Source: Gordonia sp. KTR9 (GTDB lineage Bacteria > Actinomycetota > Actinomycetes > Mycobacteriales > Mycobacteriaceae). From it: a stretch of 64,000 nucleotides of DNA. Below, piece by piece: positions 1 to 64,000 of this stretch. Within the stretch, counting starts at the first letter, position 1. Each line of letters begins with the position of its first letter. Made by a program: the position numbers and the translations under genes. The DNA is taken from the NCBI RefSeq assembly GCF_000143885.2, contig NC_018581.1:5146001-5210000 (forward strand), given 5' to 3'. The notes beneath the pieces were generated by a model. That model was given only the letters and a program-made list of their open reading frames with translations, did not search any database and was not told the DNA's origin.

Positions 1-598
1 ACTCGATCAGGGACGCCGCCATCTGGAGTTCCTGATCGCGGATCTCGGTGTCGTCGTCGAGGAAGCCGAAGTCGGGTTTACGGACCTCGTCGGGCCACAA
101 CAGGGTTTGGAGCGTCATCACGCCGTCGACGACACGCAGCGCGGCCACGCGGGTGCGGTTGCGCAGGGTGAACGTGGCGATAGCCAGCCGGTCCGTCTCC
201 TCCAGCGCTTTCGCCAGCAGGACGTAGGCCTTCGGCGACTTCGACGACGGCTCGAGATAGTAGGGCTTGTCGAAGTAGATCGGGTCCACCTGCTCGGCGG
301 GCACGAACTCCAGGATCGAGATCTCGGGGCTCTTCTGCACCGGCAGCGACGCGAGGTCTTCCTTGGTGAGGATCACCGTCTCGCCGGACTCGGCTTCGTA
401 GGCGTTGGCGATGTCGCCGTAGTCGACCTCGCTGTCGGTGCCCTCGCGCACGCGGCGATAGCGGATGCGGGTGCCGTCCGACGAGTCGACCTGGTAGGAC
501 TTGCGGTCGTGGCTCTCGGTCGCCGAATAGACCTTGACCGGCACATTGACCAGACCAAAGCTGAGGTCGCCCTTCCAGATCGAGCGCATGGATGCCAT
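1..598 (-). CDS. ku: Ku protein (non-homologous end joining), C-terminus cut by window
   Basis: The visible 199 residues form the N-terminal beta-barrel part of bacterial Ku, the homodimeric ring that binds DNA double-strand ends and recruits LigD. The start of the family is clear: MRSIWKGDLSFGLVNVPVKV, followed by YSATESHD, an RIRYRRV segment, and the YFDKPYYLEP and YVLLAKAL blocks. Two in-frame ATGs lie 9 bases apart (598 and 589). The inner one matches the usual Ku start, but neither has a well-spaced ribosome site. The gene points away from ligD, about 1.4 kb off with a three-gene cassette between. The C-terminal arm and tail lie outside the window. Confidence 0.95.
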   Translation of the reverse strand, partial: MASMRSIWKGDLSFGLVNVPVKVYSATESHDRKSYQVDSSDGTRIRYRRVREGTDSEVDYGDIANAYEAESGETVILTKEDLASLPVQKSPEISILEFVPAEQVDPIYFDKPYYLEPSSKSPKAYVLLAKALEETDRLAIATFTLRNRTRVAALRVVDGVMTLQTLLWPDEVRKPDFGFLDDDTEIRDQELQMAASLIE

Positions 599-781
599 TC
601 TGCCAGGACTTGGCCTCCGATGGCGGTAGGGAACGGCAATCCGGTGGGTGAGCACCGCTCCGGAGTGGATTTCCGGGTGTAGGCTTGGCGATACACCGGA
701 TCTCATATCTGGCGGCATTCTGCCAGCGCCCCGGTGCCGTATGGCCGCTCGACGTTGGCGGTCAGGCAGGGCGGTCGCCCA

Positions 782-1207
782 ATGATCACCACCTCGCGAA
801 TTCTCGACACCGCCCCACGCAGCCGTCTGTACGGACACACCGGGGACTATCACCGCGCGCGTCCCGGGCATTCTCACCATCCGGACATCGTCGTCTCCGG
901 TATCCAGGAGGAGGATTCTCGGCGTGTACCCGGTGACACGCTGGCCGAATGGGACGTCTGGTTCGCCCCCGCCACCGCCGCGACCCCGGGACGACCCGTC
1001 GGTGATGTGCTCGCCCGGCGCAACGTGAGACGCTCCCGCCATTCACGCACAGCGACTGTCGACGACGACTCCCACCCGGTCATCCTCTTGGCGACCGACG
1101 TCCACCGGTCGTTCGCCGAAGAGATCTGGCAGCGCGTGATCCTGGCGGCAGAACGCGGCGGGACTCTCTCGGATGTGCTGATCGAAGCGGACTCGGCACG
1201 CCGATGA
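782..1207 (+). CDS. hypothetical protein, first gene of three-gene cassette
   Basis: An unrecognised protein of about 141 residues that is rich in Arg and His in its first half. The second half (SHPVILLATDVHRSFAEEIW and on) looks folded and contains a probable helix. An upstream ATG at 734 would add 16 residues; 782 was chosen because a purine-rich stretch precedes it, but this is weak. The stop overlaps the next gene in an ATGA, and that gene overlaps the DUF5994 gene the same way, so the three are probably translationally coupled. No function can be assigned. Confidence 0.55.
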   Translation: MITTSRILDTAPRSRLYGHTGDYHRARPGHSHHPDIVVSGIQEEDSRRVPGDTLAEWDVWFAPATAATPGRPVGDVLARRNVRRSRHSRTATVDDDSHPVILLATDVHRSFAEEIWQRVILAAERGGTLSDVLIEADSARR

Positions 1208-1470
1208 CGACACGAACCGATCTCCCGCCCATCACCCGCAAGCTCAACTCCCAGCTCCTCGGCCTCGCCGCCGGCAGCTCGCTCGACCCCGAGACCGCGG
1301 CTGTGATCAAGGACCTCGGCGCCCACATACTCAGCGCCGTGGCGGAATTGGAGAACGACCTCATCATCGCCAAGGCCGCAACTTCCTCCCCCTCCCCCGC
1401 CGCCCCCTCCGCCTCTGCGCTCCCGGCGAATGGCCGGAACGGACATCAACCCCAGGAAAGCACCTCATGA
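1204..1470 (+). CDS. small hypothetical protein, second gene of cassette
   Basis: 88 residues. The first 60 look helical (RKLNSQLLGLAAGSSLDPET, then IKDLGAHILSAVAELENDLI). The C-terminal 30 are a low-complexity Ala/Pro/Ser tail. It begins inside the stop of the preceding gene (ATGA) and its own stop overlaps the start of the DUF5994 gene (ATGA at 1467). The coupling on both sides is the main support that it is real. The family is not recognised; a small helical partner of the DUF5994 protein is possible but only inferred. Confidence 0.6.
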   Translation: MTTRTDLPPITRKLNSQLLGLAAGSSLDPETAAVIKDLGAHILSAVAELENDLIIAKAATSSPSPAAPSASALPANGRNGHQPQESTS

Positions 1471-1880
1471 CTCCAGATGCCTCACCCTCGTCACGGATAC
1501 AGTTCAAACCCGCCGGATCAGACCGCGGCTCGGTCGACGGAGCGTGGTGGCCCCACACCCGAGACCTCGCCGACGAGACGCGCGCAATCGCACCCGCGAT
1601 CGAAGAACACCTGAAGCGACTCGAACGCGTCGGCTACGCCGTCCGCGATTGGGAATCCTCCGACACCACCAAGATCGCGATCGACGGAAAACGGATCAGT
1701 CTGGAAGGGTTCACGGTCTGGACACCGGCAACCGTCAGATTCACGGGCGCCGCGAATACGCTCACACTCGCGGTGATCCCCCCGGACACCGATGCACGGA
1801 CCGCGCGCGAGATCATGACGCGAGCCACCGACAAGCACAGCACCGGAAGCGCTTCGACGCTCCTCAACCCGCCGACATAG
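1467..1880 (+). CDS. DUF5994 family protein
   Basis: 137 residues with the actinobacterial DUF5994 pattern: an RIQFKPAG start, the invariant VDGAWWPHTRDLADE block (about residues 24-38), then an IDGKRISLEGF strand pair and the LTLAVIPPDTDA segment near residue 100. The biochemical role of the family is not known; members are usually small, soluble and present in several copies in mycolata. It closes the three-gene overlapping cassette and lies about 90 bp upstream of ligD on the same strand, so it could be co-transcribed with the repair ligase. Confidence 0.8.
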   Translation: MTPDASPSSRIQFKPAGSDRGSVDGAWWPHTRDLADETRAIAPAIEEHLKRLERVGYAVRDWESSDTTKIAIDGKRISLEGFTVWTPATVRFTGAANTLTLAVIPPDTDARTAREIMTRATDKHSTGSASTLLNPPT

Positions 1881-1969
1881 TCGGCGGGTCCGCCGGCGCC
1901 GCTTGTGGCGAGACAGCTGAATCCGCCGGCCGGTGACCCATCCAGCCGACATTGTGGACAATGGGGGAC

Positions 1970-4351
1970 ATGGCAGGCGGCGAGATTCTGGAGGTCGACG
2001 GCCGCCGGATCTCGATCACCAACCTCTCGAAGGTGCTCTATCCGGCGACCGGGACCCGCAAGTTCGAGGTCATCGACTACTACTCGCGCATCGCCGACGT
2101 CCTCCTCCCCCATGTACGCAATCGCCTGATCACCCGCAAGCGGTGGCCCAACGGCGTCGAATCGACCCCGTTCTTCGAGAAGAACGTCCCCGAGAGCGCG
2201 CCCGAATGGATTCGACGCCACGGCATCCAGCACAGTGAACGGGTCATCTCCTATGCGATGGCCGACGACCGCGCCACGCTGGTCTGGCTCGCCCAGATGG
2301 CCGTGCTCGAGATCCACACACCGCAGTGGCGGCTCCCCATGGGGCCCGACGGAGCGCCCATGGCCAACCGCATCGTCTTCGACCTCGATCCCGGTCCACG
2401 GGTGCCGCTGCACCGGACCGCGGAGGTCGCGTGCGAGATACGCAACTGGCTCGGCGGGGCGACCACCTACCCGGTGACCAGCGGCGGAAAGGGCATCCAC
2501 CTCTACGCACGGCTTCCCAAACCCGTGACGTCCGACGCGGCGCGCAAGGTGGCACAAGAGGTCGCCAACGAGTTCGCGCGCCAGCACAGCGATTTCATCA
2601 CCGCCAAGATGTCCAAGTCGCTGCGCGACGACAAGGTCTTCATCGACTGGAGCCAGAACAACGCCGCCAAGACCACCCTCGCCCCCTACTCGCTGCGTGG
2701 TCGCGAGCAACCGTGGGTGGCGGCGCCGCGCACCTGGGAGGAGATGGAGGACCCGAAGCTCTCCCAGCTGCTCTACACCGAGGTGCTCGACCGGGTCGAC
2801 GAGTTCGGCGATCTCCTCGACGGTCTCGACGACCCCTACCGCGACGCCGATGACGGCGGGTCGGAACCCGTTGTCGAGCCCGCGGCGGGCCAGGTCATCA
2901 ATCTGAAGGAGTACCGGCGCAAGCGCGACCAGTCGAAGACGCCCGAGCCTTTCGGCGACGAGGTGTACCGGCAGCGCGTGGAGTCCGAGAGTCCCTCCGA
3001 TGAGCCCGATTCCACGGACTCCCCGACGGACCGGGCACCGATCTTCGTGATCCAGGAACACCACGCCCGACGCCTGCACTACGACTTCCGCCTCGAGCAC
3101 GACGGCGTCCTGGTGTCGTGGGCGGTGCCGAAGAACCTGCCCACCGATCCCGATCAGAACCGGCTCGCGGTGCAGACCGAGGACCACCCCATGGACTACG
3201 CCGACTTCGAAGGCGACATCCCGGCGGGCGAATACGGCGGCGGGCACGTGTCCATCTGGGACAAGGGCACATTCGAGCTCGAGAAGTGGCGGGACAAGGA
3301 GGTCATCGTCCGCCTGCACGGCGAGCGCGTCCAGGGGCGGTACGCGCTGATCCGAACCGGGGAGAAGAACTGGCTCGCCCACCTCATGAGCGACGAGCCG
3401 CGGCCGATCGTCCCCGACAGCCTCACCGATCCACGCCCGATGCTCGCAACCGATGAGTCGATCGACGGTCTCAACGGCCGCGACTGGGCGTTCGAGGGGA
3501 AGTGGGACGGGTACCGGTTGCTCATCCGCTCGGTCGGCGGCGACTTCCGGCTCACCTCCCGATCAGGCATCGACATGACCGCCGACTTCCCCGAACTCGC
3601 CGGTCTCGCAGACGATCTCGGGCTCATGGACGTGGTACTCGACGGCGAGGTCGTCGCCATCGACTCCTCCGGACGCACCAACTTCACCCTCCTGACCTCG
3701 CGCCGGCACACCGACGAGCCGTACGCGCTGCGGTTACACCTGTTCGACATCCTGTTCCTCAACGGCTCGTCGCTGCTGCGCAAGCCGTGGTCGGTCCGGC
3801 GCGAGCTCCTCGAGGAACTCGCACCTGCGTTCCGCAACTCCGCCTTCGTCGAAGTTCCGCCGCTGCTCCCCGGCCCGGGATCGGCCGCTGTCGAGTACAG
3901 CCGCGAACACAATCTCGAAGGCGTTGTCGCCAAACGCCGCAACTCGGTGTACCAGCAGGGGCGCCGGTCGACGACCTGGCTGAAGCACAAGAACTGGAGC
4001 GACATCGAGGTCGTCGTCGGCGGATATCGACCGGGGCGCGGCAACCGCGCGCACACCATCGGGTCCCTGCTGATCGGTCTGCCCGAGGAGACGGGACTGC
4101 GCTACGTCGGTCGGGTCGGCACCGGTTTCACCGACGCCCAGCTGCGTTCGCTCGCCGAGGAACTCGGCCCGTTGGAGATCTCGCGGTCGCCGTTCCTGGA
4201 CAAACTCGACCGCCCGGTCGAGTCGAGTGCGGTGTGGGTGCTCCCCAAGATCGTCGGCGAGGTCCGTTTCATGGACTGGACGACGGCCGGGCACCTGCGT
4301 CACCCCAGCTGGCGGGGAATCCGCCGGGACAAACTGCCCGGTGACCTCTGA
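1970..4351 (+). CDS. ligD: DNA ligase D (polymerase-phosphoesterase-ligase)
   Basis: A three-domain NHEJ ligase of about 793 residues in the mycobacterial order. An archaeo-eukaryotic primase-type polymerase is N-terminal (about 1-290, including IVFDLDPGP with metal-binding aspartates, and TSGGKGIHLY). A 3'-phosphoesterase follows (about 345-480, HHARRLHYDFRLEHDG). The ATP-dependent ligase is C-terminal, with the adenylated lysine near residue 511 in FEGKWDGYR, GEVVAID, and the VVGGYRPGRG and KIVGEVRF blocks of the OB fold. It seals breaks held by Ku and can add ribonucleotides. In-frame ATGs at 1952 and 1961 are alternative starts; the ribosome site is poor for all three. Confidence 0.96.
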   Translation: MAGGEILEVDGRRISITNLSKVLYPATGTRKFEVIDYYSRIADVLLPHVRNRLITRKRWPNGVESTPFFEKNVPESAPEWIRRHGIQHSERVISYAMADDRATLVWLAQMAVLEIHTPQWRLPMGPDGAPMANRIVFDLDPGPRVPLHRTAEVACEIRNWLGGATTYPVTSGGKGIHLYARLPKPVTSDAARKVAQEVANEFARQHSDFITAKMSKSLRDDKVFIDWSQNNAAKTTLAPYSLRGREQPWVAAPRTWEEMEDPKLSQLLYTEVLDRVDEFGDLLDGLDDPYRDADDGGSEPVVEPAAGQVINLKEYRRKRDQSKTPEPFGDEVYRQRVESESPSDEPDSTDSPTDRAPIFVIQEHHARRLHYDFRLEHDGVLVSWAVPKNLPTDPDQNRLAVQTEDHPMDYADFEGDIPAGEYGGGHVSIWDKGTFELEKWRDKEVIVRLHGERVQGRYALIRTGEKNWLAHLMSDEPRPIVPDSLTDPRPMLATDESIDGLNGRDWAFEGKWDGYRLLIRSVGGDFRLTSRSGIDMTADFPELAGLADDLGLMDVVLDGEVVAIDSSGRTNFTLLTSRRHTDEPYALRLHLFDILFLNGSSLLRKPWSVRRELLEELAPAFRNSAFVEVPPLLPGPGSAAVEYSREHNLEGVVAKRRNSVYQQGRRSTTWLKHKNWSDIEVVVGGYRPGRGNRAHTIGSLLIGLPEETGLRYVGRVGTGFTDAQLRSLAEELGPLEISRSPFLDKLDRPVESSAVWVLPKIVGEVRFMDWTTAGHLRHPSWRGIRRDKLPGDL

Positions 4352-4393
4352 GCTGCGACGGCACTGCGACCGGACGAGAACAGGAGCGTGGAC

Positions 4394-5158
4394 ATGACCG
4401 GCGAGACGATCACCATCGCCGCGGCCGACGATGACACCGATGCCTATGTGGCCCGGCCTGACTCGTCGTCACCCGGCGCCCTTCTACCCGGCGTGCTGTT
4501 CCTCACCGACGTGATCGGACTACGACCTCGGATCGAGGCCATGGCCGACCGCATCGCGTCGTGGGGTTATGTCGTGCTGGTACCGCACCTGTTCCACCGG
4601 TTCGGGTCCCCCGCCGACTGGGCACCCACCGAGGATCTCCTGCTGCCCGAGGCTCGGGCCGCGTTCTTCGGATCCGCGATGCCTCGGGCGCGGACCCTCA
4701 CCCCCGACGCGGTGCGCCCCGACCTCGTCGCCTACCTCGACGCGCTGCGCTCCCTGCCGGGCGTCGCGCCCGGCCCGATCGGTGTCACCGGCTACTGCAT
4801 GGGCGGTCGGCTCGCGCTGAACATCGCAGCCGCCCGGCCCGACGATGTGGCCGCGGTCGGCATGTTCCACACCGGCGAACTCGTCACCGACGACCACGAC
4901 AGTCCGCACCTGCATCTGGTCGGCATCAACGCATTCGTCCTCGCGATCCACGCCGACAGGGACCGGTCGCTACCCGCCATGGCAGTGGCCCAGTTCGAAC
5001 ACGCCCTGATCGGCGGGGGCGTGGCGCATTCGGCGACCGTCTACCCCGGTGCACCGCATGGCTATACGATGTCCGACCTGGAGGCCTACCACCACGAGGC
5101 CTGCGAACATCACTTCACCGAACTCGAGGCCCTGTTCGGCAGGACCTTGTCCGAGTGA
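4394..5158 (+). CDS. dienelactone hydrolase family protein
   Basis: An alpha/beta hydrolase of 254 residues. The cysteine nucleophile sits in GVTGYCMGGR, the hallmark that separates dienelactone hydrolases from serine esterases. The acid and histidine are probably in the IHADRD and PGAPHGYTM segments. Family members open cyclic enol-lactones in aromatic degradation, but many actinobacterial paralogues have unknown substrates. The ATG at 4394 was chosen over a GTG at 4388 because GGAG at 4383-4386 is well spaced only from the ATG. It follows ligD by 42 bp and may be read through from it. No aromatic pathway genes are nearby. Confidence 0.9.
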   Translation: MTGETITIAAADDDTDAYVARPDSSSPGALLPGVLFLTDVIGLRPRIEAMADRIASWGYVVLVPHLFHRFGSPADWAPTEDLLLPEARAAFFGSAMPRARTLTPDAVRPDLVAYLDALRSLPGVAPGPIGVTGYCMGGRLALNIAAARPDDVAAVGMFHTGELVTDDHDSPHLHLVGINAFVLAIHADRDRSLPAMAVAQFEHALIGGGVAHSATVYPGAPHGYTMSDLEAYHHEACEHHFTELEALFGRTLSE

Positions 5159-5274
5159 GTCGGTCGCGGCACGTGGCCGGACAACCGGCAATGAGATGCG
5201 CTGTCGCTGCGACGTTCACAGCCAATCCACAGAGGATTCCGAACCCGACCACACTACGAGTCCACTCTCGACAC

Positions 5275-5571
5275 ATGAGAAGAAGCAAGAACACCGTCTC
5301 CGTCCCGCTCGTGGTCCTCGAAGATCCCGCCGCCATCGATTACGCCCACGCCCTGTTCCGCCTCGACATCCCGGTGGCCGTCGTCAGCAGCGAGTACTCC
5401 GCCGTCTTGCCGTTCATGGTGGGAAACAACGGGTACACGACGGCACTCGTCGCCGATGTCGACGATCCCGAGCAGCTCGCCGAGGCGATCGTGATCATCG
5501 AACGGCGCTTCGGCCGAGTCGATTCCGTGATCCGCTACGCCACCGATCTCCCCACCGCCCGCGCCTCCTGA
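5275..5571 (+). CDS. small hypothetical protein resembling an SDR fragment
   Basis: 98 residues beginning MRRSKNTVSVPLVVLEDPAA. The body has alternating strand and helix character, with ADVDDPEQLAEAIVIIERRF followed by GRVDSVIRYA. This recalls the DVTDPEQV...FGRVDVLVNNA stretch of short-chain dehydrogenases, but the glycine-rich cofactor motif and the catalytic YxxxK are absent. It is therefore either a degenerate SDR-like fold or an unrelated small protein. A purine-poor 116-bp gap precedes it. Confidence that it is expressed is moderate. Confidence 0.5.
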   Translation: MRRSKNTVSVPLVVLEDPAAIDYAHALFRLDIPVAVVSSEYSAVLPFMVGNNGYTTALVADVDDPEQLAEAIVIIERRFGRVDSVIRYATDLPTARAS

Positions 5572-5604
5572 GGATCACGGACCCACCTCTGGGATCAGGC
5601 CTCC

Positions 5605-7311
5605 TCACGAGGCGGGCGTCGACCCCGGTGCACCGATCGGGCGCCCTTGGCGCAGCGGGAGTTCCTTCCACGTGATCGTGCCGATGATGGCCAGCAGCGA
5701 GATGATCGACACCGCCAGGAACACGCGGTCCATCGAGTCGGCGAAGCCCTCCTTGATCGGCTGTGCCACCTCGGTGGGCAGCTTCTCGATCACGGAGGTG
5801 TCACTCATGACGCTGTCCGACGATCCGGCCGCGGCGCCGGGGTTCTGCGCGGCCGCGATGAGCGACTGTCCGAACGCGCTGACTTGCGGGTCGCTGCTCT
5901 GGGAGGCCTCCACGACCGCGGCCCGGTACTCGGGCTGGGCTGCCGCGGCGACCATCTCGTCCTGGATGCTCGGCCCCATGAACGAGAACAGCATCGAGAA
6001 GAAGACCGCGACGCCGAGTGTCCCGCCGATCTGGCGGAAGAAGGTGGCGGTACCGGTGGACAGGCCCATGTCCGTGGGCGGCAGGATGTTCTGCATGGCC
6101 AGGGTGATCGGCTGCATCAGGTTGCCGAGACCGAAACCGAGCAGCGCCGCCATCAGCATGACCAGGTAGACCGGGGTGTCGGTGCCGACCAGGTGCAGCA
6201 GAAAGGTGGCGGCGGTGATCAGCACCGCGCCGATGATCGTGAAGATCTTGTAGCGGCCGGTACGGGAGATCAGCTGGCCCGACAGGATCGAGCCGGTCAT
6301 GAGACCGAGCACCATGGGCAGCATCTGCAACCCGGCGACCATCGGGCTCGATCCGCGGAGGACCTGAAAGTACTGCGGCAGCATCGAGATTCCGCCGAAC
6401 ATGACGGCACCGATGACGACCGAGATGATGATGCCCTGGCTGAACACCCGGTTCTGGAAGACGCGCAACGGAATCAGCGCGTCGTCGCCCATCTTGTGCT
6501 CGATCCAGATGAACGCGGCGATACCGAGCACGCCGATCACGTAGCAGAGAATCGAGAGCCCGGAGCTCCAACCCCATTGGCGCCCTTGTTCGGCGACGAT
6601 GAGCAGCGGCGCCACCGCGACGGCGAGCGCTGTCGCGCCCCAGTAGTCGGTACGCCCGCCGACACCCTTCTGCTGGTCGTAGTTGAGCACCTTGTAGACC
6701 ACGAAGAGTGCGACGAGGCCGATCGGCACGTTCACGAGGAACACCCAGCGCCAGCCGGCCACCCACAGAATCGTCGTCTGGCCGGCGAACAGGCCACCGA
6801 GGACCGGGCCGAGAACACTGGAGGTACCGAACACGGCGAGGAAGTAGCCCTGGTACTTCGCACGTTCGCGCGGCGGCACGATGTCGCCGATGGTGGTCAA
6901 GGCGAGGGTCATCAGCCCGCCCGCGCCGAGTCCCTGGAAAGCGCGGAACGCGGCCAGCTCGTACATCGACGTGGCGATCGTGCACAGCAACGAACCGACG
7001 ATGAAGATCGAGATCGCCAGCAGGAAGAACGGTTTGCGGCCGTAGAGGTCGGACAGTTTGCCGTACAGGGGTGTCACGATCGTCGCGGTGACGAGGTAGG
7101 CCGTGGTCACCCAGGCCTGCATGTCGTAGCCCTGCAGGTCGTCGGCGATGGTCCGGATCGCAGTCGACACGATGGTCTGGTCGAGCGCGGCTAGGAACAT
7201 GCCCATCATGAGTCCGGCCAGGATGGTCAGGATCTGGCGATGGGTCAGTCCGGCACCGGCGACCTCATCGTCGTGGGCCACTGTGTCGGCGCCCGACGGG
7301 GAGTCTGTCAT
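5605..7311 (-). CDS. MFS drug exporter, DHA2 (EmrB/QacA) family
   Basis: A polytopic transporter of about 568 residues with the 14-helix DHA2 layout. Motif C-like and loop signatures are visible: MFLAALDQTIVSTAIRTI in helix 1, YGKLSDLYGRKP in the helix 2-3 loop, and FRAFQGLGAG in helix 4. These proteins export lipophilic drugs or dyes with proton antiport across the plasma membrane. The ATG at 7311 was chosen because AAAGGACGACA lies just upstream; an earlier in-frame start at 7383 would run into marR. The gene starts 19 bp after marR, so the two form an operon. Confidence 0.93.
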   Translation of the reverse strand: MTDSPSGADTVAHDDEVAGAGLTHRQILTILAGLMMGMFLAALDQTIVSTAIRTIADDLQGYDMQAWVTTAYLVTATIVTPLYGKLSDLYGRKPFFLLAISIFIVGSLLCTIATSMYELAAFRAFQGLGAGGLMTLALTTIGDIVPPRERAKYQGYFLAVFGTSSVLGPVLGGLFAGQTTILWVAGWRWVFLVNVPIGLVALFVVYKVLNYDQQKGVGGRTDYWGATALAVAVAPLLIVAEQGRQWGWSSGLSILCYVIGVLGIAAFIWIEHKMGDDALIPLRVFQNRVFSQGIIISVVIGAVMFGGISMLPQYFQVLRGSSPMVAGLQMLPMVLGLMTGSILSGQLISRTGRYKIFTIIGAVLITAATFLLHLVGTDTPVYLVMLMAALLGFGLGNLMQPITLAMQNILPPTDMGLSTGTATFFRQIGGTLGVAVFFSMLFSFMGPSIQDEMVAAAAQPEYRAAVVEASQSSDPQVSAFGQSLIAAAQNPGAAAGSSDSVMSDTSVIEKLPTEVAQPIKEGFADSMDRVFLAVSIISLLAIIGTITWKELPLRQGRPIGAPGSTPAS

Positions 7312-7330
7312 TGTCGTCCTTTCACGGGTT

Positions 7331-7825
7331 TCATGCATCCGCGTCCGGCGTGCGGGCTGGGCACGCCGGGTTGAGGGCCGCATCGGCAGCGTCGACGAAT
7401 CGTCCGAGAAGCCTGACCAGGGTGTGCAGTTCGTCGTCCGACCAATCCGCCATCACGCCGGCCATCGCTGATCGCCGGATCTCGCGCATACCCAGGACGC
7501 GGTCCCGGCCCGCGTCGGTGATGACGAGCAGGGTGGCGCGGCCGTCGTCGGGGTCCGCCTCACGGCGGATCAGTCCGTGGTCCACGAGCTGTGCCACGTG
7601 ACGACTCACCGTCGACGGATCGGCACTCATCGCCTCGGCGAGCTCACGGGATCGCATCGATCGTCGGGACAGCGGGAACAGTGCCTTGAACGCTGCCGCC
7701 TCGAACTCACCCTCGCGCGTCCGGAACGTGGTGTGGACCGCCCGCTCGCGGATCCGCACGAACCGCTGCAGCGTCTCGAACAGGTCGTCGAACGCCTGGT
7801 GATCGAGAGCCGGCACAGCACTCAC
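7331..7825 (-). CDS. MarR family transcriptional regulator
   Basis: A dimeric winged-helix repressor of 164 residues. The DNA-binding core is SRELAEAMSADPSTVSRHVAQLVDHGLIRREADPDDGRA (about residues 60-98), with the recognition helix around STVSRHVAQL and the wing around DPDDGRA. MarR proteins commonly repress a neighbouring exporter and release DNA on binding small phenolic ligands. It is followed at 19 bp by the DHA2 exporter and preceded by two adjacent palindromes 29-57 bp before its start, which fits autoregulation. Confidence 0.93.
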   Translation of the reverse strand: MSAVPALDHQAFDDLFETLQRFVRIRERAVHTTFRTREGEFEAAAFKALFPLSRRSMRSRELAEAMSADPSTVSRHVAQLVDHGLIRREADPDDGRATLLVITDAGRDRVLGMREIRRSAMAGVMADWSDDELHTLVRLLGRFVDAADAALNPACPARTPDADA

Positions 7826-7853
7826 CTCCGGGCGACGTCTTTACTTTCACTTT

Positions 7854-7882
7854 GCAATTAGTTGCGGTGTGCAACTAGTTGC
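7854..7882. promoter_or_regulatory. paired palindromes, probable MarR operators
   Basis: Two 12-bp elements, GCAATTAGTTGC (7854-7865) and GCAACTAGTTGC (7871-7882), are separated by 5 bp. The second is a perfect palindrome and the first differs by one base. They lie just upstream of the marR start at 7825, with centres 17 bp apart. This is the size and position expected for sites where a MarR dimer would block its own promoter. Assignment is by position and symmetry only. Confidence 0.7.
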
Positions 7883-7973
7883 CGAACGCAAGTGTGCACG
7901 CACACGGGAGAGAATGCAAACAGTTCGATGCCGGGGATCGGGTGGTCGCCCGGGGACGCACCCGAAGACAGCC

Positions 7974-8007
7974 GCCGACCTGCCAGGTCGGGGGTTGGCA
8001 GGTCGGC
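7974..8007. repeat. 12-bp perfect inverted repeat in divergent gap
   Basis: GCCGACCTGCCA (7974-7985) pairs perfectly with TGGCAGGTCGGC (7996-8007) across a 10-base loop. The left arm also forms part of the small palindrome GACCTGCCAGGTC. It lies in the roughly 300-bp gap (7883-8186) between the divergent marR and metallophosphoesterase genes. No other feature was seen in that gap apart from the MarR sites. It could be a leader hairpin or an operator; it has no U tract. Confidence 0.5.
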
Positions 8008-8186
8008 GACTCACCCACATGTCGCTCGCGGGCCGTCCGACGTTACCGGCGTCGATCGGAGAAGCGGGCTGAGCCACATCGGCGGCGCGGAAGTGCGTTG
8101 CGCCTCGTGGCGCAGTGGGCGATGCATCGCCGGACCCTGCCTGCGGTTAGCCTCGTGGGAGTCAGGAACCGTGACAGGAGCTCTTC

Positions 8187-8939
8187 GTGTTCGTTGTCGC
8201 CCACATCAGCGACCTGCATTTCAACGGGACGCGGTTCAATCGGGCCCGCATCCAGGCCGCACTGAGCTACATCAATGCTCGTGCCGCGGGCATCGACGTC
8301 CTGCTGGTGACCGGCGACATCGCCGATGAGGGTGCGGCCAGCGAGTACCGCGAGGCCCACGGGGTGCTCGACAGTCCGCTGCCGATGCTGATCACGGCCG
8401 GCAACCACGACGTCCGCGAACCGTTCAGCGCCGCCCTCATCGGCACCGAGACCTCCGGTCCGATCAATCACGCCCGGACGGTGCGCGGACGCGACGGTTC
8501 CGATGTTCTCTTCTTGATGTGTGACAGCTCCATACCCGGCCGCAACGACGGCCGCCTCGACGACGCGACGATCGCCTGGCTGTCGGACCGGCTCAGCGCT
8601 ACACCCTCGGACACCCCGGTGTTCATCGCTTTTCACCATCCGCCGGTCGAGTTGCACATGCCGTTCATGGACTCGATCCGCCAGTACGACGAGGACCGCC
8701 TCGCCGCCCTGGTCGGACAACACCCGAACATCGTCGCGTTCCTCTGCGGACACGCGCACACCCCGGCGGTGACCACCTTCGCCGAACGCCCGCTGTGCGT
8801 CGCGCCGGGTGTGTCGTCGACGCTCAACCTCCCATTCGAGGGCCGGGAGGTCGTCAATCGCGGTCAGCCGCCGGGGATCGCGTTCCACCTCTACGAGGAC
8901 GAGCGGTTCGTCACCCACTTCCGATCGGTGATGTTCTGA
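8187..8939 (+). CDS. calcineurin-like metallophosphoesterase (CpdA-like)
   Basis: 250 residues with the complete dimetal phosphoesterase motif set in order: DLH (residues 9-11), GDIAD (about 45), GNHD (about 73), FHHPP (about 150) and GHAHT (about 190). This class includes class III cyclic-nucleotide phosphodiesterases such as CpdA and Rv0805, so hydrolysis of cAMP or another phosphodiester is likely but not proven. The GTG at 8187 is favoured by ACAGGAG six bases upstream. It is divergent from marR and appears monocistronic. Confidence 0.9.
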   Translation: MFVVAHISDLHFNGTRFNRARIQAALSYINARAAGIDVLLVTGDIADEGAASEYREAHGVLDSPLPMLITAGNHDVREPFSAALIGTETSGPINHARTVRGRDGSDVLFLMCDSSIPGRNDGRLDDATIAWLSDRLSATPSDTPVFIAFHHPPVELHMPFMDSIRQYDEDRLAALVGQHPNIVAFLCGHAHTPAVTTFAERPLCVAPGVSSTLNLPFEGREVVNRGQPPGIAFHLYEDERFVTHFRSVMF

Positions 8940-8960
8940 CGCGTGCCCGCAGCAGCATCG

Positions 8961-11255
8961 TCAACGCGCAGATGTCGTTTCGGGATCGCGGCGCCGGGAG
9001 CGGAGCGAATCGTCACCGGTGACCGGCGCGATGCTCTGCGGGGTGACCTCGTAGACACGTGCGGTCGCGATGTCGAAGTACAGTCCGACGATGCGCAGTC
9101 GCGCGTCTGCCGCGGCGCGTCCGACGAGCGGGTGCCGCGCGAGCGTCTCGATCTGCTTCGCGACGTTCACCACGGCCAACTGGTCGACCTCGGCCATTCC
9201 CAACTCGGCCGCGGCGCGTCCGGCCGGGTGCCCGTGCCGGAAGGCCACTCGGCTCGGGACCGCGTGCTTGAGCCAACGCTGAATCGGCGTCTGCTCCGAC
9301 GGCGTCGCCGATCCGGTCTGGTGGTCGTGATCGGCTGACCGTTCGCTGTCGAGCAGCGCGTGCATCGCCCCGCACGACGAGTGACCGCAGACGACGATGG
9401 ACGACACCCCCAGCTCCCCGATCGCGAACTCCAGTGCGGCCTCGACTGATACGTCGTCACTGTCGGTCGGTATCAGATTACCCACGTTGCGCACCGTGAA
9501 CAGGTCGCCCGGACCGCTGGCGGTGATGATGTTGGGCAGCAGCCGCGAGTCGGCACATGTCACGAAGAACGAATCGGGGTCCTGCGCCTCGGTGACATCG
9601 GCCAGCATCGCGCGCAGGGCGTCGGCATGCTCGTTCTCGTACTCGTCGACTCCGCCGAGGACCGACCGGAGCGCGGCCGGACGGTCCGAGTCCACCGACG
9701 TCTCCGACTCGGTTCGATTGCGCCACGGTGTCAGTCCGGCGAAACCGGAGGTGTGGCGCCGCGGTGGACGTCGAGGGGCGTCGACGAGCCGGGCACGCCC
9801 CTTCTCGACGACGAGCACCGTGCCGCCGCCGGCCTCGTGCGCCCAGCGGAAGTCCTCGAGCATCTCCGACGCCGCGTTGTCGAGGAAGTCGGTGTCGAGT
9901 TCGAGCGTCAGGTGCGCCCCGTCCGGCACCTGCGACAACGCCTTGTTCAGCTTCGGCAACGACAGGAAGCTCAGCGAGCCGCGCACGCGTACTGTCCATT
10001 GCTGCGCACCATCGTCGGTACCGCTTGCCTCCGAGATGATCTCGGCGCGGACCACCCGCCACACGACGAGTCCGATCGCCACCGCCAGGCCGATGCCCAC
10101 GCCCTCGAGCAGATTGAGGAAGACCACCGCCACCACCGTGATGACATAGACCCACAGATCTCCGGTGCGCAGCGCGATCCGCATGTGCGCCAGCTTCACC
10201 AGCTGGATGCCGATGACCACCAGCAGGCCCGCCAGAGCGGCCATCGGGATCTGCTCGACCAGCCCGGTGAGCAGCGCGGCGAAGACCAGCACCCACACGC
10301 CGTGCATGACCGCCGACGCCGAGGTCCGCGCGCCGGAGTTGACGTTGGTGGTGCTGCGCACGATCACGCCGGTGACCGGCAGTCCGCCGAGCATCCCCGA
10401 AGTGATGTTCGCACTGCCCTGCCCGAGCAGTTCGCGATTGAGGTCGCTGCGCGGACCGGTGTGCATCTTGTCCACCGCGACCGCGGACAGCAGCGACTCG
10501 ACGCTGGCGATCAGCGCGACCGTCAGCACCCCGAGAAGCACTGCAGCCCAACTGCTGTCGGGGAGTTCGGGAAGAGTGATGGCTTCGAAGAAGTTGCCGT
10601 CGATGCTGATCCGTTCGACGTCGAGGCCGAAGACGATCGTCAACGCCGTCGCACCGACGATCGCCACGAGCGGGCCGGGCACCTTGCGCACCGCGGCCGG
10701 CATCAGCGGCCAGATGAGCAGGACGGCGATCACCGTACCACCCACGAGCGCGTCCGAAGTCTCGATGTCCGCCAGTCCCGCGGGCAGCGAGGTCACGTTC
10801 TCCCACGCACTGCTCGCCGAACTCCCGCCGAGCAGCACATGGATCTGCTGCAACGCGATGGTGATGCCGATACCGGCGAGCATCGCGTGGACGACCACCG
10901 GCGCGATGGCCAGCGCGGCGCCCGCGATCCGGCTCAGACCGAACAGGATCTGCAAGACGCCCGCACCGACGGTGATGAAACATGTGACGCGCCAACCGAA
11001 GTTGGCGACCATGTCGGCGACGACCACGGTCAGACCGGCGGCCGGTCCCGAAACCTGTAGTGCGCTACCACCTATCAGCCCGGCAACGATCCCACCGACG
11101 ACCGCGGCGATGAGCCCGGCCAGTACGGGGGCATCCGATGCGATCGCGATACCCAATGACAACGGAAGGGCCACAAGGAAAACAACGAGAGATGCGGGTA
11201 GGTCGTACCGCACCACCTCGCGAATTCCGGGGCCCCGACTCCCCATTTTTCGCAT
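8961..11255 (-). CDS. SulP anion transporter fused to beta-carbonic anhydrase
   Basis: A 764-residue fusion with the same length and layout as mycobacterial Rv3273. Residues 1 to about 400 form the SulP permease membrane domain, about 425-510 a cytoplasmic STAS-like domain, and about 545-764 a beta-carbonic anhydrase with its zinc motifs CADSR, RNVGN and CGHSSCGA. Known SulP members move bicarbonate or sulfate; the fusion suggests bicarbonate import coupled to CO2 interconversion, which is inference. An in-frame ATG nine bases inside (11246) is an equal start candidate. Its 3' end nearly meets the convergent metallophosphoesterase gene. Confidence 0.94.
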   Translation of the reverse strand: MRKMGSRGPGIREVVRYDLPASLVVFLVALPLSLGIAIASDAPVLAGLIAAVVGGIVAGLIGGSALQVSGPAAGLTVVVADMVANFGWRVTCFITVGAGVLQILFGLSRIAGAALAIAPVVVHAMLAGIGITIALQQIHVLLGGSSASSAWENVTSLPAGLADIETSDALVGGTVIAVLLIWPLMPAAVRKVPGPLVAIVGATALTIVFGLDVERISIDGNFFEAITLPELPDSSWAAVLLGVLTVALIASVESLLSAVAVDKMHTGPRSDLNRELLGQGSANITSGMLGGLPVTGVIVRSTTNVNSGARTSASAVMHGVWVLVFAALLTGLVEQIPMAALAGLLVVIGIQLVKLAHMRIALRTGDLWVYVITVVAVVFLNLLEGVGIGLAVAIGLVVWRVVRAEIISEASGTDDGAQQWTVRVRGSLSFLSLPKLNKALSQVPDGAHLTLELDTDFLDNAASEMLEDFRWAHEAGGGTVLVVEKGRARLVDAPRRPPRRHTSGFAGLTPWRNRTESETSVDSDRPAALRSVLGGVDEYENEHADALRAMLADVTEAQDPDSFFVTCADSRLLPNIITASGPGDLFTVRNVGNLIPTDSDDVSVEAALEFAIGELGVSSIVVCGHSSCGAMHALLDSERSADHDHQTGSATPSEQTPIQRWLKHAVPSRVAFRHGHPAGRAAAELGMAEVDQLAVVNVAKQIETLARHPLVGRAAADARLRIVGLYFDIATARVYEVTPQSIAPVTGDDSLRSRRRDPETTSAR

Positions 11256-11386
11256 ATGTCCGACGCTACCGACGGTTTGTTGACATCAGATGAACTCCCG
11301 CGGCGGAATGCTGTGAAACCGCAGCGCAGCAGGGCGGCACTGTGATTCACTTCACGCCGATCGGCCACGGGGGCCGGATTCGGGTG

Positions 11387-12439
11387 TCAGGCCGACGATC
11401 CCGCCTTCAGGAGTTCCTGGAGGATCTTCCCGCCGATCTCCGGGATGAGACCGGGGCCGGTCTCGGGGAGATTCTGCGGAAGCAGACCGGGTTCATGGGT
11501 GGCCGGGATGCGTGCGGTCCGGGTGGCTTCCAACCTGATACCGGTCTGCTGGGCCTTGGTGAGGGGGGTTCGGTACTTCTCGAGGTCCGTTGCGGTGGTG
11601 AGGGACCCGACGACCCGCAGACCCATGGCTCCGAAGTCCGCGGCACCGCGTCGGATGTGATTGGGCGACGTGACGAGCACGATGTCCCGGATACCCTGCG
11701 CCCGCAGGATCTCGGCGGTGTTCTGCGCGTTGCCCACCGTCGACCCGGACTTGTCCTCGACGAGGATGCGGCTCGCGCTGACACCGTTGTCCAGGAGCCA
11801 CGTCCGCATCGCGGCCGCCTCGGTGATGCCCTTCTTCGGCACGCCTCCGGTTACCACGAGGGGAGCCCCGGGCGTCACCTCCGACTGCGCCTTGCCGGCC
11901 GACACCCGGTTGACGAGTTCCGGCGCCATCTTCCCGTTCGCATTCAGTCCGTACCCGAGCACGACGATGGCCACTCGCCCGGACACCGGTTGAGGTGTGG
12001 TCGCCGGCACGATCTGCGCGGCGGTCGCGACACCCGAGATGATGTTGCGCGCCGTCGTCGCCAACGCCGGATTGATCATCGCCAGTCGGTTGAGTGCGGA
12101 CCGGCCCACCACGACGTCATCGAGCTGGTCCGACCAGATCGCCTGGAGTGCAAGTGCATCGGAATCGGCGGGCGCCACCGCGAGGACCTGCTGCAGGAGT
12201 TCGAGGCCGCCCGCGACGTCACCCCCGGCGAACTTCGACTGCGCGTTGTTGTACAGACCGGCTGGGTCGATCGCGGACGCTGTCGTCACCACCGAGGCGT
12301 CCTGCGCCGGCAATGTCCCGACCGCGACGCCACCGAGCGCGGCGACGGCGATCGCCGCCACCGCCGCAGTTGTCCTCCGCTTAACTCTGGTAACACCAGT
12401 CACTCGCGTAACAGTACGAGAGATACGCAACGACCCCAC
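11387..12439 (-). CDS. YdcF/DUF218 family protein, exported or membrane-anchored
   Basis: 350 residues. A hydrophobic N-terminal segment (about residues 22-42, TTAAVAAIAVAALGGVAVGT) looks like a signal or anchor. A tetratricopeptide-like helical stretch follows, then the DUF218 domain from about 150 with VAIVVLGYGLNANG, LVVTGG, EAAAMRTWL and VTSPNHIRR. DUF218 proteins such as YdcF and SanA are linked to envelope integrity, and YdcF binds SAM; the reaction is unknown. The gene stands alone between the SulP fusion and a DoxX-like gene, 59 bp downstream of the latter. Confidence 0.85.
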   Translation of the reverse strand: MGSLRISRTVTRVTGVTRVKRRTTAAVAAIAVAALGGVAVGTLPAQDASVVTTASAIDPAGLYNNAQSKFAGGDVAGGLELLQQVLAVAPADSDALALQAIWSDQLDDVVVGRSALNRLAMINPALATTARNIISGVATAAQIVPATTPQPVSGRVAIVVLGYGLNANGKMAPELVNRVSAGKAQSEVTPGAPLVVTGGVPKKGITEAAAMRTWLLDNGVSASRILVEDKSGSTVGNAQNTAEILRAQGIRDIVLVTSPNHIRRGAADFGAMGLRVVGSLTTATDLEKYRTPLTKAQQTGIRLEATRTARIPATHEPGLLPQNLPETGPGLIPEIGGKILQELLKAGSSA

Positions 12440-12498
12440 ACCCGTCCGATCCCAGATCGGTAACGGGCGCGGGGCCGAACACCGTCACGTTGACCGGC

Positions 12499-12963
12499 TC
12501 ATCGCTTCAGGCCGGCCACCTTCAGCAGCTCCGGACGACGCAGGGCCAGACCGATCCACATCAGCACGCCGGTGTAGACCGCGAACAGGACCGTGTCGAA
12601 GAGCGGTGCCTCGATCCGCATGTTGGCGGTCACCGCACCACCCAGGTAGGCCGTGATGCCCAGAGCGCCGAGGACCGCGGTGCGCGGGATGGCGAACACG
12701 ATGAGACAGACCAGCAAGACGACACCCATCACAAGCGCCTGGTCGATCGGGAAGCCCAGCTTCGCCATCGAATCGACCACCTCCTGCGGGCGCGTCAGCT
12801 TGATGACGATGTCGAAGGCGAGGAACGCGCCGACGAGGACGCTGATGACGATTCCCGTGGTGCGCCGCCGGTTCCGGCGGGCCGGTCGCGCCTCGTCGGA
12901 GGACGTGATGTTGGTCGTGGCCGCCGGGCTGGCGGTGTCTCCGGTGGTGCTGTTGCGAGTCAT
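12499..12963 (-). CDS. DoxX-like integral membrane protein
   Basis: 154 residues with a disordered basic N-terminus and then four predicted membrane helices (about 38-58, 75-95, 98-115 and 122-142). The signature is the DoxX-like family C-terminal half, LGALGITAYLGGAVTANMRI then FDTVLFAVYTGVLMWIGLALR. The start at 12963 is set by CAGGAGG nine bases upstream; the reading frame stays open upstream but without a ribosome site. The function of this DoxX branch is unknown; relatives are tied to redox stress or quinone chemistry. Confidence 0.85.
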   Translation of the reverse strand: MTRNSTTGDTASPAATTNITSSDEARPARRNRRRTTGIVISVLVGAFLAFDIVIKLTRPQEVVDSMAKLGFPIDQALVMGVVLLVCLIVFAIPRTAVLGALGITAYLGGAVTANMRIEAPLFDTVLFAVYTGVLMWIGLALRRPELLKVAGLKR

Positions 12964-13115
12964 GATGGCCTCCTGGCGAGTGGTGCGAGTGGGTTGTGCA
13001 GGGATAGACACGCCTGCTCGCCAGAACTCATCGCCGGATCGGCCTGCACCCTCGGGGACGGACTGGCGTCGTTGTCCGGGCACCGCGGTGATCACTGGCC
13101 TTCGACGATCGACGA

Positions 13116-14534
13116 CTACGCTGCCGACCTTGCGAAATTTGCGCGAGACGAGTTGCGTTCCTTCCATTCCCATACGGCGTAGAGCACCTCGGTGGTGTAC
13201 CCCAGATCCATCCGACCCCCGCCGACCGGGACCGTCGCCTCCACACCGACCCGCGGATCAGGCCGCCACCCATAGGGTTTGACCGTCGGCGGAGCAACCG
13301 CGATCTCGGCACCGTCAGGCCGGTGAAACGTGAACCGCTGCAACCCATGCGCAGTGATCGAGAACTCACCCCGATGCAACGACCGGTGACACGACCCGCA
13401 CAACAAGATCAGATTGTCCGGATCCGTCCGCCCACCCACCGACCACAATTGCACATGATGAGCATGCAGATGACGCGTCCGACCACACCCCGGCATCTGA
13501 CAACACCGATCCCGCACAAACAACGCCCGCACCAACGCCTTGGTCGGCACACGACTACGACGCCCCACACCCAACAAAGCCAGCTTCCCCGGCTGCCCGG
13601 GAACCCTGCGACTCACCACATCTCGAATCGACGCGCCACACCGAGACTCGGCCACCTCGACCTCAGACAACGCCGGACCATCATCGAGCTGAGCGGACTC
13701 CATCTCCTCACCGGCATGAATGAGGATCTCCGCACCCGGCGCAACATCAGGCATCGCGATCCCGTCATGCACCATGTCGGCCATCGCCACCACCGCCGGC
13801 GCCACATTCGACGGCACCTGCCGCCACAGATCCCGACGCCGCGACGGAACCACCTCCGAGTCCGGTTCGGTGTTCCGCGGAACACTCTGGTCGGTGGGTA
13901 GATCCGGATCGTCGCAGGTCCGGGTCCGCTCGTACTCCGCACGCACCGCACCCGCCAGAAACCGCGCACCATCCAACGGACTCAACGTCAACGACACCGA
14001 CAACGACCCGTCAGCATTCCACTTCCACCGGCCCGTCGACTCCTTCGGCGGCCGGTTGTCCTCCTCGACACCACGATCACGATCGATCTGGCCCATCGCC
14101 CGCACCGCCCGATCCAACTGACTCGCCGTGCACGACAGCGCCACATTCACCAACTCCTGCTCACGCTCCGGCGTGGCCACCCGCGTCAACGCCCGCACCT
14201 TCGAATACGACAACCGACCTTCGCCAAAAGCCCTGCAGATCACCGGCAACTCTCGTATCGCCCTTGCGACCCTCACATGCTCATGCGCCGTTCGCGATGC
14301 AATGCCGGCCTTCCACGACAACCAGTGCGCCAGTGAATGAATCCCCGGCCCCCGCCACGACTCCCGCCCGCCCAATTCCCCCACCAGATCAAGGAAATCC
14401 GCAGTCAGCGCAGTGATCTGCGCGGCATACCCCAACACCCTCGCCTCGAGAACCTCATCAGACAAAGACCCGGGATCCGCACCGTCGAACATCGACGCAA
14501 CATCCCCGACCGAACGAAAAGCACTGACCCCCAC
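13116..14534 (-). CDS. DUF222/13E12-type protein with C-terminal HNH nuclease domain
   Basis: 472 residues. The N-terminal DUF222 region covers about 30-300 (DEVLEARVLGYAAQI, then GIHSLAHWLSWKAGI and SYSKVRALTRVA). The C-terminal HNH domain (about 345-395) has RDRCCQMPGC, HAHHVQLWSVGGRTDPDNLI and LCGSCHRSLH, with both zinc CxxC pairs and the metal-binding HH. Mycolata often have many copies, related to the REP13E12 elements of Mycobacterium tuberculosis; mobility or restriction-like roles are suspected but unproven. A 16-bp palindrome lies within its coding sequence and again 88 bp upstream of its start. Both domain signatures look intact. Confidence 0.93.
   Translation of the reverse strand: MGVSAFRSVGDVASMFDGADPGSLSDEVLEARVLGYAAQITALTADFLDLVGELGGRESWRGPGIHSLAHWLSWKAGIASRTAHEHVRVARAIRELPVICRAFGEGRLSYSKVRALTRVATPEREQELVNVALSCTASQLDRAVRAMGQIDRDRGVEEDNRPPKESTGRWKWNADGSLSVSLTLSPLDGARFLAGAVRAEYERTRTCDDPDLPTDQSVPRNTEPDSEVVPSRRRDLWRQVPSNVAPAVVAMADMVHDGIAMPDVAPGAEILIHAGEEMESAQLDDGPALSEVEVAESRCGASIRDVVSRRVPGQPGKLALLGVGRRSRVPTKALVRALFVRDRCCQMPGCGRTRHLHAHHVQLWSVGGRTDPDNLILLCGSCHRSLHRGEFSITAHGLQRFTFHRPDGAEIAVAPPTVKPYGWRPDPRVGVEATVPVGGGRMDLGYTTEVLYAVWEWKERNSSRANFARSAA
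13870..13885. repeat. perfect 16-bp palindrome inside DUF222/HNH gene
   Basis: GTGTTCCGCGGAACAC reads the same on both strands. Here it lies in coding sequence (residues VPRNT of the DUF222 protein, between the DUF222 and HNH parts). The identical 16-mer occurs at 14622-14637 outside the gene. An exact non-coding and coding duplicate of this length is unlikely by chance. Confidence 0.8.
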
Positions 14535-14621
14535 CGCAACCCCCTGAACCGAACGAAAGGTACGAGAACAAGATATCGGGCGGCACCGACAATCCTCCGG
14601 GCCTCAAACCCGAGGTCACGA

Positions 14622-14637
14622 GTGTTCCGCGGAACAC
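14622..14637. repeat. second copy of the 16-bp palindrome, upstream of DUF222/HNH gene
   Basis: Identical to the element at 13870-13885. It sits in the 179-bp gap between the nitroreductase gene end (14714) and the DUF222/HNH start (14534), 88 bp before that start. It may be an operator, a nuclease recognition or insertion-site mark, or a chromosomal palindrome family. Nothing else was recognised in the gap. Confidence 0.8.
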
Positions 14638-14713
14638 GAACTGTGGATCATCGCTATTCACCCTCGTCATGTTCTCGATGCTCCGGGCGGCCTCGATCCC
14701 GGCCCGGAGATCA

Positions 14714-15148
14714 CTACTGAGAGGCAACCAGCTTGACGAGCGGATACTCCCGCGATGACTTCTTCTGGTATTTGGCGTATCTCGGTTGCGCCTCGACCAC
14801 CCGGTTCCACGCCGTCGCGCGCTCGTCCGCGTCGAGTACGACCGGCCGCACGGCCACCGGCGCCTCCCCGTGGCGCTCGACTGACACGCCTCCGGGATTC
14901 GCTGTCAGATTGGCGAACCAGTCCGGGTTCCTGTCGCCACCACCCGATGCGACGACCAGCCAGTGGTCGCCGTCGGCGAACCAGCTCAGCGGCGTCTCGC
15001 GCACCAGGCCGGACCGCCGACCGGTCGTGCGCAGGATGAGCATCTCCATACCCCACATCGATCCGGACTTGTTCCGGATGCGGGTGACGGTGCGCTCGTT
15101 CATCTTTCGCTGATACCAGAGCGACAGGGATCGTGGTGACAGGGACAT
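14714..15148 (-). CDS. nitroreductase/deazaflavin (F420)-dependent oxidoreductase, Ddn-like
   Basis: 144 residues with the split-barrel fold signature of Ddn-type proteins: WYQRKMNERTVTRIRNK, then LILRTTGRRSGLVRETPLSW, LVVASGGGDRNPDWFANL and the C-terminal YAKYQKKSSREYPLVKL. Relatives use F420H2 to reduce quinones or nitroimidazoles. The ATG at 15148 is preceded by GGAGGAAGAAG; an upstream in-frame start at 15190 lacks such a site. The protein is short and lacks a long N-terminal membrane helix. Upstream lies the dispersed repeat region. Confidence 0.88.
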   Translation of the reverse strand: MSLSPRSLSLWYQRKMNERTVTRIRNKSGSMWGMEMLILRTTGRRSGLVRETPLSWFADGDHWLVVASGGGDRNPDWFANLTANPGGVSVERHGEAPVAVRPVVLDADERATAWNRVVEAQPRYAKYQKKSSREYPLVKLVASQ

Positions 15149-15254
15149 CTCTTCTTCCTCCGTGGCCGATCGGGCGATTGGCGTCGACACTACGGCCCGA
15201 CGCGCGGGGGTCGCTTCTCGATTCCTGCTCGATCACGACTGGACACCGCGACCA

Positions 15255-15497
15255 CTGGTCCTTGATCCGAAAGAACCGCAGAACCCACTGGCCCGCCCTG
15301 CTCCCTGATCCGAAAGATGCGACCCCATGCTCCCTGAGGAGCGCCCGGAGCTTGCGGAGGGCGCGTCACGAAGGGTCTGGCAGGCCCACTCGCCAAACCC
15401 TTCGTGGCTCGTCGCTATCGCTCCTCGCACCTCAGGGAGCAGGGGGGAGCAGGGGGGAGCAGGGGTGGCTCGCTTCGCTCACACCTGAAGGGAGCAA
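15255..15497. repeat. dispersed palindromic repeat region, copy A
   Basis: This stretch between the nitroreductase gene and pntB holds inverted and tandem repeats and no convincing gene. GCTCCCTGAGG starts at 15329, and its complement with the longer arm CCACGAAGGG... occupies about 15399-15440. The stretch ATCCGAAAGAACCGCA near 15260 and the GCTCCCTGAGGTGCGAGGAG arm recur at about 54970-55245. Two direct copies of AGGGGGGAGC follow at 15441-15460, then another arm (GGCTCGCTTCGCTC) to about 15497. Small open frames on the minus strand here are repeat artefacts. Confidence 0.85.
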
Positions 15498-15507
15498 TGA
15501 ACTGCGA

Positions 15508-15538
15508 GACCCCGGCAACCAGAACGGTTGCCGGGGTC
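15508..15538 (-). terminator. terminator of the pnt operon
   Basis: GACCCCGGCAACC (15508-15520) and GGTTGCCGGGGTC (15526-15538) form a perfect 13-bp stem around a 5-base loop, 21 bp beyond the pntB stop on the minus strand. The U tract is weak, as is common in high-GC actinobacteria. Confidence 0.8.
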
Positions 15539-15558
15539 CCGAGAGGTACGCGAAAACG

Positions 15559-17091
15559 CTAGAGCGCCTTGAGTTCCTCGATGACGCTGTCGACGCTCTT
15601 CTTGGCGTCGCCGAAGAGCATGCTGGTTCCGTCGGCGAAGAACAGCGGGTTCTCGATGCCGGCGTAACCGGAACTCATCGACCGCTTCAGCACGATGGTG
15701 GACCGCGCCTCGTCGACGTTGAGGATCGGCATGCCGTGGATCGGCGAACTCGGATCGTTGCGCGCCGCGGGGTTGGTGACGTCGTTGGCGCCGATGACGA
15801 TGGCTACGTCGGTCCGGCTGAACTCACCGTTGATGTCGTCCATCTCTTTCATCGAGTCGTACTCGACGTCGGCTTCGGCGAGCAGCACGTTCATGTGACC
15901 GGGCATGCGGCCGGCGACCGGATGGATCGCGTACTTGACCTCGACGCCCTTGGCCTCGAGCAGCTTTGCCATCTCCTTGACCGCGTGCTGGGCCTGCGCC
16001 ACGGCGAGACCGTAACCGGGAACGACGATGACCTGGTTGGCGTAGGCCATCTGGATCGCGGCGTCGGCGGCCGAGGTCGCCTTGACGGTGCCGCCCTCGG
16101 CGCCGGGGCCGCCTGCGGCAGCGGCATCGCCGCCACCGAAGGAGCCGAACACGATGGCCGGGATCGACCGGTTCATGGCCTTGGCCATGAGGTTGGTCAG
16201 GATCGATCCCGAGGCGCCGACGATCATGCCGGCCACGATCAACGCCGTGTTGTCCAGCGCGATACCCGCGGCCGCAGCCGACAGACCCGTCATCGCGTTC
16301 AGCAACGAGATCACCACCGGCATGTCCGCGCCGCCGATGGGGAACACCACGAACAGTCCCATCACGCCCGCGGCGACCAGTAGACCCACCATCCACCAGA
16401 TGCTCGCGCCCCCACCGTTCGAGGCGTCGACTCCGAGGTAGATCGCCACACCGAGTGCGACGATGAGCAGCACGATGTTGGCGGCCTGGAACAGCTTGGC
16501 GTTGGAGACGAACGTCTTCTCCAGCCCCTTGGGCATGATCTCCTGCAGCTTGGCGAAGGCCACCAACGATCCCCAGAACGAGATCGAGCCGATGATCGCC
16601 GCGATCAGCGAACCGATCACCAGCGGCGACGCCGGTTCGATGTTGTGGAACGTCGAGAACCCGGAGGTCTCGATGAACTCTGCCCACGCGATGAGCGCGA
16701 CGGTGCCACCGCCGACGCCGTTGAACAGTGCGACCAGCTGCGGCATCGCCGTCATCTTGGTCTTCAGTGCCGGCGGGATACCCAGTGCGACACCGAGGAT
16801 CAGACCCACCGCGATCAGCACCCAGTTGATCGTCGGCACGCCCTCGGTCGAGTGTCCGTCGGAACCGACCGCGCCCTCATTCCAGACGTAGAGCAGCGTC
16901 GCGGCGACGGCCAGACCCATACCCACCGCGGCGATCCAGTTGCCGCGCACCGCGGTCTTGGGCCCGGTCAGGCCCATCAGACCGTAGATGAACAGGGAGA
17001 ACGACACGATGTAGAGCGCGGTCACCAGATAGGCGATGCCTTCGCTCGGGGTGTGCGCGCCTGCCGCGAGCACCAATTGCGAGCCGTTCAC
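15559..17091 (-). CDS. pntB: NAD(P) transhydrogenase subunit beta
   Basis: 510 residues. The N-terminal two-thirds form the polytopic proton channel domain II (about 1-290), and the C-terminal third is the NADP-binding domain III (VIVVPGYGLAVAQAQHAVKEM, GRMPGHMNVLLAEA, then VAIVIGANDVTNPAARNDP and GMPILNVDEA). The complex uses the proton gradient to reduce NADP+ with NADH. The start is a GTG overlapping the TGA of pntAb, so the subunits are coupled. A strong hairpin lies just past the stop. It is slightly longer than the usual 460-475 residues at the N-terminus. Confidence 0.96.
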   Translation of the reverse strand: MNGSQLVLAAGAHTPSEGIAYLVTALYIVSFSLFIYGLMGLTGPKTAVRGNWIAAVGMGLAVAATLLYVWNEGAVGSDGHSTEGVPTINWVLIAVGLILGVALGIPPALKTKMTAMPQLVALFNGVGGGTVALIAWAEFIETSGFSTFHNIEPASPLVIGSLIAAIIGSISFWGSLVAFAKLQEIMPKGLEKTFVSNAKLFQAANIVLLIVALGVAIYLGVDASNGGGASIWWMVGLLVAAGVMGLFVVFPIGGADMPVVISLLNAMTGLSAAAAGIALDNTALIVAGMIVGASGSILTNLMAKAMNRSIPAIVFGSFGGGDAAAAGGPGAEGGTVKATSAADAAIQMAYANQVIVVPGYGLAVAQAQHAVKEMAKLLEAKGVEVKYAIHPVAGRMPGHMNVLLAEADVEYDSMKEMDDINGEFSRTDVAIVIGANDVTNPAARNDPSSPIHGMPILNVDEARSTIVLKRSMSSGYAGIENPLFFADGTSMLFGDAKKSVDSVIEELKAL

Positions 17092-17393
17092 TTGGCCGCC
17101 TCCTTCTTACCCTTGAACATGCCCAGCATCCGGTCGGTGACCGCGAAGCCACCGATCACGTTGAGCGTGCCGAAAACCAGCGCGACGAAGGCGATGATGC
17201 GCACACCCCACCCGGCGTCGGCGGGCAACTTGCCCAGGACGACCAGCGCGCCGAGCACGACGATGCCGTGAATGGCGTTGGTGCCCGACATGAGCGGTGT
17301 GTGCAGGGTGTTGGGGACCTTGGAGATGACGGCGAAGCCGACGAACCCGGCGAGCACCAGGATCGCGAGATTCGCGAGAAGTCCGGCATACAT
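17088..17393 (-). CDS. pntAb: NAD(P) transhydrogenase subunit alpha part 2 (membrane)
   Basis: 101 residues with three to four membrane helices: LANLAILVLAGFVGFAVISK, GTNAIHGIVVLGALVVLGKL and IIAFVALVFGTLNVIGGFAV. It corresponds to the short domain II part of the alpha subunit, which is a separate gene in the three-subunit form of the enzyme (as in Rhodospirillum and mycobacteria). The ATG at 17393 overlaps the pntAa stop in a TGATG, and its own stop overlaps the pntB GTG. Confidence 0.95.
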   Translation of the reverse strand: MYAGLLANLAILVLAGFVGFAVISKVPNTLHTPLMSGTNAIHGIVVLGALVVLGKLPADAGWGVRIIAFVALVFGTLNVIGGFAVTDRMLGMFKGKKEAAK

Positions 17394-18481
17394 CAGGCAG
17401 ACACCTCCTGTGCCTCGCGTGTGACACACGCGGCCGCAACGACCTCGTCGTCGAAATCCGGTGTGATGGAGCCGTTGTCGTCGAGCATCAGCTCGATCAA
17501 CGCCAGCAGGTTCTTCGAGTACAGCTCACTGGCGTGCTCGGGCATGGTCGCCGGCAGGTTCAGCGGTGCCGCGATCGTCACGTCGTGCTTCACGACGGTC
17601 TGCCCCGGTTCGGTCAACTCGCAGTTGCCGCCGGTCTCGCCCGCGAGGTCGACGACCACGCTGCCCGGCTTCATGCCCTCGACCGCGGCCGCGGTCACCA
17701 GGCGCGGGGCCGGACGGCCCGGCACCAGCGCGGTGGTGATCACCACGTCGAACCCCTTGATGGCGTCTTCGAGCGCTTGCTGCTGCTGTGCGCGCTCATC
17801 CTCGGTGAGCTCACGGGCGTACCCGCCCTCACCGGCCGCGTCGATTCCCAGGTCGAGCCACTGGGCGCCGACCGAACGGACCTGCTCGGCGACCTCGGGA
17901 CGCACGTCGTACCCGGTGGTCCGCGCACCCAGGCGCTTGGCCGTCGCCAATGCCTGCAGACCCGCCACGCCGACGCCGAGTACCAGCACCGTCGCCGGCT
18001 TCACCGTTCCGGCGGCGGTTGTCAGCATCGGGAAGAACCGCGTCGACACATCCGCCGCCACCACGACCGACTTGTAGCCCGCGACGTTGGCCTGCGAGCT
18101 CAGCGCATCCATCACCTGCGCCCGGGAGATACGCGGGATGGCTTCCACCGCATACGCCTCCACACCGGCCGCGCGTAGCGTGCCGATCTGATTGTCGGCG
18201 TTACGCGGCGCGAGGAAACCGATCAGCTTCTGCCCACTGCGCAGTTTCGCGATCTCGGAATCCGACGGCGGCGACACCCGCAGAACCACATCGGCCCCGT
18301 ACGGATCGCCGATCGTCGCTCCGGCTTCGGTGTACGCCTCGTCGGGAATCAGGGCGCCGAGACCGGCCCCCGACTCCACCACGACGGGCACACCCTTGCC
18401 CACCAGCGCGGCAACGACCTTCGGGACCAGCGCCACCCGGCGCTCCCCCTCGGCCGTCTCGCGCACGACACCCACTGTCAT
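17393..18481 (-). CDS. pntAa: NAD(P) transhydrogenase subunit alpha part 1 (NAD-binding)
   Basis: About 362 residues of the soluble NAD(H)-binding domain I, related to alanine dehydrogenase. Visible marks are VGVVRETAEGERRVALVPKVV at the N-terminus, VLVLGVGVAGLQALATAKRLGA (dinucleotide fold, about residue 165) and the mobile-loop region PGRPAPRLVTAAAVEGMKPGSVVVDLA. It sits on the cytoplasmic face of the complex and passes hydride to domain III of PntB. The ATG at 18481 is preferred because AGGTGAG precedes it; a GTG at 18490 is in frame. First gene of pntAa-pntAb-pntB. Confidence 0.95.
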   Translation of the reverse strand: MTVGVVRETAEGERRVALVPKVVAALVGKGVPVVVESGAGLGALIPDEAYTEAGATIGDPYGADVVLRVSPPSDSEIAKLRSGQKLIGFLAPRNADNQIGTLRAAGVEAYAVEAIPRISRAQVMDALSSQANVAGYKSVVVAADVSTRFFPMLTTAAGTVKPATVLVLGVGVAGLQALATAKRLGARTTGYDVRPEVAEQVRSVGAQWLDLGIDAAGEGGYARELTEDERAQQQQALEDAIKGFDVVITTALVPGRPAPRLVTAAAVEGMKPGSVVVDLAGETGGNCELTEPGQTVVKHDVTIAAPLNLPATMPEHASELYSKNLLALIELMLDDNGSITPDFDDEVVAAACVTREAQEVSA

Positions 18482-18490
18482 CTGTCTCAC

Positions 18491-18894
18491 CTGTCTGATC
18501 CGGCGCCGCTCACCGCGGCGCCGCTGGTTGGCGCCTGTGCTCGGCGCGTCTTGTCAACGAGGTGACCTGCTCCCAGATCGTGCAGCTCCGCCATGTGTGT
18601 CGGCGAAACGGACGACCTGGCGCAGGTCACGAGTGCACGGGTGGGACTAGGGATGACTGTCACCCGGCTCACATAAATGTGCGTTGAACATAACATGCGT
18701 TCTCAGCGGGAACTCAGGTGAGTCAGATACCTCACTCAACCCTTGACGCTGCGGTTTCGCTCATTTCTGGACACATGTCTGAACAGGTGTCGTCCGCCCG
18801 CCTTCCTTCGGAACACCCCGCGGCCGCCAGCTCGGAGGAGCACCCACCCGTCGAACCCCTCCGGTCCGGCGCTCGAGAGCTCTTCCCTCCGCTG
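18491..18894. other. 404-bp gap: pntAa upstream region, no gene
   Basis: Between the pntAa start and the 3' end of the TetR gene no credible coding sequence is seen; open frames here lack ribosome sites or only mirror the TetR gene. An AT-rich patch at about 18670-18700 (ACATAAATGTGCGTTGAACATAA region) is the most likely site of the pntAa promoter on the minus strand. A GC-rich inverted repeat GGCGCC...GGCGCC lies near 18500-18525, in what would be the pntAa leader. Confidence 0.4.
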
Positions 18895-19479
18895 TCATTC
18901 CAGGTCGCGAAAGGCGATGTCGAGCAACTCCAGCCTCGAACGATCATCCGGATCGTCGGCCCACGCGATCATGGCCAGCTGGAAAGCGGCAAGGCTGGCT
19001 TCGACCAGCACGTGAGCTCGAAGATCGGCGTCCGTGCCCCGAAGCCGTTCCGCGACAATCGGCGTGAGCAGTTCCGCCCACGCCAGGTGCTTCTCGACAT
19101 TGCGGGCGCGCAGCGTCGACGTGCTCGACAACAGGCGCATCGCGACCCGGTAGCGGGGTGCTGACGATCCCTGTTCGACCAATTCCGAGTACGCGGCGTG
19201 CAAGGACTTCAGAACCGGCTCGTCGCCGTTCCGCGCGAGGAGCGCATCCCGCACGAACTCGCCGTTGGCCTCGAGCATGCCGATCACCAGGTCCTCCTTG
19301 GCCGGGAAGTAGCGATGCACACTGCGCGCCGACACGCCGGCGACTTCGGCGATCTGCTCGATCGTCACGGCCTCGAAACCCTGTTCGGCGAACAGATCGA
19401 TCGCCACATCGGACAGGCGCTGCCGCACGGCATCCCTGGCTACTGCGCGAAGTCCTCCGGAAGCGTCGCCCACACTCAT
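18895..19479 (-). CDS. TetR family transcriptional regulator
   Basis: 194 residues. The N-terminal helix-turn-helix domain is canonical: LSDVAIDLFAEQGFEAVTIEQIAEVAGVSARSVHRYFPAKEDLV (about residues 24-67). The C-terminal helical domain resembles the MftR-type C-terminal region and should bind a small ligand; the ligand is unknown. The ATG at 19479 was chosen with GGGGTG upstream. It is divergent from an aldo-keto reductase/SDR pair, and a 15-bp inverted repeat sits in the shared intergenic region, so it probably represses both itself and that pair. Confidence 0.93.
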   Translation of the reverse strand: MSVGDASGGLRAVARDAVRQRLSDVAIDLFAEQGFEAVTIEQIAEVAGVSARSVHRYFPAKEDLVIGMLEANGEFVRDALLARNGDEPVLKSLHAAYSELVEQGSSAPRYRVAMRLLSSTSTLRARNVEKHLAWAELLTPIVAERLRGTDADLRAHVLVEASLAAFQLAMIAWADDPDDRSRLELLDIAFRDLE

Positions 19480-19535
19480 CACCCCACCCTAACGGCCTGA
19501 CAGAGACTGCGGACCGTGTCGCTGTCCGACTTGAT

Positions 19536-19550
19536 TGTCAGATTCTGACA
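19536..19550. promoter_or_regulatory. inverted repeat, probable TetR operator
   Basis: TGTCAG (19536-19541) and CTGACA (19545-19550) are perfect complements with a 3-base spacer. The site lies between the divergent TetR gene and the aldo-keto reductase gene, 42 bp before the latter's ATG. Position and symmetry fit a TetR dimer site; no binding data are available. Confidence 0.7.
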
Positions 19551-19591
19551 CATATGACGTAGTGTGACTTTCAGCGACGAAAGGACAGGTC

Positions 19592-20521
19592 ATGCGGACA
19601 CGCGAACTCGGACGCCAGGGACTCACCACGTCAGTGCTCGGCTATGGCGCGATGCGCATCGCACTGGGGACCGACACCAGCACGGACGACGCGTCGATCG
19701 CGGCGATCCGCCGCGCCGTCGACGACGGTGTCACGCTCTTCGACACCGCGGAACTGTATGGCTGGGGCAGGGGCGAGCGGCTGCTGGGCAGAGCGCTCGC
19801 GCCCGTTCGCGACGACGTCACGATCGCGACGAAGTTCGGTTTCGAGCCGCCCCTGAAGCCGAACTCTCGACCCGACCACATACGCGATGTCGTCGACAAC
19901 AGCCTCCGCCACCTCGGAGTCGATCACATCGACGTGCTCTATCAGCACATCGACGACCCGGCGGTGCCGATCGAGGAAGTCGTCGGGGTGATGACGGAGT
20001 ACGTGGACGCCGGCAAGGTCAAATACCTGGGCTTGTCCAACACGAACGCGGAGAACATCCGCCGGGCCCATTCCATGCACCCGATCAGCGTCGTGCAGAC
20101 CGAGTACTCGATCTTCTCCCGTGAGTCCGAGGCGGTTCTGGACTTGCTCGAGGAACTGGGCATCGGCCTCGTCGCCTATGCCCCGCTCGCACGAGGATTC
20201 TTGACCGGAGCCGTGCAGCCCCGAGATGCCCTGGCGGCCGACGACTTCCGCCGTCGCTCACCGTGGTGGCGACCGGGCAACTTCGAGGCGAATCTCGACA
20301 TCGTCAGGCGGCTGGCCGACCTCGCCCAGGACAAAGGTGTGACTCTTTCACAGCTGGCGTTGGCGTGGCTCGTCGCCCGGAAGCCGTACATCGTCCCCAT
20401 CCCCGGATCCGGCGACGCCGAGCGGGTTGCACAGAACAACGCCTCCGCCGACCTCGAGCTCAGCGTCGACGATCTCGCCCGTATCGACCGGATCGCCCCG
20501 CACGGCGGCATCGCTGACTGA
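19592..20521 (+). CDS. aldo/keto reductase
   Basis: 309 residues forming an NADPH-dependent TIM barrel. The catalytic tetrad can be placed: Asp in LFDTAELYG with Tyr four residues on, Lys in VTIATKFGFEP and His in DVLYQHIDDP. The cofactor-binding end is IPGSGDAERVAQNNASADLELS. It belongs to the AKR13-like group that reduces aldehydes. AGGACAGGTC just upstream supports the ATG. It is followed 72 bp later by an SDR gene, and the pair is likely controlled by the divergent TetR. Confidence 0.93.
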   Translation: MRTRELGRQGLTTSVLGYGAMRIALGTDTSTDDASIAAIRRAVDDGVTLFDTAELYGWGRGERLLGRALAPVRDDVTIATKFGFEPPLKPNSRPDHIRDVVDNSLRHLGVDHIDVLYQHIDDPAVPIEEVVGVMTEYVDAGKVKYLGLSNTNAENIRRAHSMHPISVVQTEYSIFSRESEAVLDLLEELGIGLVAYAPLARGFLTGAVQPRDALAADDFRRRSPWWRPGNFEANLDIVRRLADLAQDKGVTLSQLALAWLVARKPYIVPIPGSGDAERVAQNNASADLELSVDDLARIDRIAPHGGIAD

Positions 20522-20593
20522 CGGTCAATTCAGCTGTCGCAGTACAAGTTCTGCGCCACCAGTTCACGAAGTAACCAATAGAAAGAGGAAGAC

Positions 20594-21361
20594 ATGTCCG
20601 GTTCACGACTCAGCGGCAAACGTACACTCATCACCGGTGGAACCACCGGCATCGGGCTCGCCACGGCGAAGCTGTTTCTGTCCGAGGGCGCCCGCGTGGT
20701 GATCACCGGCGTCAACCCGACGTCGTTGGCGCAGGCGCAGGAGGAGCTGGGATCCGAGGTCCTCGTCGTGGCCGCCGATTCAGCGTCGGTGGAGGCACAG
20801 CGCCGACTCGCAGCCACGATCGCCGATCACTACGGCCGGCTCGACGTCGCGTTCCTGAACGCAGGGGTGTCGGTGTGGCAGCCCATGGAGAACTGGGACG
20901 AGGAGAGCTACGACCGAGTCTTCGACATCAACGTGAAGGGTCCCTACTTCCTCACCCAAGCGCTGATGCCCGTCTTCGCCGACCCGGCGTCGGTGGTCCT
21001 CAACACCTCGGTCAACGCCCATGTGGGGTCCGCGAACTCGAGTGTGTACGGTGCGTCCAAAGCGGCACTGCTCAACCTGTCCAAGACGCTCACTAGCGAG
21101 TTCCTCAGCCGCGGAGTGCGTTTCAACGCCGTCAGTCCCGGTCCGGTCGAGACCCCGCTGTACGACAAGATGGGCTTACCCGTCGAGCATCGCGATCAGA
21201 TGGCCACCAACATCACCGCCGGCATCCCGGCCGGGCGATTCGGGACCGCGGACGAGGTCGCGCGCGCCGTCCTCTACCTGGCGTCGGATGAATCGGCATG
21301 GACGGTGGGCTCTGAGATCGTGGTGGACGGCGGTCGGATGCTGAACGGGGAGCGTGCCTGA
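20594..21361 (+). CDS. SDR family oxidoreductase
   Basis: 255 residues of the classical short-chain dehydrogenase type. The cofactor motif TGGTTGIG is at about residues 13-20, the NAG motif in VAFLNAGVSVWQ, the catalytic Ser in VLNTSVNAH and the YGASKAA pair near residue 155. The C-terminal GSEIVVDGGRML is typical. A clear AGAGGAAG ribosome site precedes the ATG. It probably works with the upstream aldo-keto reductase in detoxifying a carbonyl compound; the substrate is unknown. Confidence 0.93.
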   Translation: MSGSRLSGKRTLITGGTTGIGLATAKLFLSEGARVVITGVNPTSLAQAQEELGSEVLVVAADSASVEAQRRLAATIADHYGRLDVAFLNAGVSVWQPMENWDEESYDRVFDINVKGPYFLTQALMPVFADPASVVLNTSVNAHVGSANSSVYGASKAALLNLSKTLTSEFLSRGVRFNAVSPGPVETPLYDKMGLPVEHRDQMATNITAGIPAGRFGTADEVARAVLYLASDESAWTVGSEIVVDGGRMLNGERA

Positions 21362-21392
21362 GGGTCCTCCTCGAATCGCAGGACCCTCGAGG

Positions 21393-22976
21393 TCAGACGA
21401 TGGTGTACGTGCGGTCGTCCAGCCCGCTTGCACCGTCGGGCGCCGGCGCCTGGTAGCGCTCGATCTGCGGTTTCCCCTGCTGATCGATCGCCCGGCATTC
21501 AAGGGTGTGGTTGCCCTTCGTCGCCTGCCAGACGAACTTCCATTGCCGCCAGGTGTCGATGCTGTATTCCGTGGTCAGCTCGGCGGGCTGCCATGGCCCC
21601 TGGTCGACGCGCACCTCGACGCGCTCGACACCGGTGTGCTGGGCCCATGCGGTGCCGGCGACGACTACCTCGCCTGCCGGGTGCTCGGTTCCGTCGGCTG
21701 GACGGTCGAAGCGCGAGGCCATCTTGATCGGTCCGAGCGCCGACCACCCCCGTGTGGTCCAGTAGGCGTTGGCCTCGGAGAAGCGCGTGATCTCCCAATC
21801 GACGACCCACTTCGTCGCCGAGACATATCCGTACAGCCCAGGCACCACCTGCCGGACCGGATATCCGTGCTCGAGGGGAAGCGGCGAGTCGTTCATCCCC
21901 ACGGCGAGAAGGGCGTCACGTCCGTCGGTGACCGCCGAAATCGGTGTGCCGCAAGTCCAACCGTCGACGCTGGTGGACAGCAGCATGTCGGCGCCGGGCC
22001 GCACACCCGCGAGGTCGAGGACCTCGCGCATCGGCACCCCCAGCCACTTGGCGTTGCCGACGAGATCGCCGCCGACCTCGTTCGACACGCAGGCGAGGGT
22101 CACGATCCGCTCGGTCATCGGCATGGCGAGCAGGTCATCCCAGGACAGTGTCACCTCGCGGTCCACGTCTCCGTGAATCCGCAGTCGCCACTCACCGGTG
22201 GTCAGCGTGGGGACCTGTAGCGCCGTGTCGATTCGATAGAAATCGGCGTTGTCGGTCATGAAAGGTGTTGCGCCCGAGACCTTGAGCTGCGCACCTGCCG
22301 GGATGGGCGGCGCCTTCTCGGCCGCGCGCGGCAACAGAACCCGGGCGCGGTCGGCGACGACGCCCGCCGTGTCGGCGAGCACCCGTCGGGCCACGACACC
22401 GACCACGACCGCGGCAGCCGCCACGCCGCCCGCGGTGAGCACGAAGCGGCGCGTGAATGCCGACCGTGCAGCCGGTTTCGGCGTGTCATCCGCGGAGTCG
22501 GTGTCGGTCTCGGCGGCCGGCGGCTCGTCGGAACCCATTTGCGCGATCAGGACCCGCAGCACGACGACCCCGACCACCCCGGCGACGATCGACGGCAGCG
22601 CGTGGGTCCAGGTCGCATCCGGCCGGTTCATCGCGGCGAGCACCCCGACCAGCCCGAAGCCCGCGATCACCAGGGAGCCGAGCGGGGGTCGTCGCCGTTC
22701 GAGGTATCCGCACGCCGCCGCGAGCACCGCGATGAGGATGCCCATGCCGATGAACAGCGCCAGCTTGTCGGCGACCCCGAACGTCTCGATCGCCCACTTG
22801 CGGACCGCCTCGGGCGAATGGTCGACGACCGTGGATCCCACGGCGAAGTAGGGGGACGCGTCCGGCGACACGGGAACGGCGGCCAGTTCGCCCGCGGCCA
22901 GCGCCGCACCGACGGCGACCACACCCGCCAGCGCGGGAGCCGGCGAGGTTGCATGACGCGTCGTGATCGAGGGCAT
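21393..22976 (-). CDS. membrane-anchored molybdopterin-dependent oxidoreductase (sulfite oxidase family)
   Basis: About 527 residues. Residues 1-200 hold four or five hydrophobic helices (for example PALAGVVAVGAALAAGELAA and LVIAGFGLVGVLAAMN), ending in a helix after TRRFVLTAGG. The molybdopterin domain follows (about 245-430) with the molybdenum-ligand cysteine in VTLACVSNEVGGDLVG and GYPVRQVVPGLYGY. A C-terminal Mo-co dimerisation domain closes the protein. Such proteins face the outside of the membrane and oxidise small inorganic or thiol/sulfoxide substrates; the substrate here is unknown. The start at 22976 is tentative, and an upstream ATG at 23066 also exists. Confidence 0.9.
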   Translation of the reverse strand: MPSITTRHATSPAPALAGVVAVGAALAAGELAAVPVSPDASPYFAVGSTVVDHSPEAVRKWAIETFGVADKLALFIGMGILIAVLAAACGYLERRRPPLGSLVIAGFGLVGVLAAMNRPDATWTHALPSIVAGVVGVVVLRVLIAQMGSDEPPAAETDTDSADDTPKPAARSAFTRRFVLTAGGVAAAAVVVGVVARRVLADTAGVVADRARVLLPRAAEKAPPIPAGAQLKVSGATPFMTDNADFYRIDTALQVPTLTTGEWRLRIHGDVDREVTLSWDDLLAMPMTERIVTLACVSNEVGGDLVGNAKWLGVPMREVLDLAGVRPGADMLLSTSVDGWTCGTPISAVTDGRDALLAVGMNDSPLPLEHGYPVRQVVPGLYGYVSATKWVVDWEITRFSEANAYWTTRGWSALGPIKMASRFDRPADGTEHPAGEVVVAGTAWAQHTGVERVEVRVDQGPWQPAELTTEYSIDTWRQWKFVWQATKGNHTLECRAIDQQGKPQIERYQAPAPDGASGLDDRTYTIV

Positions 22977-23079
22977 ATTTCTTGATAGCGGAGGAACCTG
23001 TGAATACGCCGTGTGCGATCGGTTCCGAGACCGGGCGGTGACCATCCGGGCATACCGCCGCACCAATCGTTACCAGAGA

Positions 23080-23095
23080 CTAGAACAGGTTCTAG
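23080..23095. promoter_or_regulatory. KstR-type operator upstream of steroid flavoprotein gene
   Basis: CTAGAACAGGTTCTAG is a perfect 16-bp palindrome containing TAGAACAGGTTCTA. This fits the consensus TNNAACNNGTTNNA of KstR, the TetR-family repressor of cholesterol catabolism in mycobacteria and rhodococci. It ends 22 bp before the ATG of the flavoprotein gene and lies in the gap shared with the divergent molybdopterin oxidoreductase. Confidence 0.85.
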
Positions 23096-23117
23096 TTTGT
23101 CGGCTAATCTGATCCGC

Positions 23118-24590
23118 ATGGCTACCAGCACCGAGATCCCGGAGACCGTCGCACTCGATTCGGTGAGCGAGTTCTCCGACGAGGTCGACGTCGTCGTGAT
23201 CGGATTCGGCATCGCCGGCGGATGTGCGGCCGCCGAGGCCGCCGCCAACGGCGCGCGCGTACTGCTGCTCGAACGCGCCGCGGCACCCGGCGGCACCACG
23301 TCGCTGTCCGGCGGATTCTTCTACCTCGGCGGGGGCACCGCCGTCCAGAAGGCCACCGGCCAGGACGACTCCGTCGAGGAGATGGAGAAGTACCTCACCG
23401 CGGTGTCGCTGGATCCCGAGGCAGACAAGATCCATGCCTACTGCGCCGACAGTGTCGACCACTTCAACTGGCTCGAAGGCCTGGGCTTCACCTTCGAGCG
23501 CAGCTTCTACCCCGAGAAGGCCGTCATCCAGCCCGGCACCGAAGGACTGATGTTCACCGGCAACGAGAAGGTCTGGCCGTTCAAGGACCAGGCCGTTCCC
23601 GCACCCCGCGGACACAAGGTGCCGGTGCCCGGCGAGACCGGCGGCGCGAAGCTGGTGATCGACCTGCTCGTCTCCCGGCTCGACGAGCTGGGTGCGGAGG
23701 TCCGGTATGAGACCGGCGCCCGGCAACTGGTCGTCGACGATAACGGAGCGGTTGTCGGCGTGACGTGGAAGACCCCCGATGCGGAGGGCGTCATCCGCGC
23801 CGACTCGGTGATCATCGCCGCCGGCGGCTTCGTCATGAACCCCGACATGGTCGCCGAACACACCCCGCATCTCGCCGAGAAACCGTTCGTGCTCGGCAAC
23901 ACCTACGACGACGGTCTCGGCCTGCGCATGGGCCGATCCGTCGGCGCCGCACTGAAATACATGGACAAGGCATTCATCACCGCCCCCATCTACCCGCCCG
24001 CGAGCATGGTCATGGGTGTCATCGTGAACAAGTTCGGTGACCGGTTCGTCACCGAGGACTCCTACCACGCGAGAACATCGGGATTCGTTCTCGAGCAGCC
24101 GGATTCCGTCGCCTACCTCATCGTCAACGAGTCGCACATGAACGAGAAGCAGAACTACCTCGTCCCGCTGATCGACGGCTGGGAGACCATCGAGGAGATG
24201 GAACGGGACCTCGGCATCCCCGAAGGCAGGTTGCAGGCGACCATGGCCCGCTACAACGAGAACGCCGCGAAGAAAGAGGACCCCGACTTCCACAAGGCCG
24301 CCGAGTTCCTCGAGCCGCAGGACACCGGGCCGTGGGCGGCCTACGACCTGTCACTCGGCAAGGCCATGTATGCGGGATTCACGATGGGCGGAATGGCGAC
24401 CTCGATCGACGGCGAGGTGCTCGACGAATCGGGGACCGTGATCACCGGCCTGTACGCGGCCGGTGCCAGCGCCACCAACATCGCACAGGACTGCAAAGGA
24501 TACTGCAGCGGAACGCAATTGGGCGAGGGGTCCTACTTCGGACGCCGTGCCGGGCGGCACGCCGCCGCACGGGTCACCGCCAGCGCGTGA
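23118..24590 (+). CDS. FAD-dependent 3-ketosteroid dehydrogenase, probably delta4-(5alpha) type
   Basis: 490 residues of the KSTD/fumarate-reductase flavoprotein family. The FAD-binding motif VVIGFGIAGGCAAAEAAANG is near residue 27, followed by LLLERAAAPGGTTSLSGG. Near the end lie MGGMATSIDGEVL and GLYAAGASATNIAQDCKGYC. The Tyr-x-Ser in GYCSG (Tyr462, Ser464) and a tyrosine at 316 sit about where Tyr319, Tyr466 and Ser468 are reported for the Rhodococcus delta4-(5alpha)-ketosteroid dehydrogenase of similar length. That enzyme desaturates 5alpha-reduced 3-ketosteroids. A KstR-type operator just upstream supports a steroid role. A generic KSTD-like flavoprotein is the alternative. Confidence 0.82.
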   Translation: MATSTEIPETVALDSVSEFSDEVDVVVIGFGIAGGCAAAEAAANGARVLLLERAAAPGGTTSLSGGFFYLGGGTAVQKATGQDDSVEEMEKYLTAVSLDPEADKIHAYCADSVDHFNWLEGLGFTFERSFYPEKAVIQPGTEGLMFTGNEKVWPFKDQAVPAPRGHKVPVPGETGGAKLVIDLLVSRLDELGAEVRYETGARQLVVDDNGAVVGVTWKTPDAEGVIRADSVIIAAGGFVMNPDMVAEHTPHLAEKPFVLGNTYDDGLGLRMGRSVGAALKYMDKAFITAPIYPPASMVMGVIVNKFGDRFVTEDSYHARTSGFVLEQPDSVAYLIVNESHMNEKQNYLVPLIDGWETIEEMERDLGIPEGRLQATMARYNENAAKKEDPDFHKAAEFLEPQDTGPWAAYDLSLGKAMYAGFTMGGMATSIDGEVLDESGTVITGLYAAGASATNIAQDCKGYCSGTQLGEGSYFGRRAGRHAAARVTASA

Positions 24591-24607
24591 GGGTCGGCGA
24601 CCCCGGT

Positions 24608-24677
24608 CGAAAACCGCCCCTCCAGCTCACCGCAGACTGCGGAGCGTCGTCGGCGCTGCCGGCGAGGGCGGTTTTCG
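24608..24677. terminator. bidirectional terminator between convergent genes
   Basis: CGAAAACCGCCC (24608-24619) and GGGCGGTTTTCG (24666-24677) form a 12-bp stem around a 46-base, partly self-complementary loop. The stem fills the gap between the stop of the flavoprotein gene (24590) and the end of copA (24679). The AAAA/TTTT run in the stem gives a short T tract in both directions. Confidence 0.65.
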
Positions 24678-24678
24678 G

Positions 24679-26967
24679 TCACCGCCCCGGCGTGAACCCG
24701 CGAAGTCGCAGGCTGTTGCCGACGACGAAGACCGACGAGAGGGCCATCGCCGCGCCGGCGATCATCGGGTTCAGCATGCCCGCGGCGGCGAGTGGAATGG
24801 CCGCGACGTTGTATCCGAAGGCCCAGAACAGGTTTCCCTTGATGGTGCCGAGGGTGCGACGCGCGAGCCGGATCGCGTCGGCGACCGCGCGCAGGTCGCC
24901 ACTCACGACGGTCAGATCGCTGGCAGCCATCGCGACGTCGGTGCCCGTCCCCATCGCGAGCCCCAGATCGGCCTGGGCGAGTGCGGCGGCGTCGTTGATC
25001 CCGTCGCCGACCATCGCCACCACATGACCCTGCTCCTGTAGTTCGGCGATCACCTCGAGCTTGCGGCGTGGACTGACGCCTGCGGTGACGTCGTCGATGC
25101 CGACGCTCGACGCCACCGCCCGGGCGGCACCCTCGTTGTCGCCGGTGAGCAGCTTCGGCGTCAGTCCCAGCCGCCGGAACTCGGCGACGGCCGCGGCGGA
25201 CGACGGTTTGACCCGGTCGGCCACCGCGAGCACGGCAACGGGAACCGGTTGCGCAGCTGCGGTTTCGGATGCACCGTCGGAGGCCAGCACCACGACCGCG
25301 GTCGCGCCGTCGGATTCGGCGGTGGCGACCGCGTCGTCGAGTGTGTGTGGCAGGGGGACATCGACCTTGCTCGGTGACACGACCTCGACCAGCCGGTCGC
25401 CGACCATCCCGGCCACACCGGCGCCCTGCGTCGAAACGAAATCGCGTACGTGCGAGTCGATGTGGTCGCGCCCGGCGTCGACGACGGCCGCCGCGATCGG
25501 ATGTTCCGACCCCGATTCCACCGACGCCGCCCATCCCAGGACCTGCTCGGTCTCGTAGCCGTCGACGACGGTGATCCCGGACACCGACATCTCTCCTGTC
25601 GTCACCGTGCCCGTCTTGTCCAGCACGATGGTGTCCACCCTCCGCGTCGACTCGAGCACCTCCGGACCCTTCAGCAGGATGCCCAGTTGCGCACCCCGTC
25701 CGGTACCGACCATCAGCGCGGTCGGCGTGGCGAGCCCGAGCGCGCACGGGCACGCGATGATGAGGACTGCGACGGCGGCGGTGAACGCGAAGGTGACATC
25801 GCCACCGGCGAAGTCGGTCGTGGACGCCACCCCGAGCCAGAAGCCAAGCGTGGCAAGCGCGATCGCGATCACGATCGGGACGAACACCGAGGAGATCCGA
25901 TCGGCCAACCGCTGGACGTCGGCCTTGCCCTCCTGCGCCGCCGTCACCATACGGGCCATCTGGGCGAGCGCGGTGTCCGAACCCACGGCGGTCGCGCGGA
26001 CGACGAGCAGACCGCTGGTGTTGACGGTCGCGCCGACCACCGAGTCACCGGCGGTGACCTCGACCGGCACCGATTCTCCGGAGACCATCGACGCGTCGAC
26101 GGCCGACGCACCGTCGACGACGACGCCGTCGGTGGCGATCTTCTCACCGGGTCGTACGACGAACTCGTCGCCGACTGCCAACTGCGCGATGGGGATTCGG
26201 TTCTCGTCGCCGCCGGGCCGCCGAACGACCACGTCCTTGGCCCCGAGATCCATCAGCGCGGCGAGCGCGTCACCGGCGCGCCGTTTGGCGCGCTTCTCGA
26301 AGTAGCGTCCGGCCAGCAGGAAGGTCGTGACGCCGGCCGCGGCCTCGAGGTAGATGTGCGACGACCCGTCGGTCCGCTGTGGCAGGAGATCGAAGCCGTG
26401 GGTGAGTCCGGGAGTGCCCGCGGTCCCGAGGAACAGCGCGTACAGCGACCATCCGAACGCCGCGAGGGTACCGACCGACACGAGGGTGTCCATCGTCGTC
26501 GCGCCGTGGCGGAGGTTGATCCACGCCGCCCGGTGGAACGGGTAGGCACCCCACACGACGACCGGCGCGGCGAGGGTCAGGGACAGCCACTGCCAGTAGG
26601 TGAACTGCAACGCCGGGACCATCGCGAGCGCGATCACCGGCACCGACAGGATCGCCGACACGATCAGGCGTTGCCGAAGGCCGTCCAGCTCGGGATCGCC
26701 GGACCCCGCCGGGACGTGTTCCGTGGCGTCTGCCGGCGGGTCGGGCAGGATCGGCGAGGCATCGTAACCGGCGGCCCGGACCACCTCGACGAGGTCCCCG
26801 GCCGCCAGGCCGGCGGGCACTTCGACGTGGGCGCGCTCGGTCGCGTAGTTCACCGATGCGGTCACGCCGTCGAGCTTGTTGAGCTTGCGCTCGATGCGGT
26901 TGGCGCAGGACGCGCAGGTCATCCCGGAGATGTCCAGGTCGACCAGTTGCCCGGTGCTCGCGGTCAT
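24679..26967 (-). CDS. copA: copper-exporting P1B-type ATPase
   Basis: 762 residues. One N-terminal heavy-metal-associated domain with GMTCASC (about 14-20) precedes eight membrane helices. The transmembrane metal site is CPC in [20 protein letters not shown]. The phosphorylated aspartate is in [18 protein letters not shown] marks the nucleotide domain, and [16 protein letters not shown] the hinge. CPC with a GMTCASC domain indicates Cu+ export. GGAGGTGATC upstream fixes the ATG, which overlaps the stop of the small gene before it. It is the last gene of the csoR-copZ-small protein-copA cluster. Confidence 0.95.
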
Positions 26968-27149
26968 GGGTGATCACCTCCGTGCGTGTCGGATGACGGG
27001 TCGTCGGTGACCACGACGCCATGCGAGGGCGCATCGTGCGGCGCGGGCTCGACGTCGGGTCCCCAGGCGCGCCCGACGCCGAAGGCGATCGCGAAGACCG
27101 CGATCAGCGCGACGACATACGTCAGGGGCCCGGTGACAGCGGATCTCAT
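26964..27149 (-). CDS. small single-pass membrane protein in copper operon
   Basis: 61 residues: a hydrophobic helix ([20 protein letters not shown], residues 9-28) followed by a short His/Asp-rich tail ([20 protein letters not shown] then GGDHP). It starts 2 bp after the copZ stop, and its TGA overlaps the copA ATG, so it is an integral part of the operon. The four-histidine acidic tail could bind copper outside the membrane and help CopA or scavenging; this is inference. No known family is recognised. Confidence 0.8.
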
Positions 27150-27151
27150 CG

Positions 27152-27358
27152 TCAGACCAGCGCGTAACCGGCCTCGGTGACGGCTGCCGCGACCTCGTCT
27201 CGTCCGAGTTCACGGTCGGCCGCGACCCGCACCGAGCCGTCGTCGACGGTGACCTCGACGCTCGTCACGCCGGGCAGCGCCTCGATCTCCTCGCGGACCG
27301 ACGCGGCGCAATGGCCGCAGGTCATGCCGGTGACGGTGTAGGTGCTGGTGGTGCTCAT
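27152..27358 (-). CDS. copZ: copper chaperone CopZ (heavy-metal-associated domain)
   Basis: 68 residues making up a single heavy-metal-associated fold. The metal motif is GMTCGHC (residues 11-17), followed by the usual VREEIEALPGVTSVEVTVDD and AVTEAGYALV. CopZ carries Cu+ to the N-terminal domain of CopA in the cytoplasm. GAGGAG upstream supports the ATG. It lies 51 bp after csoR and directly before the small membrane protein and copA. Confidence 0.93.
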   Translation of the reverse strand: MSTTSTYTVTGMTCGHCAASVREEIEALPGVTSVEVTVDDGSVRVAADRELGRDEVAAAVTEAGYALV

Positions 27359-27409
27359 GTCGGTACTCCTCGAATCGTCGTGTTACGGGGATGGATCAGG
27401 CGGGAACGA

Positions 27410-27703
27410 TCAGGACTTGACCAGGCGCGTGATCGCGGCCATGGCCTCGTCGACCTTCGCCTTGCCGGCTTCGTCGCTCTCCTGCGCGGCATGCACCACG
27501 CAATGCGCCATGTGCTCTTCGAGCAGACCGAGGCTGACCGCCTGCAACGCCTTCGTCATCGCCGACACCTGGGTCAGGATGTCGATGCAGTAGGTGTCCT
27601 CCTCGACCATGCGCTGCAGTCCGCGCGCCTGGCCCTCGATGCGCTTCAGTCGGCGGAGGTAGTCGTCCTTCCGGCCGATGTAGCCGTGCTGATGCTCGTC
27701 CAT
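27410..27703 (-). CDS. csoR: copper-sensing repressor CsoR
   Basis: 97 residues, an all-helical repressor of the CsoR/RcnR family (DUF156). The Cu+ ligands are present as Cys39, His64 and Cys68 (DTYCIDIL and EEHMAHCVVH), which is the C-H-C set of true copper sensors. GGGAGAATC before the ATG at 27703 supports the start; an upstream in-frame start at 27754 would include the operator. Loss of DNA binding on Cu+ uptake would switch on copZ and copA. A GGGTAT inverted repeat is 16 bp upstream. Confidence 0.94.
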   Translation of the reverse strand: MDEHQHGYIGRKDDYLRRLKRIEGQARGLQRMVEEDTYCIDILTQVSAMTKALQAVSLGLLEEHMAHCVVHAAQESDEAGKAKVDEAMAAITRLVKS

Positions 27704-27718
27704 GATTCTCCCGTCCGA

Positions 27719-27735
27719 ATACCCCTCAAGGGTAT
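27719..27735. promoter_or_regulatory. CsoR operator candidate
   Basis: ATACCC (27719-27724) and GGGTAT (27730-27735) are perfect complements with a 5-base centre. This matches the form of known CsoR sites, which are GC-centred with flanking TA-rich ends. It lies 16 bp upstream of csoR, where it would cover the ribosome site or the transcription start. Confidence 0.75.
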
Positions 27736-27767
27736 GCCCGACCAGGTATACCACCAGCGAGCCGATA

Positions 27768-27785
27768 ACGGTACCCCCCTACCGT
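27768..27785. promoter_or_regulatory. second inverted repeat upstream of csoR
   Basis: ACGGTA (27768-27773) and TACCGT (27780-27785) are perfect complements flanking CCCCCC. A half-element GGTATACC lies between this site and the first operator (near 27745-27752). Together they suggest a multi-site CsoR promoter or overlap with the -35 region. The remaining sequence to 27921 shows no further feature. Confidence 0.5.
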
Positions 27786-27921
27786 ATCGAAGAGTCCGGG
27801 CACGTCACCGCCTGCGCGCGGGCGTCGGCCCCTGCGGAGGAGGTCGCCTGCTCACGGACAAGCGCGCCGGCCCACAACCCGGGCCGAGGGCCCCGGGGTG
27901 GGGGTCAGGCCGTGCCCTCCC

Positions 27922-28788
27922 CTACGACCGCAGCGCGGCAGCCAGCTTGGCCAGGGCGGTGGCCACCTCGTCGAGCGCGGCTCCGATGGCGGCGACCCGG
28001 GCGGCGTCGAAACCCGGAGCGCCTGGGTCCGGCCCCGGGACGGCCGGAAGGTTCCCCGGCGCAATCCCCGTCGGCCCCGAACCCGGGCGGACGGCGGTGG
28101 GGCCGCTGATACCCGGACCGCCGACGACCGGGCCACTGGCACCCGGGCTGCCGACACCCGGGCCGTCGAGTGGATCGGCGGGGTCCGTCGACGGCGAGTA
28201 GGCGACGTCGTAGCCATCGGTGCGATGGCGTCGGCCGTGGTAATCGTCGGCGGTCAGTGGCTCCACGTTGGTCGAGCGCCGTCCGCCGCGATACGACGTG
28301 TGCGGCTCGGGATCGGCAGGCGCCGGGGGCTGGGCGGAGAGCGACGCGGCCGGGTGCGAGTCGGGCAGGCGGTGCGAGCCCATCCGCGGGGGTGACTGCC
28401 GATGCGGATCGACGGCGCGATCAGGCGTGCCGGACTGCGGATTGGGTGCGCCCGCACCGGTCATCACCGATGGGGCGTGCCCGTTGCTGCGCGCGTAGAA
28501 GTGCGGACCGCCATGTCCGGCGAAGAACACACATCCCGCGCCTTCGGGCGACGGGACCGGGCAGGGGTTGCGTTCGATGAGCGACTGGGCGCGATCGTCG
28601 AAGTCGTTCCACTCGAGCCAGAGACGCCGATCGTGCCGCGGGTGCGTACTCGCGTCGGTGGCGTGGTTGCCCCGGTGGCCGATCGCCAGCCGGCACTGGA
28701 GCAACCAATCGGAGTCACCCGACAGTCCCAGCGCCGCGCGTTCGGCCGGCCGGCACACCACCGTCGACCAACAGCCCTCGCCGTTCAT
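27922..28788 (-). CDS. unrecognised protein with duplicated C-x4-GH-x-G-x-H motif
   Basis: 288 residues of unknown family. The first 100 carry two exact copies of the pattern C-x4-G-H-x-G-x-H: Cys32 to His42 (CRLAIGHRGNH) and Cys86 to His96 (CVFFAGHGGPH), each preceded by another Cys (12, 32 region and 76). This suggests two small metal-binding knuckles. Residues 105-260 are disordered and rich in Pro, Gly, Ser and charged residues; the last 27 (AARVAAIGAALDEVATALAK) form one amphipathic helix. It is read toward csoR but no shared operator is evident. The function is unknown. Confidence 0.75.
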   Translation of the reverse strand: MNGEGCWSTVVCRPAERAALGLSGDSDWLLQCRLAIGHRGNHATDASTHPRHDRRLWLEWNDFDDRAQSLIERNPCPVPSPEGAGCVFFAGHGGPHFYARSNGHAPSVMTGAGAPNPQSGTPDRAVDPHRQSPPRMGSHRLPDSHPAASLSAQPPAPADPEPHTSYRGGRRSTNVEPLTADDYHGRRHRTDGYDVAYSPSTDPADPLDGPGVGSPGASGPVVGGPGISGPTAVRPGSGPTGIAPGNLPAVPGPDPGAPGFDAARVAAIGAALDEVATALAKLAAALRS

Positions 28789-28965
28789 ACGGACTCCCCT
28801 TCATGCCTTGCATCGCCGCAGATCTTCGCGCGACCACACCCCTGTGATGCGCATTGTGGTCTTCTCGTGCCCGTAGGGCGTCGTGCCGCCCCGATCGCAA
28901 GCCCCCCGGCATGCACATCTGCAGCGGCCGCCCCCGGTGGCCACTGTTGGTGAAGATCCCGCGGG

Positions 28966-29988
28966 TCAGTCTACGAAGCGGGCCGGTCCGGTGCCACCCT
29001 CTCGGCCCCGCGCGTTTGAAGTGACGAACGCGAGGATCCTCTCGTTCACCTCGTCGGGCCGGTCGAGGTGCAGGAAATGACCCGCCCCGGCGACGACCGC
29101 GGCCGCGCTGGCGGCGGGTAAGACGTCGCGGACGTGGTCGGTGAGGCGCGACTGCATGCACCCGTCTTCGGCTCCGTGCAGATACAGCGTGGGACAACGC
29201 GGTTCGCCCAACCAGTCTTCTCGCAGCGCGGCGTAGCGAGGATGCGTCCGCGGGCGGCGCAGCGCGCGGTAGTACCCGAGGGCCGCCGTCCGGTGCGCGC
29301 GCGTGGGCAACGCCGCCAGGGCGTGGTCGACGTCGAGTCGGTGGTCGGGTCGCGTGGCCGCCGTGCCCGTGTTCAGTCGCCAGCGGCGCCACAGCAGCGG
29401 GATCAGCCGGTCGAGCGCCCGTTCGGGCAGCCACGGCAACTGGTTGAACGCGATGTACCAGCTCATCAGCGCCTGCCGCGCGAGGATCCTGGCACCGTCG
29501 ATCCCGCCGGCGACCGAGCGTCGTACCGCCGGGACCGGTGGCACCGACATCGAGACCACCCGTGCGTACGGATTGTCGTCGCGGTGGGCCACCGCGTTCG
29601 CCGTCATCGCGCCCCAGTCGTGCCCGATCAGCACCGCGTCGTCGCCCGCGCCGATGGCGCCGTGGATCGCTCGCGCGTCGTAGGCGAGTGCTGCAACGTG
29701 AAAGTCGTTGTCCGCCGGTATTTCCGACGGTGCGTAGCCGCGTGTGAAGGGAGCGATCACGCGATGCCCGGCGGCGGCTAGTTCGGGTCCGAGGTGCCGC
29801 CACGTCCACGCCGAGTCGGGGAATCCGTGCAGACACACGACGACGGGCCCCGCCAGGGGACCCCACGCCAGCGCGTGCAGGGTGATGTGTTCGAGCTCGA
29901 GGGTGATCCGTTCCGGCGTCGCGGCGACCGGGTCACCGTGATCGGGGGTGCCCTCGTCCCCCGAGCCGTCTGCTGAGATCTGGGTCAT
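28966..29988 (-). CDS. alpha/beta hydrolase, epoxide-hydrolase-like
   Basis: About 340 residues with the epoxide hydrolase/dehalogenase layout. The oxyanion motif is LHGFPDSAWTW, the nucleophile Asp sits in LIGHDWGAMTA, and the C-terminal LYLHGAEDGCM and GAGHFLHLDRP supply the acid and His. The Asp nucleophile in GHDWG indicates an epoxide hydrolase or haloalkane dehalogenase rather than an esterase. The cap is Arg- and Trp-rich (LIPLLWRRWRLNTG). The start at 29988 (MTQISADG) is one of two close Met codons. It follows nadB on the same strand after a 54-bp gap, but an operon is uncertain. Confidence 0.9.
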   Translation of the reverse strand: MTQISADGSGDEGTPDHGDPVAATPERITLELEHITLHALAWGPLAGPVVVCLHGFPDSAWTWRHLGPELAAAGHRVIAPFTRGYAPSEIPADNDFHVAALAYDARAIHGAIGAGDDAVLIGHDWGAMTANAVAHRDDNPYARVVSMSVPPVPAVRRSVAGGIDGARILARQALMSWYIAFNQLPWLPERALDRLIPLLWRRWRLNTGTAATRPDHRLDVDHALAALPTRAHRTAALGYYRALRRPRTHPRYAALREDWLGEPRCPTLYLHGAEDGCMQSRLTDHVRDVLPAASAAAVVAGAGHFLHLDRPDEVNERILAFVTSNARGREGGTGPARFVD

Positions 29989-30042
29989 CGGGGCCAATCT
30001 AACGCCGACGGCCCACCGGGCGCACCGAGTTGACCGGTCGCG

Positions 30043-31689
30043 TCAGCCGGGTACGCCCGCGTGGCGCGCTTCCCGCAGTTCGCCGTCGACGATCCGGAAC
30101 ACGCGCGACTCCGCCACGTCGGCGGTCAACGGGAAATCCGTGCGGACATGCGCGCCCCGCGACTCGGTGCGTGCGGCTGCTGCGGCGACGACTGCCGTCG
30201 CGGTGAGCGTGAGCGCCGCGTCTTCGACGTCACGCACCGTCTCCGCCACCCGCCGGGGTGCGGCGGCGAGCGTGTCGGCCGCCGCGGCGAGCCCCGAAGC
30301 CGACCGTCGCAGGGCCACTCGGCGCGTCATCGTGTCCTGCAGCTGATCGCGGTCCAGGATCGGGACGGGTGACTCATACCGCCGACCACCGCTCTCCGGA
30401 ACCGGGAGGCCGCGCCGCGCGGTCGCCACCGCTGCCGCGCGACGGCCCATCACCAGACCTTCGAGGAGACTGTTCGACGCCAGTCGGTTGGCACCGTGCA
30501 ACCCGGTGCGCGCGACCTCGCCCGCCGCTAGCAACCCGTCCACCGCGGTGCGCGACGACTCGTCGGTGACGACGCCGCCGCACAGATAGTGGGCTCCCGG
30601 CACGACCGGGATGCGTCCGGACGCGGGGTCGAGCCCGGCGGCCCGGACCCCCGCGGCCACCGTCGGAAAGCGGGTCTCGAAGCCGACGACGCCGCTCACG
30701 TCGAGGTAGACGCACGGGTGTCCGGTGAGCTCGATCGCGGTCTGCACGGCGTCGGCCACCACATCGCGGGGCGCGAGATCACCCATCGGGTGGACGCCCG
30801 CGGTGACCGACCGGCCGTCGACGTCGACGAGTCGGCCGCCCTCCCCGCGCACGGCCTCGCTGATGAGCGTCCGTCGTCCCCGCGCGCCCTGGGTGTACAG
30901 CATCGTCGGGTGGAACTGGATGAACTCGAGATCTGCCACCTCCGCCCCGGCTCGCAACGCGAGCGCGATGCCGTCGCCGGTCGACCCGGCCGGATTGGTG
31001 GTCGCGGCGTAGAGGTGCCCGGTTCCGCCGGTGGCGAGCAGCACGGTCGGCGCCAGGACGGACTCGGTACGTCCGGCCCGCAGGCAGTCGACGCCGACGG
31101 CTCGACCGTCCTCGAGGCGGACCGAGGTCGCGATCGTGTCGTCGAGGAATCGGATCGGCGGCACGTCCCCGCCGGCGCGTCGGACGGCCTCGTGGAGCGC
31201 CCGCTGGATGGCCGCCCCGGTCGCGTCACCGCCGGCGTGGATGATGCGCCGCCGGGTGTGACCACCCTCGCGGGTCCGCAGCAGCGAACCGTCGGCGTCG
31301 CGGTCGAATTCGGCGCCCCAGCCGATGAGGGCCGACACCGAGGCCCAGCCATCGGCGAGGATGAGACCCGAGGCCGTCGGCTCGGTGAGTCCGCCGCCGG
31401 CGGCGACCGTGTCGGCCAGGTGGCGGTCCACCGAGTCGTCGCCGCGCCGCCCCCCCGGCTCCGTTCCCGGTATCACCACCGCGACACCGCCCTGGGCGTA
31501 GAACGTCGAGGTGGGCTGATCCCCGCTCTCGGCGTCCCAGTGCGGGCCCTTGTTGAGGACGACGACCCGGAGTCCGTCCTGGGCGGCCCACAGCGCCGCG
31601 GTCAGGCCGGCGATGCCGGCACCCACCACCACCAGGTCGGCGCGGACCGTCTGATCCGTCCCGGCTCCCATGCGTATGGACCCGCTCAT
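30043..31689 (-). CDS. nadB: L-aspartate oxidase
   Basis: About 548 residues of the succinate dehydrogenase flavoprotein family. The FAD motif VVVGAGIAGLTAALWAAQDG is at about 19-38, QGGVAVV marks the substrate loop, IQFHPTMLYTQGARG and EAVRGEGGRLVDVDG follow, and HPMGDLAPRDVVADAV carries the NadB-type catalytic arginine region. It oxidises aspartate to iminoaspartate for NAD synthesis, which NadA then uses. Neither nadA nor nadC is adjacent, which is unusual for actinobacteria. The ATG at 31689 is chosen because GAGAGGCGAGTG precedes it; Met at 31671 is an alternative. Confidence 0.92.
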   Translation of the reverse strand: MSGSIRMGAGTDQTVRADLVVVGAGIAGLTAALWAAQDGLRVVVLNKGPHWDAESGDQPTSTFYAQGGVAVVIPGTEPGGRRGDDSVDRHLADTVAAGGGLTEPTASGLILADGWASVSALIGWGAEFDRDADGSLLRTREGGHTRRRIIHAGGDATGAAIQRALHEAVRRAGGDVPPIRFLDDTIATSVRLEDGRAVGVDCLRAGRTESVLAPTVLLATGGTGHLYAATTNPAGSTGDGIALALRAGAEVADLEFIQFHPTMLYTQGARGRRTLISEAVRGEGGRLVDVDGRSVTAGVHPMGDLAPRDVVADAVQTAIELTGHPCVYLDVSGVVGFETRFPTVAAGVRAAGLDPASGRIPVVPGAHYLCGGVVTDESSRTAVDGLLAAGEVARTGLHGANRLASNSLLEGLVMGRRAAAVATARRGLPVPESGGRRYESPVPILDRDQLQDTMTRRVALRRSASGLAAAADTLAAAPRRVAETVRDVEDAALTLTATAVVAAAAARTESRGAHVRTDFPLTADVAESRVFRIVDGELREARHAGVPG

Positions 31690-31877
31690 GTCACTCGCCT
31701 CTCGCCGCGGCATCCGAAGTCCCGCCACACCCGGTGGCCGGCATCCGGGAGAACAGCCCCGAACTGTTTTCGATTCCCAGTCGAAAACCCTACCCTGCAG
31801 CTGCGCGGGACGACATGCTCGACGGCGGCCGCCGTGGTGATGTTTCACCACGTCCACTTGGGGCAACCCCGAGCAGC

Positions 31878-33404
31878 ATGAAAACCCTCTGGTTCGACCC
31901 CGCGGGCGAGGCAGCCCCCGACGCCCTGCCCGATGTCCGTCCGGAGACGATGCCCATCGACGTCGTCGACACCTTCGACCAGGTCGTCGTCGGCGGCGGG
32001 ATCACCGGCCTGACCACCGGCCTGCTCCTGGCCCGCGCCGGTCAGTCGGTTGCGGTCCTCGAGGCGCGCCACATGGGCGCCGCCGCGACCGGCCACACCA
32101 CCGGCAAACTCTCACTGCTGCAGGGCACCCGACTGTCGTCGATAGCGAGCCGCCACGGGCACGCGGCCGTCCAGGACTATGTCGACGCCAATCGGGAGGG
32201 ACAGGCCTGGTTGCGGCACTACCTCGAACATCGCGGGCTGCCCGTCGACGAGCGGGCCGCCCTCACCTTCGCGGCCACCTCGTCCGGCGCGAAGTCGGTC
32301 GAGAAGGAGTTCGAGGCCTGCCGCGCCCACGACCTCCCGGTCGAACACGTCGACTGTCCCGAGTTGCCCTTCGACGTCCGCACCGCGATCCGCCTCGACG
32401 GACAGGCGCAGATCGACCCGATGGTCGTGCTGCGTGCCCTCGCCGACGACCTGCGCGCGCACGGCGGCCACTTCTACGAGGGCGTCCGCGTGCAGGGCCT
32501 GCGCCACGGCTCACCGAACGTCCTCTCGACCGACGCGGGCGACGTGCGCGCCGACTCGGTGGTCATCGCGACCGGACAGCCCTTCCTCGACCGCGGCGGA
32601 TTCTTCGCCCGGGTCCATCCCCAGCGGTCCTACGCGGCCGCGTTCATCGTCGACGGGGACATCCCGCGCGAGATGTACCTCGGCTCCGACAACCCGTCGG
32701 TCTCGCTGCGGACGGTCAGGCGACCCGGTTACGACCGTGAACTGCTGATGGTCGGCGGATTCGGGCACGAGGTGGGCCGGACGAAGTCCGAGCGACAGCA
32801 TGTCCTGGACATGCTCAGCTGGACCGAGAAGCACTTCCCCGGTGCCCGGATGGTGGCCCGCTGGTCGGCCCAGGACTACACGACCATCGACGAATTGCCC
32901 TATGTGGGACCGATTCTCCCCGGCGTCGAGTCCGTGCAGGTGGCGACCGGCTTCGCCAAGTGGGGTCTCACCAACGGCGTCGCGGCGGCGCTGGCGATGA
33001 CCGGTCGCATCCTGGGGTCCGAGCCCCCGTGGTCGGCGACCCTACGTCCTTGGCGCACCACCGAGATCAGTCGCCCGGGGTCACTGGCCTCGGCGGTGTC
33101 GGCGAATGCCCAGGTCGCCGGATACATGGCGGCGGGCTATCTCTCGCTGCTGAAGCCGACCGACGGTGCACCTAAAGAGGGCAACGGCAATGTCGGACGC
33201 TCCGGCGTCAAGCCCGAGGGCGTGTGCACGGTGCAGGGTCAGACGCGGTCCGTCGCGCCGCTGTGCACGCACCTCTACGGGGTGCTGCGGTGGAACGACG
33301 CCGAGCAGTCCTGGGATTGCCCGTTGCACGGCTCGCGGTTCAGCCACACCGGCGAGGTCCTCGAAGGGCCGGCGACACGAAACCTGGCTTCGCACAACGA
33401 CTGA
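31878..33404 (+). CDS. FAD-dependent oxidoreductase with C-terminal Rieske domain
   Basis: 508 residues. A DAO-type FAD domain covers about 1-400 (VVVGGGITGLTTGLLLARAG, then VLEARHMGAAATGHTTGKLS). The last 90 residues are a Rieske [2Fe-2S] domain with the first CxH in LCTHLYGVLRW and the second CxxH in CPLHGSRFSHTG. Fusions of this type occur in bacteria, and the electron path is thought to run from Rieske to FAD or reverse; the substrate is not known. It is divergent from nadB and convergent with an SDR gene. The ribosome site is weak, so the start is moderately sure. Confidence 0.9.
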   Translation: MKTLWFDPAGEAAPDALPDVRPETMPIDVVDTFDQVVVGGGITGLTTGLLLARAGQSVAVLEARHMGAAATGHTTGKLSLLQGTRLSSIASRHGHAAVQDYVDANREGQAWLRHYLEHRGLPVDERAALTFAATSSGAKSVEKEFEACRAHDLPVEHVDCPELPFDVRTAIRLDGQAQIDPMVVLRALADDLRAHGGHFYEGVRVQGLRHGSPNVLSTDAGDVRADSVVIATGQPFLDRGGFFARVHPQRSYAAAFIVDGDIPREMYLGSDNPSVSLRTVRRPGYDRELLMVGGFGHEVGRTKSERQHVLDMLSWTEKHFPGARMVARWSAQDYTTIDELPYVGPILPGVESVQVATGFAKWGLTNGVAAALAMTGRILGSEPPWSATLRPWRTTEISRPGSLASAVSANAQVAGYMAAGYLSLLKPTDGAPKEGNGNVGRSGVKPEGVCTVQGQTRSVAPLCTHLYGVLRWNDAEQSWDCPLHGSRFSHTGEVLEGPATRNLASHND

Positions 33405-33420
33405 AGCTCGCACATACCGG

Positions 33421-34401
33421 TCACAGCGACCGGGACAACCCCGGATCGGGGTGGCGGAGGGTCCCCGCGAACGTGGCCTGCCCCAGGATCCGCCGGAACA
33501 CAGGGCGGGTCAGCGTCGCCACCGGGCGCTGCACCGCGCCGGCGAACAGCCGCACGCCGACATCGAGTGCGCGCGCATCGAGTCCGACGGGGATGCGGTC
33601 CCGCCCCGCCAGCACTCCGTCGAGGATGGCCGCGGCCGCCGCGGCGGGTCTGGTCCCGGGCAGGCGATGATCGAATCCGCGGGTCACGAAGTCCCGCACC
33701 CCGGGTGTCACATAGCGGGCACGGGCGGCGATCTCGGTGTGCACGACGCCGGGGTGCACGACGTGTACCCGGACACCGGAACCCGCGGCGCGCAGCTGGT
33801 GCTGAATGGTTTCGGAATACCCGCGCGTGGCGAACTTCGACGCCGAATACGCGGACTGCGCAGGCGAACCGAGGAAACCGAACGCGCTCGAGGTGTTCAC
33901 GATGGAACCGCTCCCGGCCGCCTCCAGATGCGGAAGGAAGGCCACCGTGCCGTTCACCACCCCGCCCAGGTTCACGGACATGATCCGCCGCGCGTAGTCG
34001 TCGTCCTCCTCGAGGACCCCGGCCACCATCGTGATCCCGGCGTTGTTGAACACCATTGCCGGCGGCCCGGATTCGTCGACGACGGCGCCTGCATAGGCGG
34101 TCATCGCGTCCGTGTCGGACACATCTGTCTCGTCGACGTGAACGCGGGCCCCCGCGTCGCACAGCCGTACCGTCTCCCGGACCGCCGCGACGTCGACGTC
34201 GACCAGATACAGCTCGACACCCGCGCCAGCGAATCGTCGCGCCAGCGCCCGGCCCATGCCTGCCCCGGCGCCGGTTATCACCACCGGCCGTCCGGCACAT
34301 CGTCGACGTAGCCGACGGTCGGAGACCCGCGGGTGCCACAGGCGTTCGAGAGGAAATGACAGGCCCGGCCGTCGCGACCGGGATTCAGACGAGTTCGTCA
34401 C
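33421..34401 (-). CDS. SDR family oxidoreductase with extended N-terminus
   Basis: 326 residues. A basic 35-residue leader precedes the cofactor motif ITGAGAGMGRALARRFAGAG. NNAG is at about residue 120, the catalytic Ser is in IVNTSSAFGFL, and YSASKFA gives the Tyr and Lys. A C-terminal 60-residue extension has basic and amphipathic character (GRDRIPVGLDARALDVGVRL), like SDR7C-type lipid or retinol dehydrogenases that sit on membranes. A 148-bp gap separates it from the divergent flavoprotein gene. The substrate is unknown. Confidence 0.9.
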   Translation of the reverse strand: MTNSSESRSRRPGLSFPLERLWHPRVSDRRLRRRCAGRPVVITGAGAGMGRALARRFAGAGVELYLVDVDVAAVRETVRLCDAGARVHVDETDVSDTDAMTAYAGAVVDESGPPAMVFNNAGITMVAGVLEEDDDYARRIMSVNLGGVVNGTVAFLPHLEAAGSGSIVNTSSAFGFLGSPAQSAYSASKFATRGYSETIQHQLRAAGSGVRVHVVHPGVVHTEIAARARYVTPGVRDFVTRGFDHRLPGTRPAAAAAAILDGVLAGRDRIPVGLDARALDVGVRLFAGAVQRPVATLTRPVFRRILGQATFAGTLRHPDPGLSRSL

Positions 34402-34549
34402 CCGAGCGGACTACCCCCTTGCCGGGCCACTACACATCGCCCATGATCACCTGACGCGGCCACGGCGTCGCACGCACGCGTTTACCGTGTGGGGCCGCGG
34501 GTACCCCGCGCACCGGACGGACGTGGCCACGGCGGAGAGGAGTCGATCG

Positions 34550-36151
34550 GTGAGAGTGTCGGACGCAGTCGTCATCGGAGCCGGTCACAACGGCCTCATC
34601 GCCGCGATACGCCTCGCCGATGCCGGGTGGGATGTGACGCTCCTCGAATCGCAGCCCGAGGTCGGTGGCGCGGTCCGCAGCGCAGAACTCACCCCCGGGT
34701 ATGTGACCGACCTGTTCAGCGCCTTCTATCCGCTCGCGGTGGCGTCACCGGTGTTCGCCGACCTCGACCTCGCCGGCCACGGCCTGCAGTGGAGCCGCGC
34801 ACCTCTGGCTTTCGGCCATCCCGCCGGTCCCGACGACGTCGACGCGCCCGTCGTGTTCCCCGATGCCGCCGACACCGCGGCGCACCTGGCCGGCTTCGAC
34901 GAGCGTGACCGGCGCGCCTGGCTCGACCTGGTCGAGCAGTGGCAGCAGCTGCGCCCGGCGATCCTCAACACCCTGTTCGGCCCGTTTCCACCCGTCCGCG
35001 CGCTGCTGTCGGTGTTGCGTTCGCTCGGCACGGCCGACGCCCTGCGCCTCGCCCGATTCCTGATCCTGCCCGCCGATCAGATGGTGCGGGAGCTCTTTCA
35101 CAGCGAGAAGGCCGGTCTGCTGATCCTCGGCAACGCCTTGCACGCCGACATCCCCCTGCACGCGCCCGGCAGCGGCCTCATGGGGTATCTGCTGACCATG
35201 CTCGGCCAGGACACCGGGTATCCGGTACCCGTCGGCGGTGCGGGGGAACTGTCGGCGGCGCTGCGGCGCCGCGCCGAGAGCGCCGGGGTGACCGTCGTGT
35301 GCGACACGCGGGTAACCCGCATCGACGTCCAGGGCGGACGCGCCACCGGGGTCGTGGACAGCACGGGTCGGCGGTGGCCGGCGAGACGGGCCGTTCTCGC
35401 CGACGTCTCGGCCCCCGCGTTGTACACCGAACTGCTCTCCGCCGACGACGTGCCGGCGCGCGTCCTCGAAGATCTCCGAACCTTCACCTGGGACACCCCC
35501 GTGGTCAAGGTGAACTATGCGTTCGGCGAGAAGATCCCATGGCGCAGTGCGAATCTCGGCGGGGCAGGCACGGTACATCTCGGCGCGGACGCACGCAACA
35601 TCGCCTACTCGACCGCCGACATCGAAACCGGCCGCGTCCCCGAACACCCGTTCCTGCTCTTCGGCCAGATGACCACCGCCGACCCCGGGCGGTCTCCCGC
35701 CGGCACGGAGAGCGCCTGGTCCTACAGCCATCTCCCGCGCGGGGTGACCGACGACGAAGCGGCCCAGCTGCTGGCTCGGCGCATGGACGCGGTACTCGAG
35801 GCGCACGCACCCGGCGTCTCCGACCTCATCGTGGGACGGCACGTCCAGACACCCCGCGACCTCCAGACCTCCGACGCCAACCTCGTCGACGGCACGGTCA
35901 ACGGCGGCACCGCACAGCTGTTCCAGCAGTTGATCTTCCGCCCTACGCCCAACCTCGGTGGTGCGTCGACGCCGGTGGACCGGCTCTACCTCGCCGGATC
36001 GGGCGCCCACCCGGGTGGCGGTGTACACGGCGCGTGTGGCAACAACGCCGCGCGCGCTGCCCTCGCATCGGACGGCGTCCGTGGTCTACCCCGGAGAGTG
36101 TTCGACCGCAACGTCATCCGGCGTCTGATGACAACCGACAACAAGCACTGA
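34550..36151 (+). CDS. phytoene-desaturase-like FAD oxidoreductase
   Basis: About 533 residues. The FAD fold starts at once with VVIGAGHNGLIAAIRLADAG, followed by LLESQPEVGGAVRSAEL; the C-terminal end is RLYLAGSGAHPGGGVHGACG. This is the large NAD(P)/FAD-dependent group related to carotenoid desaturases (for example mycobacterial Rv0897c); no carotenoid genes are nearby, so the substrate is unknown. The GTG at 34550 is chosen because GGAGAGGAG ends seven bases before it. An SRPBCC protein follows at 14 bp and a flavodoxin-like protein after that, so the three probably form an operon. Confidence 0.9.
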   Translation: MRVSDAVVIGAGHNGLIAAIRLADAGWDVTLLESQPEVGGAVRSAELTPGYVTDLFSAFYPLAVASPVFADLDLAGHGLQWSRAPLAFGHPAGPDDVDAPVVFPDAADTAAHLAGFDERDRRAWLDLVEQWQQLRPAILNTLFGPFPPVRALLSVLRSLGTADALRLARFLILPADQMVRELFHSEKAGLLILGNALHADIPLHAPGSGLMGYLLTMLGQDTGYPVPVGGAGELSAALRRRAESAGVTVVCDTRVTRIDVQGGRATGVVDSTGRRWPARRAVLADVSAPALYTELLSADDVPARVLEDLRTFTWDTPVVKVNYAFGEKIPWRSANLGGAGTVHLGADARNIAYSTADIETGRVPEHPFLLFGQMTTADPGRSPAGTESAWSYSHLPRGVTDDEAAQLLARRMDAVLEAHAPGVSDLIVGRHVQTPRDLQTSDANLVDGTVNGGTAQLFQQLIFRPTPNLGGASTPVDRLYLAGSGAHPGGGVHGACGNNAARAALASDGVRGLPRRVFDRNVIRRLMTTDNKH

Positions 36152-36165
36152 ACGGAGACCCGAGC

Positions 36166-36600
36166 ATGAACCGAGTCGAACGTCACACGAGCGCAACACC
36201 GGCGCAGGTCTGGTCGGTGCTGTCCAACGGCTGGCTCTACGCCTCCTGGGTCGTCGGGGCCTCCCGCATCCGCGACGTCGATCAGTCGTGGCCGCAGGCA
36301 GGATCCAAGATCCATCATTCGGCGGGCGTGTGGCCCGCCCTGCTCGACGACGAGACGGAATCCGTGGAGTCGAAGGCCGGCCTCCTCGAATTGTCGGCTG
36401 CCGGCTGGCCCTTCGGCCGCGCGCGCATCCGCATGACCGTCGAAAAGGACGGAAACGGTTCCCTGATCGGCATGGAGGAGTTCGTCGAGACCGCGCCGCT
36501 GAAGTGGATTCCGCCGGTCGTCCAGGAGGCGGTCATGTCCCCGCGTCTGAACGAATGCCTGAGACGACTGGCGATGCTCGCCGAGAACCACGCCGGCTGA
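36166..36600 (+). CDS. SRPBCC family protein (START-like)
   Basis: 144 residues. The N-terminus MNRVERHTSATPAQVWSVLSNGWLYASWVVGASRIR is the typical start of a polyketide-cyclase-like or START-like hydrophobic-pocket domain. The GMEEFVETAP and VMSPRLNECLRRLAMLAE segments supply the last strand and the long C-terminal helix. Such proteins bind lipids or small hydrophobic ligands. It lies 14 bp after the phytoene-desaturase-like gene and 41 bp before the flavodoxin-like gene, which suggests it may bind the flavoprotein substrate. Confidence 0.85.
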   Translation: MNRVERHTSATPAQVWSVLSNGWLYASWVVGASRIRDVDQSWPQAGSKIHHSAGVWPALLDDETESVESKAGLLELSAAGWPFGRARIRMTVEKDGNGSLIGMEEFVETAPLKWIPPVVQEAVMSPRLNECLRRLAMLAENHAG

Positions 36601-36641
36601 CGCCTGGTTGCAATCGGGTCGGTTCGGGTACGCGATCCGAC

Positions 36642-37247
36642 ATGACCACAGCACTCGCGATCACCTGCACCCTCAAACCGTCGCCCGCTGAATCGAGCAG
36701 CGACCTCATGGCCCGGCACATCCTCGACGCACTCGCCGAACACGGCGTGTCCGGCGACATCATCCGGGCGGTGGACCACGACATCCGGCCCGGAGTCGAA
36801 CGGGACATGGGTGACGGAGACGAGTGGCCTGCCATCTTCGAGCGGGTGGCCGCGGCCGACATCCTGGTGATCACGACCCCGACGTGGCTGGGCCACATGT
36901 CGAGCGCGGCCCAGCGTGTCCTCGAGCGACTCGACGCCGAGATCTCCGAGACCGACGACGCCGGCCGCCCGACCATGCTCGGGAAGGTCGCCCTGTGCGG
37001 TGTCGTCGGCAACGAGGACGGTGCGCACAAGATCATCGCCGACGTCTTCGGGGCACTCGACGACATCGGGTTCACGATCCCCGGGCAGGGCAACACCTAC
37101 TGGAACGACGAGGCGATGGGCGGCCGCGACTACAAGGATCTCGACGCGGTGCCCGACCCCGTCGCCTCGGCCACCAGCGCCGCCGCCCGTAACGCGGTAC
37201 ATCTCGCGCGATTGCTGTCGCAGAACAGCTTTCCGCCGTACGAATAG
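36642..37247 (+). CDS. flavodoxin-like NAD(P)H-dependent oxidoreductase
   Basis: 201 residues with a flavodoxin/NADPH-dependent FMN reductase fold. The first strand and phosphate loop are LAITCTLKPSPAESSSDLMA, the flavin contact ITTPTWLGHMSSAAQRVLER is near residue 87, and KVALCGVVGNEDGAH follows. It likely binds FMN and passes electrons from NAD(P)H to a quinone or to a partner enzyme. It ends a three-gene run (flavoprotein, SRPBCC, this gene) and is convergent with a membrane-protein gene; a 42-bp imperfect palindrome follows its stop. Confidence 0.87.
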   Translation: MTTALAITCTLKPSPAESSSDLMARHILDALAEHGVSGDIIRAVDHDIRPGVERDMGDGDEWPAIFERVAAADILVITTPTWLGHMSSAAQRVLERLDAEISETDDAGRPTMLGKVALCGVVGNEDGAHKIIADVFGALDDIGFTIPGQGNTYWNDEAMGGRDYKDLDAVPDPVASATSAAARNAVHLARLLSQNSFPPYE

Positions 37248-37281
37248 TCTCTGCGACAGTGGGTTCCACTCCCGCGGTCCT

Positions 37282-37323
37282 GTCTACGTCACGCTGATGG
37301 GATCCGATGAGCGGGACGTAAAC
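37282..37323. repeat. 42-bp imperfect palindrome in convergent gap
   Basis: The stretch is centred on GATC at 37301-37304, and 17 of 21 base pairs are complementary between its two arms (GTCTACGTCACGCTGATG and GATGAGCGGGACGTAAAC). It fills the gap between the convergent flavodoxin-like and membrane-protein genes. It may act as a bidirectional terminator, but the size and the GATC centre are more like a dispersed repeat or a recombination site. Confidence 0.65.
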
Positions 37324-37373
37324 GTGGCCGCGCGATGAAAACTGCACCACGGCAGGAGGTCGGCTTTCACCGA

Positions 37374-38480
37374 TCAGTGCATCTCGCTCTCGGAACGATC
37401 AGCGGCGGCTTCTGATGCCCGTCGACGCAGGCGCTCTCGGTATCCGTAGGTGGCGCGCAGGACGTCGTCGTAGCTGTCGGCACTCGACCCGAGGGCTCCG
37501 GCGAAGATCCCCATCGAGGTCGCGAGCCACGACAGGTACACGTAATTGCGTAGTCCCACCGCATGTCCGAGCTGTGAGGCGAGAAAGCTCTCGTCGATGA
37601 CGATGAGCGCGGCGGCCAGGGTGGCCGCGAACAGTCCGGCGTAGAGCACCACCGCGCTGAACACGACCGTACAGACGGTGGCCATGTTGTAGAGGCGGGC
37701 GCGCGGTCTCGCGGTGACCGTCGCGCGTTCCCACAACCTGTTGTTGGTGATGAGCCATACCGAGGCCAGTACCAGTGACAGCAGCGTGATCGCGGCCAGA
37801 CGCCAGGCGCTCAGCGCGTTCGCCATGGACCAGATCGTGGAGAAGAAGATGCCGAACGACGCCGCCGCCGCAGCTGCGGCCGTCATACCGGTCAGGGTCG
37901 GGATCAACCGCCACGGTCGATTCCCCCGGACCATTCCGGCCATCAGCTTGAGCCGGCGCGAATAGCCTTCGGCGCACACGTATTCGGTGTCGCCGTCGGA
38001 TGTGACGAGGATGCCGCGTTGCTGCTCGAACCCGCGTATCGAATCCTCACCGGTCATCGTCCCGGCGATGGTCGCGATCAGAGTGCGCAGTGCCCGCCGG
38101 GGCACCGGGCCGAGCGCGGGGAGCGACACGACGGCGGCGTGGCGCTCGCGGTCGAGTTCGGCCAGCACCACCAGATTCCGGGGACTGCGGTCGTTTTCGT
38201 CACTGTCCCGCGGCTTGTACAGCCGCGGCATCTCGGTGACGAACACGATCACCTCGTCGGCCGCATCGTCAGTGCCCCAGACCGTCTCGAGGTCACCACG
38301 CGGAGTCATCTGCAGCGTGGTGTCCCTTGTGACGGTATGGCCGCGGTACTCCAGCGACAGGTCCTCGGCAATCCGCGCGAAACGGTCCTCGCCACCCTCG
38401 ATCAGGGTGGCGGGGAGTCCGTGTTCGGCGACGATGCGCAAGGCGCCGGCGCGTCGGTCGTCAATTTCCTGGCTGTTCAT
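37374..38480 (-). CDS. conserved membrane protein of unknown function
   Basis: About 368 residues. Residues 1-180 are cytosolic and mixed alpha/beta, with no recognised motif. The C-terminal half has four or five helices (for example LIPTLTGMTAAAAAAASFGI, LAAITLLSLVLASVWLI, MATVCTVVFSAVVLYAGLF and LAAALIVIDESFLASQLG). A TTG at 38504 is an upstream alternative that would put the start 6 bp after the acidic-protein stop. It is a likely partner of that protein and of the Rv2629-type gene, all on the minus strand. The function is unknown. Confidence 0.8.
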   Translation of the reverse strand: MNSQEIDDRRAGALRIVAEHGLPATLIEGGEDRFARIAEDLSLEYRGHTVTRDTTLQMTPRGDLETVWGTDDAADEVIVFVTEMPRLYKPRDSDENDRSPRNLVVLAELDRERHAAVVSLPALGPVPRRALRTLIATIAGTMTGEDSIRGFEQQRGILVTSDGDTEYVCAEGYSRRLKLMAGMVRGNRPWRLIPTLTGMTAAAAAAASFGIFFSTIWSMANALSAWRLAAITLLSLVLASVWLITNNRLWERATVTARPRARLYNMATVCTVVFSAVVLYAGLFAATLAAALIVIDESFLASQLGHAVGLRNYVYLSWLATSMGIFAGALGSSADSYDDVLRATYGYRERLRRRASEAAADRSESEMH

Positions 38481-38510
38481 GAGCCGTGCCGTCTTGTCGC
38501 CCAAGCGGTC

Positions 38511-38720
38511 TCAGTCCGGTGGTTCGGACTCCCCGGCGGCCGGGGAGGCCGGGTTGTCCTCGTCGTCGCGGGCGGTGGCGGCGGAGGGGTCCACCTGCTC
38601 ATCGGTGTCGGGTTCGTGGACTGTCCGCTCCTCGAGTTCGTCGACCTTGCGGCGGGCATCATCCGGCGTCGCGTCGGGGGTCCCGGTCTCGGCGGGCTCC
38701 ATGGGAAGTTCTTCGGTCAT
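38511..38720 (-). CDS. small acidic disordered protein
   Basis: 69 residues, almost all acidic, Pro, Thr or Ala (MTEELPMEPAETGTPDATPD then DARRKVDELEERTVHEPDTD). There is a short helical stretch at DARRKVDELEERT, and no Cys, Trp or Phe. GGAAGG upstream supports the ATG. It lies directly before the membrane-protein gene (gap 30 bp or less) and downstream of the Rv2629-type gene. A small stress-type or linker protein is plausible; the function is unknown. Confidence 0.65.
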   Translation of the reverse strand: MTEELPMEPAETGTPDATPDDARRKVDELEERTVHEPDTDEQVDPSAATARDDEDNPASPAAGESEPPD

Positions 38721-38861
38721 CGTGTGCGTCGACCTTCCGTCGGTGTGTCTCGATGGTGCCTCTGTCTGATGGGTGGGTTCCCGTTCGTCACCGCGGGCAA
38801 ACCGGCGCGGCGCGTCACGCCGCGCCGGGCTCAGCGAACGGTTCGGTTGTGGGTGAACCAG

Positions 38862-39995
38862 TCAGTCGGTGGCCGACGTTCTCGGTGCATACCGCAGGAC
38901 GGCGCCGATGCCGTCGCGCGGTGAGATGCGCTCGTCGATCCGGACCAGGTCTGCACCGGTCAGGACCGCCGCCATCGGCAGCGCTTCGTCGGCGCGCAGC
39001 GTGCGCTCCGGTGGGACGCCCAACTCGGACAGGTTCTCCGGTGTCGGTGCGACCGTGGCGACGCCTCCCGCGGCGTCTCCGCCGTCGAACACGACCGCGT
39101 CCTCGAGGTCGCCGATGACGAGCGTCTCGACCTCGCCGTTGCGCAGGGCTCCGCACACCGCCGTCAGCCCCTCGACGGCGAGCGCCGGGTCGTGTCCGAG
39201 CCCCGCCTGCAGGCTCTCCGCCGCGTCGGCCATCGTATGGTTCTGGCGCAGTTCGAGTTCGGAGGTCACCGCCTTGCGGATGTCCTCGTCGGCGATGCCG
39301 CTGTCCCGGGCTCCCAGTTGGAGATCGACCAACCGTTCGGCGAGCCGCTCGGGAGCCGCCGCCCGCAGGTCCGACAACGACGAGAGCTCGCCGATGACGA
39401 AGACGATCTCGGGTGTGTCCGCGTCGACGATCGCGGTCAGGCGATCGGCGATCTGCCGGATGTTCTTGCGGTTCTGTTCGTCGCTGCGCTGCTGCGGATC
39501 ACCGTACCCCGGCGACTCGGCACCAGCCGCGTGATGGATCGGATAACCCTCTCCCTCAACGGTTTCGCGCCTCATCGACGACCCGCCGGCCTCGAAGAGC
39601 TCGATGTCGGCGCCGGCGTGGTCGACCGCGGCGATCACATGCCGCGGGGCGCTCGTACCGTGTTCGATCAGCGGAACCAGGTACGGCACCGGCGAATACC
39701 GCGCCACGGGTGTGACCGGTGGACGACTGAGGTGTTCGTCGAGCAGCACGCCGCCGGGACCCGCGATCAGAGCACGACCGCTGGGCCCGACCGCCGGAGT
39801 CCCGTCCAGCAGGGTGGTGCCGATCGACTCCACCACGGCGGGATCGGCACCCGCCGACTCCAGTTCCGCACGGAGAGCCCGCCAGCGGAGTTCCACCGTG
39901 TGGGCGGCGTCTTCGGTGTTGTGGGAGTCGTCGATGTAGATGGTCGCGAACGGACCGATGGCGGTCGCCAGCTCGCGGAATCGGGTCGAATTCAT
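38862..39995 (-). CDS. Rv2629/Balon-type ribosome hibernation factor (eRF1-related)
   Basis: 377 residues resembling mycobacterial Rv2629, which belongs to the Vms1/eRF1-like family now linked to ribosome hibernation through the factor Balon. The N-terminus FRELATAIGPFATIYIDDSH is the family start, followed by HVIAAVDHAGADIELFEAGG and EIVFVIGELSSLSDLRAAAP (middle domain). The C-terminal ADLVRIDERISPRDGIGAVL is like the L7Ae-type third domain. The protein would bind the ribosomal A site in stress. An AGGAGG before the ATG at 39995 fixes the start. In mycobacteria the homologue is hypoxia-induced (DosR); no DosR box was established here. Confidence 0.85.
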   Translation of the reverse strand: MNSTRFRELATAIGPFATIYIDDSHNTEDAAHTVELRWRALRAELESAGADPAVVESIGTTLLDGTPAVGPSGRALIAGPGGVLLDEHLSRPPVTPVARYSPVPYLVPLIEHGTSAPRHVIAAVDHAGADIELFEAGGSSMRRETVEGEGYPIHHAAGAESPGYGDPQQRSDEQNRKNIRQIADRLTAIVDADTPEIVFVIGELSSLSDLRAAAPERLAERLVDLQLGARDSGIADEDIRKAVTSELELRQNHTMADAAESLQAGLGHDPALAVEGLTAVCGALRNGEVETLVIGDLEDAVVFDGGDAAGGVATVAPTPENLSELGVPPERTLRADEALPMAAVLTGADLVRIDERISPRDGIGAVLRYAPRTSATD

Positions 39996-40082
39996 GCGCG
40001 GCCTCCTTGCCTGATGTCGGGGCAGTCGACTCTCACGAGGGTGCCCACCGATTTCAGGCGGCAAACATGCCGAGACCCACCA

Positions 40083-41126
40083 CTAGAGCGTCGACGTGTC
40101 GATCACGAAGCGGTAGCGCACATCCGAGGCCACGACGCGGTCGTAGGCCTCGTTGATCCGATCTGCGGAGATCACCTCGATCTCGGCGCCGATGCCGTGC
40201 TCCGCGCAGAAGTCGAGCATCTCCTGGGTCTGCGCTATACCGCCGATCATCGAACCGGCGAAGCTGCGACGTTTTCCGACCAGCGCGCCCGCGGGGACGT
40301 CGATCGGATGTTCGGGGAGCCCGAGTTCCACCATTGTGCCGTCGAGGGCGAGCATGCCGAGGTACTTGGCGATCGGGAGATTGGCCGACACGGTGTTCAG
40401 GATGAGGTCGAAGGTGTTGCGCAGCTCCCGGAACGTCTGCGGGTCGCTGGTCGCGTGGTAGTGGTCGGCTCCGAGGCGCAGACCGTCCTCCATCTTCTTC
40501 AGCGACTGCGACAGCACCGTCACCTCCGCACCGAGCGCGTGCGCGATCTTCACCCCGACGTGACCGAGACCGCCGAGGCCGACGATCGCGACCTTCTTCC
40601 CGGGCCCGGCACCCCAGTGCCGCAGCGGTGAATAGAGCGTGATCCCGGCGCACAGCAGCGGGGCCGCCTCGTCGAGTGCGATGCCGTCGGGAATCCGGAG
40701 TACGTAGTTCTCGTCGACGACGATCGACGTGCTGTATCCGCCCTGTGTGGGTGTCCCATCGCGTCCGACGGCGTTGTAGGTGCCCACGTTGCCCCGCTCG
40801 CAGTACTGCTCCTCGCCGAGCCGGCACGGCTCGCACTCACGGCACGAGTCGACGAAGCAGCCCACGCCCACCCGGTCTCCCACGGCGTATCGGGTGACCT
40901 CGTCACCGATGGCCGCGACCGTCCCGGCGATCTCGTGGCCGGGTACCACCGGGAACCTCGTCCCACCCCATTCGTCGCGTGCGGTGTGGATGTCGGAATG
41001 ACAGATCCCGGCGAACGCGATGTCGATCGACACGTCGTTCGGGCCGAGGTCACGTCGTTCGATGGTGGTGGGTTCGAGCGGACGATCGGCTGCCGGGGCG
41101 GTGTAGGCGTTGACCGTGGTGGGCAT
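40083..41126 (-). CDS. adhC: zinc-dependent alcohol dehydrogenase AdhC-type
   Basis: 347 residues of the cinnamyl-alcohol-dehydrogenase-like MDR group. Catalytic zinc ligands are in [27 protein letters not shown] and the later cysteine of [10 protein letters not shown]. The structural zinc cluster [15 protein letters not shown] is complete, and the NADP fold is [22 protein letters not shown]. It matches mycobacterial AdhC and plant CAD in arrangement and likely reduces aldehydes with NADPH. GAGGAG upstream supports the ATG at 41126. It is preceded by a divergent ABC1 kinase-like gene. Confidence 0.93.
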
Positions 41127-41344
41127 GCGGACTCCTCGGTGCACATTTCGGAGGGTGGCAGATGTGGTGGTGCGCGACGCACCGACGACGCGAACAGATG
41201 CGGGCTGGTGCATGTGTCCGACGCTGCCAGTGTGCCCCGAGGTCGGCTTCGTTGCCATAACGGCACGTCGCGGCGTCGCAGTCACCCTCCGCCGACGCGC
41301 TCCGACACTGGATTCGCCGTCGATGATCGTTACAATGACCGACG

Positions 41345-42712
41345 GTGACGATCAACAGCTCAGTCGACGACGGTCAGCGCACGCAGTTGCACCCGGTGTC
41401 CCCCATCGCCGAGCTCAGCCGATTCGGGACGACCACCGCCCATGCGGCCGCGGGCGTCGGACGCTTCGTCCTCCACACGGCAGGCGACGCCCTCCGGGGC
41501 CGCGCGCCGGGTTCGGCGAGGGTCGCCCACGAGATCCGCACGACCTTCGAACACCTCGGACCGACTTATGTGAAACTCGGTCAGCTCATCGCCTCGAGTC
41601 CCGGCGTGTTCTCCGAGTCCATGTCCGCCGAGTTCGAATCGCTGCTCGACCGGGTGAAGCCGGCCGACCCGGCACTCATGCGCGAACAGTTCATCGCCGA
41701 ACTGGGTCGGGCCCCCGAAGAGGTGTTCGCGACCTTTGATCCGGTGCCGATCGCGTCGGCGTCGATCGCCCAGGTGCACACCGCCACCCTCCCCGGCGGC
41801 GAGGAGGTGGTGGTCAAGATCCAGCGCCCGGGCATCGCCGACCGCCTGGCCCCCGATGTCGCCATCCTCGAACGCCTCGCCGGCCTCGCCGAGATCTCCG
41901 AGTACGGGCGGATGCTCAGCGCACGACACGTGGTCGAGGACTTCGCGGCCGGCCTCGACGCCGAACTGGACTTCCGCATCGAAGCCGACACCATGCGCGA
42001 ATGGTTCGCCTGTCTCCAGCCCGGGCCGTTCGGCGACCGCGTCCGCGTCCCGCACGTCTACGACGACTACACGACCCAGCGCGTGCTGACGATGGAGCGA
42101 ATCCACGCGACCCGCATCGACGACGCCGCGGCCGTACGTGCCGCAGGCCACGACGGTGTCGCGCTCTGCCGCAACCTGCTGCTGTCCCTTCTCGAATCGG
42201 CGTTCCACGGCGGGCTGTTCCACGGCGACCTGCACGCCGGGAACGTCCTCGTCGACGACGCGGGCAAGCTGGTCCTCCTCGACTTCGGCATCGTCGGACG
42301 GTTCACCCCCCGCACCCGGCGCATCCTCCGCCAGCTCGTCGTCGATCTCGTGGTGCGCGGGGACTACGAGTCCGCGGGCCGTGCCATCTTCCTTCTCGGC
42401 GCCGTGCACAAGCCGGGGTCGACGTCCCAGGGTGCCGAGGACATCAAGAAGGTGACGACTCCGCTGTCGACCACCGACCTCGGTTCGATGTCCTACACCG
42501 ACCTCGGGCGGCAACTCGCCGCGGTCGCCAAGGCCCACGATGCGCGACTGCCCCGGGAACTCGTCCTCGTCGGAAAGCAGCTGCTGTACGTCGAGAAGTA
42601 CACCAAGCTTCTCGCACCCCGATGGAAGGCCATGTCCGACAAGGAGATCTACGGATACATGGCCGGCATCCTGAAGGAGGCCGAACGCGACCGGCGAGCC
42701 GACCGGCGCTGA
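41345..42712 (+). CDS. ABC1/AarF/UbiB family kinase-like protein
   Basis: 455 residues. The signature order of atypical ABC1 kinases is present: [13 protein letters not shown] (the KxGQ motif near residue 78), [13 protein letters not shown] with the Ala-rich loop, VVVKIQRPG with the lysine, [24 protein letters not shown] (catalytic loop) and [10 protein letters not shown]. UbiB relatives support ubiquinone or other isoprenoid-lipid metabolism; mycolata use menaquinone, so the exact role is unknown. The start is a GTG at 41345 with a weak ribosome site. DUF3068 follows at about 100 bp on the same strand. Confidence 0.9.
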
Positions 42713-42811
42713 CCGGGCGCCGCGTATCCCGGCATGTCGGACCCACTGTGCCCTTCTGTGGCAAACGCGACAGTTAGGGTGGGAGCGATCAGCTGATTCC
42801 AGGAGTCACAC

Positions 42812-44164
42812 ATGAGACGTTTTGTGCCGGCAGTGCTGGCCTTCTTCGGCGCTGCGTGCATCGCGGCGGCCATCGCCATACCGCTTTATCTCGTGCCGCA
42901 GTTGAAGGTGGTTCCGCTCGATCTGGACATCACGTCCGACGCCACCACTGTCGCCGCGGACGGTTCGACCGGAGAACGCTTTCCAGCGGTGATCTTCGAT
43001 CGTTGCTCGGTGTCGGAGAATCGTGCCCGCACTCTCGAGGCGCACCTCACGCAGCAGCGACGTTCGATCATCATCGAACCGTCGGACAGCCGCCAGGCCA
43101 GCCTGCAGTCGGCGCAGACCGTGCGCATCGACCGCCTGCGCGATGCCGAGGGAACCGAGACCGAACCCACCGTCGCCGCCGAGGGTGAGACCCGTACGTG
43201 CGAGGACGGTCTACTGACGGCGACCATCGACCGGGTGTCGGTGAATCGCAAGACCTCGGCACCCAACGGCGCGGTCAGCTCGCTGCAACTCGAGGCGGTT
43301 CCCGAGGGCGGCAACGTCAACGACGTGTCGGTCGCCATCGACAACCGCACCGGTTACCAGTACAAGTTCGGTTTCGACGTGCAGCAGCGCGACTACCCGT
43401 ACTACGACCTCAACACCCGCCAGGACTGCGCGGCGAAGTTCGAGGGCGAGGAGACCATCGACGGGGTGAACACGTACCACTTCGTGTGTGACGTCCCGGA
43501 GACCGACCTCTCCAACCTCCCGAACGCGCAGGGCGAGGCGGCACTCGGCACGATGCTGACGATGCCCGCCCGCTGGTGGGGCATCACCGGGCGCGGGGTG
43601 CGGGCGAACGATCCCATCACCATGCACCGGTACGCCGCCGCGACCCGCCACGTCTGGGTGGAGCCGGAGACCGGGACCATCGTCGACGGTCGTGAGGACC
43701 AGCACCAGTACTTCAAGTCCCCCGACCAGAGCGACGCCACGCCGGAAGCGGTGCGCGAGTTCCGCATGGACGCCCTGAAGGGCACGTTCAAGTGGACCGA
43801 CGACACCGTCTCCAACCAGGCGGGCAAGGCCAGCGGTTACGTCGACCAGCTGAAGGTCGGCGGAGTGTGGGTGCCGATCATCCTCGGCATCGTGGGAGCG
43901 ATCCTGTTGATCGCCGCCCTGCTCCTGTTCTTCCGCGGACGCCGTGACGACACCCGGGTCGACGACACCCCGCCGCCCACGGCTCCCCCCGCCGACGAGC
44001 GCGACACCACCCTGATCAAGCGCGACGCCCCGCCGGCCGGAGCAGCACCGGCGGGCGCGAATCCGTGGGAGCGACCGACCGAGCAGATCCCCAAGGTCGG
44101 CGACACACCGCCGGCCGACGACTCGGCCACGCGCACCTTCCGCAAGCAGCCCCCGCCCGAGTAG
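42812..44164 (+). CDS. DUF3068 (PorA-like) envelope protein
   Basis: 450 residues: an N-terminal membrane helix (RRFVPAVLAFFGAACIAAAI), a roughly 340-residue extracytoplasmic domain with a KFEGEETIDGVNTYHFVCDV segment typical of DUF3068, and a C-terminal helix (WVPIILGIVGAILLIAALLL, about 353-372) followed by a disordered Pro/Asp tail of about 70 residues. The family is confined to actinobacteria and is annotated as PorA-like, but a true porin function is unproven. CAGGAG upstream supports the ATG. A strong terminator follows the stop by 15 bp. Confidence 0.88.
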   Translation: MRRFVPAVLAFFGAACIAAAIAIPLYLVPQLKVVPLDLDITSDATTVAADGSTGERFPAVIFDRCSVSENRARTLEAHLTQQRRSIIIEPSDSRQASLQSAQTVRIDRLRDAEGTETEPTVAAEGETRTCEDGLLTATIDRVSVNRKTSAPNGAVSSLQLEAVPEGGNVNDVSVAIDNRTGYQYKFGFDVQQRDYPYYDLNTRQDCAAKFEGEETIDGVNTYHFVCDVPETDLSNLPNAQGEAALGTMLTMPARWWGITGRGVRANDPITMHRYAAATRHVWVEPETGTIVDGREDQHQYFKSPDQSDATPEAVREFRMDALKGTFKWTDDTVSNQAGKASGYVDQLKVGGVWVPIILGIVGAILLIAALLLFFRGRRDDTRVDDTPPPTAPPADERDTTLIKRDAPPAGAAPAGANPWERPTEQIPKVGDTPPADDSATRTFRKQPPPE

Positions 44165-44179
44165 GGAGCGGCAGAGCAC

Positions 44180-44223
44180 ACACCGCGGGCGCATCCGGTA
44201 TCCACCGGATGCGCCCGCGGTGT
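44180..44223 (+). terminator. strong hairpin terminator after the DUF3068 gene
   Basis: A perfect 20-bp stem (44180-44199 with 44204-44223) with a 4-base loop ends in TTTG. It stands 15 bp beyond the DUF3068 stop. The length and perfect pairing make it a convincing intrinsic-type terminator for this gene. Confidence 0.9.
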
Positions 44224-44236
44224 TTGTGTGGGTCCT

Positions 44237-44340
44237 CCGCGGGTTGAGCCGCACCCCGCGGGTTGAGCCGCACCCCGCGCGCTGAGCCGGGCCACACCCC
44301 CGCGGGTTGAGCCGGCCCCGAGCGGAGCGAGGCGCCGAGT
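44237..44340. repeat. 19-bp tandem repeat (GGTTGAGCCG family)
   Basis: The unit CCGCGGGTTGAGCCGCAC is repeated at 44237, 44256 and, degenerate, 44275, with a fourth copy near 44300 that runs into a longer GAGCGGAGCGAGGCGCCGAG tail. This is an intergenic repeat, not a gene, lying just after the terminator of the DUF3068 gene. Open frames here are artefacts. Confidence 0.75.
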
Positions 44341-44384
44341 CGAAGCCCCCTCCGCAACCAGCCCCCACAAGTGACCTCGACGGA

Positions 44385-44475
44385 CGCGCGGGCACGCTAC
44401 GCGTGCTCGAGCTGCTCGGCCAGCAGGGGCGCGCGGGCACGCTACGCGTGCACAGCTGCTCACCCAGCAGTCGTG
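44385..44475. repeat. 45-bp direct repeat with internal palindrome
   Basis: Two copies begin at 44385 and 44430. The first 22 bases are identical and the rest is diverged; both contain the inverted repeat GCACGCTACGCGTGC and the core CAGCTGCTC or GAGCTGCTC followed by CCAGCAG. Partial third and fourth copies of the CCCAGCAG end lie up to about 44497. It sits between the terminators of DUF3068 and the mycolyltransferase gene, with no gene. Confidence 0.75.
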
Positions 44476-44503
44476 CACGAGCGGCTCACCCAGCAGATAC
44501 AAC

Positions 44504-44535
44504 AAGGGCCGGTGACCCGAAGGTCACCGGCCCTT
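44504..44535 (-). terminator. terminator of the mycolyltransferase gene
   Basis: AAGGGCCGGTGACC and GGTCACCGGCCCTT form a perfect 14-bp stem. Read on the minus strand the loop is the stable TTCG tetraloop, followed by TTGTTG. It begins 37 bp beyond the stop of the mycolyltransferase gene. Confidence 0.88.
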
Positions 44536-44571
44536 GCCGACTGTCTTACGTGCGCGAGACTACCGCGGCCC

Positions 44572-45537
44572 TCAGAAGAAGGCGGGGCGGAAGGTCTTGG
44601 CCCACGACTCCTTGAAGGTGCTCTGCCAGTAGTCCCACCAGTGCGCACCGTCCGGGGTGATCCGGGTGGTGAGCTTGACGCCCGGCACGAGCGCGAGGCG
44701 ACCGATGTAGAGCTGGCTGCTGGTCGACGCGGCGACCTCGAGCGGGATCATCTGCGCGAACTTGACGGGGTCGAAGTTGCTGCTGGCCGGGTTGACCGAC
44801 GAGTCGTACTTGCTACCGACACCGCTACCGGACGAGACGTAGACGTTCTTGCCGGCGAGGTTGCCCGCGCTCAGGAACGGGTCGTTCTGGAACCAGGTCC
44901 CGGCGGGGAAGAAGCCCCACATGTTGAACGGGTTGCCGCCGACCTCCGCGACCGAGGCCATGATGCCCTGGGTGAAGCCCGGCAGGGTGACCGTCGGGTA
45001 GCCGCTGTACGAGGCGACGGCCTTGTAGAAGTTCGGGTGGCGCGACGCGAGGTTCAGCGCCGAGGTGCCCGACATCGACAGCCCGGCGATGCCGTTGCGA
45101 CGGTTGTCGCTGCCGTGACGCGCGGCCATGTAACCCGGCAGTTCGCGGGTCAGGAACGTCTCCCACTTGTTGACGCCCAGCTTGGGATCGCGGGTCTGCC
45201 AGTCGGTGTAGAAGCTTCCTGCACCGCCGAACGGGATGGCGACGTTGGTGCCCTTGCCGGCCATGTAGCGCGCGACGTCGGTGTTGATCAGCCAGCCGCT
45301 GTTGTTGGCGGGGGCACGGAGGCCGTCGAGCAGGTACAGCGTCGGCTTCGGTCCGCCACCGCCGGCCGAGACGATGCACACGGGCACGGTCCGGTTCATG
45401 GCGTTCGAGCGGACGTACTCGACATTGCAGCCGTTGGCCGCGGAGGCCTCCGGCGGAGCTGCGACCAGCGTCGCACCCGACACGGCCACGAGAGCCACGA
45501 GTCCGGCGACGAGGCGCTTACGGGCGCGTGTCAGCAT
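44572..45537 (-). CDS. secreted mycolyltransferase (antigen 85-like esterase)
   Basis: 321 residues. A Sec signal peptide (KRLVAGLVALVAVSGATLVA with an ASA cleavage site near residue 33) precedes an alpha/beta hydrolase of the antigen 85/esterase D group. Family marks are LYLLDGLRA, GWLIN, the nucleophile Ser in GIAGLSMSGTSALNLA, and the C-terminal histidine in PDGAHWWDYWQ, comparable with HSWEYW of antigen 85. These enzymes transfer mycolates to trehalose or arabinogalactan in the envelope. No other mycolyltransferase is adjacent. A TTCG-loop hairpin follows the gene. Confidence 0.9.
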   Translation of the reverse strand: MLTRARKRLVAGLVALVAVSGATLVAAPPEASAANGCNVEYVRSNAMNRTVPVCIVSAGGGGPKPTLYLLDGLRAPANNSGWLINTDVARYMAGKGTNVAIPFGGAGSFYTDWQTRDPKLGVNKWETFLTRELPGYMAARHGSDNRRNGIAGLSMSGTSALNLASRHPNFYKAVASYSGYPTVTLPGFTQGIMASVAEVGGNPFNMWGFFPAGTWFQNDPFLSAGNLAGKNVYVSSGSGVGSKYDSSVNPASSNFDPVKFAQMIPLEVAASTSSQLYIGRLALVPGVKLTTRITPDGAHWWDYWQSTFKESWAKTFRPAFF

Positions 45538-45968
45538 TCGTCAGTTTTCCTTTGGATCACCACGGCCGGAACCGGCCGCTTGCGGGTCTTGCCTACCGGG
45601 TACTGCTGCGGGCTTGTGTACGAAGTCGTACGAGGAGGGATTGTATTGGTCCCCCCGGGCAGTGGTACCCGTCCCGCTGAAGTGTAACGGCACGATAACG
45701 CCACGGCAAAGGTGAGAGCAGGTCTTGTGATGCCCATCGGTGGTGGTTCATGTCACACCCTCCGCGGCTGAACAGCCCATTTGGTACATAGACGACACGT
45801 CGGCCGATATCTTCGTCTGTTCGGTCCACATGCCCGCGATGCGCCCGTTACCGGTTTGGGTGGGCAACGGTGACCGTGGTTTTCGGGACAGCGGGCCCTG
45901 CCGGCCGCCTGTCCGGCGATCACCGCCAAGTCCGCTCGACCCGCCCCCGGAACCACTAGTGTCGGGAC
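45538..45968. other. 431-bp divergent gap, no gene seen
   Basis: This gap between the divergent mycolyltransferase and amidase genes has no convincing open frame. It holds a 6-2-6 inverted repeat GTACGAAGTCGTAC (45618-45631) 80 bp upstream of the mycolyltransferase start, which might be an operator. The rest shows no recognisable motif. Confidence 0.4.
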
Positions 45969-45974
45969 GTGCAC

Positions 45975-47453
45975 ATGGGCGAATACCTGTCCTGCGACGC
46001 GACCACCCTGGCCGGTCTCGTCGCCTCCGGCGAGGTGACGGCAGCCGAACTCCTCGACCTCGCGCGAACACGTGCGGACGCCGTCGATCCCTCCCTCAAC
46101 GCCATCGTGATCCGCATGGACGCCGAAGCCGATGCCCGCGTCCGGGGAGCCCTCACCGGGCCGTTCGCCGGCGTCCCGTTCCTCATCAAAGACCTCGCGC
46201 AGGACTACCGCGGGTACCCGACGACGCGCGGCTCTCGCGCCCTCGCCTCGCACATCGCCCGCGAACACTCCTTCGGCGTCAGGCGTTTCCTCGATGCCGG
46301 CCTGGTGATCTTCGGCAAGACGAACACCCCGGAATTCGGCGCGAAGGCGATCACCGAGCCCACGTTCTGGGGTCCGGCGCGCAATCCCTGGGACCTGGAT
46401 GCGACCCCGGGCGGGTCGTCGGGCGGCAGCGCCGCCGCGGTCGCTGCCGGGATCGTGCCGGCGGCCGGGGCCAGCGACGGCGGAGGTTCCATCCGCATCC
46501 CCGCCGCATGCACCGGATTGTTTGGACTCAAGAGCTCTCGTGGCCTGATGCCGTTCGGTCCGCAGACCGGCGAGCCGCTCTTCGGGATGGGCGTCGAGGG
46601 CGTGGTGACCCGGACCGTCCGCGACGCCGCGGCCCTCTACGACGCGCTCATCGGGCCGACGCCGTCGTCGACCTACCCGACGCCCCTGCACACCGAGAGC
46701 TACACCGCCCGGATCGCCACCTCGCCCCGGTTGCTGCGGATCGGCTACACCACGACGTCGGCGATCAACGGGAACCCGCATCCGGAAGCCGTGGCCGCGG
46801 TCGAACACGCCGCGGCGGTGCTGACCGACCTCGGCCACAACGTCGAGGAGGTGGACCCGCCGCACGACGACGCCGCCCTCGCACGCGACTTCCTCGACAT
46901 CTGGTTCGCCAAGTGCGCCGCGCAGGTCGACGAGGTCCGACGCCTCACCGGAGCTCCCGACTCGCATTTCGAAGCCGACACCCTGACCCTCGCCGAGCTT
47001 GGCCGAGCAGCCGGGGTCGTCCCGTTGTTCAGCGCGCTCGACCGGATCAACGACCACGTCCTGGCCCTCGACCGGTTCCATCAGACCCATGACCTGCTGC
47101 TCACGCCCACGCTCGCCGTGCCACCACCGCGGGTCGGTTCGATGACCACGCCGCCTGCCCTCCAGCTGGCGGCGCGGCTCGCCTCGCGCGCACGGTCCGG
47201 CCGCGCGATCTCCCGTCTCGGGATCATCGACAAGCTCGTCTACGAGAGCCTCGGCTGGGTGCCGTACACCCAGCTCGCCAATCTCACCGGGCGGCCGGCC
47301 ATGAGCGTGCCGCTGCACTGGACCGCGGCCGGCCTCCCCCTCGGCGTGCAGTTCGTCGGCCGTCTCGGTGCCGACGGCGATCTCCTCGCGCTCGCGGCCG
47401 GCCTCGAGGCGGCCGCACCGTGGTTCCACCGGTACGCCGACATCGTGCTCTAG
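45975..47453 (+). CDS. amidase signature family enzyme
   Basis: About 492 residues with the amidase Ser-cisSer-Lys set. The catalytic lysine is in [12 protein letters not shown], the nucleophile motif is the Gly/Ser-rich [20 protein letters not shown], followed by [20 protein letters not shown] with the cis-Ser. It hydrolyses an amide, or possibly an aryl ester; the substrate cannot be read. A GTG two codons earlier (45969) is an alternative, as CGGGAC lies at a good distance from the ATG. It is followed after 73 bp by a flavoprotein. Confidence 0.9.
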
Positions 47454-47526
47454 TGCGGGACTAGTCTCTTCTGCGAGTGCACATGCTCCGGAGCAACCCG
47501 GCATGGCTGCGGCGGGAGGAGATGCG

Positions 47527-49200
47527 GTGGCGGAGAACGAGGCCGACGCGGTGGTCGTCGGTGCGGGCCTGGCGGGACTCGTCGCGACATACGAGCTCAC
47601 CAAGGCCGGGCGTCGCGTCGTCGTGGTCGATCAGGAGAACCGCAACAACCTTGGTGCGCAGGCATTCTGGTCCCTGGGCGGGTTGTTCATGGTGGACACA
47701 CCCGAGCAGCGCCGCCTCGGCATCTCCGACTCCGCCGACCTCGCGCTGCAGGACTGGATGGGATCGGCGGGTTTCGATCGTGACGACGAGGACTACTGGC
47801 CACGCCAGTGGGCTCGCGCCTATGTGGACTTCGCCGCCACCGAGAAGCGGCAGTATCTGCACGACCTCGGTCTGCGTATCACCCCGATCGTCGGCTGGGC
47901 CGAACGCGGCGGCGGATTCGCCGACGGCCACGGCAACTCCGTGCCCCGCTTCCACGTCACGTGGGGAACCGGACCGGAGGTGGTCCGGGTCTTCGCCGAG
48001 CCGGTTCTGGAGGCGGAGAAGCGCGGGCTCGTCGAGTTCCGGTTCCGGCATCGCGTCGACGAACTCGTCGTCGACGACGGCACCGCCGTGGGCGTGCGGG
48101 GTGTGACACTCGCCCCGACCGACGCCGAGCGCGGCCGGGCGTCGAACCGGGATGTCGTGGGCGACTTCGAGATCCGTGCCGGATCGGTCATCGTCACCTC
48201 CGGCGGCATCGGGCACAACCACGATCTGATTCGCAAGAACTGGCCGGTCGATCGTCTCGGCCCCGCTCCGCAGACGATGATCTCCGGCGTCCCGGCGCAC
48301 GTCGACGGCCGGATGCTGGAGATCACCGAGAGCGCCGGCGCCAACATCGTCAACCGCGACCGGATGTGGCACTACACCGAGGGCATCCACAACTGGGACC
48401 CGATCTGGCCCGATCACGCGATCCGGATCATCCCCGGCCCGTCGTCACTCTGGCTCGACGCCAACGGCAATCGTCTCGCACCGCCGAACTTCCCCGGCTT
48501 CGACACCAATTCGACGATGAAGGCGATCCTGTCGGCGGGCCACGACTACTCGTGGTTCATCCTCACGCAGACGATCGTGGAGAAGGAGTTCATGCTGTCG
48601 GGGTCGGAGCAGAACCCCGACATCACCGAGAAGGACCTCAAGCTCACCGCGAAGAGCCGGCTGGCGAAGGGTGCCTCGGGACCGGTGGACGCCTTCGTGC
48701 GCAACGGCGTCGACTTCGTGGTCGCCGACAATCTGCCCGAGCTGGTGGCCGGGATGAACAAGATCGCTCGCGGCCCCGAACTCGACCTCGCGGAGATCGA
48801 GCGCATCATCTCCGCGCGCGACGCCGAGATCGGCAACAAGTTCTCCAAGGACGCCCAGCTGATGGCGATCACCAATGCGCGACAGTATCTCGGCGACAAG
48901 ATCGTTCGCGTCGCCAAGCCCCACCGGTTGCTCGACCCGGAGCACGGCCCGCTGATCGCGGTCCGGCTCAACGTCCTCACCCGCAAGACCCTGGGCGGTC
49001 TCGAGACCAACCTCGACTCCCAGGTGCTGCGGCCGGACGGCAGCGCCTTCGACGGCCTGTTCGCCGCCGGTGAGGTCGCGGGCTTCGGCGGTGGCGGCGT
49101 ACACGGGTACAACGCCCTGGAGGGGACGTTCCTCGGCGGATGCATCTTCTCCGGGCGCGCCGCCGGCCGGGCGGTGGCGCGGGCCACACCGCGCAGCTGA
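47527..49200 (+). CDS. FAD-binding dehydrogenase (Rv0785-like, KSTD-family fold)
   Basis: About 557 residues with the fold of 3-ketosteroid dehydrogenases. The FAD motif is VVVGAGLAGLVATYELTKAG and the substrate-side strands run through GGLFMVDTPEQRRLG and GNSVPRFHVTWGTGPEV; FGGGGVHGYNALEGTFLGGC ends the flavin-binding part. It is very close in layout to the mycobacterial Rv0785 family of FAD-binding dehydrogenases, whose substrate is unknown. The GTG at 47527 is chosen because GGGAGGAG precedes it by five bases; an ATG at 47503 has no ribosome site. No KstR-type site was found upstream. Confidence 0.88.
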   Translation: MAENEADAVVVGAGLAGLVATYELTKAGRRVVVVDQENRNNLGAQAFWSLGGLFMVDTPEQRRLGISDSADLALQDWMGSAGFDRDDEDYWPRQWARAYVDFAATEKRQYLHDLGLRITPIVGWAERGGGFADGHGNSVPRFHVTWGTGPEVVRVFAEPVLEAEKRGLVEFRFRHRVDELVVDDGTAVGVRGVTLAPTDAERGRASNRDVVGDFEIRAGSVIVTSGGIGHNHDLIRKNWPVDRLGPAPQTMISGVPAHVDGRMLEITESAGANIVNRDRMWHYTEGIHNWDPIWPDHAIRIIPGPSSLWLDANGNRLAPPNFPGFDTNSTMKAILSAGHDYSWFILTQTIVEKEFMLSGSEQNPDITEKDLKLTAKSRLAKGASGPVDAFVRNGVDFVVADNLPELVAGMNKIARGPELDLAEIERIISARDAEIGNKFSKDAQLMAITNARQYLGDKIVRVAKPHRLLDPEHGPLIAVRLNVLTRKTLGGLETNLDSQVLRPDGSAFDGLFAAGEVAGFGGGGVHGYNALEGTFLGGCIFSGRAAGRAVARATPRS

Positions 49201-49305
49201 CGCGGACTCGTCCGCACCTCGTCGTCGAAAAGGGTTGCCTGCCCTATACATTCGCAGCATGATCTGCCACCCCACGCCGGGTGACGATCGGCTAGGGTGT
49301 TGGGC

Positions 49306-50301
49306 GTGCCGGTGCCCCAGACGATCCTGACCCGGAAGACGAAGTCGGCGATCTTCCTCGTCTTCACCATCGACGACGGCGGTGAAGACGCGGTTCGCGA
49401 TGCGCTGGAAGAAATTCCCGGGCTGAACAACGCGGTGTCCTCGCGGGCACCGGAGGCCGCACTGGCCGGCATCGTGTCGATCGGGTCTGCGGCGTGGGAC
49501 CGCCTGTTCGCCGGCCCGCGGCCCCGTTCGTTGCGTCCGTTCGTTCCCTACGAGGGCGAGGTCCACACCGCCCCGGCGACGCCCGGGGACCTGCTCGTGC
49601 ACATCAAGTCCGACGACATGGGCCTGTGCTACGAGCTCGGTGCCAAGATCACCGAGTCCTTCGGGGGCGCGGTCACCGTGGTCGACGAGGTGCACGGCTT
49701 CCGCTACTTCGACCTGCGCGACCTCATCGGGTTCGTCGACGGCACCGAGAACCCGACCGGACAGGCCGCGATCGACGCCATCACGGTCGGCGCGGAGGAC
49801 CCGGACTTCGCGGGCGGCAGCTACGTCGCGATCCAGCGGTACGTGCACGACCTGTCGTCGTGGAACGACCTGAGCACCGAGGAGCAAGAAGCCGCGATCG
49901 GACGCACCAAGCTCGACAACGTCGAGATGTCCGACGAGGTGAAGCCGCCGAACTCCCACATCGCGCTGAACGTCGTCGAGGACGAGAACGGCGAGGAGAT
50001 CGACGTGGTCCGCGACAACATGCCCTACGGCGACGTCTCCGGCACCGGCGTGAACGGCACCTTCTACATCGCCTACTCGGCAGCGCCCGACGTCACCGAG
50101 GAGATGCTGCGCAAGATGTTCATCGGCGACCCGCCCGGCACCTACGACCGCCTCCTCGACTTCACCACCGCGGTGACCGGATCGCAGTTCTTCACCCCGA
50201 CCCTCGACTTCCTCGAAGAGCTGCCGCCCGCGCCCGACGCCGCACCCCCGTCCCCGACGACCCGTTCCGACGGTTCGCTGGGCATCGGGTCACTGCACTG
50301 A
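49306..50301 (+). CDS. DyP-type peroxidase with encapsulin-targeting tail
   Basis: About 331 residues of the heme-dependent dye-decolorising peroxidase family. The distal GxxDG motif is IGFVDGTENPTGQ (about residue 142), and the proximal heme-ligand histidine is within the PNSHIALN segment. The C-terminus ends RSDGSLGIGSLH, which matches the encapsulin cargo-loading peptide, and the encapsulin gene follows at 64 bp. The enzyme would be packed inside the shell to decompose peroxide. The GTG at 49306 fits GGCTAGGG upstream; a GTG at 49297 is in frame. Confidence 0.94.
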   Translation: MPVPQTILTRKTKSAIFLVFTIDDGGEDAVRDALEEIPGLNNAVSSRAPEAALAGIVSIGSAAWDRLFAGPRPRSLRPFVPYEGEVHTAPATPGDLLVHIKSDDMGLCYELGAKITESFGGAVTVVDEVHGFRYFDLRDLIGFVDGTENPTGQAAIDAITVGAEDPDFAGGSYVAIQRYVHDLSSWNDLSTEEQEAAIGRTKLDNVEMSDEVKPPNSHIALNVVEDENGEEIDVVRDNMPYGDVSGTGVNGTFYIAYSAAPDVTEEMLRKMFIGDPPGTYDRLLDFTTAVTGSQFFTPTLDFLEELPPAPDAAPPSPTTRSDGSLGIGSLH

Positions 50302-50365
50302 CGACACCCCGAGACCCGACCACCGCACCCCGGAAACCCCATCCCGGCCGCACCAGGAGGACACC

Positions 50366-51175
50366 ATGAACAACCTGCATCGCGAACTCGCGCCGATCTC
50401 CGACGCGGCGTGGGCGGAGATCGAGGAGGAGGCCACCCGCTCGTTCAAACGCAACGTCGCGGGCCGGCGCCTCGTCGACGTCACCGGGCCGCTCGGCTCC
50501 GACACCGCGTCGGTGACCCTGGGACATCGCACCAAGATCGACTCGCCCGCCCAGGGCATCACCGCGTTCCAGCGTCGCACCCAGTCGCTGGTCGAACTCA
50601 AGGTCCCGTTCACCGTGTCCCGGGAGGCCATCGACGACGTCGATCGCGGCGCGAAGGACTCCGACTGGGATCCGGTCGTGGACGCCGCGCGCGAACTCGC
50701 GCTCGCCGAGGACCGGGCCATCTTCGAGGGCTACACCGCGGCGTCGATCAATGGGATTCGCGCCGAGGCCTCCGCCTCCCCGATCCCGCTGCCCACCGAC
50801 GTCCGCGACTACCCGGAGGCGGTCAGTCAGGCGCTGAGCACGCTACGACTCGCGTCGGTCGACGGTCCGTACGCGGTGGCCCTGTCGGCCGAGGCCTACA
50901 CCCAGGTCAACGAGACGTCGAACCACGGCTACCCGATCCTCGAACACATCCAGCGGCTGTTCACCGGCGACATCGTGTGGGCGCCGGCGATCAGCGGCGC
51001 GTTCGTCATGAGCACGCGCGGCGGCGACTTCGAGCTGACCATCGGCCAGGACGTGTCGATCGGCTACGACTCACACGACGGCGATGTGGTGAACCTCTAC
51101 TTCCAGGAGTCGTTCACCTTCCTCACCCACACTGCGGAGGCGGCCGTCGCGCTGACCGAACCGCCGACCGTCTGA
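50366..51175 (+). CDS. family 1 encapsulin shell protein
   Basis: 269 residues, the usual length of T=1 encapsulins. The HK97-type fold signatures are present: MNNLHRELAPISDAAWAEIE at the N-terminus, ARRLVDVTGP-like FKRNVAGRRLVDVTGPLG, the E-loop LVELKVPFTVSREAIDDVDR and the C-terminal YFQESFTFLTHTAEAAVALT. Sixty copies would form a roughly 24-nm shell. It is coupled with a DyP peroxidase that bears a loading tail, so this is a peroxidase nanocompartment. AGGAGG six bases before the ATG fixes the start. Confidence 0.96.
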   Translation: MNNLHRELAPISDAAWAEIEEEATRSFKRNVAGRRLVDVTGPLGSDTASVTLGHRTKIDSPAQGITAFQRRTQSLVELKVPFTVSREAIDDVDRGAKDSDWDPVVDAARELALAEDRAIFEGYTAASINGIRAEASASPIPLPTDVRDYPEAVSQALSTLRLASVDGPYAVALSAEAYTQVNETSNHGYPILEHIQRLFTGDIVWAPAISGAFVMSTRGGDFELTIGQDVSIGYDSHDGDVVNLYFQESFTFLTHTAEAAVALTEPPTV

Positions 51176-51307
51176 GCGGCAGACCGCCGTCCTCGCCGGC
51201 CCCGCACACCGCCCGGGCGATACTCAGAGGCGTCCGTTGCGAGCGGCAACTAGTCTTGCGCAGGTGATCGCAGTAGAACACGGCCCACTCTCGCTCCCGG
51301 CGGTCAG

Positions 51308-53041
51308 ATGCTGACCCGCCTCATCCGCACGTACCTGGCGCGGTACCGGATCAACGTCGTACTCGTCATCGTGCTGCAGCTGCTCGCGACCACCGCGATG
51401 CTGTTCCTGCCGAGCCTGAACGCCGACATCATCGACAACGGCGTGGCCCGCGGGGACACCGGCTACATCCTGCGCATCGGCGGATGGATGCTGCTGGTGA
51501 GCGTCGCGCAGATCATCGTCACGGTCGCCGCCCAGTTCTTCGGGTCCCGCGCCGCGCTGGGGGTCGGGCGCGACATCCGCGGCGACCTGCTGCACCGGGT
51601 GAACTCCTTCTCCGCACGCGAGGTCGGCACCTTCGGTGCACCGTCGTTGATCACCCGCACCACCAACGACGTCCAGCAGGTGCAGATGCTCATCGTCATG
51701 AGCAGCGCGATCCTGGTGATGGCTCCGATCATGTGCATCGGCGGCATCATCATGGGAGTCCGCGAGGCGCCCGCATTGTCGTGGGTCATCGCCATCGCGG
51801 TACCCGTACTCGGGGTCTCGATGGGGGCCATCATCGCGAAGATGATCCCCGGCTTCCGCGCCATGCAGGAACGGATCGACAACGTCAACCGCGTCCTGCG
51901 CGAGCAGATCACCGGCATCCGGGTCGTCCGGGCGTTCGTGCGGGAGGACTACGAGCGCAGGCGGTTCGCCGTCGCCAACGACGATCTCGCCGATGCGACC
52001 CTGCACGTCGGACGGCTGATGGCCCTGATGTTCCCGGTCGTCATGGTGATCACCAATGTCACCATCGTCGCGGTCATCTGGTTCGGCGGTCACGCGGTCT
52101 CCGACGGTTCGCTCGAGATCGGCGCGCTGACCGCCGTGATGAGCTACGTCATGCAGATCCTGATGTCGGTGATGATGGCGTCGTTCCTGGCGATGATGGC
52201 ACCGCGCGCGGCGGTCTGCGCCGAGCGCATCTCCGAGGTCCTGGCCACCGACACCTCGGTCCATCCGCCCAGTGAGCCGATCGGATTCGCCACCCATCCG
52301 GGCATGGTGGAGTTCGACGCCGCCGAGTTCCGCTACCCCGGCGCCGACGACCCGGTGTTGAGCGGCATCGACTTCCGCGTCGAGCCGGGCACGACGACCG
52401 CGATCGTCGGATCGACCGGGTCGGGCAAGACGACACTCGTCGGGCTGGTCCCGCGACTGATCGACACGACGTCCGGCGCGGTCCGGGTCGGCGGTACGGA
52501 CGTGAAGCGGCTCGACCCCGATGAACTGCGATCGGTCGTCGGCCTGGTTCCGCAGCGGCCGTACCTCTTCTCGGGAACCGTCCGCTCGAACCTGCTGCAC
52601 GGCAAGGCCGACGCGACCGACGACGAGATCTGGGAGGCCCTGCGGATCGCGCAGGCCGAGGACTTCGTGTCGGCGATGCCCGACGGGCTCGACACCAAGG
52701 TGTCCCAGGGCGGCACGACCGTCTCCGGCGGACAGCGCCAGCGCCTGGCGATCGCTCGGGCACTCATCCGCCGACCGGCCATCTACCTGTTCGACGACTC
52801 GTTCTCCGCGCTCGACCTCACCACGGATGCACGGTTGCGCGCCGCACTGCGTCCGGCCACACGCGAGGCGGCGGTGATCGTGGTGGCCCAACGTATCTCG
52901 ACCATCATCGACGCCGAGCAGATCGTCGTCCTCGATCGCGGACGGATCGTCGGTCTCGGTACGCACGACGACCTGCGCCAGTCGTGTCCCACCTATGCCG
53001 AGATCGTCGAATCGCAGATGGCGATGGAGGAGCGCGCATGA
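51308..53041 (+). CDS. ABC exporter half 1 (heterodimeric, degenerate catalytic residues)
   Basis: 577 residues: six membrane helices (1 to about 310) and one ATP-binding domain. Walker A is VGSTGSGKTT, the signature is VSGGQRQRLAIARAL, and Walker B is IYLFDDSFSALD with Asp where the catalytic Glu should be. The switch residue in VVAQRISTI is Gln instead of His. These changes mark a catalytically inactive ATP site of a heterodimeric exporter. The gene's stop overlaps the ATG of half 2 (ATGA). The substrate is unknown; drug or lipid export is typical. Confidence 0.94.
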   Translation: MLTRLIRTYLARYRINVVLVIVLQLLATTAMLFLPSLNADIIDNGVARGDTGYILRIGGWMLLVSVAQIIVTVAAQFFGSRAALGVGRDIRGDLLHRVNSFSAREVGTFGAPSLITRTTNDVQQVQMLIVMSSAILVMAPIMCIGGIIMGVREAPALSWVIAIAVPVLGVSMGAIIAKMIPGFRAMQERIDNVNRVLREQITGIRVVRAFVREDYERRRFAVANDDLADATLHVGRLMALMFPVVMVITNVTIVAVIWFGGHAVSDGSLEIGALTAVMSYVMQILMSVMMASFLAMMAPRAAVCAERISEVLATDTSVHPPSEPIGFATHPGMVEFDAAEFRYPGADDPVLSGIDFRVEPGTTTAIVGSTGSGKTTLVGLVPRLIDTTSGAVRVGGTDVKRLDPDELRSVVGLVPQRPYLFSGTVRSNLLHGKADATDDEIWEALRIAQAEDFVSAMPDGLDTKVSQGGTTVSGGQRQRLAIARALIRRPAIYLFDDSFSALDLTTDARLRAALRPATREAAVIVVAQRISTIIDAEQIVVLDRGRIVGLGTHDDLRQSCPTYAEIVESQMAMEERA

Positions 53042-54957
53042 CCCGGCCCGGAGGTCCGCCGATGGCGGCCGGACCCGAATCCAAACCCCGTTCGTTCTGG
53101 CCTTCGGTCAAACGCGTTGTCGCACAACTGGCCTCCTATCGCATGCTGATGACCGTGACGCTGGCCTCGCTGGTGGGCTCGGTCGTGCTGATCGCGATCG
53201 CGCCCCGCGTGCTCGGTTACGCCACCGACCTCGTCTTCGACGGCGTCATCGGACGCACCCTGCCCGAGGGGCTCACCAAGGAACAGGCGGTCGCCGGCCT
53301 CCGCGAGAGCGGGGACGACACCTTCGCCGACATGGTCTCCTCGATGGACGTGACACCCGGCGTCGGAGTGGATTTCGGCGAAGTCGGCCGCGTGCTGCTC
53401 ATCACCCTGGCGCTCTACGTCGTCTCGTCACTGCTCGCGTGGCTGGCCGGCTACCTGCTGAACATCGTCGTCGTCGGCACCATCCGTCGGCTGCGCGACG
53501 ACGTCGAGGCCAAGGTCCATCGCCTGCCGCTACGCTACTACGACACCATGCCTCGCGGTGAGCTGCTGAGTCGGGTGACCAACGACCTCGACAATCTGTC
53601 ACAGAGCATGCAGCAGACCATCTCCCAGTTCGCCAACTCGGTGCTGACGGTGATCGCGCTGCTGATCATGATGATCTGGATCTCGCCGCTGCTTGCCCTG
53701 ATCGCCGTGGCCACGGTTCCGCTGGCGATCATCGCGACCGGCGTGATCGCCAAACGGTCGAAGCCGCACTTCTCGGCGCAGTGGTCCTCGACCGGCGCCC
53801 TCAACGCTCAGGTCGAGGAGGCCTTCACCGGCCACGAGCTGGTGACCGCCTTCGGCCGCCAGCGCGAGATCCAGACGACCTTCGACGAACGCAACCAGAA
53901 GCTGTACGAGTCCAGTTGGCGGGCGCAGTTCATCTCGGGCGTCATCATGCCGACGATCATGTTCCTGGGGAACCTGAACTACGTCGCGGTCGCGGTCGTC
54001 GGTGGGCTGCGCGTGGCGTCGGGATCGCTGAGTCTCGGTGAGGTGCAGGCGTTCATCCAGTACTCGCGCCAGTTCACCCAGCCGCTGACCCAGATCGGTT
54101 CGATGATCAACCTGATGCAGAGCGGCGTCGCATCCGCCGAGCGGATCTTCGACATCCTCGACGCCGACGAACAGTCGCCGGACGCCGCGAGCCCGAAGAC
54201 CCCGACCGACGACAAGGGACTCATCGAGTTCGACGACGTGTCCTTCCGCTATGTCGAGGACAAACCGCTCATCGAGAACCTCAGCCTGGTGGCCCGCCCC
54301 GGACACATGGTCGCGATCGTCGGTCCGACCGGCGCGGGCAAGACCACCCTGGTCAACCTGATCATGCGGTTCTACGACGTCGATTCGGGCGTCATCTGCG
54401 TGGACGGAGTCGACTCGACCCAGATGACCCGCGACGACCTACGCGAACGCACCGGCATGGTGTTGCAGGACTCGTGGCTCTTCGGCGGCACCATCTACGA
54501 AAACATCGCCTACGGCGACCCCACCGCCTCGCGGGAAGAAGTGCTCGACGCGGCCCGGATGAGTCACGTCCACCACTTCGTGCGGACCCTTCCCGACGGT
54601 TACGACACCGTCCTCGACGACGAGGGCGGCGGGGTGAGTGCCGGTGAGCGGCAGCTCATCACGATCGCGCGGGCGTTCCTCGCCCGTCCCACGATCCTGA
54701 TCCTCGACGAGGCGACCAGCTCCGTCGACACCCGCACCGAGCTGCTCATCCAGAAGGCGATGGCGAATCTGCGGTCGGACCGTACGAGTTTCGTCATCGC
54801 GCACCGGTTGTCCACGGTGCGCGACGCCGACGTCATCGTCGTCATGGAGGACGGTCACATCGTCGAGCAGGGCAGCCACGACGAACTGCTCGCCGCCCGC
54901 GGCGCGTACTGCCGGCTCTACGAGAGTCAGTTCACCGGAGCCATCGAGGCGACCTGA
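53038..54957 (+). CDS. ABC exporter half 2 (heterodimeric, active ATPase side)
   Basis: 639 residues. A 40-residue basic leader precedes six membrane helices and a nucleotide-binding domain with intact Walker A VGPTGAGKTT, Walker B ILILDEATSS (Glu present) and switch His in IAHRLSTV. The signature, however, is VSAGERQLI rather than LSGGQ. The active composite site is therefore half-2 Walker A/B with half-1 signature. It is coupled to half 1 by ATGA overlap. The insert after the first helix (about 60-105) is longer than usual and may be extracellular. Confidence 0.94.
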   Translation: MTRPGGPPMAAGPESKPRSFWPSVKRVVAQLASYRMLMTVTLASLVGSVVLIAIAPRVLGYATDLVFDGVIGRTLPEGLTKEQAVAGLRESGDDTFADMVSSMDVTPGVGVDFGEVGRVLLITLALYVVSSLLAWLAGYLLNIVVVGTIRRLRDDVEAKVHRLPLRYYDTMPRGELLSRVTNDLDNLSQSMQQTISQFANSVLTVIALLIMMIWISPLLALIAVATVPLAIIATGVIAKRSKPHFSAQWSSTGALNAQVEEAFTGHELVTAFGRQREIQTTFDERNQKLYESSWRAQFISGVIMPTIMFLGNLNYVAVAVVGGLRVASGSLSLGEVQAFIQYSRQFTQPLTQIGSMINLMQSGVASAERIFDILDADEQSPDAASPKTPTDDKGLIEFDDVSFRYVEDKPLIENLSLVARPGHMVAIVGPTGAGKTTLVNLIMRFYDVDSGVICVDGVDSTQMTRDDLRERTGMVLQDSWLFGGTIYENIAYGDPTASREEVLDAARMSHVHHFVRTLPDGYDTVLDDEGGGVSAGERQLITIARAFLARPTILILDEATSSVDTRTELLIQKAMANLRSDRTSFVIAHRLSTVRDADVIVVMEDGHIVEQGSHDELLAARGAYCRLYESQFTGAIEAT

Positions 54958-54969
54958 GCGACCCCCTCT

Positions 54970-55245
54970 GCTCCCTAATCCGAAAGAACCGCAAAACCAC
55001 TGCTCCCTGAGGTGCGAGGAGCGATAGCGACGAGCCACGAAGGGCCCAGTGAGACACGTCGCCAACCCTTCGTGGCTCGCTTCGCTCGCACCTCAGGGAG
55101 CAGTAAAGGCGTCCCCTCCGCTCCCTGAGGTGCGAGGAGCGTAAGCGACGAGCCCACCCCCGCTCCCTGAGGTGCGAGGAGCGTAAGCGACGCGCCCACC
55201 CCCGCTCCCTGAGGTGCGAGGAGCGTAAGCGACGAGCCTCGAAGG
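54970..55245. repeat. dispersed palindromic repeat region, copy B, with 42-bp tandem repeats
   Basis: An inverted repeat runs from about 55000 to 55114, with arms starting ACTGCTCCCTGAGGTGCGAG and containing GAGCCACGAAGGG and its complement. Three tandem units of exactly 42 bp follow at 55120, 55162 and 55204, each starting GCTCCCTGAGGTGCGAGGAG. ATCCGAAAGAACCGCA at about 54978 matches copy A at about 15260. The region lies between half 2 of the ABC exporter and a YdeI gene whose stop codon overlaps its edge. No gene of its own. Confidence 0.9.
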
Positions 55246-55246
55246 G

Positions 55247-55819
55247 TCACGAAGGTCGCTCGTTGCGCGCCGCGCGTTCGACGAGGCCGGCGATGCGTTT
55301 GGTTTTGGTCTCGGGTCGTTTCGCCAGGGCGATCTGCGACAGTCCGAACTTACGAGCGCTCGGCGGGAACGCATCCCAGTTGGCCCGGGCGGCGGGGTCG
55401 GCGTCGAGCGCGGCGGCCAGTTCGGGGGACTCGATCAGTGCCTCGGCGTCGTCGAACAGGGTCCAGAGGCCGCGGGCCTGGGCGTCGTCGATGACGGCCT
55501 GACCGGCGGGCTGGATGCGGCCGGCGGCCGCGAGGTCGGCGACGCGCGCCTTGTTGGACGCCGACCACCCGCTGTTGCGCCCGCGCCGGGTGAACCACAT
55601 GCCGCGGCGTTGTTCGTCGATGACACGGGTGTGACCGTCGATCCACCCCCAGCACAGCGCCTCGCGAACACACTCGTCGTAGTCGATCGGCTCCCGGCCC
55701 GAGCCCTTGCGCCAGAACACAAGCCACACTCCGGGCGACGTCTCGTGATTGTCGCGCAACCACTCTCGCCACGCATCGACGGTCTCGACGGTGAGCTTCG
55801 GGGCATCGGGATCGGCCAT
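55247..55819 (-). CDS. YdeI/OmpD-associated family protein
   Basis: 190 residues. Signature blocks are AWREWLRDNHETSPGVWLVF, YDECVREALCWGWIDGHTRV and MWFTRRGRNSGWSASNKARV, followed by a C-terminal helical block with LSQIALAKRPETKTKRIA. The family is widespread and carries a role in bacteriocin protection in name only; no reaction is known. Its last codons and stop fall within the dispersed repeat sequence (CCTTCGTGA), which suggests the repeat inserted at or remade the 3' end. The 46-bp gap upstream of its start is divergent from the next gene. Confidence 0.88.
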   Translation of the reverse strand: MADPDAPKLTVETVDAWREWLRDNHETSPGVWLVFWRKGSGREPIDYDECVREALCWGWIDGHTRVIDEQRRGMWFTRRGRNSGWSASNKARVADLAAAGRIQPAGQAVIDDAQARGLWTLFDDAEALIESPELAAALDADPAARANWDAFPPSARKFGLSQIALAKRPETKTKRIAGLVERAARNERPS

Positions 55820-55865
55820 TCGTCAACCCTAATGACCTACGTCCAGGTCTCGGTACAGTTGAGCC

Positions 55866-56564
55866 GTGAACGAGATCGTCAACTTTGCCACGGACAACTG
55901 GTGGCTGATCTTCCCGATCGGCGCGGTCGTCGGCGGGTGGGCGGGTTCGATCGGCAAGTACAACGAGAAGCGGCGCAGGGACAAGATCGAGCTCGCTCGG
56001 ATCAAGGCCACCGCACAGTCCGAGCAGCTCAAGCTCACGACGACCTCGGCCGATCAGCTGCGCAGGGTGCTCGGACAGCACGACGCACTCAACGAGAAGT
56101 GGTTCGCCTACGAACTCGATCTCGCGACCCTGATCGAGTACCCGCTGATGACCGACATGCGCGAGCCGCTGACCCTCGCCTTCCACCGGGCCCGGGTGCG
56201 CGCGGACGACCTGCGACCCGATCCCGCCGCCGCGGACCTCTCCACGGCCGCGACATCGATGTCGCCGGCGGATTTCGCCGAGTACCGCGACGCGGTCGGC
56301 GACTACGCCGCCGCCTTCGACGCAGCCGAGCGAGAAGCACGGCGTCGCAAGCAGTCCGGCTTCTCCCCGGTCGAGCGCGAGGCACTCGACCGGGCGCGCA
56401 AACTGATCAACGTCGCCGCCGACGCCGGGGCCACGCCGGCCGAGCGGCAGGCCGCCTACAAGAAGGTCCGCGCCGAGCTCGACGGCATCATCGACGTTCC
56501 GCAGGTGGCGGCCGCACATCTCGAACAGCAGATCGCCGGGGCGCTCGAGCGCGGCTCGGATTGA
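55866..56564 (+). CDS. membrane-anchored coiled-coil protein, unknown function
   Basis: 232 residues. One N-terminal helix (WWLIFPIGAVVGGWAGSIGK) is followed by a charged stretch (KRRRDKIELARIKATAQSEQ) that should form a coiled coil facing the cytoplasm. The rest is helical and rich in Arg, Glu and Ala, as seen in a conserved actinobacterial group, but I cannot name a family. The GTG at 55866 is divergent from the YdeI gene and convergent with an SDR gene that ends 1 bp beyond its stop. Confidence 0.75.
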   Translation: MNEIVNFATDNWWLIFPIGAVVGGWAGSIGKYNEKRRRDKIELARIKATAQSEQLKLTTTSADQLRRVLGQHDALNEKWFAYELDLATLIEYPLMTDMREPLTLAFHRARVRADDLRPDPAAADLSTAATSMSPADFAEYRDAVGDYAAAFDAAEREARRRKQSGFSPVEREALDRARKLINVAADAGATPAERQAAYKKVRAELDGIIDVPQVAAAHLEQQIAGALERGSD

Positions 56565-57356
56565 TCAGAGATCCGGGATCGGAAGGTCGAGGTTGGGCGC
56601 GATGATGCCGCCGTCGACCTCCAGGATCTTGCCGGTGACGTAGGCGCCCGCCGGTGACGCCAGGTAGAGCGCGGCCGCGGCGATGTCCTCCGGATCGCCC
56701 AGCCGGTGCAGCGGCGTCGATGTCTCGACGGCGCTGCGCATCCCCTCGTCACCCGCGACGATCTCCAGCGCCGACGTCAGGATGGCGCCCGGCGCGATCC
56801 CGTTCACCCGGATCTTCGGATTCAGATCCATCGCCGCGATGCGGGTGTAGTGCGCGAGAGCGGCTTTCGCGGTGCCGTAGGCCGCGTAGGCACGCCCGGG
56901 CAGACGGCCGACCGCGGAGGTGATGTTGATGATCGAACCCTGACCGCTGGTCGCGAGGATCTGCTTGGCACCGGCGACGACGAGCGCGTGTGCATTACCG
57001 ACGTTGAAATCGAAGGCATCCCGCAGGTGCTTGGGACTCGTGTCGAACAGCGGCCGGGGCATCGCACCGCCGACATTGTTGACCACGGTGTCGAGTCGCC
57101 CGAACTCATCGACCGCGGTCTGCGCGAGCGCAGCCGCCGCATCGGGGTCGGCGAGGTCCACGGCGACGGTGTGGGCGCGCCGGCCCGCGGCACGGACCCG
57201 TTCGGCGACCTGTTCGAGGTCGGACTCGCTGCGGGCCGCGATCACCACATCGCCGCCGGCCTCGGCGAAGGCGACCGCGATCGCCGCCCCGAGCCCCCGG
57301 CTCGCGCCGGTCACGATGGCCACCTGGTCGTCTATCCGGAATCTGTCGAGAATCAC
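56565..57356 (-). CDS. SDR family oxidoreductase (Rv0927c-like)
   Basis: 263 residues. The cofactor motif [19 protein letters not shown] follows [19 protein letters not shown] replaces the usual NNAGG, the catalytic Ser is in [11 protein letters not shown], and YGTAKAA gives Tyr and Lys. The C-terminus [20 protein letters not shown] closely resembles mycobacterial Rv0927c. The substrate is unknown, but a KstR-like element about 32 bp before the start ties it to sterol or lipid use. The start is the GTG at 57356 (VILDRF); an in-frame start at 57383 would overlap the operator. Confidence 0.9.
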
Positions 57357-57387
57357 CCGTCGACCATGCCACGTCGAACCCAAAAAC

Positions 57388-57401
57388 GAGAACGTGTTCT
57401 A
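57388..57401. promoter_or_regulatory. KstR-like operator upstream of SDR gene
   Basis: Read on the minus strand the site is TAGAACACGTTCTC, which keeps the AACNNGTT core and the flanking T of the KstR consensus TNNAACNNGTTNNA, with one mismatch at the last base. The left arm is exactly that of the site at 23081. It is centred about 38 bp upstream of the SDR GTG. Confidence 0.65.
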
Positions 57402-57431
57402 GAAATCGGTCGCAACCGGCCGGTCGAGACC

Positions 57432-58343
57432 TCAGTAATCCCGTCCGACGGTGACCACGGACAGGAGATCCTCGTCCGCGGCGAACCTACGCAGATTCTC
57501 GGCGACCCACGGCGCGAGCTCACGCGTCAGTCCCGACGCCGGGTTGGCGACGTGCGGGGTGATGATCACGTTCGGCAGGGACCAGAGCGGATGGTCCTCG
57601 GCGGGCGGTTCCGGATCGGTCACATCGAGAGCAGCCCCGGCGATCTGACCGTCGGCCAACGCGCGGTACAGCGCTTCCTCGTCGACCAGGGGGCCGCGCG
57701 CGATGTTCACCACCCATGCGTGCGCGGGCAGCGCGGCCAGGCTGTCGGCGTTGATCATGTGCCGTGTCTCGGGCGTCGCCGGCGCGGCCAGCACGACGTG
57801 GTCGATCGTCGCCCAAAGGTCGACCAACTCGTCCGATCGGCGGACCTCGTGCGCGCCGGGGACCTCTCGGCCCGACCGGTTCACCGCGACGACGCGGGCA
57901 CCGCATGCCCGGAGGCGCGGAGCGAGAGATGCGCCGATCCCGCCGGCTCCGACGATGGCCACGGTGGAACCGTGCAGTGACCGGACCGCGGTGTCGATCC
58001 GCTCCTTGTCCCAGTGCCGGAGGACGGCGGTGTTGATCTGCCGAAGTCCCGCGAGGAGAAGCGCCAGCGCATGCTCGGCGACGTTCTCGGCATAGAAGCC
58101 CGACGCGTTGGTCCAGATGCGGCGGTCGTCGAGGATGTCGGCGGCCACGAAGTCCTCGATCCCCGCGGTCTTGAGGGCCACCCACTCGACCGTGTCGGGC
58201 AGCTCCGGAAAGTCCGACGGGGGTCCGATCCACACCAGCACCCGCGCGTCGTCCAGGCCGACGATCCGTCCGCCCGCACCCTCGATCGCCTCGACCAGGT
58301 GCTCGTCGCGCACGGGTTCGAGGGCCACCGCCACCGGGGTCAT
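57432..58343 (-). CDS. D-isomer-specific 2-hydroxyacid dehydrogenase
   Basis: 303 residues, shorter than most of the family at the N-terminus. The NAD fold is [20 protein letters not shown], the catalytic Arg is in [12 protein letters not shown], and the Glu-His pair is in [14 protein letters not shown] and [12 protein letters not shown]. This suggests NAD-linked reduction of a 2-keto acid; the substrate is unknown. The ATG overlaps the rnhA stop in an ATGA, so the gene is expressed with rnhA. Confidence 0.9.
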
Positions 58344-58834
58344 CGGGCGACCGACCGGGCCGCGGTCGTCGCCAGTTCGTCGGCGATCTCGTTGAAGTGA
58401 TCGCCGGCATGCCCCTTCACCCAGCGCCACTCCACCTGATGCCGCTTCTCCTCCTCGACCAGACGGCGCCACAGATCCGCGTTCTTGACCGGCTTGCGGT
58501 CCTTGGTCTTCCAGCCGTTCGCCTGCCAGCCGTTGACCCACTTCATGATCCCGTTGCGGACGTACGTCGAGTCGGTGTAGATGACGACGTTCGACGGTCT
58601 GGTCAGTGCCGCGAGACCCTCGATGGCGGCCGTGAGTTCCATCTTGTTGTTCGTCGTATCGGGCTCGGAACCGGAGATCCGCTTCTCGGTGCCCTTGTAG
58701 CGGAGCACCGCACCCCATCCGCCCGGGCCCGGGTTGCCCAGGCAGGCACCGTCGGTCGAGATCTCGACGACGTCCGACCCCGCTCCCGGGTCTGCGGAGG
58801 AGCCGTCGGCTGTCGGGTTCGCAGAAGCTGTCAC
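58340..58834 (-). CDS. rnhA: ribonuclease HI
   Basis: 164 residues. The four metal-binding acidic residues are in [20 protein letters not shown] (Asp), [13 protein letters not shown] (Glu), [13 protein letters not shown] (Asp) and [10 protein letters not shown] (Asp, with the preceding KGHAGD loop); the substrate-handle [20 protein letters not shown] is present, so this is the E. coli type. It removes RNA from RNA-DNA hybrids. A GTG start at 58834 is chosen; no Met is nearer than residue 60. The 3' end overlaps the 2-hydroxyacid dehydrogenase gene. Confidence 0.95.
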
Positions 58835-58947
58835 GCACGGAAGCCTACGGCAGGCGCGATGGCCGGCAGCACCCTCGTCGAGGGGGCAAACCGACGGCGT
58901 TCCCGACATCTCGGGCGCCGGGCACCAGTGGTGTCTAGGGTGGACCC

Positions 58948-59715
58948 ATGGCTGTGTGGGACCCGACACGCTATCTGCAATTCGCCGACGATCGCGCGCG
59001 GCCGTTTCTCGACCTCATCGCGCAGATCCCGACCAACCCGCTGTCGGTGGTCGACCTGGGTTGCGGACCGGGCCATCTGACCAAGCACCTGCGTGCACTC
59101 TGGCCGGCGGCCGAGATCCTGGGCATCGACGACTCGGCGGAGATGGTCGACCGGGCCATCCGCGACAACACCGACCCGCGCGCCAACTACGACGCCGTCG
59201 ACGTCTCGCAGTGGGCGCCGCACCGGCCGGTCGACCTGATGATCTCCAACGCGATGTTCCAGTGGGTCCCCGATCACCTCGGGGTGATCGACCGGCTGCT
59301 CGGTTATCTCACCGACGGCGGCGCGTTCGCGTTACAGGTCCCGAACAACACCGACTCGCCGACCCACGCGGCTCTCGCCGAGCTCGCCGTGACCGAACCG
59401 TATGTCGGGGCGTTCGGCGACCTACGCGGGCTGCCGCGTCTCGACGCCGAGGTGTACCTGGACTTCTTCGCCGAGCGCGGCTACCACGTCAACGCGTGGG
59501 AGACGACCTACTTCCACGTGCTCGACGGCCAGGATCCGGTGTTCGACTGGATGTCCGGAACGGGCGCCCGTCCCTACCTGCAGGCGCTCACCGACGACCT
59601 CCGGAAGCGCTTCATCGCCGACCTGAAGGAACGCTTCGCCGAGGCCTATCCGCGACGGGAGTGGGGCACCGTTCTGCCCTTCCGCCGCACGTTCGTCGTG
59701 GCCACTCACCGCTGA
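58948..59715 (+). CDS. tam: trans-aconitate 2-methyltransferase
   Basis: 255 residues. The N-terminal [20 protein letters not shown] is the Tam-specific start, and the SAM motif I is [30 protein letters not shown] and the C-terminal [16 protein letters not shown] are typical of the family. The enzyme methylates trans-aconitate, an inhibitor of aconitase, in the cytosol. It is divergent from rnhA with about 110 bp between; a clear promoter was not assigned. Confidence 0.94.
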
Positions 59716-59896
59716 TCCTCGCGACCTCGTCCCCCCTCCGGAGAACAGCGCTCGCGTCGTTCATCGGAATCGGGGAACGACAATTCGGAGCGAGCCTCGA
59801 AGGGTCACGCACCGGCATCGGTTTGGCATCGGCGACGATGCCCCCTGCCACTTCTGCAACACTGACGCCACTGTCGTTTCCTCAGGGGGTACGTCC

Positions 59897-61198
59897 ATGC
59901 CTCGACGCAGCCGGACTCGTCTGCGCCCTGCCCACCATGTCCGACGCCGCGTCATCGCAACCATTGCCGCCGTCGGCCTGGCCGGCGGTCTGCTCGCTGC
60001 TGTGCCGGCACCGGCGCGAGCCGCGGTCTGCAACGTCACCGGCATCACCGGAGGAGACGTCGGGAGCACCGGAAGTTCGGGGTCCAGCGAGCTCGGGTGG
60101 GGCAGTCTCGACTTCGGCAGCTATCGGGCGGGCGGCAAGAAGCCACAGGGGCCGCTCCCGAAACTCACCGGTGCCAGCAAGGCCGTCTCGTGGGTGACCG
60201 GTCCGCGAAGTCCCGCTCGCACCGACACCCGTTTCGGTATCACCGCCACCGACGTCGGCGTGCCGTGGGACAACGGCTCCGGCCAGATACTGATGGCCTT
60301 CGGCGACACATGGGGCAAGTGCGCGGGCCAGATGGCCTGGAAGCACAACACGATGCTGCGTAGTGACGCGAACTCCGATCTGGCCAAGGGAATCCGATTC
60401 CCGAACGCCGTACCGGGATCGGTCCGGTCAGGTGCCTCGGTGTCATCGGCACATCCGACATGGGCACAACCCATGTTCAACGCGGTCGGGGTGCGCAACA
60501 TCGAGGTCGGTCGAATCCCCACCGGCGGGATCTCGGTCAACGGCACCCAGTTCGTCAGCTTCATGTCGATCCATCGTTGGCTCGGCCCCGGCCGGTGGAG
60601 CACGAATTACTCGGGAATCGCCCTGTCGCACAACAATGGTCAGACCTGGACCGTCGACAACAACACCCTCCGCTGGAACACCGACCTGACGATTCCCGGC
60701 GTTCCCCAGGTGGCGAGTGGCCACAACCGGTTTCAGATGGGCGCCTTCCTCCGAAGCGGTGAGTACATCTACCAATACGGCACGCCGAATGGGCGTTTCG
60801 GCTCGGCCCACGTGGCCCGGTTCCGTCCCGCCGACATCCTGAACCTCAACCGGTATCAGTACTTCCGGGGCGGCACGTCGTGGTCGTCGAATCCGGCCGA
60901 GGCCGCGCCGATCGTCGCCGGTCCGGTGGGCGAGATCTCGGTGGCCTACAACGCCTTTCTCGGCCGGTTCGTCATGCTGACCGAGCGCGCGGGGACGATC
61001 ATGATGCGCACGTCGCCGTCACCCGTGGGACCGTGGAGCGGAGAGCGAGTGCTCATCTCCCAGAGGCAGTCCAGCGGCCTGTACACGCCCTACATCCACC
61101 CTCGGTCGTCGGGAGAGGACCTCTACTTCGTCGTCTCGCGATGGGACGACTACAACGTCATGCTGGTGCGGACCGACCTGTCGAAGGTGCGTCCGTGA
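59897..61198 (+). CDS. secreted DUF4185 protein, GH183-type endo-D-arabinanase candidate
   Basis: 433 residues. A basic start and hydrophobic signal (RRVIATIAAVGLAGGLLAAV, APARA cleavage near residue 41) precede the DUF4185 domain, a five-bladed beta-propeller. Repeated blade signatures are ILMAFGDTWGK, GTQFVSFMSIHRWLGPGRW, GEYIYQYGTPNGRFG and DLYFVVSRWDDYNVML. Members of DUF4185 were shown to be endo-D-arabinofuranases (GH183) that cut arabinogalactan and lipoarabinomannan, so a role in cell-wall turnover is likely. The next gene starts inside its stop (GTGA). Confidence 0.9.
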   Translation: MPRRSRTRLRPAHHVRRRVIATIAAVGLAGGLLAAVPAPARAAVCNVTGITGGDVGSTGSSGSSELGWGSLDFGSYRAGGKKPQGPLPKLTGASKAVSWVTGPRSPARTDTRFGITATDVGVPWDNGSGQILMAFGDTWGKCAGQMAWKHNTMLRSDANSDLAKGIRFPNAVPGSVRSGASVSSAHPTWAQPMFNAVGVRNIEVGRIPTGGISVNGTQFVSFMSIHRWLGPGRWSTNYSGIALSHNNGQTWTVDNNTLRWNTDLTIPGVPQVASGHNRFQMGAFLRSGEYIYQYGTPNGRFGSAHVARFRPADILNLNRYQYFRGGTSWSSNPAEAAPIVAGPVGEISVAYNAFLGRFVMLTERAGTIMMRTSPSPVGPWSGERVLISQRQSSGLYTPYIHPRSSGEDLYFVVSRWDDYNVMLVRTDLSKVRP

Positions 61199-61722
61199 GC
61201 CGGCGCATCGTACTGATCCGCGCCGTCAACGTCGGCGGGGCGAAACTCCCGATGGCCGAATTGCGCCAGATCGCAACCGACCTCGGTGCCGATGAGGTCA
61301 CGACCTACATCGCGTCGGGCAATCTGATCTGTTCGCCACCTCCCGACCCGGACGAGTTCGACCGCGCTCTCGAGACCGCGATGGAGGAGCGCTACGGTTG
61401 GTTCCGCGAGGTCATCAGCCGCACGACCGACCAGGTCCGTGCCGCGCTGGACGCGCATCCGTTCGACATCGTCGACGACAAGTACTCCTACGTCTACTTC
61501 CTGACCGGCGAACCGGCGCCCGACAAGGTGACCGCCTTCGAGCGCAAGGACTTCGGCGAGGACGTCGTCCGGGTCATCGGGTCCGATCTGCACATCCGCT
61601 ACGCCGACGGGGCGGGCCGCTCGACGTTGACCGCGCCGGTCATCGCTCGCGGTCTGGGTGTGCAGGGAACCGGACGTAATCTGCGGACCGTCCGGAAGCT
61701 GCTGGAGCTGGCCGGCTCCTAG
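61195..61722 (+). CDS. DUF1697 family protein
   Basis: 175 residues. The family start RRIVLIRAVNVGGAKLPMAE is followed by YIASGNLICSPPPDPDEFDR and the ferredoxin-like second half (YFLTGEPAPDKVTAF). DUF1697 proteins are soluble, widely conserved and uncharacterised. The start is a GTG overlapping the stop of the DUF4185 gene (GTGA), so it is translationally coupled to an envelope glycosidase, an odd pairing that may be a local accident. Confidence 0.88.
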   Translation: MSRRIVLIRAVNVGGAKLPMAELRQIATDLGADEVTTYIASGNLICSPPPDPDEFDRALETAMEERYGWFREVISRTTDQVRAALDAHPFDIVDDKYSYVYFLTGEPAPDKVTAFERKDFGEDVVRVIGSDLHIRYADGAGRSTLTAPVIARGLGVQGTGRNLRTVRKLLELAGS

Positions 61723-61824
61723 CACCGACCAGGTGGCCCGTGCCCCGGCACGGGCGTAGCGTCGGTGGAGGCATCACGAGACAAACCAGACGAACCAGAC
61801 GTTCGCGTCGAGAGGAGTCCGGAC

Positions 61825-61998
61825 ATGAGTCAACCGGTCCCGCCGCCACCGCCACCGCCCGAGCCCATTCCTGCGCCGGAGCCCATCCCGGAGCCGCCAC
61901 CGGAACCGCCGATCCCCGTACCCACTCCGCCGCCGGCTCCCGACCCGCAGCCCGCACCCCCGCAGCCGGACCCGCCGCCTCGGCCCACGGTGATATGA
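61825..61998 (+). CDS. proline-rich micro-protein
   Basis: 57 residues, more than half proline, with a continuous PPEP/PIP pattern (MSQPVPPPPPPPEPIPAPEP, then PAPDPQPAPPQPDPPPRPTV). There is no hydrophobic helix, so it would be a soluble polyproline-II rod. GAGAGGAG precedes the ATG at a good distance, which argues that it is real. An upstream start at 61765 adds 20 residues but lacks a ribosome site. No family is recognised. Confidence 0.55.
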   Translation: MSQPVPPPPPPPEPIPAPEPIPEPPPEPPIPVPTPPPAPDPQPAPPQPDPPPRPTVI

Positions 61999-62002
61999 GC
62001 GG

Positions 62003-62479
62003 TCAGCCGCGCGTCAGAACGCGCGCGACGCGGTCCAGATCGGCGAGCTGCTCCTCCCGCGGAGCCTCCCACAGCTTCTTCGGCAGCTTCTCGAGATCCT
62101 TGACAGCCGCCTCGGCGTGATCGAGCGCTTCGGTCGCCTCGTCCTCGCCGAGGTCCACCGACGCGATGAGCCGGTCGTCGAGTTCGAAGACCGCGTCGTC
62201 GAGGCGGTTGCGCGCCGCGACGAGTTCGTCGTCGTGCGGGATCGCCGGGTTCGCGTGCACGTCCGCGATGGCATACCGAATCCGCCGATGCAGCAGCGCT
62301 TCTCGGGTGTTGTCGGTGGCCCAGCTATCGGGCGCGCGGCCCGGTCGGCCGGGAATCAGGTCGGTGGATCGCGCGAAGGTGCGCACTCGTTTGTCCGAGT
62401 CGTACGCGAACCAGGCGGCGCCGCCGAGAATGAACAGTGCGACCACCACGGTGGCCACGATGATGATGACCGCGATCAT
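62003..62479 (-). CDS. single-pass membrane protein with helical cytosolic domain
   Basis: 158 residues. An N-terminal helix (IAVIIIVATVVVALFILGGA) is followed by a helical soluble part of about 125 residues (RRIRYAIADVHANP, then EATEALDHAEAAVKDLEKLP). No family recognised. It starts 13 bp after the stop of the acyl-CoA dehydrogenase gene on the same strand and could be part of its transcript. It is convergent with the proline-rich micro-protein gene, four bases apart. Confidence 0.78.
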   Translation of the reverse strand: MIAVIIIVATVVVALFILGGAAWFAYDSDKRVRTFARSTDLIPGRPGRAPDSWATDNTREALLHRRIRYAIADVHANPAIPHDDELVAARNRLDDAVFELDDRLIASVDLGEDEATEALDHAEAAVKDLEKLPKKLWEAPREEQLADLDRVARVLTRG

Positions 62480-62492
62480 GTGGTCAGCCTAC

Positions 62493-63764
62493 TCAGGACG
62501 ACTGCACTCCTTTGGGCGCCTTTCCCGACATGAAACCGAACAGGTATCCGGCGACGCGTCTCATCTGGATCTCGTCGGCACCCTCGGTGATCCGGTAGCG
62601 CCGATGGTGACGGTAGATGTGCTCGAACGGTTCGTGCCGCGAGTAACCGCGTCCGCCGAACACCTGCATCGCCTGGTCGGCAGCGTCGCAGCACAGCCGA
62701 TTCGCCTGGTAGTTGCACATCGAGACCTCCGCAGACGCGGCGAACGGCCCGTGGGTGTCCATCTTCCAGGCGGTTTCGCGGATCAGGGCCCGGATCATCG
62801 CGCACCGGGTGTGCAGGTCGACGAGCGGGAACTGGATCGCCTGATTCGTCGACAGCTTCTTGCCGAAAGGGGCACGCTCGTTGGCGTATGCCACCGCACG
62901 GTCGACGCAGTACTGTGCGGCACCCAGACTGGACGCCGCCTGGCGGATGCGGTTCTCGTTGAAGAAGTGCTGCACGACCTGCAGGCCGGCGCCCTCGGCG
63001 CCGAACACCGCGGAGTCCGGCACCCGGACATCCCGCAGCGAGATGTGTGCATGGTCGGTCGGCATGTTGAACGTCCACAGGTACTCCTCGACAGCGAACC
63101 CGGGGTCCTGCGGGTCGACGAGGAAAGCGGTGATCCCGCGGGCATCGCCGGGTTCTCCGCTGGTGCGGGCGAACACGATGTCGCGGTGCGCGGCATGGAT
63201 ACCGGTGTTCCACGTCTTCTCACCGTTGATGATCCAGTCGTCGCCGTCGCGGACGGCGGTCGTCTCCATGTAGGTGGCGTCGGAGCCGTGGTCGGGTTCG
63301 GTGATGCCGAAGGCGAAGAACTTCGTCCCCGCGGCCAGTCCTTCGACCCATTCCTCCTGCTGCGCGGGCGTGCCGTATTCGAGCATGAGGAGCAGACCGA
63401 TGTTGTTGCCGACGATGGCGTGCTCGTTCTGCAGATCGCAATGCAGCCCGAGCCCCTTCGACGCCAAGTGCTCGCGGATGATCGCCATCGCCAGGTTCGA
63501 TCCGTCCCGGCCGCCGAACTCGGCCGGAAAAGGGTAGCGGAAATGACCGGCGGCATCGGCCCGCCGCCTTGCCTCACCGAGGAGCGCTTCCCACTCCTTG
63601 TTCGGCAGACCGCCTCGCTCCCAGTCTGTTCGGGAGTCCTCACGCCGGTGGTCGAAGAACCGGATGTTGTCGTCGGCCTGCTCGAGGGGGACGATCTCGG
63701 CTTCGATGAAGGCGTCGAGTTCGGCCAGGTAGTCTTTCAGCGACTCGGGCAGTGCGAAGTCCAC
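62493..63764 (-). CDS. acyl-CoA dehydrogenase
   Basis: 423 residues with the three-domain acyl-CoA dehydrogenase fold: an N-terminal helical domain (LPESLKDYLAELDAFIEAEI), the middle beta-domain FAFGITEPDHGSDATYMETT with the flavin-contact TEP motif, and the C-terminal helical domain ending AMQVFGGRGYSRHEPFEHIY. RITEGADEIQMRRVAGYLFG is the usual tail. It uses FAD to desaturate an acyl-CoA thioester. It is preceded by a DUF6285 gene on the same strand, a combination often found with phosphotransferase-type acyl-CoA clusters; the substrate is unknown. Confidence 0.93.
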   Translation of the reverse strand: MDFALPESLKDYLAELDAFIEAEIVPLEQADDNIRFFDHRREDSRTDWERGGLPNKEWEALLGEARRRADAAGHFRYPFPAEFGGRDGSNLAMAIIREHLASKGLGLHCDLQNEHAIVGNNIGLLLMLEYGTPAQQEEWVEGLAAGTKFFAFGITEPDHGSDATYMETTAVRDGDDWIINGEKTWNTGIHAAHRDIVFARTSGEPGDARGITAFLVDPQDPGFAVEEYLWTFNMPTDHAHISLRDVRVPDSAVFGAEGAGLQVVQHFFNENRIRQAASSLGAAQYCVDRAVAYANERAPFGKKLSTNQAIQFPLVDLHTRCAMIRALIRETAWKMDTHGPFAASAEVSMCNYQANRLCCDAADQAMQVFGGRGYSRHEPFEHIYRHHRRYRITEGADEIQMRRVAGYLFGFMSGKAPKGVQSS

Positions 63765-63801
63765 GATGAACCCCTCTCGGTTGGGATCGGATGTCCGGCG
63801 G

Positions 63802-64000
63802 TCACGGATGAGGGACCGCGAAGTACTTGGGGTTGGCGACGAGGAGTCGGGCCCGCACGTCGGCGACTACGGCGGCGCGGACCTTCTCGTCGGTCCCGTC
63901 GAGTTCACCGGACCACAGCGCTTCACAGAGTGCGCGCTGGTCGGCGATCCCGAGGGCACTCAGGCGTTGCGCACTCGCGGCCGCGTCCTGTGCCGCCCGG
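63802..64000 (-). CDS. DUF6285 family protein, C-terminal end only
   Basis: Sixty-five codons before a stop at 63802-63804 can be read; the 5' part lies beyond the window. The tail runs RAAQDAAASAQRLSALGIAD, then KVRAAVVADVRARLLVANPK and YFAVPHP. This LLVANPKY end is typical of DUF6285 proteins, which sit between phosphotransferase-family and acyl-CoA dehydrogenase genes in mycolata. It stops 37 bp before the acyl-CoA dehydrogenase start. The role is unknown. Confidence 0.65.
   Translation of the reverse strand, partial: RAAQDAAASAQRLSALGIADQRALCEALWSGELDGTDEKVRAAVVADVRARLLVANPKYFAVPHP

Follow-up and report, generated by a model that had tools for sequence, protein, structure and literature searches.

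DyP encapsulins are the commonest of the family 1 systems, and their general function has been called speculative (PMC8346489). The compartment of Mycobacterium tuberculosis confers peroxide resistance at low pH (PMC8635971), and the shell residues contacted by its cargo tail include Arg34, Asp229 and Val230, with a contact between Asp202 and the last Lys of the tail present in one of the nine peptides of the crystal (PMC11676171). With the system of Klebsiella pneumoniae, an alanine scan has shown that loading depends on every one of three hydrophobic tail residues, on the inner Gly and on the Lys that follows IGSL, that Arg34 and Asp229 of the shell are crucial to the process and that Asp38 is mostly dispensable; the heme-site residues of the peroxidase, KpDyP, are named as H225 and R242 (PMC10960027). 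On the regulatory side, the sdhCD, ftn and dps genes of Corynebacterium glutamicum are targets of DtxR whose expression falls in a dtxR mutant, and ftn and dps are transcribed as leaderless mRNAs with the DtxR site placed upstream of the -35 region, an arrangement that has been interpreted as activation (PMC1382209).

The locus described here lies within a window, the whole stretch of DNA analysed, of 64,000 nucleotides from Gordonia sp. KTR9 (G000:C2:5146001-5210000; Table 1), and is very probably a classical encapsulin of family 1 whose cargo is a DyP peroxidase. The original prediction had named both cargo and shell, and this identification has held, as both genes pass curated family models and both products have solved relatives. 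The peroxidase matches PF04261, PF20628 and TIGR01413 in profile searches, the last with 263 bits against a cut-off of 100.5, and the shell, which had been described as being of ordinary length, matches PF04454 with 323 bits over residues 1-251 and the curated family model NF041155 (encap_f1) with 342.4 bits against a cut-off of 100 over residues 4-263. The reading frame of the peroxidase does indeed end in DGSLGIGSLH, and the shell gene begins at the distance of 64 bp that had been given. To this first reading are added the leaderless promoter layout, an iron-box-like dyad upstream of it and the terminal His of the tail.

Table 1. Features of the DyP encapsulin locus and its neighbours (positions are those of the window)
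Feature	Positions	Strand	Details
Upstream neighbour, FAD-binding dehydrogenase	47503..49200	+	NF009472; probably outside the system
DtxR/IdeR-like dyad AAAGGGTTGCCTGCCCTAT, predicted iron box	49229..49247	.	First base at -77 from the DyP start codon, centre about -68
Predicted -10 element TAGGGT	49293..49298	+	7 nt before GTG 49306
DyP-type heme peroxidase, predicted encapsulin cargo	49306..50301	+	331 aa, GTG start, TGA stop; family models
C-terminal targeting peptide (G)SLGIGSLH	50272..50298	+	SLGIGSL is DyP residues 324-330, followed by His331
Intergenic gap of 64 bp	50302..50365	+	Contains the shell ribosome-binding site, AGGAGG before ATG
Family 1 encapsulin shell protein	50366..51175	+	269 aa, ATG start; NF041155, PF04454
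Downstream neighbour, ABC transporter subunit	51308..53041	+	Probably unrelated; seen in the examined stretch in 55/58 Gordonia genomes

Among solved structures 9i8d is nearest to the shell; next come Cfp29 entries, 9fn9 and 7boj among them, and the matches cover residues 1-264. From these full-length matches to solved shells an HK97 fold and a T=1 assembly can be inferred. The solved relatives of the peroxidase are 7bok (residues 2-330) and 9bkx, and both matches run through the tail to residue 330. The entry 9bkx is taken to be an encapsulin-DyP complex of M. tuberculosis, and 9fn9 and 7p1t to belong to the DyP-encapsulin (Cfp29) system of Mycobacterium. The Mycobacterium system represented by 7bok, 9bkx, 9fn9 and 7p1t is made up of the same two proteins and has its reported pocket residues kept here, apart from substitutions at positions 24 (T in place of A) and 31 (V in place of I). 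The pocket residues R34, D38, T217, D229 and V230 are all present in the shell, and across 58 Gordonia genomes R34, R35, D229 and V230 are invariant, with D38 kept in 57 and T217 in 53. In the peroxidase D145, H218 and R236 are likewise invariant (58/58) and presumably represent heme-site residues, an assignment that follows the naming of H225 and R242 in KpDyP together with what is generally known of DyP peroxidases. The nearest named relative of the shell is that of G. lacunae, at 98%, and the best named shell relatives all belong to Gordonia. The relative 7bok comes from M. smegmatis (PMC11676171). The contacts made by Arg34, Asp38 and Asp229 in the DyP encapsulin of K. pneumoniae (8u4z, 8u50) also have their counterparts here, whereas the formate dehydrogenase and the sigma factor that the Klebsiella operon adds are not found among the four flanking genes that were checked.

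A genus-wide search found the full DyP and shell pair in 58 of 59 Gordonia genomes and, since both proteins also have solved relatives, the system is an ordinary one: a new member of the family 1 DyP encapsulins, to which the promoter and the His-ended tails represent modest, testable additions. The two genes are adjacent on one strand in all 58 genomes, with a gap that ranges from -4 to 104 bp; it measures 20-104 bp in 57 of them, and a single genome (G023) has an overlap of 4 bp. At loci outside Gordonia (among L022-L081), an overlap of 4 bp between the end of DyP and the start of the shell gene is common. The 59th genome, G027, retains only fragments of DyP and shell in their original order (L210, G027:C3:196500-205000, 3915-4361) between neighbours that are still intact, with the FAD gene upstream matching at 85% and the ABC genes downstream at 78%. 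Within this 8.5-kb locus the remains of DyP correspond to residues 1-38 and 93-138 (E 5e-6 and 9e-5), and those of the shell to residues 138-179 (E 5e-7), with a second, overlapping match to residues 99-194 (E 4e-6), which suggests that the pair degenerated jointly. The upstream FAD dehydrogenase was considered as a further component and rejected: it is found in the examined stretch in 50 of the 58 genomes, in 8 of which it lies on the opposite strand, so that with the 8 genomes where it is not seen in the stretch there are 16 of 58 without the arrangement found here.

Is the short tail at the end of the peroxidase real, and is it held in place by selection? A degenerate DNA pattern for G-S-L-x-I-G-S-L has 2 matches in the 5.9 Mb genome, one being the DyP end, in frame, and the other lying out of frame within an ORF that appears helicase-like by inspection; the DyP tail is beyond chance. 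The SLxIGxL form is kept in all 58 Gordonia genomes and the exact SLGIGSL in 55, and across these genomes the tail codons change freely at synonymous sites while the residues that they encode stay the same. The seven tail codons have a pN/pS ratio of 0.087, compared with 0.40 across the DyP core and 0.85 at the one codon past the motif; the linker that precedes the tail gives about 0.81, from an unreliable alignment. This linker varies in both length and sequence from genome to genome, and a constrained tail behind a variable linker is what would be expected of a short peptide that docks while loosely tethered. An apparent loss of the tail in about a dozen genomes, where alignments stopped near residue 312-322, turned out to be an artefact of longer linkers, the tail being present in 58 of 58. 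There is no second cargo in the genome by the tail motif, the other pattern match being out of frame; the C-termini of five ferritin-like proteins, inspected by eye, also lack the tail, and a search with the DyP C-terminal domain gave no further match that could represent a second DyP. In Kitasatospora cheerisanensis (L077) the DyP frame ends without a targeting motif, possibly through a frameshift or a sequencing error, with the shell gene 16 bp further on.

The tail of this DyP departs from the familiar form at its last position, as the residue following IGSL is His331 and not the Lys or Arg that is the usual, though not class-defining, trait of DyP cargo. This is the position of Lys346 in the Klebsiella peroxidase, and whereas the tail here ends with the His, one residue past IGSL, that of M. 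tuberculosis has a Lys at the same place (PMC11676171). Of the 58 Gordonia genomes, 32 have Arg at this position and 24 have His, with a single Lys and a single Ala, and in 51 genomes the residue is the very last of the protein. Of the 56 loci from outside the genus, 40 have Lys, 10 have Arg, one has Ser and one Asn, and 4 could not be read; no His is found in the 52 readable tails, 51 of which continue for at least three residues past IGSL. Within the genus the exchange between His and Arg is real, with at least 12 switches on the Gordonia tree, and the common codons for the two residues, CAC and CGC, are one base apart.

The start of the peroxidase gene can be considered together with its promoter. 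In 57 of the 58 Gordonia genomes a TANNNT element stands 6-9 nt ahead of the DyP start codon, compared with 22 of 1334 control windows. A search with the same pattern for both genes finds that Shine-Dalgarno-like bases precede the shell gene in 56 of the 58 genomes and dyp in 2 of them. The combination of TANNNT so near to the start with the missing Shine-Dalgarno sequence leads to the prediction of a leaderless dyp mRNA, transcribed from a promoter directly before the GTG. This layout in turn supports the GTG at 49306, the start that had been proposed, over the in-frame GTG at 49297. A scan for sigma-70 promoters and terminators found 0 and 0, such a scan being uninformative for a promoter of this type.

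Upstream of the promoter, an alignment of 12 near genomes contains a conserved block, AAAAGG-TTGCCT--CCT, in otherwise variable surroundings, and it is here that the dyad resembling a DtxR/IdeR site is found. The comparison was made with the 19-bp DtxR consensus dyad, which resembles TTAGGTTAGSCTAACCTAA, and with symmetric matrices built from C. glutamicum DtxR sites (24 sites, all 40 shown, or the 13 starred; PMC1382209). With the 24-site matrix the dyad is a partial match that scores 10.4 bits, the best of 63,982 positions in the window, with the next at 7.05 and with 0.7% of background windows reaching 7 bits; it also ranks first with 40 sites (10.4, next 7.4) and with 13 sites (12.9, next 7.9). 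With the 24-site matrix, 25 of the 58 Gordonia genomes have their highest-scoring upstream site at -76 to -79, 21 of these sites scoring at least 7 bits and four 3.1-6.6, and the count is 23 with the 40-site matrix and 25 with the 13-site matrix. All 25 box-bearing genomes belong to one clade of 31 members (support 94/86), six of which lack the box, and no Gordonia genome outside this clade has its best site at that position, making 33 of 58 without a box there. A site of at least 8 bits anywhere is found in 3 of 54 non-Gordonia relatives, a set scanned without M. tuberculosis. As the box is missing from 33 of the 58 Gordonia genomes and from most relatives outside the genus, iron control would be the trait of a clade and not part of the core system.

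The wider iron regulon of this genome provides a setting for the dyad. Allowing at most one mismatch, the block motif occurs at 3 places in the whole genome, compared with 1 place for the backward control pattern, and the second of these places, with one mismatch, is the bfd-bfr promoter; the third (C2:2922006) appears to fall inside a coding stretch that lacks a proper gene call, and was discounted as a likely chance match. The bfd-bfr promoter itself carries two DtxR-like sites, scoring about 22 and 15.8 (L216:1259-1519 (-), G000:C2 near 1925800), and a site scoring at least 10 lies within 500 bp upstream of bfr at all 30 of the Gordonia bfr loci examined. A further box, scoring 23.0 with 3 mismatches to the consensus, sits between sdhC-sdhD and an ORF labelled by inspection as cytidine deaminase-like (G000:C2:1937264; L211 near 1501). 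Both bfd-bfr (22.2) and sdhCD (23.0) have sites that score higher than the DyP box (10.4). The genome encodes a full DtxR of 234 aa, with 326.8 bits against a cut-off of 290. In the part of the open literature that was covered, no report was found of the control of a DyP encapsulin by an iron regulator. The dyp promoter resembles those of ftn and dps in C. glutamicum, with its leaderless layout and the DtxR site upstream of -35 (PMC1382209), and this shared layout favours activation by iron-loaded DtxR; the differences are that the product here is an encapsulin cargo and that the iron regulation here is predicted. Activation of the dyp operon by iron-loaded DtxR in the box-bearing clade is, by this analogy, a proposal that we hold at slightly below even confidence.

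Taken together, these features suggest how the system may operate. Shell subunits would assemble into a T=1 capsid of the HK97 fold, within which oligomers of DyP would be bound through the C-terminal SLGIGSLH tail, whose three hydrophobic residues would occupy a pocket in the shell P-domain with backbone contacts to R34 and D229, leaving the last residue to face the acidic D38 or D202. Once inside, the heme peroxidase would probably detoxify peroxides or organic radicals under oxidative stress and, by analogy with the peroxide resistance of M. tuberculosis, the Gordonia particle should be a compartment for peroxide defence. The dyp gene would be transcribed leaderless from the promoter directly before its GTG. 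In the box-bearing clade, binding of a DtxR/IdeR dimer charged with iron to the dyad around -68 may switch the operon on under iron-replete conditions, together with bacterioferritin. That one Gordonia clade has wired its DyP nanocompartment into the DtxR/IdeR regulon, as an iron-replete function beside bacterioferritin, and that the Arg/His exchange could render loading pH-dependent, is offered tentatively, as a combined proposal that has rather less than an even claim to be correct. If true, the iron-regulon wiring would suggest that the job of the compartment is to control iron-driven peroxide chemistry, and the site for an iron regulator in a conserved promoter would define a concrete condition under which a DyP encapsulin is made.

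How well do the identity of the shell and the assignment of the dyad withstand other explanations? As encapsulins and phage capsids have the HK97 fold in common (PMC8346489), the shell might be a phage or prophage capsid remnant that lies next to DyP by accident. This can be given almost no credence against the match to NF041155, an equivalog model (342 bits), a pair retained in 58 of 59 genomes, a tail under selection and the joint decay in G027. A far more serious contender is that the system is just as described and that the dyad at 49229-49247 serves some other dimeric regulator, of oxidative stress or otherwise, or forms part of an upstream promoter, which we consider a real prospect if a somewhat doubtful one. 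It would accommodate the partial nature of the match to the DtxR consensus, the 33 genomes without the dyad, and the finding that 42 of 2000 column-permuted matrices equal the score at the locus with 24 sites (12 of 1000 with 40 sites and 6 of 1000 with 13); permuted matrices place the best site of the window upstream of DyP in 4 of 200 cases. It accounts less readily for the arms of the dyad and their 15-base spacing, which by inspection fit those of a DtxR dyad, for the genus-wide mean, which is equalled by only 1 of 2000 permuted matrices with 24 sites, 4 of 1000 with 40 and 2 of 1000 with 13, and for the presence of the bfd-bfr promoter as one of the two other places in the genome with the motif.

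The terminal His raises a separate alternative, namely that a tail ending in this way loads poorly or at low pH only, such that DyP is mainly free or its packaging is gated by pH. The change of Klebsiella Lys346 to Ala, at the position of the His, abolished loading (PMC10960027), and in Gordonia the residue alternates between His and Arg, with Ala in one genome. Asp38 of the shell, kept almost throughout the genus, could nevertheless pair with the His, yet the Asp38 mutant in Klebsiella still loaded in part (PMC10960027). The SLGIGSL core is kept alike in His-tailed and Arg-tailed genomes, and the DyP-shell pair has been retained together. A pairing between shell residue 202 and the tail residue would also speak for loading: 20 of 24 His tails occur with Asp and 22 of 32 Arg tails with Glu, an association that ranks 1 of 132 shell columns in the raw counts, but in a model that includes the tree it comes only 19th of 107 columns (likelihood ratio 9.4) and it is not significant by independent pair comparisons, and a matching change at residue 202 was dropped from the account on these grounds. 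On balance poor or strictly gated loading is improbable, and the reading in which the His-ended tail directs DyP into the shell is retained. The natural His-ended and Arg-ended tails represent ready variants for testing the loading rule. The one Gordonia genome with Ala at this position (G013, L169), where the other 57 have Arg, His or Lys, continues for 11 more residues beyond its IGxL-Ala, and this tail is the natural counterpart of the Klebsiella Lys346-to-Ala change.
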